Origin: Eucommia ulmoides
Lineage: Eukaryota > Streptophyta > Magnoliopsida > Garryales > Eucommiaceae
Assembly: GCA_016647705.1 (NCBI GenBank)
Contig: CM028330.1
Location: 49,106,897-49,170,896, forward strand
Length of the DNA: 64,000 nucleotides
Direction of reading: 5' to 3'
Below the pieces are notes generated by a model. It saw nothing but the letters and a program-made list of their open reading frames with translations. It was not told where the DNA came from and made no database searches. Shown one piece after another: positions 1 to 64,000 of this stretch (positions within the stretch are counted from its first letter, which is position 1; each line of letters opens with the position of its first letter). A program made the translations under genes and the position numbers.

Positions 1-1057
1 TAATTGATTAAGAAGATGAATCGTCGAAGAAAATATAACGGGTGTAAGATGAAAATGATGAAGACGTGAAGTGTTTTGAGGATGTTGAAGAAAACTAGGT
101 GAAAACAACTATTTACCTATATGCTCCTAGTGCAACCCAAATTAGATCACTCACGACACTTAAAATGAATTAATCTTATGTGTGTCTTATTATGTGCTTA
201 ATATGTGAAATGATTTTGGTAAATGACCTAAGTGAAATATGGGTTTTAAAGCATAGATTGATAAGTTTTGGGGTCAATTCAGTCAACTGGCAAAAGGGGT
301 CGGTCGACTTATTAAAATAGTGTGTTTTGAAAGAAGAATGGGAGACATTTTGATCCAATCGGTCAACCGAGAAAATGAGTCGGTCAACCAATGGAAATAG
401 TGATCAAAGTAAGTAAAATGAGTAAGCCTTTGATCATATCGGTCAATCGAATGAAACAATAGCCGAATTGGAAAAATTGGAAAGGGCTATTGATCCTATC
501 GATCAACCGATAGAGTTAAGGCTAACGACTAGAAATTACCTTTGGCATGGGGCAGTCGACCGAGGCATATGGTCGGTCAACCGACTTATTCAGTCAAAAT
601 TTTGACTGTTTCAGTTTATTGGAAAAATCATCTCATTTTTTATGATTCCAAGAGATCTTTTTGAGAGATTTGGGTGTATTTCAAATATATGCAAGATATA
701 TTTCATAATTCCTATTTAATTGGTTTATTTAATTAAATATTCTTTTAATTAAAGAGTTTTAATACTTCCTATTTTGATGGATTTCGAATTGAAAAAGTTT
801 TAAGGACCGAAATAAGATTTTCCAAAAGTATTTTTAAACGAAACATATTTATTTTGAATATATGATATATATCGTTGTTTACTGCATTGTTATTTTTCTG
901 TGTGATTGGGTGTGCATCTAGAATTAAATACATTTCCGCTATGTAACAAGATAATAATTTATTTAGAAAAAATGATTATTTGTGTTAAGAGTTTAATTGT
1001 TTAAATTTTATAACTATCCAATTCACCTCCCCTCTTGAGTAACTCTTTGGGCCAACA
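1..1057 (+). repeat. Right end of a long LTR, cut by window edge
   Basis: This stretch ends in GGGCCAACA and matches, over its last few hundred bases, the sequence flanking the Gypsy element at 46.9-47.06 kb and 59.29-59.44 kb. Both copies contain repeated, partly palindromic words of the TCGGTCGACCGA type and share a terminus reading about CTATCCAATTCACC...GGGCCAACA. The long LTR and TGTTG...CAACA ends of the other copy suggest a Copia-type (SIRE/Maximus-like) LTR. Only the right part is in the window and no coding part is seen. The lineage is an inference. Confidence 0.6.
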
Positions 1058-2007
1058 TAAACTATCAATGAAATTGATAACAAAACCTGCAATTTCTCTC
1101 AATTGAGATTATTGTTCAATGATTTTTTACACCACAATGATCTATAAATCAAGATTTTCAAAATGAGATATTAATAATTTTCTTTTTTGGAATTCTAGAT
1201 TAAGATGCATGTGAACTTTATATATAACATTAATTGTGATATTAATATATCATATAACATCACTACAACTTGTGTGCCCTGTGAGTGCTGAATATAACAT
1301 CCATTGCAATAGAAACTGACATCTTGATATATATATCAAATAACAAACATATATCAATTTGTTATGTTTAAATATAACATCAACTAATGATGATAATAGG
1401 ATAAGTTATATAAACGTGTTGAATGTGACATGACTTACTAATAAATGTGATTTGGATGTTGCATATAACACTCACATGTGTTTTGGTAATATATAAAACC
1501 GTGTTCAATCTAACACGAATGTGAAAATTGAAATTTCTGAAAGTAATATGTTAAATATAATACGAATATGAAAACTAATGAAAAATAGTGAATGCGCTCG
1601 AATATCTTATTCAGACGAATCTAAATATATAATTAGATTGTGATAAAAATTGCATAAAAAAAAATTGATAAATTGATTTTATTATGAAAATCGTTACATA
1701 TGGGAACAACGATTAAATATGGAAAATTCCAATTTTATAGAGTTTAGAAGCGCAAATCTGTCATGGAAAATCTAACATTTTTGAATTTAGGACTGGACGG
1801 TTTAAAAAAACTACACTCCAGGATTGTTTCGTTCATTTTAAAACAATTGAGATTAATTAGTAATATCATGCTTAGTTTGGATCCAGTAATTTTTCTTAAA
1901 TTGTATTCTATACCTTTCAAATTTCATATTTATATTTAATTAATTAAATATTTTATTTATTATTTTTTACATTTACAAAACTAATATTAATGTTAATTAA
2001 TAACTAA
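1058..2007. other. AT-rich upstream region with repeat relic
   Basis: No gene is seen here. The word ATATAACATC recurs between about 1227 and 1380. Positions 1501-1655, read on the minus strand, match the repeat at 59459-59860 (shared words such as CACAATCTAATTATATATT and ATTCGTCTGAATAAG). The rest is AT-rich DNA leading into the PAA1 promoter. Confidence 0.5.
1501..1655 (-). repeat. Unclassified repeat, inverted copy of 59459-59860
   Basis: The reverse complement aligns with 59459-59600 through several conserved blocks (CACAATCTAATTATATATT, AGATTCGTCTGAATAAG, TTTTCACATTCGTGTTA). No terminal repeats or coding potential were recognised, so the class is unknown. Both copies lie close to the right end of the same long-LTR family, in opposite orientation. 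Confidence 0.5.
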
Positions 2008-2015
2008 TATAAAAA
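2008..2015 (+). promoter_or_regulatory. Probable TATA box of PAA1
   Basis: TATAAAAA lies 170 bp upstream of the PAA1 start codon. A pyrimidine-rich patch (about 2079-2105, repeated TCTCTC) follows, as often seen around plant transcription starts. Transcription would begin near 2040, giving a 5' leader of about 135 bases. Position and motif only. Confidence 0.5.
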
Positions 2016-2177
2016 TCGAAATTTGGCTCAACTGCGTTTGTCTTGGAGAAAAAGCTCCCGTTATTCTTTGAAAAGCACTGTCTCTCTCAATTTCTCTCTC
2101 TGCTCAAAACATACACAGAGGACAATAGAAAGCAGATCAATCGAAAAGAGCAGCAGCAAAGAGAGAACGAATCCAGA

Positions 2178-5100
2178 ATGAGTCGTGGAAGTGGAGGCGG
2201 TTACGATCGTCACATCACGATCTTCTCTCCCGAAGGTCGTCTTTTCCAAGTCGGTAAGCAAATGCATTCTCATTAATATCCCGAAAGTCCGGATGAATTT
2301 CGGTTCTCATTGATTAGATTTTTCAAAATTAGGATTTCCAATGTTTCTTCGGGGTATTAGAAATTGAGAGAATATTTTCTATAGAAGATTCTATGGTTAA
2401 AAGTTTGTTGCATTTTGTTATTTTATTCTCCTATTATGCCTATAAATAGTTATTTCATGTATTTGAGAAAATTAATGAGAATTAAGTTTTCATTTATTCT
2501 TTCTCTTCAATATCACCTTCTAATATGGTATCAGTAGACATTTTCAAACCATAGCAGCAGCACTGAAGAATTGCTGCTGCTCCAGTTCACGCCATCATGG
2601 CTCGTGGCGGTGGCAATCAACAACCTCCCACCACCAACAACCGTTTTCAGCCATTAACTCCTCCTTCTTCTTCTACCACCGCTCCAACTCCACCCGATTT
2701 TTTACCTATGTACAATACTCACAGTCCGTTATTTCTTCACAGTGGGGATCATCCCGGATTAACTCTTGTTTCCCAAGTTCTTACTGGTTTGAATTATAAT
2801 ACCTGGAGTCGAGCAATTTGCATGGCTCTCAATGCCAAGAATAAACTTGGTTTTGTTACTGGCACTCTTCCACAGCCTCCGCCGTTTGCTCCGTCTTCGG
2901 ATGCTTCAATGCTTGGTCTCGTTGCAACAGCATGGTCCTTTCCTGGCTTCTCAATTCTGTCGATAAAGAAATCGGACACAACCTCCTTTACATGGCCAGT
3001 GCCCAGGACGTTTGGCTTGACCTTCATTCTCGTTTTCGTCAGAGTGATGCTCCTCGCATTTTCAAATCAAACAACAATTAACTGCTCTCTCTCAAGGCTC
3101 TATTGATGTCAATCAGTATTTTACAAAACTCAAAATCCTTTGGGACGAATTAAAGGATTACCAGCCAATACCTGTTTGCCATTGCGGTGGGATGAAGATC
3201 TGGACCGATTTTCAACAACAAGAGCATCTCATACAATTCCTTATGAGCCTCAATGAATCCTTCGCTGCCATCTGTGCTCAGATTTTGATTAATGATCCCC
3301 TTCCTACCGTGAGCAAAGCTTTTAATCTTGTTATTCAAGAAGAACAGCAACGGATGATCGGATCTCCTATTTTGGCCACTGAATCCATGGCTTTCCAGCA
3401 CTCTTCACTCCTATCGCCGCCGTTACAGCTCCTCCTCAGCACCGCCGCTCCTTTTGCTCTTACTGTGAAAGAGTAGGGCACAATAGATCGCAATGTTATC
3501 ATCTCCATGGTTACCCGCCTGGATACCCGACCAACAATTCAACCCAACCCACCACCCAGCCTCTCAATCAGACCCACCGACGTTCTCAGCCCTCTCGCTA
3601 CTCTCAGCCCACGCGCCACAATCAACCCACTCCATCGGCCCAAGCTTCCTTTTTACCTCAGGCCCATTCTGTTTCTGCCCCTACATCTCATCAGCCTACG
3701 GCCCAACCCTCTTCAGCTCACAACCTGCATTTAATTTCACCCAAACCAGAATATTCAGCCCCAACAGTAACTCTCAACAGTATGGGTATTTCACCGACCA
3801 CTCTTTCCCCCTGATCAATGTCAGCAGTTGATTTCTATTCTCAGCACTCAACTCACTCAAGGCTCGCTCGCTACTACGGCTGAAAGCTCCTTGTCCAATT
3901 CCACACCCTCGGCCTCAAGCTTTGCTGGTATCGTTTCTCCTTCTATTTTTTCTATTGGCTCTCATATCATTTATGGTCACTGGATTCTTGACACAAGCGC
4001 CACTCATCATGTTTGTTGTGATAAATCTTTCTTTCGCACTTCCCTTACCCCACACAACACTCATCTCCATCTTCCTAATGGTCACCGTGTTAAAATCCAT
4101 TGCACTAGGATTGTGCACTTGTATGAGCATCTTATCCTTTCAAAAGTCTTATATGTGCCTGATTTTAAATTTAATCTTTTAAGCATAAGTGCCCTCACCC
4201 AATCTCTGCATTGTTCAGTAAATTTCTCTTCTGATTCTTGTCTCATACAGGACCGTATTCGAGGATCGACGATTGGGAAGGGTAAGCAAGAAGGCGATCT
4301 TTACCTCATAGAATTAGGACCTTTTGATTGTAATACTCCACGTTTACCTAGTTGTTCTATTTTGCAAACCGAGTCTGTAATGTCCAAACATGCTATTTGG
4401 TGGCACCATAGATTAAGTCATCCATCACTTGTAAAACTTCAAGTATTACATGATCAATTGCGCATTCCTAGTTCCTTCTTTAATTCTTCTCCTCATTGTT
4501 CCATATGTCCATTGGTCAAGCAACGTCGCTTACCATTCATTTCCCATAATACCCTCTCGCCTACTGCTTTTGATTTAATACATATTGATATATGGGGTGC
4601 TTTTCATGTTCCAACCGTCTCAAGGCATCATTATTTTCTTACCATTGTTGATGATTGCACTCGGGCCACTTGTGTATATTTGTTGACGGTCAAATCTGAG
4701 GTCAAAACCACTTTTCCCGCCTTTTATAACATGATTTTGACGAACTATAATATCCCCATTAAATCTTTCCGCTCAGACAATGCACACGAACTTGCTTTCC
4801 CCGATTTTTTTCGATCCAAAGGCATTATCCATTATTTTTCTTGTGTTGAAACTCCAGAACAAAATTTTGTTGTTGAACGTAAACATCAACACATTCTCAA
4901 TGTTGCTCGTGCCTTATTGTTTCAGTCTCAAGTTCCTATTTGTTATTGGGGGGATTGTGTTCTCACAGCTGTTTACTTAATCAATCGAACACCTTCACCC
5001 TTACTGTCCAACAAAACTCCTTTTGAGTTATTGAATCATTCCCCTCCTACTTATAGTCATCTCCGCAGTTTTGGTTGCCTCTGTTATGATTCCACACTTA

Positions 5101-8100
5101 CTCACCATCGTTCCAAGTTCTCACCCCGTGCTCGAGCTTGCGTTTTTCTTGGATATCCTTTTGGTTACAAAGGTTACAAGTTGCTTGACCTAGCTTCTAA
5201 CACAATATTTATCTCTCGTAATGTTGTGTTTCATGAGCTTATCTTTCCTTTTGTCCAATCCAAATCCATTCCACCTACTTTAGATATTTTCCATGACAGA
5301 GTTCTTCCTCGCAGTTTTTCTCCTCCATCTTCTGACTATACTCCTCGACACACGCCTGTGACCATTTCTAACCCTCCACCCTTCCCTACTCCTGATATTT
5401 TGCCTGTCTCAACCCCTTCCTCTTCATCTCCTTTTCCCACATCTTCCCGACCTCACCGAACAAGCAGGCGACCTTTCTATCTCTCTGACTATCATTGCTC
5501 ATTGGCCACTCATTCTCCTAGTTGCTTATCTACTTCCACTGCCCATCCGTTATCTTCCGTCCTTTCTTACCACAGATTGTCCCCCCACTTTCGTGCCTAC
5601 ATCTTCACCATATCTACTCCTACTGAACCTCAAACTTTTTCCCAGCCTACTAAGTTTCCAAAATGGCGAGCGGCCATGGATGTTGAGTTGGATGCTTTGG
5701 ATCGGATTGACACTTGGTATATTGTCCCTCTTCCCCCTGGAAAACATCCCGTTGGTTGTAAATGGGTCTCTAAGCTTAAGTTTCATGCTGATGGTAGCAT
5801 CGAACGCCACAAAGCTCGTCTTGTGGCGAATGGGTATACCCAACAGGAAGGCATCGATTTTTTGGATACTTTTTCTCCCGTTGCCAAACTTGTTACTGTT
5901 AAAGTTCTACTTTCTTTGGCTGCTGTTTTTGGTTGGTCTTTGACTCAGTTGGATGCCAATAATGTTTTTCTACAGGGTGAGCTTACTGAGAAAGTCTATA
6001 TGACAATTCCACCTGGATATGTTTGTCGCGAGGGGAAGACTTTGCCATCCAATGTTGTTTGCCGATTGCATAAATCTTTATATGGCCTTAAACAAGCTTT
6101 TAGACAATGGTTTTCCAAGTTTTTTGGTGTGTTATTACAAGAAGGGTTTTCTCAATCAGCCAGCGATCATTCTCTGTTTATTAAAAACACTGGTCATGTT
6201 TTCCTAGCACTTTTGGTTTATGTTGATAATATAAATGTTGCCAACAATGAACAAAAGGCAATCACCGATTTGAAAGTCTTTCTTCATGATCGGTTCAAAC
6301 TTAAAGATGTGGGAGAACTTAAGTATTTCCTAGGCCTTGAAGTGGCTAGATCTCAATTATGGATCTTTGTTTGTCACCGGAAATATGCTTTGGAATTGCT
6401 TTCCGAAACTGGTTACATAGGTTCTAAACTTGCTTCTGTACTAATGGACGCAAACTTAAAATTGTCTCAAGATGATGGGGAGTTATATGCAAATCCCACG
6501 AGTTATAGACGATTAATTTGAAAACTTTTGTATTTGACCATCACTCGTCCTGATATTTGCTATGCCGTCAATCGCCTCAGCCAGTTCATGCAATCAGCAC
6601 GGGAACCCCATTTGAAGGCCGTTGTTCGTATTCTCCAATATATAAAGGGTACTCCAGGGCAAAGACTTTTCTTTTTCCAGTAGCTCCACCATTCAGCTTA
6701 AAGCTTTCGCTGACTTAGATTGGGCTACATGCCCAGACTCACGACGCTCAATCAGTGGATTTTGTCTTTCTTGGCACTTCTCTAGTGTCCTGGAAGTTCA
6801 AGAAACAACACACTATCTCTCATTCTTCCGCCGAAGCCGAATACCGATCCATGGCGAACACTACTTGTGAAGTTGTGTGGTTACTTGCCTTGCTCAAGGA
6901 CTTCAGGGTCACTCATCATGGACCAGCTCTATTATTTTGTGATAATCAAGCTGCTCTTCATATTGTAGCAAATCCAGTTTATCATGAGCGCACCAAACAT
7001 ATCAAGATCGATTGTCATATCATCCGTGAGAAGATTCAAGCTAGCTTGCTCAAGCCTTTGCATGTTACCACTCACAACCAACTTGCTGACATATTGACCA
7101 AGGCTCTTCATCCGCATCTATTTCGATTTCTTCTTGGCAAGATGGGAGTTCATGATCTCTACTCTCCATCTTGAGGGGGAGTATTAGAAATTGAGAGAAT
7201 ATTTTCTATAGAAAATTCTAGTGCTTCTGGATAGAAAGTTGGTTAAGTTGTTAGATGGTTAAAAGTTTGTTGCATTTTGTTATTTTATTCTCCTATTATG
7301 CCTATAAATAGTTACTTCATGTATTTGAGAAAATTAATGAGAATAAAGTTTTCATTCATTCTTTCTCTTCAATATTACCTTCTAATAGGGGATTTGTTTT
7401 TTCGGTTTTGGAGCAGAGTACGCATTCAAGGCTGTCAAGGCTGTTGGAATAACCTCGATTGGCGTGTGCGGGAAGGATTCTGTTTGTGTTGTTACACAAA
7501 AGAAAGTTCCGGTTCGTAAGATTGTTTGATTTTCAAATCCCGTTCGCCCCTACATTTAGACTTTAGAGCTTTAATGGTTAGTTTCTATTAAATTCATGAG
7601 CAGGACAAGCTTTTGGATCAGACTAGTGTGAGCCATTTGTTTCCTATTACCAAGTATCTTGGACTGTTGGCCACAGGAATCACAGGTGTTTTAGCTAAAC
7701 CATTTTTCATATATAACTTCAAATCATGAATATATCACCATTTGCATTTCTTGATGGTCTTTTCTGGCACATGCATGTGATTGTTACATGGTTAACTTAT
7801 AAATTCGCACATAATTGATATCATTATATTTGCATACTTAATTTATGGTATAACCTGGTTGCTTATGGTTATATAAATGGATACGTAAATGTAATGCAAG
7901 TTTTATACTTGTCCAGTTATCTTGTTTGAGACATTGATGGAATAATGCATGGGATACTTGTATGAGATGTGGTCATAAAGCATCCATTTTTCTAGATATT
8001 ATGTGTGTATGCATGAGCTAGTAAATGACTCTTCCTCTGTATGAAGGAAATGTTTTCACTATTTAATATTTATACATTCAATTCAAATGCTGGAATTTAT

Positions 8101-11100
8101 TTATATATTCTTGTTTATGGTGATTGATATTCCTCTTTTTAGTCTGGTGGCAGTGATGCTTCATCGGAAATGGCAGTCCGTGTTTCAAGAACTAATCATT
8201 GCATTATTCTTCTGCTTTCTTGGCATGTATTTGAGTATTGTATTTACACAGCAAGGGCCATGTATTGAAATAGATCCTTATAAGTTTTTACATTTGAATC
8301 TGTGGTTGCTTGTCCTCTTTGAAGTAAGAGCTATGCCTTTGACATTGGAACTTGGCATTATCTGCATTATTATTTATGGAGTGTATTTTTATGTACGGAA
8401 AAGTGTTTCTATTAGCTCCTTTAATAAAAGAAAAGAAAGAAGTCAGGTTTTGATAATGTTCTTTTGATTTTATAGCTGATGCCAGGACCTTGGTTCAACA
8501 AGCCAGAAATGAAGCAGCTGAGTTTCGTCACAAGTATGGATACGAAATGCCCGTGGATGCATTGGCAAGATGGTAGGCTTATTTTTTTTCATTTTATATC
8601 GGCTTAATGTACCAAGGATTGCCTTATTTATTTATTTGTTTATTTTCGATTTCTCTAAATCCTCTTCTTGCTGAAGTGTTGGAAATTTGGGATCAAGGTT
8701 TTATTTGATATTATATTCTATTGGGCTTAGATCTTGTGGTGCTTATCTGAAGCTTGTCTGAACGCAATACTAACATTTCCTTCTTTTTTGTCAGATATGT
8801 TGTCCCCATTTTCCAACTATTTCTCTTTTCTTTTGAATACATCTTAGTTGATAAGTAGTTCATAAGATAATGTACTCATGGTTCTTGAATCAACTTAGAT
8901 GGGTCAGTAAAGGTGTGACAATGGTCACTAGCATACATTAATAGCAAATTTTGTATTCATGGTTCTTGGCTCAGCTTTGATGTCACTTTCACCCAAGGCC
9001 CCATCATAGTCCACTCGAAAACTCTAATACCTTACCAACATTGCAAACTGGTAAGGTTTTTTCAGAACGTGGGTACGCCTTTATTCCAAGACACTAACTC
9101 TATCCATCAAAAAATTAGATTAGAATATTTTTATATTGATTTTTTTCGTGGGTAAATTAATTAATGCTTGTATGTTATTAATTTTACTAATCATACACTT
9201 ACGTAACAAATTGTGTCTTGTAATATATGAATAGTCGAATATCTTGGCGTATATCTATCTATTCCATTTGTACAGAATTCTGCCAGTAGCTTACAACTAG
9301 GGCAGTAAATGAGTAGAAGTGAGCAAAATATTAGTTATTTTAGCTTAGTTCTTTTATTTCCACTGATGGTCGAGTTCAACCAAATCTTAGATCTTTCGTT
9401 CAAGTTTGGTTCGTTTGACTAATAAAAAAATAGAACTATTCACAAGTTATTTGAGTTAAAACTGTTTAATCATGGAACTTAACTTTTTGGGAAGCTTTAT
9501 TTATTGGTCAATGTTTAACACTGAGCAACCAAATCATACTCTGTCCCAAGTTTATTGTCTTGTGTGGCTTTTCACGAAGTTTCATTTAGTGTTTGAATAT
9601 GTTTAAATTATCCATTTTACCCTTACTGGAAAAGCTATACAAGTGTTCAACTTTTTGAATTTTGAATGTGTGGTTGAGCGAGATTTAGTTTGGAAAAAGT
9701 GGTAAAATTTGTTTGTTAAAATCGAAAGTGAAATTATTTTTTGGACATCCTAGAAGGAAAAATTTGGAAAATTATTTATGGAGGAAGGGAGTGAATTTCT
9801 TGATAAAATCAGTAGTTCATAATTGTTTTGAAGATATTTTATACGACAAATGATAACTAAGTGCTAATGTTCTTATATTATTCGAGCTGTTCACGAACCG
9901 AGTTCGAGTATATGATGTTTGATTATTTTGATAAACGACCTAAAGCTAAAGGTTGAGCTGGGTTAATTTGGTTAATTTATTAACGAATGAGTTTTGAATG
10001 AGCTATTAAGGGGCTGTGCTCAAGTAGTTCATGAATGGGATGATTTGTATGCGCACTTATAACACTTATTAAGGTATATGATGAACCACGTCACATCCTC
10101 ATTCCCCATAACCATCCTTGTCACAAATTGTGCGTAGCAAATTGTTTTGACATATGTTATTATTTGGTTCTTAATGTACAGTTTTCAGAGTTAATGTATA
10201 ATTTCAAAAAATCTTTGGCATGCACCTCAAATTGATGAAGCTTGCAACTCGTTTTGTGTCTCTTGCCGAGGCGTCACATGGCCTTAGCGGCTTAATGGTG
10301 TCGCGCACCTTATAAAACTTTGAATGCTCTCAGCAATTTTTGTTTGTGGTTTTGACATGATCTTTGTGATTAACATAATAAATGAACTTCTCTTGGTATA
10401 TCTGATAAAATAGTTGGTCAGCTAATTTTTGTTTTTATTAATTATTTTTCTTTTTTGTTATATCTATGTGATTTTAGGATTGCAGACAAGTCACAGGTTT
10501 ATACTCAGCATGCCTATATGAGACCTCTTGGAATAGGTTTGAAATCTTGTGCACTTGAGCTGTAGATTTTTATTACTTTCCAAAATGTATTTTGTCTATA
10601 AATTTGCTGGAGCATTTGATATATCATATATGTATCTATAGCTTCTTGTTTATTGTTTTTTGTGGTGCTATCTTCTAAGTTCTAACATTTCTCCGTTTCT
10701 ATTTTTCCCATATTCAAGTTGCTATGGTTTTGGGTATCGATGAGGAGAAAGGGCCTCAATTATTTAAATGTGATCCAGCTGGTCATTTTTTTGGTCACAA
10801 GGTATTTGACAGTTATTGTTGTATTTAATCTCATTAAACATGTAGCCTTTGGTTTGTTCTGATTCTTATCCTCTTCACTTCTCGTTTAATTGGCCCACCA
10901 TACATGACCTTTTTGTTTGTGAAAATCTTCTTTAAAATCTCCATGGTGCAATGCATATTTTACTGGTATGTGAAGCTGTGATACAGACTAATGTTTTATA
11001 CATTAGCAATATAAGATACCTAGCGACAACAAAACAGAAAAAAAAGATTCCTGAAAATCGATTTGGAAATTAGTACTAGAGGAATCTAGTGATACTCTGA

Positions 11101-13328
11101 ACTTGATTTGTAGGCTTGAAGAATTAGTTTTGTAGATGTTGAATCCCACATTACTTGTGTTACCTGATCCTGAGCTATATATAAAACCTAGGGCAATCCT
11201 CATATTACAAGGCATCTTTTAAGAGTGAGTTAGGCCTATTGGATTTCTACATGATATGATTCTTGTCTGATGTTGGGTGTGTTGAATCCCACATCGATGT
11301 TGGATTCCCCGATATCCGTTTGCAGTGGTTTGTCAAAAAGTTCACCCTGCGCATGAGGGGGCATGTTGAATCCCACATCGATGTTGGGCCCCCTTCCCCC
11401 GATATTCGTTTTAGTGGTTTGTCAAAGTCCACCTTGCGCATGGGGGCGTGTTGAATCCCACATTGCTTGTGTTACCTGATCTTAAGTTATATATAAAGTC
11501 TAGGGCAATTCTCATCTTACAAAGCGTCTTTTGAGAATGAGTTAGCCCTATTGGATTTCTACAGTACATAACGGCCCTGTTTGTAGTGTTTCTGTTCTCT
11601 AATTTCTGTTTTTGTTCCTATAAAATCTGGAAGAGAAATAGTTATATGCAAACTTTAAAAAAAAATCTGGTCCTGCTCTACTCCCAGATTTTCAGAATAA
11701 ATTTCTTGGATGAGGTGTTAGTGTTTGACTTTGTTCATGGATGTTTTATGCTGATAGGAATTTTCGACCACCTGTGGAACTTATCAGAATTAATCCTACT
11801 TTTTGCAGGCCACAAGCGCTGGATCTAAAGAGCAAGAGGCAATTAATTTTTTGGAGAAGAAAATGAAAAATGATCCTGGCTTCTCTTATGAGGAAACAGT
11901 GCAGGTAAAACTCATTGCCAAAATGGTTTATTTTTCTGGGAAAGCCTCAAAATTGCTCAAGTGCTTACTAATGTAGTTAATTGAATGCTTTAGACTGCTT
12001 TGCGAGCATGTACTTACATTTGCATGTAATGATACTCACTAATGACTGATTTTGCAGACGGCCATATCGGCCCTCCAGTCGGTTCTGCAGGAAGATTTCA
12101 AGGCCAATGAGATTGAGGTATTGGAAGGCAATGATCTTTAATTACTTATTGCATTATAAACTTTGCCATGTTTTTCATCCAACTTTCTCTGGTATTCGGC
12201 TTCTACTCTCTTTTGCATCAACATCTTATTGTCTTCTTGTAGGAAGAATGTTGGAATTTGTGGCTCTCAAAATCAAATAGGATTGTAGGCAAATTGAAAT
12301 TTTCTAAGTTGCATCTATATATTCTTTAGGCCCCGCTTCGTCATTGTTTTCGTTCTTTAATTTATGTTTCCGCCCTCAAAATTTTGGAATTAATGTACAG
12401 AAATGCATTTGGTAAACATGTTTCTGTTCCCAAAAAATTTGGGAATAATTTAGAAGTAATTCCTGAATTCCTTAAGAATTTGAGGAACGAAAAAATGTTG
12501 ATTCTTCATTCTCTCAAAACTATTCCCACTACCACCTAGCCGGTCACCACTACCCCATCCGGCCACCATACGTTCAGAGGGGAAAAAACAAGAACAAATG
12601 TTTGCAACTAAAACGTGTTTCTTGTTTTTGTTATCGTAAAATAGAAGGAACAATTTTAGGACAATGGTCGTTACCAAGGATGTTTCTATTCCCGGAATAC
12701 TCCAGAACGAAAATAGAATTTCCATCCCAATTTATTAAAAGTAGAAACTGAAAAGCAAAAGCACTAACAAACCGCCACCTTAGTTTCATTTATAGTTCCC
12801 TGACTTTTTTTGTTTCTTTTCGTTTGGGTTTTGGGTAAATGCTTGATCTTTTTGATGAAACCATTGAATTGGGAGAATTCAGACCTTATACCTAGATACA
12901 TTTGTGTATTTAACAAGCTCCTTGTAGCACTTCATTCACCATATGCTCTCCTATTGATTTCATTTCTATTCTATCCTCCATAAGCTAACAAAACTTCGGA
13001 GACCTTAAGGCACGTTTGGTAGGCGGTAATAGAATTAGATTAATAATGAAATGGAATCGAAATATGAATGAGCAACCTCAAAATTTTGATTCAATTCCGT
13101 CAAAATGTTATTTCATTACCGCCTGCCAAACATGCCCTTAGTCCTTAAATATTTTAATTTTTTCAATTCATTTCAATGCTGACAATCACTGGCATAAATG
13201 GTGTGTTTTTTTTTGTTTTTTTTTTCTTGGAGCAGGTGGGAATTGTGAGAAAAGAGAATCCGGTCTTTAAAGTGTTGTCCACCGGGGAAATAGATGAGCA
13301 CTTGACCGCCATCAGTGAACGCGATTGA
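2178..13328 (+). CDS. PAA1: 20S proteasome subunit alpha type-6 (alpha1)
   Basis: Encodes an alpha-ring subunit of the 20S core proteasome, acting in ubiquitin-dependent protein breakdown in cytosol and nucleus. Exons by GT-AG rule: 2178-2253, 7417-7511, 7604-7685, 8476-8572, 10478-10536, 10719-10801, 11809-11904, 12058-12117, 13236-13328. They total 741 nt, 246 aa plus stop, the length of human PSMA6. The N-terminus [20 protein letters not shown], then GRLFQV-EYAFKAV, is the alpha-subunit signature. Further matches are [59 protein letters not shown] and the final ISERD. All splice phases agree and no break is seen. Intron 1 (5163 bp) is 126 bp plus a Copia element and its 4-bp duplication; intron 6 holds a TRIM and intron 8 a MITE. 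The start is fixed by family homology: an in-frame upstream ATG at 2043 has no family counterpart. It converges on the SSL gene. Confidence 0.95.
2355..2525 (+). repeat. 5' LTR of Copia element
   Basis: 171-bp LTR ending in CTTCTAATA directly before the TGGTATCAG primer-binding-like site. It is shorter than its partner but nearly identical over the shared part. A promoter-like CCTATAAATAG lies inside. Confidence 0.9.
2597..3500 (+). pseudogene. Copia gag-like region (fossil)
   Basis: Starts after the primer-binding region with a proline- and threonine-rich N-terminus, followed by the Copia gag hallmark of a leucine-valine segment then [12 protein letters not shown]. Later parts hold an EEQQR-type gag tail and a short Cys-rich stretch. 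Degraded; product not predicted. Confidence 0.75.
3828..7174 (+). pseudogene. Copia pol region: integrase, RT, RNase H (fossil)
   Basis: Parts in order: a protease-like [10 protein letters not shown] segment near 3980, the GAG-pre-integrase zinc segment ([10 protein letters not shown], then a CPLVKQRR motif near 4510), the integrase core with HIDIWGAF and FRSDNAHE, the reverse transcriptase with [18 protein letters not shown] and [17 protein letters not shown]-like motifs near 5700-5870, and RNase H with [13 protein letters not shown] near 6820 and a HIREK-type tail. This order is diagnostic of Ty1/Copia. Overall broken. Confidence 0.88.
7182..7387 (+). repeat. 3' LTR of Copia element
   Basis: 206-bp LTR following the purine tract at 7171-7181. 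Its end is only 29 bp before PAA1 exon 2. Its terminal CTTCTAATA resembles a plant splicing branch point (see findings). Confidence 0.9.
8573..10477 (+). other. PAA1 intron 4, no gene seen
   Basis: A 1905-bp intron. AT-rich. It contains a degenerate segment (about 9880-10060) with the words TTCGAGCTGTTCACGAACCGAGTTCG and AACGAATGAGTTTTGAATGAGC broken up by substitutions, a type often found in old plant repeats. No intact element or reading frame was recognised. Confidence 0.45.
11137..11563 (+). mobile_element. TRIM element in PAA1 intron 6
   Basis: A terminal-repeat retrotransposon in miniature, 427 bp. The two 115-bp LTRs (11137-11251 and 11449-11563) run TGTTGAATCCCACATT...GGATTTCTACA, each with a TATATATAA promoter-like box. 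The 5' LTR is followed by TGATATGATTC, resembling a methionine-tRNA primer site; purine-rich ATGGGGGCG precedes the 3' LTR. Flanks GTAGA (11132-11136) and GTACA (11564-11568) look like a slightly diverged 5-bp target duplication. The short interior is an 85-bp unit present twice. It has no coding capacity, as expected for TRIMs. Confidence 0.8.
12327..12777. repeat. MITE-like foldback relic in PAA1 intron 8
   Basis: The left end (AGGCCCCGCTTCGTCATTGT) and the reverse complement of the right end (AGGTGGCGGTTTGTTAGTGC) are similar, followed by related TTTCG/TTTTGCTTT words and repeated GTTTCTGTTCCC-type motifs on both arms. The ends resemble those at 13802-14027 and a fragment at 11572-11640. 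No clean target duplication was seen, so the boundaries are approximate. Confidence 0.45.
13008..13137. mobile_element. Tourist-like MITE in PAA1 intron 8
   Basis: A 130-bp element flanked by TTA on both sides (13005-13007, 13138-13140). Terminal inverted repeats are about 22 bp: AGGCACGTTTGGTAGGCGGT at the left; the reverse complement of the right end reads GGGCATGTTTGGCAGGCGGT. The TTA duplication and GTTTGG terminus fit the PIF/Harbinger (Tourist) group. It lies 98 bp before exon 9 and has no coding capacity. Confidence 0.82.
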
Positions 13329-13480
13329 TTTACTCTTGCTCTCTCTACACATAAAATCTAATTTGGCTCCAAAATTACAGAAAATACACATTCAGTCGTA
13401 ACGGGTTCGTCGTATCAAATGGTCAATTGATGTTACAGCGTCAATTATGTCTATTGAATTTAGGATGTTTCTCTCTCTAC

Positions 13481-16400
13481 CTATTGCGTGGTTCTTAGTG
13501 ATAGTTTTCCAACAAAGTCGGCGTTTAGGCTTCCTAGATAGAGATTGTCTTCGAATTCTAGTGCAGAGGTAACGAAAGACATGGTTGTTCCATCTGGATC
13601 GTCCAACTTCTTGATTATTTTCCCATTGGAATCTACATTCACAACCATTGCTCTCCTGTAAACGCCGTTGACTTGCTTGATTAAAGCTGGGAATGTTGCC
13701 AGAAAGTGTTTTGATGCCTTGGAATTGTGCACAAATTCAAGACCCCCTGAAGTTAACTGTAGAAGCAAAAAAAGCAGATCTATCAGCTCTAATTATAGGT
13801 TGGGCATGTGTTTAGTGTTTTTGTTCCCAAATTTCTGTTTCTGTTCGCTGAAATTGTGGAACAGAAACAGAAGTCTGGGAACAATTTTGTTCAGTTCCCT
13901 GAAATTTGTTCTATAATTCAGGGAGCAGAATCTAAACATATTTTTTGTCCTCATATTGCTGTTCCGTCCTCAGATTTCTGGGAGCAGAAATTGTAATCTG
14001 GGAATATAAACATTAAACAAACAGGGCTTAATTAGTGTTTCTGTTTTTAGGAACAAGTATTTGGTACCCAAAAATTTGTTCTAAAATTTCTGGGAACAGA
14101 GTATAAACAAGTTTTCTTTTGTTCATATGTTTTACGTTTCAGAAAAGAAAACAGAAACACAACGCAATGCCACATTTTATTTTTCTGGTTCTCCGAAAAT
14201 CTAGCCAGCAACAAAAAGTTGGGAAAAAAAAATATGGTCATGTCTTGTCATTTGCTTTTATGTCGTCAAAAAACTTGGAACATAAACACAAATTTGGGAA
14301 GAAGAAGCGAATTATTTTTATTTTGTTCTTAAAATATTGTTTGAAAAATCTGATATGAAAACATGAATAATTCATTTGTTTCATGTTTAGCTTTTGTTTC
14401 AAGTTTTCTTTGAACAGAAACAAAAATGCCATGTCAACAAATTATATATGTTGTGTTTTCGTATATTTGTTTTTTAAAAATTGGGAACAAAAATATTTTT
14501 TCCCCCATAACTTTGGTCTATGATAATTTTTCTGAGAACAAAACAAAAAATTGCCCAAATGTATGTGTGTATGTATACAATACAGTTTTTTTAATATGTA
14601 TTTTCGTTAAAGGTTGAGATTGATTGGAGGAAAATGAGTGAACGAGATTGCATTATTAAATTTTTTGGGAGAAAATTTTACGTTTAAAAATTTTACACAC
14701 TCACTTTTAAGCTAATTAAATTAACTTAAAATTATATTTTGTACTTTTATATATTTATAAATTAGATAAATATAGTGCCTATAGTGTCTTTATGCATAAA
14801 AAATTCTTTAGTTTATCAATGTAACAAAATAGTTCAATTTTTATTTCATGAGATATTTTATGTTGTTTGGTTAAATTTTAACAAATAACATTTTAACATT
14901 AAAATTTACTTGGATCTAAAATAACATCTATTTGAATTATCAAATTAGTGTTTATCATATTTTTATTCTTTTCTTTTAATTTAAATATTTTAATTAAAAT
15001 CCGTGTCTAAGTCACGGAATACACACCAGTATCATATAAATTATGATTTTTTTCTAATATTTTTCGTTAAGAGTTGTGATTAATTTTGAGAGAAATAAAT
15101 GGATGAGATTGCATTATAAAAGTTTTTTGAAAAATAATTCTCAGATCTCCACTTCTAACACAGTTAAATTAAAATCTATTTTTAATCATTTAAGTTTTAT
15201 AGTTGTATTTAACTGGTCATTTTTTTTATTTACTAACTTTTATACTTATAAATTATAAAATCAATATAGTACCTTAGACAAGGGAAATTCCTAGCTTGTC
15301 GATGTGCATATATATATATATATAGTAGTTATTACCTGTAGGAGAGCTATCCAGAAAGAGCCATCTGGAGCAAGATTGATGTTATCAGGTGCACCAGGAA
15401 GATTATCTATGAATATCTCTGTTTTCCCTTTCATCTCTTCCTTCAGCCAGTACTTCAGGCATCTAAATCTTAATCACAAACAAAGTGTAAAATAACCAAG
15501 AAAAACAAAAAATTAAAGGCTTAAAAGTTACCTTTGGGTTCCAAACGAATTTCTCAAGTATTTTTCTTTTTTAAATTAATTTAATGAAAAAAATCACTTT
15601 TAATTTAAAGAACAAACAAAAAATAAAAAACGTCTTTGTGGTGTACAGATAATATCTTACTATTATCCTCTATAAATAACTTTTTTAAGGGTAAAGAATT
15701 TAACTTTTCAATCAATTTGACATTTGAGATATGTATTAAAAATATATTATTTTAGAATTTTTTAAAGAAATTGATTTGGATACAAATCTTTTATGTTAAA
15801 ATTGATTGAAATTTTGAATTCTTCATCCCTTAAAAAAAATAAAAAAAAAATTAAAACAAAAAAAAAACACATATATAGATTAGTAAAAACAGATAAAAAA
15901 AATAAGATCAATTTCGTGTTTTAAAAATATAAATTTTCATATAAAATTAGTAATTTCCTGATGGGATACGAGATTTGAGTGTCAAGTATTAATGTATATT
16001 TTTTATTTCAAATTGTAGTATGTTTTTTTTTTTTTTTTTTTTTAAGGAATCCATATAATCCAAACCAAATAATGAAATTGAAGTGTAAATATATTTTTTG
16101 AAGGGTCAAGGTGGTAGGGATTAATTATGAAAGAAAGGTACTTACTTCCATGTTTCGCAGACTACCAAATAATGGTGGTCCGCCGAGATCGCAACGCCAT
16201 TTGCGAAGCCAAGATGATCGAGCAACACCGATACTTCATCGAGTGACGGGTCATATTTGAGAAGCTGACCGTGCGGCTTTGCTTCGAGCACGTCAAGGTA
16301 CCACTCGTGAAGCCCGAATTTGGTACTTGCCACGCTGAAGTACAAGCTACCGTCCGGTGCCTCTATCACATCATCTGCTAATCTGGACCATCCATTCTAA

Positions 16401-19400
16401 ATTGATTAGAGCCATTCAAATCCAAACCAACATCATAAACAATTAACACTTTTGGACGTGCCATTATTTGAGACCATTTTTTTTTCTTTCATTGTAAACT
16501 TACCACTCCAATTTTTTTTCGCTTTCAATGATAAATTCAATAATCTCTCTTTCAGACATTAGATCTTTCGTTGACTAACTCTCGATCAGTTTTTCTCTCT
16601 ATAACTATTGGGCCAAAATTGTTGTAATTTGATCTCTGATATCAGTGTAAAGTGATCTTTGGTATCTCTCAATCTCAAAAGATAGTTTATCAAATAAGAC
16701 TTTCTCTCACACTTATAACCTGAGCACCAGCTCCTTCCACATCCGATGCTGGATAAAACCAACATTTATCAATCATACATTTTCTTTTTGATTGACCGTC
16801 GTGCTCAAGCCAATTTGCGTACATCTTGAGATTAATCTCCTTCCTCATAGGATTTATGCTCACTCTTAATGCCTCACAGTCCAGCAACCAACTATGGAGT
16901 GTGACTCGAACCCTGATTGTTGTGTGAGTTATACTCACTCCAATACTGATATGAGAAAACTCCCGCTCATAACAGATATAGGTGTGCAGTCTTAAACGGA
17001 TCGGATCGGGTTTAAAATACGATCCAGGACAGACAGACCCAATGGGTTATCTGGGCCAAAGAATGATGAGTCCAATTGAGTACCAACTTCGGCAGTCTTC
17101 TGTGCAAGCCTAATGGTCTCATGAAGAGGCTTATATTTAGGTATATCAAAGCCTACGATGTTCAAGTCCAAAAAGCGAACAAGTCAACCCATTGTGAACA
17201 TCTCCCCTACGCTTGAAGAGCATGATAAGCCAGATTGACTGTAACGACCCATATCGAATAGGGACCGTTACATAGATCTCTCCTGAAATCATGGAGATAT
17301 TGGCTATCTTCTAAACTGTTAGGAGCATATTACGTAACATGCGACATTTACTTATGATTCAATCTGCGTATTATTTTATCAATCACCCGATTAACTTATT
17401 CTCATGTCGGAGGTTCTTTAACTGACACCACACTGGTGTCCCCCTTGAGAACTCACGGTTTTACAGATTATAAAGAAAGGCGAAAAGATTTTCATCACTT
17501 GCGGAGCTGATACACGTATTGGGGATTTCTGATAACATCATTTGACGCCATCTATGAGAAACGCTAACGAAAAAAGCTTTCTGTCACAACTATTAGGCAA
17601 CCACGAGCAAGCGGAGCAGTGACGAGTCAAAATAATGACTTGCCGCCGCCATCTAATATAAAAATACCGGTGGAAACACATGGGGAAGTTCAGGTTGATC
17701 ATCCGCCAATGGTGCTAAGCAATGATGAGAAGATCGATGCTCTCATTACAAAGATGGCCGAGATGGCAAATACGATCAAGTACATGGCGTGGATAATCGC
17801 CAATAACAGGTCGCACTCCCCGGCAACCAACAACGACGTTGGAGAAGAAATAGAATATCTAGGGTATGCTGACCTGCAATCCCATGGGGAGCAACCTGCC
17901 CAGGGAGAGACAAGCAATCAGCAAGAAAGAATGGTACATAGCCGAATTGAGACTGTTGATTCGCATCAACAAATCAAAAGCAAGGTGGAGAAAGGTCAGC
18001 CTTTGGATGAACTGGATACACTATTCAAAAGATACTGAGATGCCGCTTTCACCAGATATCCTAGCTGTTCCATTGTCCGAAAAGTTTGATCCCACGAAGT
18101 TTGAGAAATATGATGGGAAAGTGAATTTTGTGGACCATATCTGCCAGTTCAAACAAGTTATGAACCTGTATGGTTCAAACGACTCCACACTTTGCAAAGT
18201 TTTTGCCACAACACTAACGGGTTCAACCCTTAAGTAGTTACATACGCTCCCACCAAACTCCATCACGTCTTTCAAAGAATTTGGGAAGATGTTTATCAAC
18301 CGCTTCATAACCTGTCAAATGTTGATGAAGGTCCTGATTTTCTGTTGGCCCTGCGTCAAGAAAAAAGAAAAACTTTATGCCAGTATATGAGCTGATTCAA
18401 CGAGGAATTGACAAGCCTTGAGGGTTGTAATACAAACCTCATTATCAACGCATTCACCTCAGGATTGCGACCTAGCCGTTTTCAAGACTCCCTCACCAAG
18501 AAAACCCCCCAGAGCATGTCGGAGCTGATGGAAAAGGCTAAGTCCAACATGAAGTTGGAGGATGTCAAGCTCGCAAGAGAAGGTAGGGGGTCTTTCAAAG
18601 ATCACCCCAGACAAGGCAAGAAAGACCATAGCAAGGCAAAAGTCAATAGTTCAGACAGGCGGAAAGATTGACCTAGGAGCTCAAGTTCTAGATCAGAAGT
18701 TTGATAGGAGTCAAACCTGCCCAGTCTACGAATGTCGATCTCAAGAATCCAGCACGAAATATGTGTATCTAAGGTAATTCAATGGTCTCCCAAGCAGACT
18801 ACCAAGTCCAATAGGAATAACAGGTCCAAGTACTGTGATTTTTATAGGGACCATACAATACAGATGACTGCTTAGAGCTCAAAAATGAGATAAAATGTTT
18901 AGCTGATATGGGTTAGCTACGTGACTACTTACAAGAGCATTCAAGGGACAAAAAGAGGCTTAGAAATGAGGGCCTTCGCGCAGAACATCATGAAAAAGAG
19001 CACAAATAAGATCATCCCAATGAGAATCGTGAAGTAATTCTCATGATAAATTCTGTTGGGCCAACAATCGGAGAATCCAACCGTGAACGGAAAAAAAAAA
19101 AAGTCCATGAAGCAGCACTGGAGCGCTGCTATGAAGAAGCAATGGCAGTAACAACAAATCTTAGACCAATCATCACTTTCTCAGAGGAGGATTGCAAGGG
19201 GATTGTTCACCCGGATGCTCTGGTCATCACTCTATGGAATTCTAGCTTCCAGGTAAAGCGGATTCCGATCAATAATAGTAGTTCCACTAATATTATTTTT
19301 GTGGATACTCTAAAGCAGATGGGAATACCCTCGGAAGTCAGTTCCACACAGACAGTTATGGTGGGATTCAACGGCCACCTTACATTACCACGCGGAAATA

Positions 19401-22400
19401 TCACCTTATCCGTCACCTCAAACAAAGAGGAACGAGAGTATACAAAGGCTACAAAATTCATGGTGATGGACTCTACATCGCCTTATAATGCAATACTTAG
19501 GCGTCCATGGCTACATGCGATGAGAGCTGTTGCAATAACATACCACTAATGTGTCAAGTATGCAAAGAATGGTTCTGTAGAAGTGATATGAGGTGATCAA
19601 GTAGCTTCAAGACAATGTTTTTCCATAACTATAAAGGGCAGGAGTACGCCCTTGAAGCAATTAAAGCAGGAGCACAGAGCAGCTCTATCAGAAAGATCAA
19701 CAAATGAAATTAATGACTTCAGGGAGAACGCAAGTGTAATTCAGCATGCCAAGCATGTAAAACAGATCGCCTTCAATAATGGGGCTCAGAAGTTTATGAT
19801 CGGTGGATCATTAAGCCAGACTAAAACCGAAGAGATTAGAGGCTGCTCCAAAAGAACCTAGACGTCTTTGCTTAAACTCCAAAAGATATAAAGGGTATCA
19901 GCCCAGACGTTGCGTTACACCGCCTTGATATCTCCATATCTTAGCCCAGACGTTGCGATACACCGCCTTTATATCTTCAGATCTTACCCTCCAATTAGGT
20001 AGAAAATGAGAACTTTCAGCCTTGAAAAGGAACAAGTGATTGAAGCTGATGTGAAAAGACTACTCTCCATTAGCCACATAAGCGAAGTGATGTACTCGAG
20101 GTAGCTAGCTAGCCCAGTTCTTGTCAAAAAGAAGAATGGAAAGTGAAGAATGTGCGTGGACTTCACTTACTTCAATCAAGCATGCCCAAAAGATTGTTAT
20201 CCGGTGCCAAAGATAGACCAGATGGTAGATGCAGCAACAGGGCATCAACGGCCGACCATGATGGATACTTATGCAGACTATAATCAAATCTGCATGGACC
20301 AGCAAGACGAGGAGGAAACATCGTTCATCACACCAAAAGGTACATACTGCTACAAAGTAATGCCATTTGATTTAAAAAATACAGAAGTCACATATCAGCG
20401 GTTAGTGAACCGTATTTTTCAAGATCAGAATGGAGCAACTATGAAAGTCTACATAAATGATATGCTTATCAAAAACTCCAGAAAAGAGGACCACCTCAGC
20501 CATTTGGCAGAGGCCTTTGCTGTTCTGAGAAAATATAACATGAAGTTGAATCCAGAAAAATGTGCTTTTGGAGTTACATCTAGAAAATTTTTGGACTTTG
20601 TGGTAAACTAGACTGGCATCATGGTGGACTCTAGTCAAATAAAAGCTGTCAAGAACATGAAATCCCCTGCAACTATAAATGAACTTTAAGTGTTGACGGG
20701 AAGGTTGACTGCGCTGAACAGATTCATCTCAAAACTTTACTGACAGATGTGCCCCATTTTTCAAGATTTTGAAGGAGAGTAAAACCTTTCAGTAGGATGA
20801 CTGTGAACAAGCTCTCCAATCCATTAAAGATTACTTGGGCTCAGTAGAGACACTGGCTAAAATAAATCCAGGAGAAGAACTCTATCTTTATCTGGCAGTA
20901 ACGCCAGTGGCGGTGAGCACCGCACTGGTCAAAGATCACACAGGAAGGCAAAGGCCGGTATACTACATCAGCAAGTCATTAGTTCTGGTAGAAACTCGCT
21001 ACATTGAGTTGGAGAAGCTAGCCCTGACCTTGGTAATCGCAGCAAGAAAGCTCAGACCATATTTCCAGACACACGTGATCAATGTGTTGATCTCATACCC
21101 TCTCCGAGTTGTAATGCACAGGCTAGAGGCTTTTAGGCATCTCATAAAGTAGACGGTAGAACTTGGTGAATTTTTCATCAAGTAAAAACCTAGGACAACA
21201 ATCAAAGGCCAAGCTCTGACTGATTTTATTGTTGAATTAACTCCTCCAATAGAAAAAAAAAAAAAAAAACACAAGAAACAGAAAGCCACGATCAATCAGC
21301 TACGCCATGGAAGCTGTGGGTTGATGGTGCTTTAAATATGAAAGGGTGTGGTGTGGGCATAGTCCTGCAAACACCTGAAGGAGATCAGCTTGAAAAAGCA
21401 GTGTAACTCGGCTTTCGAACCTCCAATAATGAAGCTGAATATGAAATTGTGATCATTGGGTTAACTCTTACGCAAGAGTTGGGAGCCCAGCATTTGAAGG
21501 TGAAGTCAGACTTTCAATTGATGGTTAATCAAATTAATAGGTTATTCATCATTAATAAGGAGAGATTGCACCTTTATGTTGAGAAAGTGAAAGAGTTGAC
21601 CTCCACATTCCAGAGTTTCAACTTTAAAGTCATCCCAAGGACTGAAAACACAAAGGCAGATGCCCTGCCAGTGTTAGCTTCTACTTTTGGGTCAGATCAG
21701 CAATCTGAACTAGTAGAATTCCTTGATCAACCTTCTATGACAGCTCCAGTTAGCCAATGTGCATGCATAGGCCAACTGGACCAAGAAGAAGACTGGAGAA
21801 CCCTTTTAGTTCGTTACTTGAAAAAGGAAATTTTACTAGAATACAAGGACACTACCAAAAATGTTCTATACAAAGTATCAAGGTATGTGTTAATCAACGA
21901 TAAACTGTATAGACATTCTTTTTTCCAACCTTTGTTGCTTTGTCTAAGATCAAAGGAAGCAACCTATGTCCTACAAGAAATACATGAAGGGGTTTGCGAA
22001 AACTACCAAGGGGGAAGAACCTTGGTTCAAAAGGCACTAAGAGTGGGATGCTACTAGCCAACTATACGCACTGATACACAGGAATGCGTCAAGAAGTGTG
22101 ACAAGTGCCAGCGATTCTCTAATGACATCAAGGTCCCTGCTCAATAGCAAACTCTAATAACCAATCCGTGGCCATTTGCTCAATAGGAAATGGATGTGCT
22201 GGGGTCATTTACATCAGCACCTAGAAACAAGAAGTACCTACAGGTCATGATTGAGTATTTCACCAAGTGGGTTGAGGCAGAAGCCTTCGCAACAGTAGAA
22301 GAGAACGAAGTGAAGAACTTTCTTTGGATAAACATCATTTGTCATTTTGGTATTCCTGTAGTCCTAATTTCTAATAACAGAACATCTTTCACTGGCGGTA

Positions 22401-25400
22401 AAACTACATGGATATACAATGAACTAAAGATTCAACATCGAACATTCAATCTAGCACACCTGCAAGCCAATAGACAAGTAGAGGTGATAAACCGTTCCAT
22501 CAAGAAGACACTCAAGAAACGACTAGATAACGCCAAAAGAAAGTGGGTAGAAGAACTCCCAAAAGTATTGTGGGTCTATCGACCACCCCAACGTCTACAA
22601 CCAGAGAAACACCCTTCTCCCTAACTTATGGAATTGAAGTTGTCGTTCCAGTAGAGATAGGGATGCCGTCTAGACAAAATGACACGATCAACCTGGTGGA
22701 GAATGAATAACTCATACAAGAAGAAATGGATTAGCTAAAAGAGATATGAGACAGAGCATTATTGAGGATGGCAATTTACAAATCAATAATGGCACGAATG
22801 TTCAACCATACAGTTCGTCTACGATACTTCGTCGTAGGAGACTTGGTACTTCGAAGAGTAATGCCTCATCGACCAGAAGCGCGCTTGAGAAAGCTAGCTC
22901 CTAACTGGGAAGGCCCTTACCGAGTTACCAAAGTGAACAGACCAGGAACCTACTGGCTTGAGGACTTTTATGGCGTAGCGATCCCCAGACCCTGGAATAT
23001 CTCTCATCTATGCAAATATTTCGTATAAATTCTTGATCATTTTTTCTTAATTTTTGTCTTTTATTCAATATTTTGAAATCATTCTCTCTCGTTTTGAGAA
23101 ACTCTTTGAATAAAGCAAATAAATTCTCTCTCCATTAACCTTGCAGCATTTATTATTGGGTAACTATGCTTCTGTATTTCCTACAACACTTAGTGAATTA
23201 AAACTAAGTGTGAAACAGACAGTTGACATTAAGGTCAGCATATAACTGGGCACCTCGGCCTGGCAACAACTGAGCTCTTCAGCTCAGTAGTTAATTGAGC
23301 GCGTCAGCTCAGCAATCAATTGGGCACCTCAACCCAGCAACAACTGAGCTCCTTACCTCAGCAATTAATTAAGCGCATCAACTCAACAATTAATTGGACA
23401 CCTCGGCCCAATAACAACTGAGTTCCTCAAATCATAATCTAACTTAGCACATCAACTCAACATTAGCTGGGCACCTCAGCCCACCAACAATTGAGTTTCT
23501 TAACTCAGACTCTAACTGAGCACGTCATATCAGCATTAACTAGGCACCTCAGTCTAGAAATAACTCAGTTCCTTAACTCAGACTCTAACTGAGCACGTCA
23601 GCTCAACATTAACTGGGCATCTTGGCCCAGAAACAACTAAGTTCCTTAACTCAAACTCTAATTGAGCAAGTCAGCTTAGCATTAACTGGGTACGTCGGCC
23701 CAGATACAAGAGAGTTCCTTAACTCATGATCTAACTAAACGTATTAGCTTAGCCTTAACTAGGTACCTCGGCCCAGTGGTAATTGAGTTCCTTAACTCAG
23801 AATCTAACTGAGTACCTCAGCTCAACATCAAGCAGAGTTGATATGTTCTTTAATGAGCAGAGCATGACAGTTCGCTCACGACAACTGACGGCTTAATTCA
23901 AGTTTTGCTCAGCATTCAACTGAGTATTTCATTTTAACTTAATCATTTGATCATATTATATTGAATTATGATTATAAATGAGGGTAGGACAACCCAACAA
24001 ATCTTAACAGAACAGATCAACCCAATCTTGGATGACACTGTTTGAATTACCTCACCCCTTAATTTCTAGCCTTACTGATAAAGCGAAGTAAGTGTTAATC
24101 TCCATAATTTACTTATCATCAATATTGTTCAACTTCTTCAATAAGAAAAATCTAGAAAACTTATCTCAGAGTTCAAAGAATAGTTAACATCTGGGAGAAT
24201 GTTGATTTTATTTGATTAGTATGATAATGCTGGTTTTTATGACTAAGTTGGTGATTCAAGCTTTCGACCCACTACCACTAACCTAATGCTTAGTTCATAA
24301 CTAGCATAGTTTTCTAACCAAGTTATAAAAGAGGGTAAGCAGGAGGATAAACGCAAGGCAATACAAACAGTTAATGAAGCAAATGCAACACAACACAAAA
24401 CCAAGAACATCAAGAACACAACACAAGACCAAGAACATCAAGAACCCATATTTTTCATTATCAAAAAAGAGAAGGGGGTACATGGCTAAAAAAAAATTAG
24501 AAGAAACTGTTCTCAAGAACAGAAAAAATTGTTATTCCAAAACACACACACACACACACACAAAATAAATAAATAAATAAAATAAAATAAAAAATCTTCT
24601 TCATAAATTGGGGCTGAGAGGGGTTTCATTTCGACGCCGGAGAAGCAGGCGAACCCAGATCTTCTGAGTCTAAGTTGGAGAAGTAAAAGGCATGCTCCTC
24701 ATACTTATTGAGCTTGTTGATCAGGTCACGGATCTTGGCCCTCTTTGTTTCATTCTTCTCCAGAAGTTTATCCTGTTTTGCCTTGATAATGTCGGTGAAA
24801 AGCTCGTGATAGTTGAAGTCGACAACTTAGTCACGCTTGCTCCGTTCGGTCTTATTCAACTCCTCCCTAAGCTAATAAAGACAAGAGATGGCTTGGAAGT
24901 GTGTCACTTCCATGGTAGAAAAGATAGAGGTAGCTTCCTCTAGGGCACGTAGATGAGGACGATCTTCCATGGCAGTCTTCGCCACCAACATCAAGGAATG
25001 GAAACAATCTCCCAATTCTATCTCATTGCACCTTTTAGACTGAATTGCTTTAAAGAGAGAAAGTTTAGTCCATAAAGTGGATGCCATGAATGCAGAAAAT
25101 GTAAAAATAAATAAGAAAGAAATATTTGAGAAATGAAAATTGAAACGAAAGAAAGCGTCTGGATTTGTGAAGAATTATCAATGCTTGGTTTGCCTTTAAA
25201 TAACCAGACAAATGAAGAAATAGAGTGAGCTAAAACGTCAAAAAATGTGCATTAAATGTGCGAGCGACGTGTGCTGACAGAATATATACTACAATTATCA
25301 CAAATACATTCTCGAGACTTAAAACAGCGATTATTGTTTTAATACAAGCCATGATGATAAAGTGTTATCATTACTAAAAATTAATTACAAACGTGCAAAA

Positions 25401-28400
25401 GAGAAATTGAAAAGACATGAGGGTAGTTCAAATAATGGTGCTCTGATCGGTGACGTTTGGTTGATCTGACGTCAACATAGTAGCAGCGTCATCTGGCAGG
25501 GCTTGATTCAAGGTCGGAGTTGAGCTCTCTACTGGCTCCTCGGCCGCTAATGTGAGCGACGTCTCTTCAACCTCGGCGATCTCTTCCTCGCCCTCCTCAG
25601 CATTTCTCCTCCTGGCTCATCAAGCTCGTCCTCCAAAAAAGAAAAGTCCAAATCAAGAAACGCCTCTAACACTCTCATCTGACAACAAGAGAAGCCCACC
25701 TTCTAGAGTTTCTTTGATTCACCCTTAAATATAGCCCAAAGATCTTCAATATCTTGCTTGGACGTTTTGGTTATATCTGTCAGCTCAGCCGCTAGGCGAT
25801 CTCTCTCATTTTGCAGTTGCTAGAGGGCAATCTCTTTCTCTTGAAGTGCGTCATCTTTGGATTGTAGGGTGGCATCCTTATCCTTGAGATCAACGTCTTT
25901 TTTATCGTTTACCAGGTGAGCTAAGTTGATCTCCTCAGTTAAAGCACGAACGTCATTCCTCAAAGATGAGCACTCTCCTCTCATGGTAGTAATTTCTATC
26001 CTGAGCTTGTTGTTCTCCGAGCAATAGAGTCTGTTGCTTTTCTACAAGGTCTCTCTTTGCTCATTAGCAGAGCGCAACTCCAATTCAAATTTCTCTTGAG
26101 AATATCTCGCCAGGGATGGTTCGTCGCCAGACTAAGTTTTTCATTCTCCAAGGCATAGTTCTTTTCTTCCAGTTTGCTGAATTCAGTCAGCTGGTGCATA
26201 AGTTGGGTGTCTAGCTCATTTTCATCCTCAGCATAGTTGACCATAGCAGAAGACATGTGCATACACTACAACAGTAAAGCAAGCAATAAAAAGACTGACC
26301 AGTAATTTGGAAAAATAGCAAAACGTAGTAGGAGTTATGAAAACTACTTGGAGAAGCGCACAGATAACCATACGAAATAGCTCGGCTTTGTTTCGACCGT
26401 CAGTTCTCCACTTACTCTTGTCCCAGGACTGCTTATACAAAAATTTGATGGCATCGTCGAAAATGGCATAGCGACCTGGGATAGAGGGCCCAACTTCATC
26501 AATAAGTTGGCACATTTGTTACTTGGTCATGCCTCGCCCACTGGAGGTCTTCTGGCAGGTAGTAGGGGCTGGGGAAGGTTGACAATTGACAGAAGAAGGT
26601 TCAGCAACATGAAGGTCAAGTGGAACATCTATTGACCTTAAAACAGGTTCAGGCTCTCTAATCTCTTGTGGGTAAGAGCCGGAGGTGGTGGAACTATAAC
26701 TCAAATTACCCTACGCCTACGAACACTCAAAGGCTGGGAGTCTTCTTCAAATTCTGCGATCTTTGGGTCGACATACTGAACTAGCTAGCTGATTTCTGGC
26801 TGAATAGAAAGCTCAGCAGGACAACAAATTGCTGGTCTAACAGCAGCAACAACAACTGGTTGAGATGATGATTGCCCAGTCTTTCCAGCGAAATTCTTGG
26901 CGGGTCTTTTCCTTTTCTTTGTTCCAAGTTGCAGCTCGACCAACTCATTAAATCAAGATGAATCCATTTCAGGCCTATTGAATGGGTAATGAGTTAACTC
27001 TTTGTAAAAACGCTTTGTTGGGACTAGCAAACTCCTCGACTCTTCTTCAACTCTGGTTGTGAGGCCAAGGTTTTGGCAAGCTTTATCACCTGCATCAGAA
27101 ACCCCAGAAGTGATGTTAACATCACTCAAACAGAATTTCACGAAGAAAATAGATTGTTAAGTGAATGGCAAGGAAAAATTACTTGGGGTACTGAAGCGCC
27201 TCGGCACAACTGAGGGCTGCCCTACTTCTTCAGGAAAGAACTCCCAATCACCAGAGAAAAAAATGTATCATTGTTATCAGTCCCTTACTTTAATTGGAAG
27301 GTCGGCGAGAATATATCATTGTTGCTAGTCCCTTACGAACCAGCCTCAGCAGGACTATCGATTGACTCAACGACATCTTGCAGCAGATTAAACAACAATC
27401 AAAAATAAAAAGTACGAAGAAGAGACACGCAACTGAAGAATTAGGGAAATATGAGAACTTACGCAAAATGGAAGTGATCTTTCGCCTCTCTTATCTTGAA
27501 TCGCCACAAAAATCAGGAGGGCAAATGATATGGAAAAACTCTCGCTCATAACTGATATAGGCGTACAGCCTTAAACGGGTTGGATCGAGTCTAAAATCTA
27601 ATCCAAGACAGATAAAATCAACGAGTTATCTGGGCCAAAAAATGATGAGCCCAACTGCGTACTAACTTTGACAGTCTTATGTGCAAGACTAATGGCCTCA
27701 TGAAGAGGCTCATATTTAGGCATATCAAAGCCTACGGTGTTCAAGTCCAAAGAGCGAACAGGTCAACCCATTGTGAACATCTCCCCTACACTTGAAGAGC
27801 ATGATAAGCCAGATTGAATGTAACGGCCCATATTGAATGAGAACCGCTACAGAGATCTCTCCTGAAATCACAGAGATATTGGTTATCTTCCAACCCGGTA
27901 GGAGCGTATCACGTAACGGGCGACCTCTCTAATGAAACGGCAGAATATCTCTAAGCTTATAAAAAAAGGCAGATATCACTAGTAATTACTTACGATTCAA
28001 TCTGTGCATTACCTTATTTATTACCAGATTAATTTATTCTTACGGCGGAGGTTCTTTGACCAACACCACACTGGTGTCCCTCTTAAGAACTCACGATTTT
28101 GCAGGTTATAAAGGAAGGCGAAGAAATTTTCAGCACGTGCGGAGCTAATGCATGTGTTAGGAATTTTTGGTAACATCAAACCATTCGACCGCATCCTCGA
28201 AAGGTTCAAAAACAAGAGAACTTATATTTTCAAAAGATATTTTGAATCGTTGCATTGATTTTAAATGGTCAAAATTAAAATAGTAATACTAAAATATTTT
28301 CAATTAAATTTTTTATATTTTCTCGTATTTTGATATACATACATGCATAGAGAGAGATTATGTTTTTTCAACGTCATGTAATAACCAAGATTAGTGTCTT

Positions 28401-31400
28401 TAGATACATGGTATTGTCTAGTAAAAAGCTAAAATAAAAACAAAATCTAGGTGGATGAGATATAATATTAAAAGTATATCATGTGATAGATTTGAAAAAA
28501 AAAAAAAGAAGATTATTTTCGAGTTGTTTTGGTGTTGATATCTTGATGTTCTATTTCGTTCTCAATTCGGTACTAACTTTGATCATATCTTTAAAAACTT
28601 ATATGGGAATTTGAGGATCTCAAATACTAATTTCGATCAACACTTGTAGTCAAAATATTGTATTGTTAGATAAGATACCTGAACTAACCCTAACTATTTT
28701 TGGTAGTATTCAATAAATGATTCTTAAGTATTTTTGGTAGCATTCAATTTGGCTGATCCCCCTCCCCCAAATGCTACCTAGAGCTTCTTCACTCATGACA
28801 GTGAAGTAAGCTAAGACTATGTTTGCTAGTTGCCACATCAATCCAAGGGTAATAATAGATGGCTTGAAGGCCATGATAATGATTTCATGCCTGTTTTTTG
28901 TAATAGTTCCGTGTCTTCTTAGAATTTATAGAGTACAGACATTTTTGTAGTCACATGAATGAATGCACGTTTTGTTTTATTTCCTCGTTTTATGATGTGA
29001 AATGTTAGGCGACAATTGGACAAACCCACTACAATCATGGATTTGGATCACTTTCCCATCCGATTTAAGTTATGTATGTCCGGCCCAATTTACGTGCACT
29101 TAAATTAATCATCTCTCTGGATGATCTTAAGAGTGCATTTTTTCACATCGGTCTAGTACATTCAAAATTTAATTCTTTAAATACTCTCCACGAGAATTGA
29201 ATTTTATTTGACAAAGAAAATTGATACTTTTACTTTCCAACCGAACTAACACTTCTAGAGTAATTTTTCCTTTTAACGATTGTTTCAAGACCACACTCAA
29301 CACATCAATATTATATTTAATTAGGTGTTGTTTGATTTAAAAAAAAAAATTCTTTAAATAATTTTTGAAAATTTTAAAAATAAATTTAATTAGTATCTCG
29401 TCTTTATAAGAATATATATTTTACCTTAATTTGTCACCATTAACATGTGAGAGAAGAACATGAACACCATCTTCACCAACCTTGAGCAAACCCTGCATAT
29501 CCCATCAATTATTTATTGCAACATTAATCAAAAGATTGTTATATAGGGACTCAAACTAGGAACGAATTTGGGGGACTAAAGTGTTGAATAGTTATAAAGA
29601 GTATAAACAACAAAACTATGGATCTCAATGTTGTAAATTATTATATTTAGCTATAATATAATAATTAATATTAAATTAATTTATACTGTACAACTATATA
29701 TAAAAATTAGGTATAAAATTATGAGATCCATAGTATTGTTCAAAACATAAATATTTAATAATAATAATAATAATGTTTGTTAAATGAGTGGTAGCAAAGA
29801 TATGTAAGGAAATAAAAATAAAGATATAGAAAAAAATAAAAATAAACTTAATAAAAATATAATATTAAAAATAAGTGATGTCATAGATCAAGTAAAAATT
29901 GTTTGTTAACGTGACTGAGTGGTAGTAAAAATATGTAAGGAAATAAAAATAAAGATATAAAAATAATAATAATAATATATTAAAAATAGGTGATGTCATA
30001 AATCGTTTAACGTGTGTCGTTAAAGAAGATAAATGTTTATATATTATGTTTTTAAAATAGAAAAAACATATTGTAAAACTAAAACAAATATGGACTTAAT
30101 ATATTTGGGTGTTCATTTTTTGAGATGTTTGAAGTTAATGTCAATTTATTTCTTGTTGTTTTATAATTACTTCAATGCAGTCAAAATGAAATTTTTAAAT
30201 TGATAAAATTTTGAATGATAAATTGTTCTTTTTTTTTCTTTTTTTTTTAATTTTTTACAACAAAATGATATTTAATTTTTTATTTAGAAGATGTAAGATA
30301 TTTAATTGTTTTATTTGCAAGATATAAAATATTTTTATTTTTAAAAATTTATATTAATCATAAGTAAATACAAGTAAATATTTCTTTAACATATATCTTT
30401 ATTTCTTATATACTTCAGTTAGTATTTGAAAATAAATAAATATTTTTATAATTGAATAATCTTTTAATGTTCTTATGTAAATGGGTAGATCAGCTTTTAC
30501 TTTGCTTAATTATTATTTTAGACATTGCACTTTAAAAAATCACACTTTACCTACTTTTACTTTTGACAAAGTAAGAAACTAATTTTTTCTATTTGAATTA
30601 ACAAAATATGTTTAAAAATGTACGGAGTTAAATTTTTCATCCAATTTTTGAATGAAATAAATGAAACTGTTTCTTTATTATAGCTTTGATTTATTTTTTT
30701 ATTATAAATATTTAAAAGACATAATAAATTAAAATTAAAATAAAGAGACAATTTCATTTATTTTATCAAAAAATTAGATTAGAACTTTAATTCTATCAAT
30801 TTTTAAACAAATTCCATTAATTTTAATAGAAAATTTTAATTTTTTACTTTGTTTAAAAGTAGAAGTAGATAAAGTATAAGTTTTTGAAGTGAACAGAAAA
30901 AAGTGATAATTAGATAAAGTAGAGAGGGATAAGAAATAATTAACCCTATATAAATTTATCACATTACTTTTTGATAAATTTTTGAAATATACATGTCATC
31001 AAATGAAACTTGAGTACTAGTTTGGTGGACAGTACGAAACCAACTATAAATTAGAGCTTAAAAATCAATTAGTCATAGTGTTTTCAAAACTCAATTTGAA
31101 AACTTCAAATTGTCTGCTGCTAAACATGTACCTAAAAGTCAAGTGAAATTAGACCACTATCCCTATTCCCTATTAATAGCTGAACCCTGTAATCTAGCGG
31201 TAATGAAAATTGAGTGTTCAAACCCTCCTTCCCCCGACCTTTTGTACCCAAAAACAAAAACAAAAAAAAATATAATTCACAAAGTTTTGATAGGAATACA
31301 TACAAACATAGCATACCTTCTCAGAATCACAAACAATGAGATGGCCGGCCGCTGTGATTGTGATACCAAGTAAAGTATCACCACCAATCATCCTCCAATC

Positions 31401-31564
31401 CTCCCATGACCCATTTCGATGAAGCCTTTTGATCCACCCATCCCTTGTTGCTGTATACAATATTCCATTTTTGTCCACACATACATCCTCCGGGTTCTTC
31501 AGGATCCCCTCTCCTAGCTTTATCACATTCTAAATCAACCCAAAAAAAAGAAAAATCATATCAG

Positions 31565-31617
<53 letters not shown>

Positions 31618-31849
31618 AGGACTTGATCATCAGCCTCTTTCATTTCGAACATGTGATAAATCCAACAAATTATTTTACCTGTAATTCGGTGTTTGGAGGG
31701 AAGGAGGAAAGTGGAGGGAGTTGAAGTGGGTTTGGAGAAATTGGGGAGAAGAAGAAGATTTGAAGTGTAATAGCGAGTAAACATGAGAGGATGAAGGCTG
31801 AACATGCTTTTATGGAAACCTTGGAGGGTGTTTTTATGAAGAAAGCCAT
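13481..31849 (-). CDS. SSL: Strictosidine synthase-like / APMAP-like protein
   Basis: Minus-strand exons: 31849-31679, 31529-31317, 29492-29425, 16382-16146, 15462-15336, 13756-13481; 1092 nt, 363 aa, usual for plant SSL proteins. All junctions are GT-AG and phases agree. Residues 1-57 start MAFFIKTPSK, then a hydrophobic segment (about 16-34), likely a signal anchor to the secretory pathway. Propeller-blade motifs follow: ILKNPEDVCVDKNG, TATRDGWIKRLH, DTLLGITITAAGHLIVCD, LADDVIEAPDGSLYFSVAS, GQLLKYDP, LGFANGVAISAD, VCETW, FIDNLPGAPDNINLAPDG and a final SLNADFVGKL. This is the six-bladed beta-propeller family of strictosidine synthase and animal APMAP. Most plant SSL members are thought not to make strictosidine, so substrate is unknown. 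Intron 3 (13,042 bp) carries a Tat-type Gypsy element, yet the coding sequence looks whole. Intron 1 holds a long AT repeat. Confidence 0.93.
13802..14027. repeat. MITE-like element in SSL intron 5
   Basis: Left end GGGCATGTGTTTAGTGTTTT and reverse complement of the right end GCCCTGTTTGTTTAATGTTT form imperfect terminal inverted repeats that continue into GTTCCCA words. The interior is built of CTGGGAACAGAA-type words on both strands, so it folds back. A further run of the same words continues to about 14600, suggesting several degraded copies. An hAT-like origin is possible; no clear target duplication was found. Confidence 0.5.
14032..15335. other. Rest of SSL intron 5, repeat relics
   Basis: AT-rich DNA with degraded GGGAACAGAA words up to about 14600. 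The words TTTTCGTTAA..GGTTG(T)GATTGAT...GAGATTGCATTAT occur at both 14603-14655 and 15060-15115, a diverged direct repeat. A short AT repeat lies at 15309-15323, just inside the intron from exon 5. No gene seen. Confidence 0.4.
16383..16946. other. SSL intron 3, left of Gypsy element
   Basis: No exon is seen. Read on the minus strand, about 16850-16940 contains CAGGGTTCGAGTCAC, which resembles a tRNA B box, so a truncated SINE is possible. The Gypsy LTR begins immediately beyond it. Confidence 0.3.
16947..17540 (+). repeat. 5' LTR of Gypsy element 1
   Basis: 594 bp. Starts TGATATGAGAAAACTC and ends GATAACATCA, directly before the primer-binding-like site. Long near-identical blocks are shared with the 3' LTR, for example CCCATTGTGAACATCTCCCC and GAAGAGCATGATAAGCCAGA. 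Confidence 0.88.
17600..18780 (+). pseudogene. Gag region of Gypsy element 1 (fossil)
   Basis: Begins with a hydrophilic N-terminal part (SQNNDLPPPSNIKIPVETHG) and continues with the retrotransposon gag core: a PTKFEKYDGKVNFVDHI segment, then a leucine/phenylalanine-rich helix (TLCKVFATTLTGS), FGKMFINRF and LRPSRFQDSL-like motifs. Broken. Confidence 0.75.
19043..23028 (+). pseudogene. Pol region of Gypsy element 1 (fossil)
   Basis: Parts in order: aspartic-protease region about 19200-19550 (a hydrophobic beta segment and MDSTSPYNAILRRPWLH), reverse transcriptase about 20040-20700 (CVDFTYFNQACPKDCYPVPK and a VYINDM motif region), first RNase H about 20830-21150 (ARKLRPYFQTH), second archaeal-type RNase H about 21310-21720 (NNEAEYE region, DFQLMVNQI), integrase about 21900-22640 (zinc-binding KCDKCQRF-like, MIEYFTKWVEAEAF, WVEELPKVLW) and a C-terminal GPYRVTKVNRPGTYWLEDF domain to 23028. 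No chromodomain was seen. Confidence 0.82.
23225..23840 (+). repeat. Minisatellite, about 73-bp period
   Basis: Eight to nine imperfect copies of a unit built from GGGCACCTCGGCCCAG, CAACTGAGTTCCTTAACTCA and TCTAACTGAGCACGTCAGCT-like words. The word [GT]CACCTCGGCC recurs near 23250, 23324, 23398, 23469, 23543, 23616, 23690 and 23764. It lies between the end of pol and the antisense ORFs of Gypsy element 1. Confidence 0.85.
24541..24592. repeat. CA and AAAT microsatellites
   Basis: A run of CA dinucleotides (about 24541-24562) passes into AAAT/AAATA repeats. It lies just beyond the 3' end of the minus-strand ORFs in Gypsy element 1. Confidence 0.8.
24600..25087 (-). pseudogene. Antisense ORF region A of Gypsy element 1
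   Basis: Minus-strand coding-like region beginning MASTLWTKLSLFKAIQSKR and ending in an acidic, serine-rich tail (LDSEDLGSPASPASK). The middle is lysine- and glutamate-rich and looks helical. It belongs to the extra minus-strand ORFs found between pol and the 3' LTR of Tat elements. Function unknown; degraded. Confidence 0.55.
25430..27130 (-). pseudogene. Antisense ORF region B of Gypsy element 1
   Basis: A minus-strand extra coding region. From its 5' end (higher coordinates) there is a proline/serine-rich part (26.5-26.7 kb), a globular segment with GPSIPGRYAIFDDAIKFLYK (26.3-26.5 kb), then a long heptad-rich coiled coil (25.7-26.25 kb, many E, L, K) and an acidic tail near 25.43-25.62 kb. 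The order coiled coil then acidic tail matches the antisense region of Gypsy element 2. Broken in several places. Confidence 0.6.
27526..28178 (+). repeat. 3' LTR of Gypsy element 1
   Basis: 653 bp, starting TGATATGGAAAAACTC after a purine-rich GGAGGGCAAA and ending GGTAACATCA. It is longer than the 5' LTR and differs from it at roughly one site in eight, mostly by transitions. Confidence 0.87.
28179..29424. other. SSL intron 3, right of Gypsy element
   Basis: No exon is seen apart from the donor of exon 3 at its right edge. AT-rich. The part at 29090-29258 is a SINE-like copy listed separately. Confidence 0.4.
29090..29258 (-). mobile_element. tRNA-derived SINE copy (in SSL intron 3)
   Basis: Read on the minus strand it begins AGAAGTGTTAGTTCGGTTGG (A-box-like) and has TTCAATTCTCGTGG (B-box-like) further on, then GAATTAAATTTTGAATGTAC, CACTCTTAAGATCATCCAG and ATTAATTTAAGTGCACGTAA. 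A second copy at 62989-63168 matches in the same order. The pol III box pattern at the head suggests a tRNA-derived SINE in the same sense as SSL. Confidence 0.65.
29608..29740. repeat. Short inverted repeat in SSL intron 2/3 boundary region
   Basis: ACAAAACTATGGATCTCA (about 29609-29626) is repeated in inverted form as TGAGATCCATAGTATTGT (about 29722-29739), enclosing AT-rich DNA. It lies in SSL intron 2 and could be a small MITE. No target duplication was resolved. Confidence 0.5.
29776..30020. repeat. Tandem duplication in SSL intron 2
   Basis: Two diverged copies of a unit of about 115-120 bp: GTGGTAGCAAAGATATGTAAGG...AAAATAAGTGATGTCATAGATC and GTGGTAGTAAAAATATGTAAGG...AAAATAGGTGATGTCATAAATC. 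Non-coding and AT-rich. Confidence 0.7.
30021..31316. other. Rest of SSL intron 2, SINE-like fragment
   Basis: AT-rich with no exon. Near 31185-31270, TCTAGCGGTAATG and GTGTTCAAACCCTCCTTCCC followed by an A-rich stretch resemble the A and B boxes and tail of a plant SINE, but the box spacing is shorter than usual. It could be a truncated copy or chance. Confidence 0.35.
31567..31614. repeat. (AT)n microsatellite in SSL intron 1
   Basis: About 23 uninterrupted AT dinucleotides inside the 149-bp first intron, about 37 bp upstream (in gene sense) of the exon 2 acceptor. Likely length-polymorphic. Confidence 0.95.
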
Positions 31850-33429
31850 GGAAAATTGATGGAATTGGGAAATTTGCAGTACCGGACTGAATTGTGATGG
31901 TGATAAAAGAAGATAGGTATTGGTAAATTATGTTTTTCACCCTTCAACTATACCTCAAATTACACTTTTGTTTTTTTTTTAAATATCAAAATTTCAAAAG
32001 TTCAAAATAGATTAAAGTAATGAAAATTATACAATTTTAATCTATATTTCATTATCTTCATTTTGATATCTTGATTATTTTTTAGTGGGAAAAAAAATTG
32101 AACATTCATGTCAACGTCACTTCCTTAATAACTCATTAATTTTGGAAATAAATACTAATATACAAACTCATTTTGTGAACGTTCATAATGTATTAAATTA
32201 GTGAAAACTATATTATTTTAATTTACGTTTCATGATCTCCATTTTGATGCTCATATTAATTATTTTTCAATAAAAAAATAAATAAAAAGTGAATGTTCAC
32301 TAAAAAATAGTTTACAAATGGTTAAAAGGTCTTTACAAAAATCAAAACTATAATAAATACTTCCTAAACAAACGAATGTTTGTTAATGAAATTGTCTATG
32401 TGCACATTCACTAAATAAGTAATATTTTGTTATGTTGGTAGATTGATTTAGCGAATGTTCACTACAATAAATCGTATTTTATTGGAGGTAATTGATTGAA
32501 TGAATATTTATTGTGTAATTTATTTTTACTGAAAAATAATCAATATAAATATGGAAATAAAGAAGATAAAATATGAGCAATTAATTATTTGGTCTTTTAG
32601 AGATGTATAAACTAGAACATAGACCTTTGATTCAAATAATTAAGTTTATGGTTCTCACAAAAATTATAGAAAAAAATCCTCGATAAATGTCGTTCCAATT
32701 CATTTTTATTTATGAACCATGTCATTGCAACTTCTGTTTGAATATTCACTCTACGTTTCAGAATTATTATTAATTCACTCAAAAATGATTCACACGTTCT
32801 GTGTGAATATTCACTCTAATTTTAAGAACAAAATTAGTAATTCACTCAATTTCTACTCAAACAATGATTCACACGTTCTGTGTGAATATTCACTCATGAT
32901 TTCAAAAATAATTATTTTATTTCACTCAAATATTTTTACAAAATAATTTTTGTTTTTACTGTTTATTTTTATAATTGATGGGTTATTAAGGATCTAGACC
33001 TACAAGAGTAGACAAAAAGAGAGAAAGAAGGATAATATAGTCGAGCGGTTCACTAATCTGTTTTTATGATGACTGAACTCAAAATAAATATTAAAAAAAA
33101 AATTATATAATAACAAATTTTAATAAATGAATTTTTATTAACCTTTCTTACTACGGGAAACTAAACAATAAGAAATCTATAATTAATAAATATTTATACA
33201 TAATTGTATTAAAAAAACTATTATTTTTATAAATTAAAAAACTTTTAAGGCTGGAAACCAAACAAACCCCAAAGGCAGGAAATTTGGTTATCAAAGTATA
33301 AAATTATTTCGCGTCTGCAATTTAAAAATAGTTTTCCTCAATTCATATTCAAAAGTGTTTTTATTTTTAATAATTTTATAAAGCCAAAAAAGCCAGCCAC
33401 ATTATTTACGCCGGACATTCCCTTATTAT

Positions 33430-33460
<31 letters not shown>

Positions 33461-34400
33461 GGGGGAGGGGGACCATTCGCTCATCATTTATGATATTTAT
33501 ATATAAATTTATAAAATCAAAATCATTACAAGTATATTAAACCAAACTCGCAACTAAAACCGTCAATTCAATTTTTTGAAATAGTATTAAAATCAAATCA
33601 TTTAAATTTATACAAAATTAAAATCAAAACCATGAAACCATTTTAAAAAATTCAATTTTATAAAAATCAACAATAAAATCAAAATGGCGAAATCACGAAC
33701 CGTTATTTTTTATATATAAACAAAAACATAACTAAAATATAAAGTATAAATTTTAAAAAATAAAATCAAACCACAAAATAATCATAATTAAAATTTCTTA
33801 CCACCATAATCAAAAAAATAGAAGAACGACTGTAAAATCACTAATCAAAAATAAAATCTCAAGCACTTTTACGCACGTATATATAAGAGAGATGGAAGTA
33901 TAAATAAATAAATAAAAACATAAATATATATTAGGGTTAAATTATATATATATATATATATAATAAAAATATATCTAAAATATTGATTTCGTAGTTTGGT
34001 TCCGTAGTTCAGTTTCGCGGTTCTTATCTCAAAATCAAAACCAAAATCGCTTCGGTTGTTAATTTTAAAATAAAAATTGCAATTAAACCATTTAATCGGT
34101 TTTAAAATCGAACCATTCAATTCATTTTTTTACGGTTGCTCATCGATTGTTTTTTTTGGTATCCCTAATTATCGACATATAGAAGAGTTAAAGATGACTC
34201 ATAATTTTGTTCTTTGAGAAAGTCAACAATTTTCTTGTTTTTCCTTTATTTTTTATAAACACGTCTCTTTTTCTTTTCTTTTTTAATAAACATGTCTCTT
34301 TCTCTTTTTTTATTTATTGTCTTTTTCTTTCTTCTATTCCACTTGCTCTCTTGTTCTTTGACTGAGAGGTCAAAACCATTGACAAACTCTCTCATCTGCC
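31850..34400. other. Intergenic, upstream of SSL
   Basis: AT-rich with no gene. The word GAACATTCA/GAATGTTCAC recurs between 32.1 and 32.5 kb and again at 36.9-38.2 kb. Between about 33.55 and 34.12 kb there are degenerate AAAATCAAAACC/CGGTTTTAAAATCGAACC words. A tandem repeat at 32717-32940 is listed separately. No clear SSL TATA box was seen. Confidence 0.4.
32717..32940. repeat. Tandem repeat with palindromic core
   Basis: Nearly three copies of a 65-80-bp unit: ATGATTCACACGTTCTGTGTGAATATTCACTC..., with the first copy diverged. The core TTCACACGTTCTGTGTGAA is a short inverted repeat able to form a hairpin. It lies about 0.9-1.1 kb upstream of the SSL start codon. Confidence 0.75.
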
Positions 34401-34419
34401 AATTGCATTGTACCATCAA

Positions 34420-34780
34420 TAAACATGGCTATCAAAAATAGTCTGTCTTAGCGAGGATTACCCTTTCCATTTTTGTTGATTTCAAGCAAGTCATAACCAA
34501 TTATACTTCAGACAACAAAGTCACTTCAATTTTTTCTGTTCTTATCTTCAAGAGTAGATGTAGCTTAGATTAGTGGATGGTGTTATAGCTCCTTTAAGGA
34601 AACTCAAATCTCATCAAAAATCTAAACCCGTAAAACGACGCTTCCACTTGATTCACGAAATCATCAGAACAAGGCAAATAATGTAACTGATCCATTCACT
34701 AAAGATATAACTTTACAACATTAAAATCGGCATCCTGAAAAGATGTGTATTAAATATTGTACCAATTGGTTATAGTGCTA
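34420..34780 (+). pseudogene. 3' end of a Copia pol (fossil)
   Basis: The translated end carries DPFTKDITLQH and RHPEKMCIKYCTNWL, typical of the last residues of Copia RNase H. It is followed by AGTGGGAGAT, the usual purine tract before a Copia 3' LTR. Only this remnant of the coding part is present and it is decayed. Confidence 0.65.
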
Positions 34781-34788
34781 GTGGGAGA

Positions 34789-36300
34789 TTGTTAGATTTA
34801 AGCACTGTAGTCAATTATGTAATCCTACATTTATGACTTCTATGTGTAAAATTTCAATATTAAGTATTAATAAAATGTATTTTTGATATTATTCTTTAAT
34901 TGATTAATATTACTATAGACATTGGATATTAAGTTGAAATGTTTTAACTTTTTAATCTAATTAAAAGGTAGAGATCGGAGACATTTGGTAATGTAATATT
35001 TTTAATTGTTCCTAGTCAGTATTAGATTTTTGAAAACTAGTCTTCAATAATCTAAACTAACTTATTCTATTATTTTCTCTTTTGAAAATAATGAGTTTCA
35101 AACATTAGTATAAGATATTAAAATAATCACAAGGGAACTTACTAGTGCAATAAGAGATCGAATATGATCATTCTTGATATCCTACATAATAACTTTGCTC
35201 AAGTTCAAAGTAGAATATCTAAGATATAATTGCATTTATGATCTTTTAACTTAAATCATTGTATGGTACATGTATAAATTATTATACTTTGATACTAGTA
35301 AGTGTGGTACTTTAGCCACGAGACTTCGAAAGTATTCATCGTGTATAGTAGGATATATATGTGAATGTATGAGCATGTAAGATGAGATCTATCACTCTCA
35401 ACAAAGAGAGACGTATCCAATGTGATTCGATTTAATATAATTCACTCAGACCTATGTGAAGAGAAGTATGATGATTGGGAAGAGATTCTTATTGGTGTTA
35501 CAAAGAATTATATTAACGATCAATGTATATATGATTGAAGTAGTTTTTTTTTTTTTACTTTATCCACACTTTGTTGGTTCTTTTGAGAATACTAGATAGA
35601 AAGATCGTACAATACGACTATTATACATGAGAAGGTTTTCATGGTGAAATTCCTACTAACTGAACATAACCGTGATATATGGGTAGCCATAACTCACAAT
35701 CGAAGAAAATGTCTTAGAAAACAAGTTTTTTCTTATGGACAGACGAAATTGAAATTATTTCAATTTTAATTGATTAGTAAAATAATCAATTAATTATTTA
35801 TTTTCAATATCTAGCTTTTGCTATGAATCTAATGGGTCACATACAGTGAAAAATAGAAGTGAGAAAAGTTCTTAAAAAAGAAATGGGTAGTATGGTGATT
35901 TTTTGCAAGTTTGGGGGCCAAAGTACAAATATGAAAAGAATGAGGTCTAGAGTTTTGAAATCGGGACAAATTATATAAATAAAGGGAGACCATTTGGCCG
36001 CCCCCTACTAGAAGAATTTTTCCACCAGAAAAATTTCAGCCTCTCCCTTTCATGTCTAAGATTTTCTGTTTGTTTTCGTATCTACATTATTGATTTGAAT
36101 CTTACTACCAGCTACTTAGGATTAGAATCAGATTTTTAGGAATTCAAAAATTATTTTTTTCTAAGTTTTTTACATGAATACTGTAAGAGACAATACACTT
36201 ATGTTACTTCTAAGAAAATCATTATATGTTGATGCTTCCTAATTGATTTTAGTCGCTCTTGAAAGAGCATTTTCAAATCACATCTCGAGAACTACCTATT
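34789..36300 (+). repeat. 3' LTR of decayed Copia remnant (right end uncertain)
   Basis: Starts TGTTAGATTTAAGCAC directly after the purine tract. A promoter-like TTATATAAATAAAGGG near 35970 is followed by a pyrimidine-rich leader-like stretch. The right boundary could not be fixed because no partner LTR is in the window; it probably lies between 36.1 and 36.4 kb. Confidence 0.5.
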
Positions 36301-37086
36301 TTGAGGATGAAGCACCGGAAGAGATAAAATTTAATTAAATACAATTTAATTATGCTTATTATCATTGTTTTAATATTAATACAGATAAATTCAGTTTAGA
36401 GAAACATGATATTGAATACGATTTAAAAACATGTTGTTGGTCGCAACTTCTACTTGTGTTCGTGTGGACGATGATGGTGAGAATGTGGTTGGAGAATGGC
36501 AAACGACAAGCAACGCAAATGGTTCTCTATTCGTTCGGAGAATGGAAAGTAACAATGGAAGTAGATGATTGTGGCAATGGGGTTGTGATGTTGTGTTCTT
36601 CAAGGGGTTGGAGGGAGTAAAAATAATAAAAAAAAAAAGAACACAACCCCACTGCCACAACCATCCACTACCAGTGTCACTTGCCATTCTCTGAACGAAT
36701 AGAGAACTATTAGTAAAAAGAAGGAAAATTTATTATATAATCCTTAAGAAATATATAAATCAGAAAATGAATCCCCAACTAACATAATAAAGTTTTTAGT
36801 CTTTAGAGATGTTTTAGAGAATAGTCATTTGTTTTTTGACAATCTTTTTTTTTTTTTTTTTCCATAAATTACATAAAATGTCATTCTGTAAAATATAGCG
36901 AGTCGTAAACATTCATATTTTTATATTTTGCTATTTTTAAATATCTTATTTCATTTTAATATTGAATGTTCTGCTGTGAATATTGAACATTTTCGCCATA
37001 CAACATGAAAATTCAAAAAAAATAAACAAAAAACACAACCAATATAACTATTCCCCAATCACAATAACAAATTCACCCCCCAACAC
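36301..37086. other. Intergenic, contains hairpin
   Basis: No gene. Contains the inverted repeat at 36518-36711 listed separately and an AT-rich remainder with poly-T near 36846. Confidence 0.4.
36518..36711. repeat. Long inverted repeat with 70-bp arms
   Basis: Arms 36518-36587 and 36642-36711 are about 85 percent complementary (AATGGTTCTCTATTCGTTCG against the reverse complement AATAGTTCTCTATTCGTTCA, ending in GGGGTTGTG on both), separated by a 54-bp loop. Transcribed RNA would form a long imperfect hairpin. Origin unknown: foldback transposon, MITE or inverted duplication. Confidence 0.8.
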
Positions 37087-37089
37087 TTA

Positions 37090-37914
37090 GGTTGTGTTTG
37101 GATAAGGTATTTGTAAGAGGGATTTAATTTGAGGGAGAGATTTCAAAATTCTCTTTTGATAAATTACTTGTTTGGGCAAGGGAGGAAGGGATTTGTCAAA
37201 TCCTTTTAGGAGTGAATGGAAGGATTTGGAAATCCTTTTAAGAGATGTTGAATTTGCCAAATCCATTCGTTCTTCTTTCTTCCTTTTCTCTTCGCTCTTC
37301 AGTTTGCTCCTTCGCAGATGACCTTCGTCCATCGTCGTCTTCTTCTAGGTCGTCGTCGTCGTCGTCATCTTCTTCTTCTTGGTCGTCTCCGTCGTCGTCT
37401 TCTTCTTGGTCGTCACCGCCGTCGTCGTCGTCTTCTTCGTCTCCACTGTCGTCAAAATTGAACCCTAATGGAAATCGATTTCCAAATCGAACCCTATTTA
37501 GGGTTTGAAATCGAAATCGATTTGACGAAAATAGTTTTTCAAAATTGAATGGAATCGAAATTGAACCCTATTTAGGGTTCGAAATCGATTTCGATTTCAT
37601 TTTTCAAAATCAATTTCGAATATGTTCTTGGATTTCAAAAATGAAATCGATTTCGAGTGCAATTGTTGGATTTGTTCTTGGATTTCGTCATCGACGTTCT
37701 GTTCGTCGCTGAGTTTCTGTTTTTTTTTTTTTTTTCTTCAGACAGAAATGGGATAAAAAAAAAATAGAACATTTTTTTTATCCAAATAATTCAGTTCAAA
37801 CAATTATCTAAACAACGGATTTGTGAAATGAAGAGATTTTAAAATTCAGAATTTTGAAATCCCTTCATTTTACAAATCCATTGAATTTATCAAATCCCTT
37901 ACCCAAACGCAACC
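37090..37914. mobile_element. PIF/Harbinger-like non-autonomous element
   Basis: An 825-bp element flanked by TTA (37087-37089 and 37915-37917). Terminal inverted repeats start GGTTGTGTTTGGATAAGG at the left and, as reverse complement of the right end, GGTTGCGTTTGGGTAAGG; similarity extends about 60 bp inward (ATTTCAAAATTCT on both). No transposase reading frame is present. The interior carries a TCG/TCT-rich low-complexity stretch (37340-37450) and repeated AATCGATTTCGA words. Confidence 0.82.
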
Positions 37915-37917
37915 TTA

Positions 37918-39100
37918 AAATCAATATGAATGTTTACTGTATCATAAACGAACATTTGCCAAAATCCCAAATCGATATGAATAGTCGTTGAGAAATCAAC
38001 AAAAAAAATATTCACCGTGACATAAACACAAGACTCCACCAAAATTAACAAAAACCAACAAAATCAAAACATATTTGAAAAACGAGGTGAACATTCACAA
38101 AACACAAATTAAAGCACATTAAAAAAAAAAAAATCAACAGAAAAATCACATGAACATTCAAATTCGAAAATAATGAAGATCACTGGAACATTCACATTAC
38201 CGAACAAATCTGGAAAAAAAAAACCAGATCTGAAATTTTCAGATCTGGAAAATTCTAATTTGAGAATTTCGGATTTGGAATTTTTCAAATCTGAGAAAGA
38301 GAGATCAGCTGAGAAAGATGAACAATGAGCAGAGAAAGAAGGCAGTGTAGACGAAACGCCGGTGTCGGACGAGTGTCGACTGTTGAAGATGGGGCTGGAG
38401 CAAAAAAAGAATGAGAACTCTTCGGATCTGGAACGAGAGAAAGAGGGCGGCTACTAGAGTTGGTGATGTCCCCTGATCTGGAGAGAGAGAAAAGCAAACG
38501 ATCTATCGTCCATGGCCATCGCCATTGTCACGCCACAACCATCAAGCAACGAAGACGGCTACGACGATCGGTAGAAGAAGATGATGATACACAGGCCACG
38601 AACAAGAACACCAACGGCGGCGAGATTGCGATCGAGAGAGAGAGCGACCAGGCACAAGAGTGCAAAGAAAATGAAGGGGAATTAGGGTTTACTCAAATTT
38701 ATAATTTAACTATCAAATGACTCAATAGTAAGAAAGAGATTAAATAATAAATTTTTTGTTTAAACGGCTTATTGAAGAAATAGTATAAAATTTGACTGGA
38801 ATAATAAAAAATTCTCAAAAAATTTGTAAGAGATAATTGTCTTTGAGTGCAAAGAATAATGGTCGACTCAGTAATTTCATAAAGATAACTCAAATGATAA
38901 GGATAAAATTGAAATTTAATTTACAGTTATCCGATTTAAAAGGTCAATTAGTTTCAATCAAAAAACATAAAGAAAGTTGTTGAAAAACTCTCGTAAACCC
39001 AAAAATATAAAAACCTTTATTCCCACTAACTGCCACGTGTCAACATCACTTTCACTTTTTTTCGTCGGCTTCATGCTTAGGCGCCTTCACACCGGTATGA
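37918..39100. other. Intergenic, upstream of CCX
   Basis: No gene was accepted. Between 38280 and 38690 the sequence is less AT-rich, with GATCTGGAGAGAGAGAAAG words and short overlapping reading frames on both strands that match no family I recognise. The rest is AT-rich. Confidence 0.4.
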
Positions 39101-39182
39101 AATCAATGAATATTAAACAGTTTCTGGTTCCAAAACCAACGTCTTTCCAATCGGATTGTCTTTCTCCTCCTTTTCTGGCTTC

Positions 39183-39203
39183 GAGAGAGAGAGAGAGAGA
39201 GAC
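39183..39203 (+). repeat. GA-repeat upstream of CCX
   Basis: A (GA)n tract in the probable promoter or 5' leader region of the CCX gene, about 540 bp before the start codon. Such tracts are common in plant leaders and can be bound by GAGA-binding (BPC) proteins; a role here is not shown. Confidence 0.7.
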
Positions 39204-39736
39204 CTCCCCCACTTTCGGATTCACACCCCAGCTCAGAAGGCATCCACGGGTGCTTACCCAAACGCAATCTCTGTCGGCACCCTTCCACGATACACGTGGG
39301 GTATCCAGATTCGTCCCTTTGTGTCTGATCATTGAGATGAATTCCTCCGAATACCCTCCGATCGTGCGATATAAGAATCTTTTTCCCTCGATCGAGACCA
39401 CGTCGAGGGTTTCTCAATTCTCATTGTTGATTATCTCTGGATAGGCGGAAATGATCAGTTGAATCGTTCGCGCACCATTCCCGAAGCCCCATCTTTTCAA
39501 TTTTATTGGTTTTCTGCTCGTTCAAGCTCTGTATATTTACAATTTCATGGAAAATTAGCTCCGATTCCGAATGTTTTGCGCTGCCTTCTTTTGTTTCGAA
39601 CCCTGTTAGTTCTGTCGATTAGATTACTATCTTAGTTTCGAAATTCATGACTTTGCGTGCTCAAATTTCAATCTTCCATTGAGTGCTCTCTGATATCGGT
39701 CACTATTTCGAAATTAGGGTTTTTGAGGCCCGATAA

Positions 39737-41705
39737 ATGGACCATTCGAAATGGTTTTACTATCGGAGACACTCGAAATCTCGTGGAATTTTCAATGGAA
39801 TCTTTGCTTTCGTATTGTTTCTCTTCTTCTTCCACCATCACGATCACACTCTTACGCGTCCTTTTGTCAGCCTTTCGCCTCCAGTTCGTTCTCGAGACTT
39901 GAGCTCTGATGGTGGAATTTTCAATCCGGTTGAAATCAATAGGAGGAGACAAATTGCTGAAGTTAGTGCGACACATTCACATTTGAGTTACACTCTTGAC
40001 GATATTGGTGTTGTCGAGAACAATCTCAGTGCCATCAGGGACCCGACGGCGTGTGCTGGATTGTCTGAGCACAAAGGCTACAACTCCCGGTGCGAGTACT
40101 TGACAGCCAATCCAGAGTGTACCTCCGGTGGATTTTTCAATTACATTTCGTTTTTTTACTGTGGATGCAAGAACTATAGCTTTCTGGGTTATTTGGTACT
40201 ATCGATTTGGCTGCTCGCTTTGTTCTATCTATTGGGCAACACAGCCGCGGACTACTTCTGTTGTAGCCTCGAGAAGCTCGCGAATTTGTTAAGGCTATCT
40301 CCCACGGTTGCAGGGGTGACTCTTCTTCCCCTCGGGAACGGAGCGCCAGATGTTTTTGCCAGCATCGCCGCCTTCGTGGGGGCAGATTCCGGCGAAGTGG
40401 GGATCAATAGTGTCTTGGGTGGGGCCGTGTTCGTCACTTGTGTTGTGGTGGGGACAGTTTCTCTTTGCGTGGCGGATCAAAGGATTCAAATCGATAAGAA
40501 ATGCTTCATTCGAGATGTATGTTTCCTTCTCTTTGCTCTTATTGCCCTATTGGTTATTTTGATTGTGGGTGAGGTGAGTGTTGGTGGAGCGGTTGCGTTT
40601 GTTTTGATTTATGCTGTTTACGTGTCATTCGTTGCTGCTAATGAGATCTGGAAGAAGTATTCCAAGAGGTCGAATTCAGACACTTTTACCCCTATGCTAC
40701 CTGTTTCGTGTCAAAATATTAATGTTCCACTACTCGATAACGGTTCAGAGAAAGGAGAAGTGTCACACAACCAAACAAGGCTTCCTCATTGGATGTGGGC
40801 TACGAATGTGGCGATGTATTCGAATGAAGGTGTAAAGGGTATCGAGGAAGAGGAAAAACAATGCCTTTTGTGGGGATGGAACGATGAGGACGAGCAGACA
40901 AACGAAAACTCGCCCTTTTCGTGTTCTAACTTGTGTAAGTGGTTGCAAATGCCACTGACACTCCCAAGACAGTTAACAATACCGATAGTGGAAGAGCAAC
41001 GTTGGTCTAAAGTTTACGCCGTTTCGAGTGCGTCATTAGCACCTATGCTTCTAGCATTCCTATGGAATACAACTCAAGATAATACGGGTTCTATGAGTGG
41101 AGTAATAGCATATGTTATTGGTGCAATAGTTGGTATTGTGCTTGGAATTCTCGCATATATATACCCGAGCGGATCAACCGCCCAAAAAATTCTTATTTCC
41201 GTGGGTTTTTGGCGGGTTTGTTATGAGTATCGTTTGGTTCTACCTCGTTGCGAATGAGCTTGTTGCTTTGCTTGTTGGATTGGGTGTGATATTTGGAATC
41301 AAGCCGTCCCTTCTTGGATTAACTGTTCTTGCATGGGGAAATTCGATGGGTGATTTAATGTCAAATGTGGCTTTGGCTTTGAACGACAGGGACGGGCTTC
41401 AGATCGCCATGTCGGGCTGCTACGCCGGGCCTATGTTCAACATGCTTGCTGGTTTGGGGATTTCGATGTTGTTTGGGGCGTGGTCGAAAAAATCGGGTTC
41501 TTATGTGATTCCGAGGGATTATAGCTTGTATTTTACGCTGGGTTTTCTGTTGTTTGGGCTTGTGTGGTCGCTCATTGTTTTGCCAAGAAATGAAATGCGT
41601 CCTAGCAAGGTGTTGGGGTTGGGACTTATGGCGATTTACGTGATTTTTCTCTCGCTTAGAGTTAGCCTGGCTGTAAGTGTCGGGTTGCTTAGCGGTTGGA
41701 GTTGA
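39737..41705 (+). CDS. CCX: Cation/calcium exchanger (CCX3/4-like), frameshifted
   Basis: A single-exon gene for a membrane cation exchanger of the CaCA superfamily, expected to swap Na+, K+, Mn2+ or Ca2+ for protons or other cations. About 655 aa, near the 640-odd of Arabidopsis CCX3/4. Seen: an N-terminal hydrophobic segment, a Cys-rich loop ([23 protein letters not shown]), transmembrane segments, the first alpha repeat [17 protein letters not shown] (GNGAPD at residues 200-205), a hydrophilic loop (about residues 310-420), and the second repeat [17 protein letters not shown] (nucleotides 41337-41354). The frame changes once between about 41153 and 41166, after GILAYIY and before [13 protein letters not shown]; both sides match the family. 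One extra base (or two missing) in ATATATACCC would explain it. It is a recent mutation or an assembly error; no intron fits. Confidence 0.9.
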
Positions 41706-42300
41706 TTTCTGAACTCGATGTATTTATTGCACATTAACTGTTTGTATCTTTGCTTCATATAGACAAATTTTAGAAACTTTTGTACAGCTTTTATACTTAC
41801 AAGTTTGTACTCAACAGAGATATATTCTATCGGTTCTGCGAGCTTATACTGTTATGTGATTCAATGCTCTTTGTTTATGTATGCAGTTGGTTCTGAAATC
41901 TTATTAAAATATACAGTGTCTGTATAGTCTAGACTTCATTCTTTTACTCTGTTTAACTTTTTCTTGTGATTTATCTGCTATTGTGAGTGTAGCTGCACCT
42001 GAAATCAGTCATTGAATCAAAATATATACTAAAAGTAAACTTAAGGAGCTAAATGAGACTGCAATCAAACTACAGGGTTACGATTTAGTCATTGTTTTAC
42101 CCGTATTTACTGAAGTTTATTTTCTCTCCGCTGCTTCATTTATTCTTATCAGAAGCGACAATATCACAAGCTTTGCCGGCTGTATTTCTGGATTGCGTCT
42201 AAACCAGGATAGTGGCTCCACTTGCAGCTAGAAGTTTTTAATTTCCATGTATCGTCTTTTACGTTTGTAATTTGTGAATTGAGGATGTTCAATGATATGC
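41706..42300. other. CCX 3' flank
   Basis: AT-rich DNA following the CCX stop, probably including its 3' untranslated region. No gene or repeat recognised. Confidence 0.4.
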
Positions 42301-42415
42301 TGCTGAATCCCACAATACTTGTGTTACTTGATCTTGAGTTATATATAAGTCTAGGAGTAATCCTCCTATTTCAAGGCGTCTTTTGAGAGTAAATTAGGCC
42401 CATTGGATTTCTACG
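42301..42415 (+). repeat. Solo LTR of TRIM family 1
   Basis: TGCTGAATCCCACAATACTT...CCCATTGGATTTCTAC aligns end to end with the 115-bp LTRs at 11137 and 11449, including the TATATATAA box. No partner LTR or interior is nearby, so it is a solo LTR. No target duplication seen. Confidence 0.75.
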
Positions 42416-44910
42416 GAGATTATAATAGTGGAAGCCATTGCTTGCTAATTGAGCATCTTGAGAATGTATGTCTAATGAGTGTGTTGAGTGTATATAAGAT
42501 TTAGGAGCCTTATATGCTATGCCTACAAAAAGCGCATGGCCATGCTGGGATTATTCGGCATCCGACACTCAATGGAGGTTTGGGGTGTCCATATTGCATC
42601 TCCGGCTACATGATTTTGGGAAATGACATACTGAACTGACAGGGCTATTGAGATACCAACAGGATCTTGGTTGCCAATTCGTGGGCTAAGAATGTGCCGT
42701 CTTGTGGAGAGCGCGGCGTGTGAGCATAGATTTAAGGAAGACCAAAGATATGGAATTTTGGGGACTTTTTTACTTACTTTCAATCCTTCATTGAAATCTT
42801 CCCAGCTGTTTTAAGGCACAGATTTATGGAGATTATGCCTGTTTTGTTCATTTTCAGTTTTGAATTTGTAAGGAGTGGTTCATTACTAACCTGCTCGTGG
42901 TTCTAGTGGATTCTTGTGAGAGAGAGAGTCGGGACATGAATGGTCAGAGAAGCGGATTGGCGATGGTGACCAGTGTTGATGTCCAGTGGCGTTAATGTAG
43001 GTCTCTTCCGAGTCCACTGACGTGTCATAACGAGTGCATTGTACACGGATCAAGTTGTAGGTGGGCGACAGACACTCATGGGTCATGGCGGCTGGGGACA
43101 GCTATTGGTGACGGAACCTTATTAGAACATTAGGGTTTACATAAATTTTAATACACAACACTAAAACTAAAATAATTATTTATTTTGAGATTTTTCATTA
43201 ATTTGTTAGTATTAAAAAAAAATAAAAAATACCCACTTGAATAAAAACAAAATCTCACCTGCAGAAGAATCCATTAGCTTTATCAATCCCTTAAAAGGAT
43301 TCTACTCTTCTTGAATGTGAGGGCCATTTTTTGGAATTATTTTCTGGGTCTTGACTAGCCCTGACCCGTCATGCGCCCAAGAGCTTCAAAAGGTTAATTT
43401 TATTTTTTTAATGTAGTTTTTTTTTTTGCCGCATAGAGAGAGAGAATTCACTTACGGCCGCACCGGCGGTAGTTTTAACTAGAGAAGAAGGGGAGGAATG
43501 AGGAGAAAAATGTAAAATAAAAAATTTATAGAGAAATCTATATAATTAATTTTAAAGGTAAAATAGAAAATTTGAATCATATTGAAACCAATTTAATAGT
43601 TGAGAGACCAATTCTGAGTACTAAATATCAAGGGGTACTAAATATCAAAGGCCACTTCAACATCCATCCTAAACTTGAAGCTCACAAAAAAAAAATCTTT
43701 TTTCCTTTATTTTTAATTTTTTACTTTTATTCTTTATTTTTTATTCTTTTGTTTTAATTTTTTGGTATGATATAGAATTTTTTTTTTTTAAAAAATCGAA
43801 AGTAAAAATTTAGAAAATAAAATTAAAAAATAATTTAAAAATTTGAGAAATGAGATTTGAGGAATAAAAGATGAATTAAAAAAATGAAGGGAAAAAATTA
43901 AATAATTAAAAATAAAAAATAGGGAACAAAATAAAAAATTAAAAAAACAGAAAACAAGAGAGAAAGGTAAAGAGTAAAAATAGAAAATAAAAAAAATTAA
44001 ATTAAATTAAAAGGTAAAAAGTAAAAAATAAAAGAATAAGAAAAAATATGTTGCAAGAGTATTTTTGTCAAAATGTCTTTGATATTATGAAAACTATAGA
44101 GTGATAAGAAATGTCTTTGATATTATGAAAACTATAGAGGTGACTTTGTTATTTGTCGAAATGACGGGAGTGTCTCGGGTATAAACGTTTTTTAAAAAGT
44201 CAAATAATTTTGTCAAAAATCCAAAATTACTGCATATCATAAAAATTATTGTAATTTTTTATATGAAAAAATCTCAATAATTTTTATGTGGTACAGAAAT
44301 TTTGTACTTTTGAAAAATGGACTACATTGACAATTTTTCTAATTTAATGGACTATTCACACAAAAATTCCAAATATTTATCCAGAAGATAATATTAGTTC
44401 AACTTGTCCTTTTGATCAAAATTAAGTATGGCATTCACCGCACACAAGTGGGACCACTGTTTGACCTCCGCCAAACCGCTATCAAACATTGCCACTTTGC
44501 CACCGCACCATCGTTTGGTAACTGGCCTCCGTCCTTTTGTTTGAAATATTTGTCTCTTGATTGGTTGGCATTTTAATAGAATGAGTCTCGTTTTACTCAT
44601 TGAAGGAAATATTATTTCCCACTTCTGGTTTTGATGGAATCGAAAATTTCATTCATTTATAAAAATAAGAGAGGGAATGAGAATTAAAGATGTAATTATA
44701 ATTTCAGATGGAATTATAATTTCATTCTACTTTGATTCTGTTTAGAATATTGAATATTTTTATTCATGCAATACTATATTTTTTAAGTGGGCTACCAAAT
44801 AGTCATTTGTAATTATTCGGTCAGATTTATCCCTCTAACTAGCTACTTGATATATAACTTTCTAAAAAATAAGGATTCAAAATTATTTTATTAAATTCAA
44901 AATAACTATT
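42416..44910. other. Intergenic, no gene accepted
   Basis: Between 42520 and 43100 the sequence is less AT-rich, with short overlapping reading frames on both strands that resemble no family I know. From 43.7 to 44.05 kb there is A-rich low-complexity DNA (AAATTAAAAAATAA words). ATGTCTTTGATATTATGAAA occurs twice (44069, 44113), a 44-bp tandem duplication. 44394-44600 is moderately GC-rich and unassigned. Confidence 0.4.
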
Positions 44911-47065
44911 TGTTGATCCTAAGATTTTGATGAATAATTAAATGTTGATATTTTTTGTGAAACTAATGAATTTATTGAGTATTTCAGTGATAAAGTTCCA
45001 TTGACGTTTTAATCATGAAGAAATTGTTAAAGAATGTTATAGATACAAGAGATTGACAAAAAGAAGAGTATTAAGAGTCTGAAGATTCTGAAGAATATAG
45101 GGGAAAATAACTCAGATTAATTTTTAGTCTTAATGTATCTTGATTAGGATCACACACGATACAAAAATAATTTTATGATTATGTGTGTTTTTTATAAGAT
45201 CCTAATTAGTTAAACATATTTGTTCCTATGTGAAATTGAAGAAGAAATATTGATTTAAGAAAGATTAAAAATTAAAATTGATTTAAAGTGTTAATTAAGT
45301 TAATCAAGAAAAGAAATCGATTAAATGGGCAAAAACGTTGAAGAGTTGAGTTAAAAATTGATTAAGAAAGAGGAGTTCCAGCAGAATCGGTCAACTGACC
45401 AACATAGTTCGGTTAACGGATGAGAAGGAGCTGAGAAACGGTTCAGTCTCTGAATCATTCGATCGACTTGTGGCCAAAGGTGAAACTCTCTGAATCGTTA
45501 GGTCGACAGACCAAAGTAGAGCGGTTGACCTACCATAGCTGGATTTTGGCCTGAGGAACTCTCTGAATCGTTCGGTCAACAAACCAAGGAGTAGCGGTCG
45601 ACCGACGGGCTAGAACTTTTGGGTTGGATTACAACCTGAATCGATCGGTCGATCTATGGACTTCGGTCGGTCAACCGATGGACTGTTTCAAGTTTAGAGG
45701 ATTTCGTGGCTCTTTTCCAAAAAGTAGTCGTTATCAGCCGTTTTATAGTTAGAGAGATATCTTAGGAATCTAATGGTATTTAAGATATGTCAATAATATT
45801 TTGTTATCCCTATAGATATGGTTAACATAATTTAATTATTTCTCAAATTGGTGCATGTAATATTTTCTATTCTATCTAATTGAGTTTGAGAAAAATATTT
45901 GAGGGACTAAATTGAATATTTTAAAAGATATAATTGAGTGAATTGAACCAGGATTGAGTCATAATGATATAATGGGTCTATAAGTGCAATTAATTGTCAT
46001 GATATGTGGAACTAACTGTTGGAGGGCTTGTTTCAATTTCATATAAATAGACCTGTATTTTTAAGACTCCAATAATCTCAATCAATCAAATTTCAAGAGC
46101 TATTAAGTTCCTAAGCTTTCTGAGAGTGATCATTCTGAATTCATACTGAATATGTTGTGAGATATTCTTGAGAAAATTTGCTATGGATTATTGTTGTTAC
46201 TGATTTGGAGTTTCATTGCTATTCATTCTTTATTCATTCGATGGATTCCTGGTGTTCCAAGTTTTTGCTATTAATTGTTGTTTGATATTATTATTTACTA
46301 CTTGGAATATTGATCTTTGAAATCGTTTTTCTGAACTTTAAATTGATTGAAATTTTTTTAAACGATTTCTTGTGAAAATCCAATTACGTACTCAATTGTG
46401 TGCTACCCGTTTTTATTAAAATCAAATTTTAAAATTCTCACTTTATTTCTATCACTAGTATCGGGATATTAATTGAGTTCAAATTAATCTAGGGTGGTGG
46501 AAGCTCCGAGTAGAAAAACAATTATCAATTTTGTAATTGATGAGTTGTGTGCAGATTAGATACTATTGGAAGTATCTAATCAGGGGTAGCTGGTTTCAAT
46601 CTCTTCCGGTAAAGAGATTGAGATTTGATTTTTGCCTAGAGTACAAAAAAATTAGGTTATTTTTTTTCCCATGAAAAGAGATAGGGGTAATTCTTCCTGA
46701 TTAGAATTATTTTGAGTGAATTTGTAATGGTTCAATCTTTACCGAGTAAAATAATACTGGAATATTTTTATGAGGTTTAATTCTTAGTCTAAGTATAAAA
46801 GAATTAGGTTAATCTATAACCTAGGAAAAATGTAAGGTTATTCCTTATCTTGTGAAAAGGAATTGTAAAGGTTGATTCTGAGCCTGTGAAAAGAATCATT
46901 TTGTAAGGATTTGATTCCTACCTGATTAAAGGGATCATAGTGATTAGTGGGTGCGACTCTCCGTGGAGTTCGGGGGACTGGATTAGTCAAGAGTAGCTTG
47001 ATAAACCAGTATAAATTTTTGTGTGCTGCATTCTTTATATTATTTATATTTTGGTGTTTTGGTGT
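44911..47065 (+). repeat. Long LTR, left part (split by Gypsy element 2)
   Basis: Starts TGTTGATCCTAAGATTTTGATG, a typical start for long Copia LTRs. It contains repeated TCGGTCGACCGA-type words (45385-45690) and a promoter-like CATATAAATAGACC near 46041. It is continued at 59290-59443, ending GGGCCAACA. Without the insertion the LTR is about 2.3 kb. The uninterrupted copy at 1-1057 confirms the join. No partner LTR is seen, so it may be a solo LTR. Lineage (SIRE/Maximus-like) is inferred. Confidence 0.65.
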
Positions 47066-47743
47066 TGATATAAGGGAATCTCGTCAGGTACACCACGTGG
47101 TCAATATCCACCCAATTATAGAAGAGCGGCCGAGATGAGAGCTGAAATCCCCTCAGTACCGAGCTGGGATGCCCCCCAGCCGACCTGAGGGTCGTCTCAG
47201 TAAAGAAATCCGGACCGACAAGCTGCAATCCGACCTGCCGAACTAATGAGCTGAGACACCATTTGCTCGCCACCTCCGTACTCGGGAGTTCATCAGGCCG
47301 TTGTGAGGTTCTAGCCCATGGGCTTCTACATATGGGCTCAAAAGCTAGCCCAGACGTTTAGATGGCTAACCTGCCTGCTCATTGGCTGTCCAGCGGACTA
47401 TGTTAATTAACCTGAGTTTGGTTCCCTAATTTTGCGTCACTAATCAAGCCTTGGCACCTATAAATACACCGGGGCACCCATTGCCCAGAGGTATGTGACC
47501 ACTACTGAACTCACTATATTTTCAGCCCTTCACCCTCGAATACTTACTCTTACGCCGAAAGGACTTTACCGGGTACAACCCCGGTAGGTCTTTGTGCAGG
47601 TGCTCGGAGTAGAAAAGTGGAGCTCAACTCGGAGATTGTCACCACCCCTGAATTCAACCAATTGTAGTGCTAATAGCAGTCTTATGTCCCCAATATCCTT
47701 CCGAACCATATTGTTGACCCGTCACCATTTTTTGACATCAACA
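47066..47743 (+). repeat. 5' LTR of Gypsy element 2
   Basis: 678 bp, with a promoter-like CCTATAAATACACC near 47457 followed by a leader-like region. It ends TTTGACATCAACA directly before the primer-binding-like site. Confidence 0.95.
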
Positions 47744-47811
47744 GTTTGGCGTCGTCTGTGGGAATGCACTAAAATCCTCCCCTGATTGTCAGCTTCCCAC
47801 GAGATTAAGAC

Positions 47812-49460
47812 TTGATGATCACAAGATTTGGGAAGAAAATCTGCCAAACCGACCAAGCGTTTGCCACCAATAGTAATCCACCCCCCATATCCGTGAAGGG
47901 TATGTCGATGGCTCCCAGGTTGGATCCCCAAGCACCTCTTGCTGAGAGTCTCCACCTGCCCGCCATCCCTCCATCCGGGCTAGGAGAACTGACCACTCAG
48001 CACACCCCCCAGGTGGGTCCAGTCCTGCCCCCAAGACAGTATGTTGGGCAGACTTTTGGAGCACCTGAGGCGGCCCACATCGATCATTTGGAACGTCAGC
48101 TTAGTGAGTTTCAAACCTTCTTCCAGATCGTCCTGGCCTGCTTGCCACCGGACCCTCCAATGGATCTTTCGACAGTCCAAGTTGCGAGTCGGGAGGGGCG
48201 GGCGGTCGAGGATGAAGAACGTGTCATCCGTTCCGACGGGCATATTACGAGGCCCCGGACCCACAACATCGGTCGGAGGGAGGTTGAGTTAGCACCCCCT
48301 AATATCTCAAGATCCTTGTCACCACCTCCACCAAGGCAAAGAAGAGGCAACCAAGCCGAGTTACCCCCCGCACATAGCGATACCGTGTGCTCCGATCATC
48401 ACCCTCGTCGCTTTCGAGAGGTAGATTAATATTCCCCGCCACGATAGCCCCCGCCTCGTGCCTCTTTCAGTCAGGCTTGAGCCTAGCCAAGGGCTGAGGT
48501 GGTGGTGGAAAGGCGCCTAACTGACATGGAAGCAGCCTTACAATAGATCCGGGGAACCAGGGGCCCGGCTGGGCTTCTTTCGGAGGTAAGATCTTCTTTC
48601 ATTGGTGAAATTCTGGAAGAACCCCTGCCCGCGCGATACACCTATCCCCAAATGATCCTCTATAATGGGGTCACTGATCCGGCGGACCACTTGTTCATCT
48701 TTAGGTCCTATATGGACCTATACACCGCCTCAATAGTAATAAAATTCAAGGCATTTCCCCTCACCCTTACGGGGGCCGCCGAGGCTTGGTTCCGAACTTT
48801 GGCACTAGCCTCCATCTCCAATTTTCACGAGTTAGAGCTACTCTTTCTTTCGCGGTTTGGACGATCGCGGCGTAGGCCAAAAACCATGGCCCACATCCTC
48901 GCACTCCAGTAGCTACCCAATGAATCACTGGGGGATTATGTGGAGAGGTTTTACAAAGAGATTATCGGGTACGATGAGCTCAGCGACGTGGTTGCAATAA
49001 GTACATTCATCGACGGCCTGAAGTATCGACGTCTCATGTATAACCTCTACTCTAACCCAGCTCCTACTCTGGATGCCGCCTTAGAGAGAGGCACGAGGTT
49101 CCACAATGCTGATGAGCGGGAAGCAGCCTGAAATGATCAAGGAGGAGGTCAAAAGAAGAAAGGAAAAGCTGAGAAAGGGCTGAACAAATATCATGGATCC
49201 AAAAGGCTACAGGCAGAAGGAAGGTTGGGACCGTTGCCCGGGGATCGGAGACCATTCCCACCCCAGGGGAACTGCCAGCAAAGCTACACGCCGCTCACGG
49301 TCTCGGTGGCCACCGTCTTCGCTGAGAATGCAGGGAGGAATTTCTTTTCTCCTTCTCCATCCCCCAGCGGGAAACCAATAGGGAGGTCTATGGACAAATA
49401 CTGTGAATTCCACAAAGACCGGGGACACTCCATCGAGAATTGTTTTTGACTCCAGGAAGA
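47812..49460 (+). pseudogene. Gag region of Gypsy element 2 (fossil)
   Basis: A proline-rich N-terminal part (47.8-48.43 kb) is followed by the gag core (LYNGVTDPADHLFIFRSYMD, LTLTGAAEAWFRTL, VERFYKEI at 48.65-49.0 kb) and a Cys/His nucleocapsid-type end (MDKYCEFHKDRGHSIENC near 49.39-49.45 kb). Broken. Confidence 0.82.
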
Positions 49461-49749
49461 AATTAAGGCCTTCATTAGCAGGGGATACCTAGGTCGCTAT
49501 GTTCAAAGGGACGACTGAGCTCCCAGAACGGAAGAACATGACTCCCGCGACGAACATAGGGGTTGTAGAAGAAGAAGGAACAAAATTCACCCCCTCCTAG
49601 GTCAGAAGCGAGCAGGGGCAATGACGAACAAAGGATTGATGGAAAAATTAACATCATCCATGGAGGATTAGGCCTTGGGGGGAGACCCTCTCCTCCAAGA
49701 AAAGATACGAGCACAAAGCCAAGAGAAAAGCGAGTGAAAACGACTTCAA

Positions 49750-52700
49750 GGTCAGCATGGTTGATGCTACGGAGCACAACGTTATTTCATTAAGTGAGGC
49801 AAACCTCAAGGATATACACGTCCCTCATGACGACGCCCTCGTCATTGTAGCCCTCATCCATCACTACAAAATATGATGGATCCTGGTAGATGGTGGTAGT
49901 TCCGCTGATATTATCTTCAAGTGGGCGTTCGAGAAAATGAGTGTAGACCCCAGCGCGATAAAACCATCGACGGCCCCTCTAGTCGGTTTTGGAGGGGATG
50001 TTGTAAACGCTGTCGGGTGGGTCTCACTTCCCGTAACGGTCGGAGCCCATCCATAGACCTCCACTATTTGGACCAAATTTCTTATCGTGGACAGGTCGTC
50101 ACACTATTACACAATCATGGGTCGACCCACAGTGGCTGCCCTTAAGGTCGTTTGCTTACCATACCACCAATCGATGAAATTCCCCACTGAGGGAGGTGTG
50201 GGAGTAGTAAGGGGTGACCAAGAGTCTTCCCAGGCTTGTGCTCGAAGGGCGTTGGGAAAGAAGAAATAGCAATCAAAGGCAGAGCCACGGCTCGGAGATT
50301 CTGAACTCGTGGCTCCGGGTCAGGGACCAATGCCCATGCCCATCGATGATCCAAGAGAGAAGGAGGCTGATCCCCAACCTCACGAGGAACTAGAGGAGAT
50401 TTTCCATACACCCAACCATTGGAGAACGAACTATCAGGATCGGTGCTGGTCTCCCATCCGAACAGAAGAATGAACTCATCCAGCTGCTCCAACGAAATTA
50501 TGACGTCTTTGCGTGGTCCCATGACGAGCTTCCGGGTATTGATTCGAGTGTGGCGATGCACCGCCTTCACGCTGATCCACACCATCCTCCCGTGCGGCAA
50601 AAATGACGAAAATTTCATCCAGAGCGCCAAAAGATAATTAAAGTAGAGATGGATAAATTGATCAACTCTAGCATCATTGAAGAAGTTAAATTCCCTGACT
50701 GGTTGGTGAATATGGTCCTGGCTCCCAAGGCTGGAAATAAATAGCACCTCTGTGTTGATTTTAAAGACCTGAATAAAGCCTGCCCGAAAGACTTCTTCCC
50801 CCTGCCTGGGATTGACATCGTCATAGACGCCACAACAGGGTATGAGCGCTTGAGTTTCCTCGACGCTTATGCAGGGTACAACCAGATCCCAATGTTCCCC
50901 TCTGATAAGAGCAAAACATTGTTCATCACTGATAAGGGTACATACAGTTACAAGGTAATGCCGTTTAGCTTGCGCAACGCCGAAGCCACTTATCAACAAC
51001 TGGTGAACAAAATGTTCAAGAAGAAGATCGGACAAACGATGGAAGTTTACATTGATGACATGTTGGTCAAGAGCTCAAGGGCCCCTGACCACACCCAACA
51101 TCTCTCCAACTGCTTCGAAAAATTCCGGGCTTACCGCATGAAGCTCAACCTGAACAAATGTATTTTTGGAGTTTTTGTGGGAAAGTTCCTGGGGTACATG
51201 GTCTCTCGGCGCGGCATCGATGCTAACCCTGATCAAATACATGCGATCCTCGGGATGGCCTCTTCTAGGAATAAGAAGGAGGTACAGATGCTAACGGGGA
51301 AACTCGCTGCCCTCAATCGCTTCATATCTAGAGCGTCGGAAAAGTGTCTGTCGTTCTTCAAAGTGCTAAGAGGCAGCGACAACTTTGGATGGACTGACGA
51401 GTGCTAGTCAGCTTTCCAAGCGCTCAAGAATTATCTATCCTCTGCTCTTTTGCTCAGCACCCCAAAGGAAAGTGAAACTCTGTACTTGTATATTGCCACA
51501 TCTACAATGGCGGTGAGTGCTTCTCTTGTGAGAGATGACGCCGGGGTCCAACACCCAGTCTTTTACTCCAGCAGGATCCTCTCAGATGCCGAGACGAGGT
51601 ATACTAAATTTGAGAAGCTAACTTATGCCGTACTGGTGGCTTCCCGGAAGCTGAAACAGTATTTCCAAGCCCACGAGATCGTCGTCTTCACGGACCAGTC
51701 GACAAGGCAAAGTTTACATTTACCAGACATCTCGGGATGACTAATGAAGTACAACCTTGAGCTGAGTCAGTTTCACATCGAATATCGCCCTAGGACGGCC
51801 ATCAAGGGCTAGGTCCTGGCAGATTTCATCGCTGAGCTCATATTTCCTGAGGACCCCGAGCCACCCACCACTCACTCGGAAGCTAAAAGGGTGGGAGGAG
51901 GGGAAGGGCCGGGGGACTCCAGCCTAGGTACCAGTCCAGCGACGTGGAAGCTGTTCACCGATGGATCGTCCAACACCAGTGTTGTGGAGCAGGAATGGTG
52001 CTCGTTGCCCCAAGCAACGAAGAGATAGAGTACGCTCTGAGGCTGGGGTTCAGAGCGACTAACAACGAGGCGGAGTACGAGGCTCTGCTGGAAGGGCTCC
52101 GCCTAGCCAGGGAGTTCAATGTGACGACGTTGTCTGTCTTTTGCGACTCTCAATTGGTTGTCAACTAGGTCAACGGGGAATATTTGGCAAAAGATCCCAA
52201 TATGACCGCATATCTTGAGAGGGTCAAAACCCTGATGGAAAAATTCAAAAAAATCGATGTGTCCCAAATACCATGGGAGGAGAACCAGCACGCCGATGCC
52301 TTGGCAAACCTTGCCTCGGCAATAGTATTAACCCTAAAGTGAAGTGTGCCAGTTGAGTATCTGGATGTTCTGAGCACAGCGGTTTCTAACCAGGTGGCTT
52401 CGATTTGTGAGCTCAATGACCATCCTACTTAGATGAACCCCATTCGTAGATATTTGGAAGACGGGACGCTCCCCGACGACCGCAACGAAGTAAGGAGGAT
52501 GCGATACAGGTCAGCCAGATATTGCATTCTGGACGGGGTCCTTTATCGACGTTCCTTCTCTGGACCATACTCTCGGTGCCTACGGCGGAAAGAGGCCGAC
52601 TACGTCATGACAGAAATTCATGAGGGAATCTGTGGCAACCACTTGGAGGGCAAGGCCCTAACTGGCAAACTCCTCCGCCAAGGGTATTTTTGGCCAAAAA

Positions 52701-53670
52701 TGCTGGAAGACGCGAGTGAGTTCGTAAAAAAATACGACAAATGCCAACGTTTCGGTCCCCACCCTCATCTACCGCCAGTGACCATGGTGCCCATGGCCCT
52801 TTGCTCAGTGGGGAATAAACTTTTGGACCCTTTTTCGCAGGCCACCGGTAAAAGGAAATTCTTCGTTGTCGCAATCGATTACTTCACCAAGTGGGTGGAG
52901 GCCGAACCCCTGGCTCGTATCACCAAAGAGAAAATTCGGGACTTGGTCTGGAAATCAATGGTGTGCCGATTCGAAATCCCGATGGTAATCGTGTCCGACA
53001 ATAGCACTCAGTTCGACAATGATTTATTTGTTTCTTTTTGCTCTGGCCTGGGTATCCGCACACACTTTGCATCTCCCGGTCATCCGCAAGCTAATGGACA
53101 GGTAGAGGTCACGAATCGAACGATTTTGTACAGTTTAAAGACCAGTCTTGACAAAGCAAGGGGGAGGTGGGTGGAGGAACTTTACCCAGTCTTCTGAGCA
53201 TACCACACCACTTCCCGAACCCCAATTGAGACACCATTCGTAATGACTTTTGAATCCGAATCCGTAATTCCTGCGAAAATTGGATTGCCAACCTTCCGAA
53301 CGTCACTTAAGGGGTAGGACCAACAGACGAATGATGCAATGCTGGCCCTTAACCTGGACCTTTTGGAAAAACGACGAGAGAATGCTCGAGTGCACTAAGC
53401 AGCGTACCAACAGAGGGCAGCTCGGTACTATGATAGAAGGGTGCGACCGCGACATTTGACGTCGGAGACCTAGTCCTCAGAAAAGTTACCCTAGTGACCA
53501 AGGAACCAAATGCGGGAAAGTTGGCCCCCAGCTGGGAGGGACCTTATCGCGTGATAAGAGTTGTAAGACCGGGCACCTATGAGCTCAAAACTGGGGAAGG
53601 CGTTCCGCTGCGATACCCGTGGAACGCCGACCATCTCAAACAATACCACTATAGGACTGAGGTCATTTTG
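49750..53670 (+). pseudogene. Pol region of Gypsy element 2 (fossil)
   Basis: Parts in order: protease region 49.8-50.15 kb; reverse transcriptase 50.6-51.2 kb (FKDLNKACPKDFFPLP-like, DAYAGYNQIPM, VYIDDMLVKS); first RNase H 51.4-51.75 kb (YTKFEKLTYAVLVASRKLKQ); archaeal-type RNase H 51.94-52.3 kb (ATNNEAEYEALLEGLRLA, FCDSQLVVN); integrase 52.4-53.3 kb (CQRFGPHPHLPP, IDYFTKWVEAEPLA, FASPGHPQANGQVEVTNRTI); C-terminal WEGPYRVIRVVRPGTYELK-like end near 53.53-53.67 kb. Dual RNase H places it in the Tat/Ogre group. Confidence 0.9.
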
Positions 53671-53679
53671 TAATCATTT

Positions 53680-54300
53680 CATCTGTATAGCAAGTATTAA
53701 GTATTTTGATGATAATATAATGGCTTTTCCAAAAAAACAATTTAGTACTTAACGGATCTTCTGGCACACTAAAATACCTAATAGGTTGACCGAACGAGTC
53801 ACGTTGCAACCAGTAGCATGAGCAGTGAGACTACTCCTACTACAGGCTGGGGGGAAGGGTGGTCATAACCGTGACAATTAGTCACCAAAACGATCCCACA
53901 ATAAATTTGAAGTAGTAAGCGTTGAACTAAGGTCTGTGAGGACTCGGCACACGTACAAGATTATGGGATCGTGAAAGTATAAGGGTCTGTAACCCTGTTC
54001 CGAGCACATAAGTTGATTCACGACCACTTGTCCGAGTTGGGGCAAAGGGTCAAAGCAAATCGCCTACTACATCCTAAAGGAGGGGGAGACGAGAAGGAAT
54101 TGAGAACAAATGCTTAAAAATTTGTTATATTGTATTTTATAAAAAAAAGAGGACTTACATCGGTGGGGTTCTTGCCCGTATACACAGTCAAAATATATAT
54201 ATAATAAATAAATAAATAAATAAAAAGGAGAGTACAAAAAGAGTTCAACAAAATTCAAAACAAAAAAATTTCTAAGTCTTCAAAAAAGGCTGAGTTGAGG
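53680..54300. other. Spacer between pol and antisense ORFs
   Basis: Non-coding part of Gypsy element 2. It holds no obvious repeat apart from an AT/AAAT tract near 54195-54222. Confidence 0.4.
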
Positions 54301-54302
54301 AC

Positions 54303-54905
54303 CTATTCTTCCCCAGAAACGCCTTCGACGTCTACAATGTTGACGTTATCTTCATCGCCCTCGACTTTCTCGCCACTAGCTTCTTTAGCACCGGCCTCAT
54401 GAGTTGGACCCTCAAAAGCCCCCTCGACTGGCCGCTCCACCGCCAACTCGCCTTGTTGGGGAAATTTCATCCCAACGCCCGAGCAGTCGAACTCCGGATG
54501 ATGGCTCTGAAGGAAGTGGATCGTGGCCTTGTGACCATCATCCATGAATTCGGCAGTAAGCTCGTACTTTAGATTTTTGAATTCTTTGCTGGATTTGTAA
54601 TTCTCAATGGCTTTCTGCTCTGCTCGACGAATGGCCTTCCCTCTCTGCTGCTCTTCTCTCTTGAGTTTCTTCTCCAACTCCTCCACCCTCTTCTCCAGGT
54701 TGACCTTCTGTCTCTCAAAGTCGTCCCGTTCTTTAGTAATAAGGACGTGCCTGGCTTTTCGGCCCTGCTGGGCCTGGGCGGCAAGCTGAAGGTCGTTAGT
54801 CAAGCAGTTCACCTTTGCCTCGGCAGCATTCTTCTCGGACCTCAGCATGGCCTCATCTATTGTGCTCTCAAAGATCCGATAAAAAACCACTGACATCCGA
54901 AGCAT
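54303..54905 (-). CDS. Antisense coiled-coil ORF of Gypsy element 2
   Basis: A minus-strand open frame of 200 codons. The N-terminal two-thirds is a strong coiled coil rich in E, K, R and L (LEKRVEELEKKLKREEQQ). It is followed by FKNLKYELTAEFMDDGHKAT, a short globular stretch, and an acidic tail ending VDVEGVSGEE. It is probably the C-terminal part of the same antisense transcription unit as 55.0-56.8 kb; similar extra ORFs are known in Tat elements. The function is unknown. As part of an old element it may no longer be expressed. Confidence 0.65.
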   Translation of the reverse strand: MLRMSVVFYRIFESTIDEAMLRSEKNAAEAKVNCLTNDLQLAAQAQQGRKARHVLITKERDDFERQKVNLEKRVEELEKKLKREEQQRGKAIRRAEQKAIENYKSSKEFKNLKYELTAEFMDDGHKATIHFLQSHHPEFDCSGVGMKFPQQGELAVERPVEGAFEGPTHEAGAKEASGEKVEGDEDNVNIVDVEGVSGEE

Positions 54906-54936
54906 ACACTACGTAAGGACGGGAAATTCATCACAC

Positions 54937-55840
54937 TTAGAAAAATTTAGTCACAAAAAGCAAAACGGAAAGTAAATTGTGAGAGAGTTTTACCGAGACT
55001 TGATCACAGATGGCCTGTCGTATCAGGTTTCCAGTGCTCTTCCCCTCCATCAGTTCCTTATCGTTGGGAGGTGTCATGCGACGAAGATAGCCCGACATCA
55101 CCTCAGGACTCTTCAGTTGTGTACGATGTGCCGATAGCCTGGTGTTCGCCACCCCGAAAAAAGATCCGTTAACGGTCAGCTTGGATGAGGCTCCGGGCAC
55201 AAGCCTCGCTCTCTTCGAGGAGTTATGCTTCTCCTCATAAGCCTTTCTCTTTCCCTTGTCGGAATGGCGAGGAAACGAGTCACCACTCATGGTTTGCACA
55301 GATTGCCAAGAACTCGACTTGGATTGGGGTGTGTCCCAGATAACGACGCCCGACAGGGCGAGTGAGCGACTCTAGGCTGGCGTCCCGGGAAGTCGTGCGG
55401 TTTGGACGGCTTGCAATCCTTTTGCGTGTTCAAAACCAGTTGCTTTCTCCACCTCGGCAGCTTCCTTGGCTTTCTTCTCAAGAAGCTTCTGGACTGCCAT
55501 CGCCTTGTCCACAGCTGCAATATTCAACAAGATTTTTAGAAATTCTTTCGTCCAGGTCGACAGCATCCGATTCTATACAAGAATATTTGCATGAATTGAG
55601 CGTAACACGCGTAAAATTACCAAGTATGAACAATTGACATAGCAGAAAATTCTTTACCGTTGTCTGAGTCGATGAGGAAATCGGGTATGGCTGAGACGTC
55701 CGGCGGTAAAAACCAGAAGGCTGTAAAGAGCTGAAAGGCGATCAGGGTGTTCACGTCCTTGAAGGCGATCCTCAAGACCTTGTCTCTCTGCTCAGAAATT
55801 TCTTTGCTCGGCTCCGGTATTTTCTTCTTGGGCAACTCTT
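54937..55840 (-). pseudogene. Middle part of antisense region, Gypsy element 2
   Basis: Minus-strand coding-like segments between the two larger antisense ORFs: a helical K/A/E-rich part (about 55.37-55.57 kb), a basic KGKRKAYEEKHNSSKRAR stretch resembling a nuclear localisation signal (about 55.22-55.27 kb), and LSAHRTQLKSPEVMSGYLRRM (about 55.06-55.14 kb). Intron-like gaps may separate the segments; this was not tested. Confidence 0.5.
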
Positions 55841-56181
55841 TAGTTGCGAAAAATTATGAAGCTAAAGGTATTAGTGTACAGGCAATGGTAAAGCCAAAAA
55901 ATAAAACATTCCCCCTATGGGGCCGCAGCCTTACCAACTTTTTCCCATTCCATATGGAGGGGATACCTTCATTCTTCTTCCAGGCCGGATTGCCAACCGC
56001 TCCCTCCAATATAGAAGAACTGGGGCTTCCATCGATGAATGAAAAAGTCCAGGTCCTTCAGGAAAGTTGACCTGGATGAAATATAACACCACCCAGCGCC
56101 CCGGGAGAGTGGCTTGAGGAAGAATAGAGCCCTAAAGAGCTCAGTGCTCGGCTCGAGTCCCTCGGCCTGGAAGATGATATA

Positions 56182-56793
56182 CTAAGCCACCAGGGCCCTT
56201 ATACCGTTCGGAGAAATTTGTGACAGACACAAATGGTACTCCTCACAAATGGCCCTGATCCACCAATAGAGGGGAAAGCGAAGACCCGCCTCCAGTTGTT
56301 TCCTATAAACTGTCATGAATCCAGCTGGTGGCATACAGGCCCGATCGTCGGGCCCAGGAACAATGGTCGTGACCTCCTCCGGGATGAAAAATTCACTCCA
56401 GCAGGTGAGGACAGATTCTTCGGTCATGGTTGTTTTGGTTTTCCATACCGAACTCAAGGGCGGGACTCTTATGAACAATTTTTCTGACCCGACGTTGTGC
56501 ACCTCGTTTTCACGAAGTAACTTGGGAATAGAGACGCCGGTATGGATCTCCACCACTGTGACAGTTGCGGGAGGGACCCCGACCCCAGCGTCAAGTGATG
56601 TAGATGCCCCACCGCTTTGGTCGACACGGCTCACCACGAATACACGGTCTTCCAGCCATGACTGGATAACACCGCTCGTTTCGTGGATCCTGACCATAGC
56701 GCTCGAGGAGGCATCTCCTGGAGCAGGACGCCGCTTCACCTTAAATTGAGGAGAGCTGGAGGACGACCGGTTCGAGGAGCCGAACCCCGACAT
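56182..56793 (-). CDS. Antisense ORF with putative gypsy-type transposon domain
   Basis: A minus-strand open frame of 203 codons beginning MSGFGSSNRSSSSSPQFKVK. After a serine-rich, basic N-terminus (about residues 1-40), the C-terminal part has CMPPAGFMTVYRKQLEAGLR then FPLYWWIRAICEEYHL and LSQISPNGIRALVA. This pattern matches the plant domain annotated as 'putative gypsy type transposon' (Pfam Transposase_28), found in many extra ORFs of Tat elements. The frame runs on to its end without interruption. Its role for the element is unknown. Confidence 0.72.
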   Translation of the reverse strand: MSGFGSSNRSSSSSPQFKVKRRPAPGDASSSAMVRIHETSGVIQSWLEDRVFVVSRVDQSGGASTSLDAGVGVPPATVTVVEIHTGVSIPKLLRENEVHNVGSEKLFIRVPPLSSVWKTKTTMTEESVLTCWSEFFIPEEVTTIVPGPDDRACMPPAGFMTVYRKQLEAGLRFPLYWWIRAICEEYHLCLSQISPNGIRALVA

Positions 56794-57050
56794 TTTGTTC
56801 GGACAAAGAAAAAAAAGGTACCAATGCCGAGGAGGTAGAATGAGCTCTGCAAATTATGCAAGTGCCAAATGAAAAGTAGGGGCCACCATTTATAAAAGGA
56901 TGGTGTGCCCAGACGAAAGGTCACAAAGGCTAACGGCTGGGGATGCCTTGATTAAAATGCCACTGCCACGTGGTACCCATCCAACGATGGTGGCATGGCC
57001 TATCACACAAGTCAGAATGGGGGGACACGTGTAGCGCGTTTGCCACGTGT

Positions 57051-58340
57051 GAGGTGGAAGGCTCTCAAACTTCCCACCCTCAAAAAATTATAAGGCATGA
57101 AAAATGGTCGAGCTCACGACTCTACGGGCTCTCAGCTCGGACAAAATCAAAAGGGGGAAGGCTCTCAAACTTCCCACCCTCCAAAAATTCTAAGGCATGC
57201 AAAATGACCTAGCTCACGACCCTACAGGCTCTCAGCTCGGACAAAATCAAAAGGGGAAAGGCTCTCAAACTTCCCACCCTCCAAAAATTCTAAGGCATGA
57301 AAAATGACCGAGCTCACAAGCCTACGTACTCGCAGCTCGGACAAAATCAAGGGGGGAAGGCTCTCAAAACTTCCCACCCTCCAAAAATTCTAAGGCACGC
57401 AAAATGACTGAGGTCACAACCCTACGGGCTCTCAGCTCAGACAAAATCAAAAGGGGGAAGGCTATCAAACTTTTCACCTTTGAAAAATTCTAAGGCAGTA
57501 AACATGGCCGACCTCACGACCCTACGGGTTCTCAGCTCGACCACTTTCAAAAGGGGGAAGGCTCTTAAACTTTTCACCCTTGAAAAATCCTAAGGCAGTG
57601 GAAGTGGTTGACCTCACGACCTAACGGGCTCTCAGCTCGGACAAAAATAAGGAGAGGAAGGCTCTCAAACTTCCTAACCTCAAAAAATTCTAAGGCATGA
57701 AAAATGGCAGAGCTCACGACCCTACGGGCTCTCAGCTTGGCCATTTTCAAAAGGGGGAAGGCTCTCAAACTTCCCACCCTCCAAAAATTCTAAGGCATGC
57801 AAAATGATCGAGTTCACGACCCTACGGGCTCTTAGCTCGGACAAAATCAAAAGGGAGAAGGCTCTCAAACTTCCCACCCTAAAAAAATTCTAAGGTATGC
57901 AAAATGGCCGAGCTCACGACCCTACGGGCTCTCAGCTCGGACAAAAACAAGGGGGGGAAGGCTCTCAAACTTCCCACCCTCAAAAAATTCTAAGGCATGG
58001 AAAATGACCGAGCTCACGACCCTACGGGCTCTCAGCTCGGCCACTTTTAAAAAGGGGAAGGCTCTCCAACTTTTCACCCTTGAAAAATCCTAAGGCAGTG
58101 GAAGTGGCTGACCTCACGACCTGACAGGCTCTCAGCTCAGCCACTTTCAAGGGGGGAAGGCTCTCAAACTTCCCACCCTCAAACAATTCTAAAGCATGGA
58201 AAATGGACGAGCTCACGACCCTACGAGCTCTCAGCTCGGCCACTTTCAAAAGGGGAAAGACTCTCAAACTTCTCACCCTTGCAAAATTCTACGGTATGGA
58301 CAATGGCCGAGCTCACGACCTGACGGTCTCTCAGCTTGGC
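57051..58340 (+). repeat. Minisatellite, about 100-bp period, 13 copies
   Basis: The unit reads roughly GAAGGCTCTCAAACTTCCCACCCTCAAAAAATTCTAAGGCATGAAAAATGGCCGAGCTCACGACCCTACGGGCTCTCAGCTCGGACAAAATCAAAAGGGG, shown here only by its key words: GGCTCTCAAACTTC, TTCTAAGGCATG, GACCCTACGGGCTCTCAGCT. The word GGCTCTCAAAC recurs every 98-101 bp from about 57060 to 58260. Variants group into TTTTCACCCTTG and TTCCCACCCTC types. It lies between the antisense ORFs and the 3' LTR of Gypsy element 2. Confidence 0.92.
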
Positions 58341-58606
58341 CAACATTCAACACCTGAAAGACTCCAAATTCTTGCTGCCCACCGTCACTTCAGTCGTACT
58401 GCTGACCTGCCGAACAGACGAAATGTCTTATCATAAGCCCGAACTCTATTATTTTCCCTTTTTCTTACCGCCGTTTTTCCCCCTAGGGGTCCATGGTGTG
58501 CCACTTTTGCATTTTGTGACCCTCCTTCACCACTACTACCAGTTTGCTCCTTCAAAATCCCGAGGCCGTCACGTTTCACTCATGCCCCCGGGACTTGGGG
58601 GGCAAC

Positions 58607-59284
58607 TGATATAGGAGAATCTCGTCAGGTACACCACGTGGTCAATATTCGCCCAATTATAGAAGAGCGATCGAGATGAGAGCTGAAATCCCCTCAGTAC
58701 CGAGCTGGGATGCCCCCTAGCCGACCTGAGGGTTGTCTCAATAAAGAAATCTGGACCGACAAGCTGCAATTCGACCTGCCAAACTGACAAGCTGAGGCAT
58801 CCTCTGCTCGCCACCTCCGCACTCGGGAGTTCATCGGGCCGTTGTGAGGTTCTGGCCCATGGGCCTCTACATATGAGCTCAAAAGCCAGTCCAAACGTTT
58901 AGAGGGCTAACCTGCTTGCTCATTGGCTGTCCAACGGATTATGTCAATTAACCTGAGCTTGGCTCCCTAATTTCGCGTCACTAATCAAGCACTGGCGCCT
59001 ATAAATACAATGGGGCACCCACTGCCCAGAGGTACGTGACCATTATTGAACTCACTATATTTTCAGCCCTTCACCCCCGAATACTTACTCTCATGCCGAA
59101 AGGACTTTACCGGGTACAACCCCGGTTGGACTTTGTGCAGGTGCTTGGAGTAGAAGAGTGGAGCTCAGCTAGGAGATTGTCACCACCCCTGAATTCAACC
59201 AATTGCAGTGCTGATAGCCGTCTTATGTCCCCAATATCCTCCCGGACCATACTGTTGACCCATCACCACTTTTTGACATCAACA
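58607..59284 (+). repeat. 3' LTR of Gypsy element 2
   Basis: 678 bp, same length as the 5' LTR and alignable without large gaps, with a TATA-like CCTATAAATACAATGG. Followed by the GGTGT duplication. Confidence 0.95.
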
Positions 59285-59289
59285 GGTGT

Positions 59290-59443
59290 GCAGCTAGTTT
59301 ATAACACTTATCTGTTGCTATAAAGATAATAATTAATTTAGGATAAAATTAATTATTTGAATTTTGAAGTATTATTATTTGGTAATTTTTTATTACTATC
59401 TAATTCACCCCTCCTCCCTCTTGGGTAGCTCACTGGGCCAACA
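59290..59443 (+). repeat. Long LTR, right part after Gypsy insertion
   Basis: TGCAGCTAG...TCTAATTCACCCC...GGGCCAACA aligns with 905-1057 at the window start (GTGTGCATCTAG...GGGCCAACA). It is the right end of the LTR that starts at 44911. Confidence 0.7.
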
Positions 59444-59458
59444 CTTGTTTTACATTTT

Positions 59459-59860
59459 TTTCACAATCTAATTATATATTCAAATTCGTCTAAATAAGTT
59501 CTTCAAAATGATATCACATTTACTATTTTTTTTTTATTAATTTTTAGATTCGTGTTACATTCAATATGGAATTTTCAGAATTTCCAATTTTCATATTCGT
59601 GTTCCATTTAATATGCTATTTTGAAACTTTCGTAAAAAAAAATTCGTTGAATTTAACGTGGTATTTTTTTAAATTCGCCTGAATAAAATTTTCAAGATGA
59701 TATCAAATTCATTATTTTTTAATTAAAATTTCAGATTCGTATTACATTAAACATGGTACTTTCAGAATTTTTTGTTTTCACATTCGTGTTACACTCAACA
59801 TGTTACTTTTGAACCTTTTTTTTTTTTTTAGATCGTATTAAATTCAACATGGTATTTTTT
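59459..59860 (+). repeat. Unclassified repeat, two tandem units of about 200 bp
   Basis: Two diverged units: AAATTCGTCTAAATAAGTTC...ACATTCAATATGG and AAATTCGCCTGAATAAAATT...ACATTAAACATGG, each with TTCAGATTCGT(G/A)TTACATT words. An inverted copy lies at 1501-1655. No terminal repeats or reading frame recognised. Confidence 0.55.
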
Positions 59861-60252
59861 CATAATTTAAGTATATATTCAGATTCCTTAATTGTGTGCA
59901 TAATTGTGTTGGCAAGTTTTGATCTATGGAGTGTCGTGGCAGACACTAGTGTTTGGCTCAGAGAGATGAACAAGATGGTATTAGTCAAGTTTGCAGAAAA
60001 TTTTTGGTGGCTTACATGTTTACCTTCGTCGTCTGGTGCAAAAATGGTTTGGTTATAGCCTAATGTTATTCATTGTATTCCAAAAAAAAACAAAGAACAA
60101 ATTGTGTACATACATAGAGAAAATCAAGAAAACAACAATCAACAATCACCCCCATTGGATTTTAGCAGTGGCTAATTACATTCTTGGCTGACATCTCCTA
60201 CACATCAGAAGTGGTTATAAGAGTTTTTATTATCTTCAATCTGTTTCTGAAT
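59861..60252. other. 3' flank of LURP-one-related gene
   Basis: No gene accepted. A short frame at 59849-60058 on the plus strand has no recognisable family features. Probably includes the 3' untranslated region of the minus-strand gene. Confidence 0.4.
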
Positions 60253-61610
60253 TCAGCATCTGGTGGATCCATCGTATATGTAGTCAAGAACGGATATGAT
60301 TCCAAAGATGAAGGCCTGGTCTGTTCCTGGACTCACCACCACATGATAAAGATCCCTACCTGACATTACTTCCTCCACTTCCTTCTTCACTCCAACCTGT
60401 CCATCATTAGAAAAATTGTTTCAATTCTAAGTTTTCTACGAACAGAAACACTAAACAAACGCGACTTTATTGTGTTTGGTTTATGTTCTTAAAAAACTTG
60501 AAATAGAATCTGAAATACGACAGCAAAAAAAAACAAAAACAATTCATTTTCATTCAGTACTGTTAGGAGGTTCTAACTCAAAACTATATGGTTTAAAGTG
60601 GAGTAGCTCTTTTTATTTTATATAGTAGTTCGAAAACTCTCACGTGATCAATGTGGGATAGGAATCTAACATCCGCTCTTAAGTGTAACTCCTGGTTTGC
60701 ATGGAAGATTTGACTATGGGGGAATGATAAGAAATGTGCAATTCTCGGCTTGCACAAATGATTTGACTACGAGAGAATGAGAGATACGTAACCTTGACTC
60801 TGATACCATATTGGGAGGTTCCGACTCTAATACCATGTTGGGAGGTTTCAACTCAAAACCATATGATTTCATGTGAAGTAGCTCATTTGATTTATATACG
60901 GTTTGAAAACTCTCAAATGATTAATGTGGGACAAGAAACTAAAAGATACGTAAATCTTCAAAACGAATTTCTGGGGAAAACAATAACACAAAACAAAAGC
61001 GGCCTTAACGACCTGTGCTACGATGCTGCCTCTGGAGTCAACAATAGAGCAATCTCTATCAGGAAAATAGCCTCTGATTTCAAAATCCCATTGTTTGCTG
61101 CTTTCCCTTGGCTCAATTGCAATCCTTACAGGATTGTTCTTTCCAAGACATGAAGAGTTAGGCTCTCTCAACCTGAAAACCAACTTATGTGTTCCTTCAT
61201 AGTCCATGCTGTATCCCCTCCATTGCCTGTGTATGCTTAGAGCTTCAACCATCCCACCCTGTTAACAAAAACACAATATAGCATCATTTATTCTTAGGGT
61301 CCGTTTGGCTAACAAATAAAAAAAAATTATATATTGTTTAATGTTTTCAAACCAAACGGACCTTTCGCCGAATGAGAAGGAGGGGATTGCCATCGCCATC
61401 CCTCAACATGAGCTCGTCCTTCTTCCCGAGCACTCCGCAACCATCAACCCTAAAAACCACCCTCTGGCTACAATCTGTGACCACAAAACCACCTCCATTA
61501 ACAACATGTGGCCGCCTTCGGACAACAAAAACTACCTGGGAAGATGAACAATAAACCTTGCTAACTATTGCCGTCATTCTTGTCTCCTCTTCTTCTTGTA
61601 ATTTGATCAT
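60253..61610 (-). CDS. LOR: LURP-one-related (LOR) protein
   Basis: Minus-strand exons 61610-61362 (83 codons), 61258-61013 (82 codons), 60396-60253 (47 codons plus stop); 212 aa, the usual length of the plant LURP-one family (DUF567, Tubby-C-like fold). All introns are phase 0 and GT-AG. Family motifs: FVVTDCSQRVVFRVDGC near residues 42-58, LMLRDGDGNPLLLIRRK at the end of exon 1, then LSIHRQWRGY, FRLREPNSSCLG, WDFEIRGYFPDRDCSI, IVDSRGSIVAQV, and VEEVMSGRDLYHVVVSPGTD then FIFGIISVLDYIYDGSTR. Arabidopsis LURP1 is needed for defence against oomycetes, but the biochemical role of most LOR proteins is unknown. The start is the first in-frame ATG; a second, at codon 12, is possible. Intron 1 (103 bp) contains a 65-bp palindromic MITE-like sequence that includes the donor; intron 2 (616 bp) contains a TRIM. 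Confidence 0.93.
60561..60944 (-). mobile_element. TRIM element (family 2) in LOR intron 2
   Basis: Two direct repeats of about 110 bp (60561-60671 and 60836-60944). On the minus strand they run T(G/T)TTAG(A/T)TTC...CCCACATT...CCTCC(C/T)AACA with a TATATAAA-like box. After the copy at 60944-60836 comes TGGTATTAGAGTC, then a partial repeat of the LTR end and TGGTATCAGAGTC, the methionine-tRNA primer site of many plant retroelements. The interior is short and non-coding. It lies in the same sense as the host gene. No clean target duplication was seen. Confidence 0.75.
61298..61362. repeat. 65-bp MITE-like palindrome providing a splice donor
   Basis: GGTCCGTTTGG (61298-61308) is repeated exactly in inverted form as CCAAACGGACC (61352-61362), with a short AT-rich middle containing poly-A. 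The GTTTGG termini resemble Tourist and similar MITEs. On the minus strand the last base of LOR exon 1 and the intron's GT both fall inside the inverted repeat. Confidence 0.75.
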
Positions 61611-61835
61611 GCCCCATGGAACATTGTATTTATTTAAGGTTAAGGGGTTAGGCTTTCTCTAAGAGAATCATAGGTTTGGCATGTCTTGACTTTGACTATA
61701 CATAATAAAAAAGAAAAAAGAAAAAAAACACTAAGAACTCCCTTGAGTGTAGTCAATCTTAACGGGTTTGGTTTACAATTGTAAATTGCTTCGTGTTTTT
61801 CCAACATGCACCAACGTAGATATATATTAAATTTT
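61611..61835. other. LOR promoter region
   Basis: Upstream of the minus-strand LOR gene. On the minus strand TTAAATAAATAC lies only about 15-25 bp before the chosen ATG and could be a weak TATA-like element, or the real transcription start lies further up. Nothing else recognised. Confidence 0.35.
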
Positions 61836-62264
61836 TGTTGAATCCCACGTTGATTGTGTTACCTGATCCTAAGCTATATATAGAGGACAATCCTCTTCTA
61901 CAATTTTGCATTCACATAATATGTTTTTTTTTTTTTTTTTTTTTTTTTTTTCACATTACATACCATAACAGACCGTTAGGATTCGAGTCTACGTCGTGTA
62001 AATCTTGGAGTTGAAAGAAAAAAAAAAAGAAGAAAAAGAGTAAAAAAAGGGGTTTTATTTTTTGAATATGTTGAACCCCACATTGATGTTGGGCTCCTCA
62101 TATCCGCTCCCGATATTTGTTCACAGTGTTCACCTTGCACGTGAGAGAGTGTGTTGAATTCCACATCGCTTGTGTTACCTAATCTTGAACTATATATAAG
62201 CCTAAAGACAATATTTATCCTATAAGACATTTTTTGAGAGTGATTTCGGGCCATTAGGTCAACA
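61836..62264 (+). mobile_element. Degraded TRIM, family 1
   Basis: A left part (from 61836, TGTTGAATCCCACGTTGATT) and a right LTR (62152-62264, TGTTGAATTCCACATCGCTT, ending GGTCAACA) match the LTRs of the TRIM at 11137-11563. The interior at 62070-62150 also matches its internal unit (CCCACATTGATGTTGGGCTCC, GTTCACCTTGCACGTGAGAG). A poly-T run (61926-61951) lies inside. The left LTR is incomplete. Confidence 0.65.
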
Positions 62265-62556
62265 AAACCTAATGTTTTGTTTTCCCTTTCTTTCTGATTA
62301 AGCTTGACCTTTTTGGAAGCAAATTCAAAAAAGGGTACGTGTGCTTTTTGAAAATTGGCAACCTCATAATTCAAGGGGAATATTTTGATAGATCTTCTAT
62401 TGGTAGAAGGCATGTGCATGAATTTTTCGGAACCCACTTTAGCTTTATTTCTTTTGTGATATGGTCAAACCCATGGTTAGTTTAATGAATTTGGTTTTTA
62501 GGTTTGGATTAACGTTTTGATCACTCAATGATTGTTTCTTTTGGTTCACGAAATTA

Positions 62557-62913
62557 GGCTAAATTGCACTTTGCACCCCTAAGTTTGGGTGCAGTTTTCA
62601 ATTTGTCCTTTGATATTGTAATTCCTGCAATTTTCAACCTGCGGTTTGCTTGTTCTATCAATTCTAATTGATAGATTCCACACAATTTTTGGTCGGAGTA
62701 GAGGGCAAATTGCAATGGCATTTAAAATTTAAGGGTGAGTGCGACATAACATTTTTTTATTGTTGTATTTTTTCTAATGTGCAAGTCAGATGACTATCTA
62801 TTGCATAAAAAATGACTGAAATAGGGCATTTGTACCATTTTGATATAAAAAATAAATTTTAAGGGACAAATTGTAAAAATTAAAACTTTAGGATTGGAAA
62901 GTCCAATTTAGCC
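62557..62913. mobile_element. Mutator-like MITE
   Basis: A 357-bp element whose ends are inverted repeats of about 50 bp: GGCTAAATTGCACTTTGCAC at the left; the reverse complement of the right end reads GGCTAAATTGGACTTTCCAA; both continue into CAATTTGTCC. Flanks ACGAAATTA and TACAAATTA share six of nine bases, consistent with a diverged 9-bp target duplication. Such long repeats and 9-bp duplications are typical of Mutator-like elements. No coding capacity. Confidence 0.65.
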
Positions 62914-62988
62914 TACAAATTAGGAGAACTCACATTTTTTTCTTTTGGTACAAGGGAAAAATTATAATAAGGTGTGCTAATGCCAACT

Positions 62989-63168
62989 TACGTATATTTC
63001 AACTAATCATTTTTCCGGCGTGATCTTAAGAGCGTACTCTTTCACATTGACTTTATATGCATTCAGGATTAAATTCAAAATTTAATTTTTACAGTACTCC
63101 TAAAAGAGTCGAACCCTATTAAATGTTAAAAAAAACACTATCTCTTCAACTGGACTAACACTTCTGAC
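62989..63168 (-). mobile_element. tRNA-derived SINE copy
   Basis: Read on the minus strand: AGAAGTGTTAGTCCAGTTGA (A-box-like), AGGGTTCGACTCTTTTAGGA (B-box-like), AAATTAAATTTTGAATTTAA, ACGCTCTTAAGATCACGCCG and AATTAGTTGAAATACG-like tail. It matches the copy at 29090-29258 block by block. The two pol III boxes at the head support a SINE. Confidence 0.68.
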
Positions 63169-63322
63169 GTAGAACTCAATTTATCGAATGTACAAATTTT
63201 GTCAACTGGTGCATAATTGGACCACAAAATTAATTGATAAATCTACTAAATTACATTTATGACTGAATTCAATTTTCTATGATCTAATAAATACAACACA
63301 CTAAAGTTACTTACCTAATACC

Positions 63323-63390
63323 TAGCTTTTACTTTAAACGCACAAGCTTCATGCTTATTAGCTTTTACTTTAAACGCACAAGCTTCATGC
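63323..63390. repeat. Short tandem duplication
   Basis: The 31-bp word AGCTTTTACTTTAAACGCAC-AAGCTTCATGC occurs twice, 35 bp apart, without differences. A recent local duplication. Confidence 0.85.
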
Positions 63391-64000
63391 ATTAATTAAT
63401 AGGAAAAATTACACATACGACATGTTTGATAAAAAAAATTAAGTGCTTAAAATTAATTATATTAAGTACTTAATTAATTAAATTTATTTGATAAATATAA
63501 TTAGTATAACTTAATTAATTAAGTTAACTTAAAAATTAAGTTAAAATGTAAGTAAAAAATTAAGTTAAGACCCCTTCACTTATTTCATTTTGTTTAATGT
63601 ACTCTATTATTTTTCACTTAAAAAAAATTATATTTTGACCATTTTGCCCTTAATCCCTATAAGGATTTAATTAGAGTTAAGATTAATAAAAATTGAATTA
63701 ATTTTGGATTATTTTATGGTTTTAATTTTATTTTATATTTAAATTATTGTTATAATTTAATTTAAGCAATCAAACTACATAAAAAAAAAACAAACATAAT
63801 ATTTACATATTTTTGGGTTAATTTCTACTTTTAATTTTAATATAATTTATTTTTTAAAAAAATGCCACCCTGATTTTATTGTTTTGTTCTCAATTTTTTT
63901 TTTTCTTCATATTATCTTGATTCAAATATAATTATATAAATTAAACAATTTTCAGTATACAACTTTTGTACTTATCAAACAAATAAAAAAAATTCAGCAC
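63391..64000. other. AT-rich right edge, possible MITE
   Basis: No gene. ACATGTTTGATAAAAAAAAT at about 63420 and, in inverted form, TTATCAAACAAATAAAAAAA near 63974 may be the ends of a MITE-like element; the window ends before this can be judged. Confidence 0.3.

Follow-up and report, generated by a model that had tools for sequence, protein, structure and literature searches.

How an intron might keep a usable branch site after a retrotransposon has inserted almost against its acceptor is the question raised by a PAA gene of Eucommia ulmoides. The gene lies on contig C6 within the stretch of 64,000 nt that we analysed (the window, to which all coordinates refer; every feature given is on the + strand). 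It is intact, spans 2178-13328 and encodes 246 aa in nine exons: exon 1 runs from the ATG to the splice donor (2178-2253), and is followed by exons 2 (7417-7511), 3 (7604-7685), 4 (8476-8572), 5 (10478-10536), 6 (10719-10801), 7 (11809-11904), 8 (12058-12117) and 9 (13236-13328, stop codon included). The product is the 20S proteasome subunit alpha6; its first 117 aa match spinach 7qve_B with an E value of 2e-67, 220 of the 246 residues are identical to the spinach protein in a full-length comparison, and the Pfam domains PF00227 and PF10584 are both present. We found no frame break across the 246 codons, and all introns are GT-AG. Intron 1 (2254-7416) is 5163 nt long, with the donor GTAAGC at 2254 and an acceptor CAG ending at 7416.

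Within this intron, in sense orientation, lies a Copia element (2355-7387). Its 5' LTR (2355-2525) is 171 nt long, carries a 35-nt internal deletion and has AATTAA at 2480-2485; the 3' LTR (7182-7387) is 206 nt long and contains TATAAATA at 7303-7310 and AATAAA at 7342-7347. Between the LTRs we observed a primer binding site, TGGTATCAG (2526-2534), which we take to be of the tRNA-Met type, a gag ORF (2597-3106; Retrotran_gag_3, PF14244), a pol ORF (3828-6521; integrase region, RVT_2) with an in-frame stop ahead of the end of the element, and a polypurine tract, GAGGGGGAG (7173-7181). The pol domains follow the order PF22936, PF13976, PF00665 (rve, with a score under the Pfam cut-off), PF25597 and PF07727, which places integrase before reverse transcriptase. 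The paired LTRs, primer binding site, polypurine tract, target duplication, Copia-type gag and domain order identify the element as Ty1/Copia. LTRs usually, though not obligatorily, begin with TG and end with CA; these canonical ends are absent here, where the termini read TATTAG...CTAATA, as they do in most aligned copies of the family. The bases GGGG stand at both flanks (2351-2354 and 7388-7391), in agreement with the 4-bp duplication of the preliminary description, but the sister insertions, six distinct ones with clean 5-bp duplications and a seventh matching at 4/5 positions (three small contigs with identical flanks being scored once), suggest that the duplication was probably of 5 bp originally, with one base since deleted or altered next to the 3' LTR. 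With the deletion set aside, 5 of 171 aligned sites distinguish the two LTRs (K about 0.030). At the substitution rate of 8.25e-9 used in the part of PMC7603500 available to us, this corresponds to an insertion age of about 1.8 million years, with a rescaled Poisson interval of roughly 0.6-4.

The preliminary description proposed that the LTR terminus supplies the branch point of intron 1, and the distances on which it built this proposal are exact. On a rebuilt empty site, without the Copia element and the duplication, the intron measures 126 nt; 29 nt (7388-7416) separate the LTR end from exon 2; and the LTR-terminal CTAAT (7382-7386) places A7385 at a distance of 31 nt from the final base of the intron, upstream of the host T-rich tract TTTGTTTTTTCGGTTTT (7393-7409). 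What gives the argument its weight is position: all bases at least 30 nt from the acceptor of intron 1 belong to the LTR. The further statement that the usual branch range is available only at the LTR edge is right in that the sole YTRAY is found there, but a host adenine, A7392, lies at 24 nt, albeit in a poor context. Between 11 and 60 nt from the end of the intron there are nine adenines, and only A7385 falls within YTRAY. In a U2 pairing score, which is a simple pairing count made for this analysis with a maximum of 14, A7385 reaches 10/14 and the next best site 6. A7392, the one host adenine in the usual range, has the context AGGGGAT, with G rather than T at -2, and scores 3/14; the other LTR adenines, at 29, 32, 39, 42, 44, 45 and 58 nt, score 0-6, those at 39-58 nt scoring 3-6, and are weaker candidates for the branch.

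According to the available text of PMC5640774, YTRAY in Arabidopsis is concentrated 20-36 nt from the acceptor, 19 proven branch sites are stated to have a mean distance of 33-34 nt, and 59.8% of constitutive introns have YTRAY at 11-52 nt. The CTAAT at 31 nt thus lies inside the 20-36 nt interval expected for the YTRAY adenine of a plant U2 branch site. Among the 15 other introns of the C6 gene and its paralogue on contig C16, 13 have YTRAY at 11-52 nt, CTAAT included, and 10 have it at 20-36 nt. The rebuilt empty intron contains no YTRAY within 60 nt of the acceptor, the nearest being at 66 nt, and its top-scoring site between 11 and 60 nt is TTCCAAT at 38 nt. An LTR branch point is favoured by geometry, by consensus and by the fact that no other YTRAY occurs less than 60 nt from the acceptor, either in the intron as it stands or in its empty reconstruction. 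Taken as a full reading of the locus, the proposal is partly supported.

The motif is not peculiar to this copy. CTAATA terminates 25 of 30 aligned family LTRs, the element's own 5' LTR included, and YTRAY plus one base terminates 26 of 30; five LTRs lack CTAATA, and in three of these the 3' end is truncated or has diverged. These 30 loci are among the 41 matches listed, the own 5' LTR having been taken whole, and the rows are not all independent, as three small contigs have identical flanks. Genome-wide, TTCTAATA directly adjoins TGGTATCAG at 108 places, against 0 for a reversed control. From the frequency of CTAATA in the family and from these junctions it follows that the motif arrives with the element, and the sequence comparison identifies CTAATA as the family's own terminus and not as a local adaptation.

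To estimate the chance level of such a motif, we made 4000 dinucleotide-shuffled versions of the terminal 120 nt of intron 1. At 20-36 nt from the acceptor the shuffled sequences contained YTRAY in 24%, CTRAY in 5.5% and CTAAY in 3.7% of cases; at 11-52 nt the values were 50% for YTRAY and 13.6% for CTRAY. A chance origin of a branch-like motif at this distance is therefore not negligible. When the empty intron was shuffled, YTRAY appeared at 11-52 nt in 31% of cases, so its absence from the empty intron is unremarkable taken alone. The idea that LTR ends in general carry branch motifs found no support: such ends are rare at other primer-site matches, only 1 of 30 loci having YTRAY in the 14 nt before an exact TGGTATCAGAGC. 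The loci sampled were the 30 that come first on contig C1 among 7164 matches, and some of them may have spacers or not border an LTR. A genome screen for further acceptor-adjacent insertions did not separate LTR ends from chance: ACCTTCTAATA plus CAG occurred 216 times and the reversed control 131 times (986 against 856 for the 11-mer alone). The lead taken up, among the first 100 places listed, was a sister insertion on contig C2 (L033/L040), in which the CTAAT stands 32 nt ahead of the end of TTTTTCAG. Upstream, this insertion is flanked by coding sequence of a LOB domain (PF03195) that contains stops, and in the bases from the LTR to the CAG an open frame continues, reading GCLGIIFQ, presumably LOB-like; Pfam does not recognise such a domain in the sequence downstream. 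The downstream flank is probably coding, which makes this insertion a soft negative control, with equal spacing beside probable coding sequence. We stress that it warns against taking geometry alone as proof of function.

From these observations we hypothesize, with a probability of about 0.68, that the Copia terminus supplies the branch site for removal of PAA intron 1, and that A7385 is probably the branch adenosine. The insertion point of this sense Copia lies 25 nt ahead of the acceptor (29 nt with the duplicated bases), so that the old branch region was parted from the acceptor and its T-rich tract. The terminal CTAATA, which is part of the Copia terminal inverted repeat, now stands at the expected U2 branch position, and with A7385 as the branch adenosine the 5.16-kb intron would be removed using the host donor, pyrimidine tract and acceptor. 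The effect would be permissive, the Copia bringing its own replacement, and would imply no evolved function of the element. The anatomy, the distances, the lack of another consensus site and the intact coding sequence are directly observed at the locus; it is the joining of exons 1 and 2 at C6 and the use of A7385 that we infer. Productive splicing of the C6 gene is likely; if exon 1 is joined to exon 2 at 7416, the branch almost certainly lies in the LTR, and if these exons are joined, A7385 is most likely the branch nucleotide. A broader version, in which the TATTAG...CTAATA terminus is an accidental U2 branch consensus, so that sense insertion shortly upstream of an acceptor supplies a branch point of its own and is tolerated, and in which it has here replaced and improved a branch region without a consensus, with the result that an old proteasome gene is spliced by way of transposon sequence, is possible, although we are inclined to doubt it.

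The exons might instead be joined through a branch at host A7392 or at a deeper LTR adenine (39-58 nt). Plant branch sites are degenerate: in one set of constitutive introns from Arabidopsis, as given in the portion of PMC5640774 at hand, about 40% lack YTRAY at 11-52 nt, as do 2 of the 15 other PAA introns. However, the G at -2 and the score of 3/14 at A7392, together with scores of 3-6 for the adenines at 39-58 nt against 10 for A7385, lead us to consider such a branch improbable. If selection had shaped the CTAAT as part of the gene, instead of its being an ordinary Copia terminus, its near-ideal distance would fit; this reading is contradicted by the presence of CTAATA in 25 of 30 LTRs and by the 108 family junctions against 0 in the control, and we give it next to no credence.

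A different objection is that the C6 gene is not productively expressed, owing to termination in the Copia or to silencing, and that the protein is supplied from C16, in which case the branch question is moot. The second PAA gene, on C16, is intact, has nine exons and carries no insertion in its intron 1, which is 137 nt long with CTAAC 28 nt from the acceptor. Because another intact copy exists, the C6 gene is not the sole source of the alpha6 subunit, and the earlier suggestion that an essential gene may depend on a retroelement was overstated. The two proteins differ at 17 residues (dN about 0.035, dS 0.9-1.1), the low dN/dS spanning all the time since duplication, most of which precedes the insertion. 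Eight changes are assigned to the C6 lineage and five to C16, with three and one, respectively, at positions where spinach and human otherwise agree, which might point to decay at C6, but 8 versus 5 is not a significant imbalance (chi-square 0.69), and 4 more differences have no assignment. The C6 substitutions A41G, R43C and R228K, of which R43C is the most striking, affect sites invariant in C16, spinach and human, and given these the C6 gene could be failing. Against this stand its nine intact exons and splice dinucleotides; however, an LTR pair that differs at only 5 of 171 sites leaves little time for decay, so that the intactness of the C6 gene is weak evidence. The rebuilt empty C6 intron aligns to C16 intron 1 with a score of 65.5, the maximum of 200 mononucleotide shuffles being 55.0, and the 140 and 160 nt upstream of the two start codons align with a score of 74.5 against a shuffle maximum of 57.5, so C6 keeps a recognisable 5' leader.

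Promoter and poly(A) activity of the LTR bear on the same objection. A transcript started in the LTR was rejected as a source of the full protein: the exon 2 frame reads TAA TAG at the LTR end (7383-7388), and no ATG occurs from there to exon 2. As the next Met in PAA after the start of exon 2 is residue 109, a full-length protein needs exons 1 and 2 to be joined. The possible poly(A) signal of the preliminary description is half confirmed: AATAAA is present in the 3' LTR, where it could end PAA transcripts early, but the 5' LTR has AATTAA at the shared site, where 25 of 30 aligned family LTRs have AATAAA. This departure in the proximal LTR argues against termination, although plant poly(A) signals are loose. 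Early termination is nevertheless a real alternative at C6, since transcripts of Arabidopsis RPP7 terminate in the 5' LTR of an intron-1 Copia, as described in the available part of PMC7529245. We regard an unproductive C6 gene as unlikely overall.

The RPP7/COPIA-R7 case resembles the PAA locus in that the first intron of a functional gene contains a Copia that host transcripts read through; it differs in that what has been documented is polyadenylation at a proximal site within the 5' LTR, under control of EDM2 and H3K9me2, and the accessible portion of that paper mentions no branch point (PMC7529245). Related in another way are human pseudoexons for which, in the sections of PMC7951965 available, a transposable element gives all or part of the predicted branch site (LTR78/AluJ in F8, AluY in CEP290, L1MD3 in GPR143). 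Those are aberrant exons arising from disease mutations, whereas in PAA the exon is an ancestral coding exon, the tract and acceptor are the host's and only the branch would come from the element. Branch sites supplied by transposable elements have thus been predicted before, and the variant here is the ancestral coding intron. Chimeric gene-transposon transcripts of Arabidopsis likewise show genic transposons changing splicing and transcript ends, with Copia slightly over-represented in splicing events, but the available text treats donor, acceptor, start and end sites and contains no word that begins with "branch" (PMC10241880). In grapevine, LTR retrotransposons also expand introns; the corresponding excerpt of PMC3058033 describes no acceptor-adjacent swap of a splicing signal. 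In a partial search of the open-licence literature we found no description of a transposon end replacing the branch site of an ancestral intron. If the LTR terminus does act as the PAA branch site, an insertion between branch point and acceptor, which would be expected to break the gene, could be neutral because the transposon end doubles as a splicing signal. A bias would then be predicted: sense-oriented copies of families with branch-like ends should lie nearer to acceptors than those of families lacking such ends. For the locus itself, the C6 and C16 PAA genes form a natural control inside one genome.

When the poly(A) hexamer is compared among LTRs of the family to which the Copia element in PAA intron 1 belongs, AATAAA is found in the 3' LTR of this element (window 7342-7347) and in 25 of the 30 aligned LTRs, which are not all independent. 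At the matching position its 5' LTR reads AATTAA (2480-2485), and we note that this hexamer could weaken early polyadenylation there. A sister insertion of the family, comprising the loci L040 and L033, lies on G000:C2; in this copy CTAAT is located 32 nt upstream of the end of TTTTTCAG. A second, similar stretch recurs about 1 kb downstream, which suggests that the two are tandem copies. The upstream flank of the sister copy gives a match to PF03195. We also observed that the sister copy (about 32369786-32374911) splits a LOB-domain gene with stop codons.

Within the PAA gene of the window, exon 2 encodes the change R43C; arginine occupies site 43 in the intact paralogue on contig C16, in spinach and in human alpha6. 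A 114-nt sequence, probably a small repeat element, occurs twice in intron 6 (10802-11808), at 11137-11250 and at 11449-11562, and a third copy, 84-85% alike to these, lies at 42301-42414.

Elsewhere in the window, a cation/calcium exchanger-like ORF (39737-41257; PF01699) is overlapped by an ORF in a different frame (41130-41705), and there may therefore be a frameshift near 41130-41257. Two larger putative LTR elements each contain a tandem array between their paired direct repeats: one with a 73-nt unit (23316-23826; repeats at 16947/27526) and one with a 100-nt unit (56956-58454; repeats at 47066/58607).
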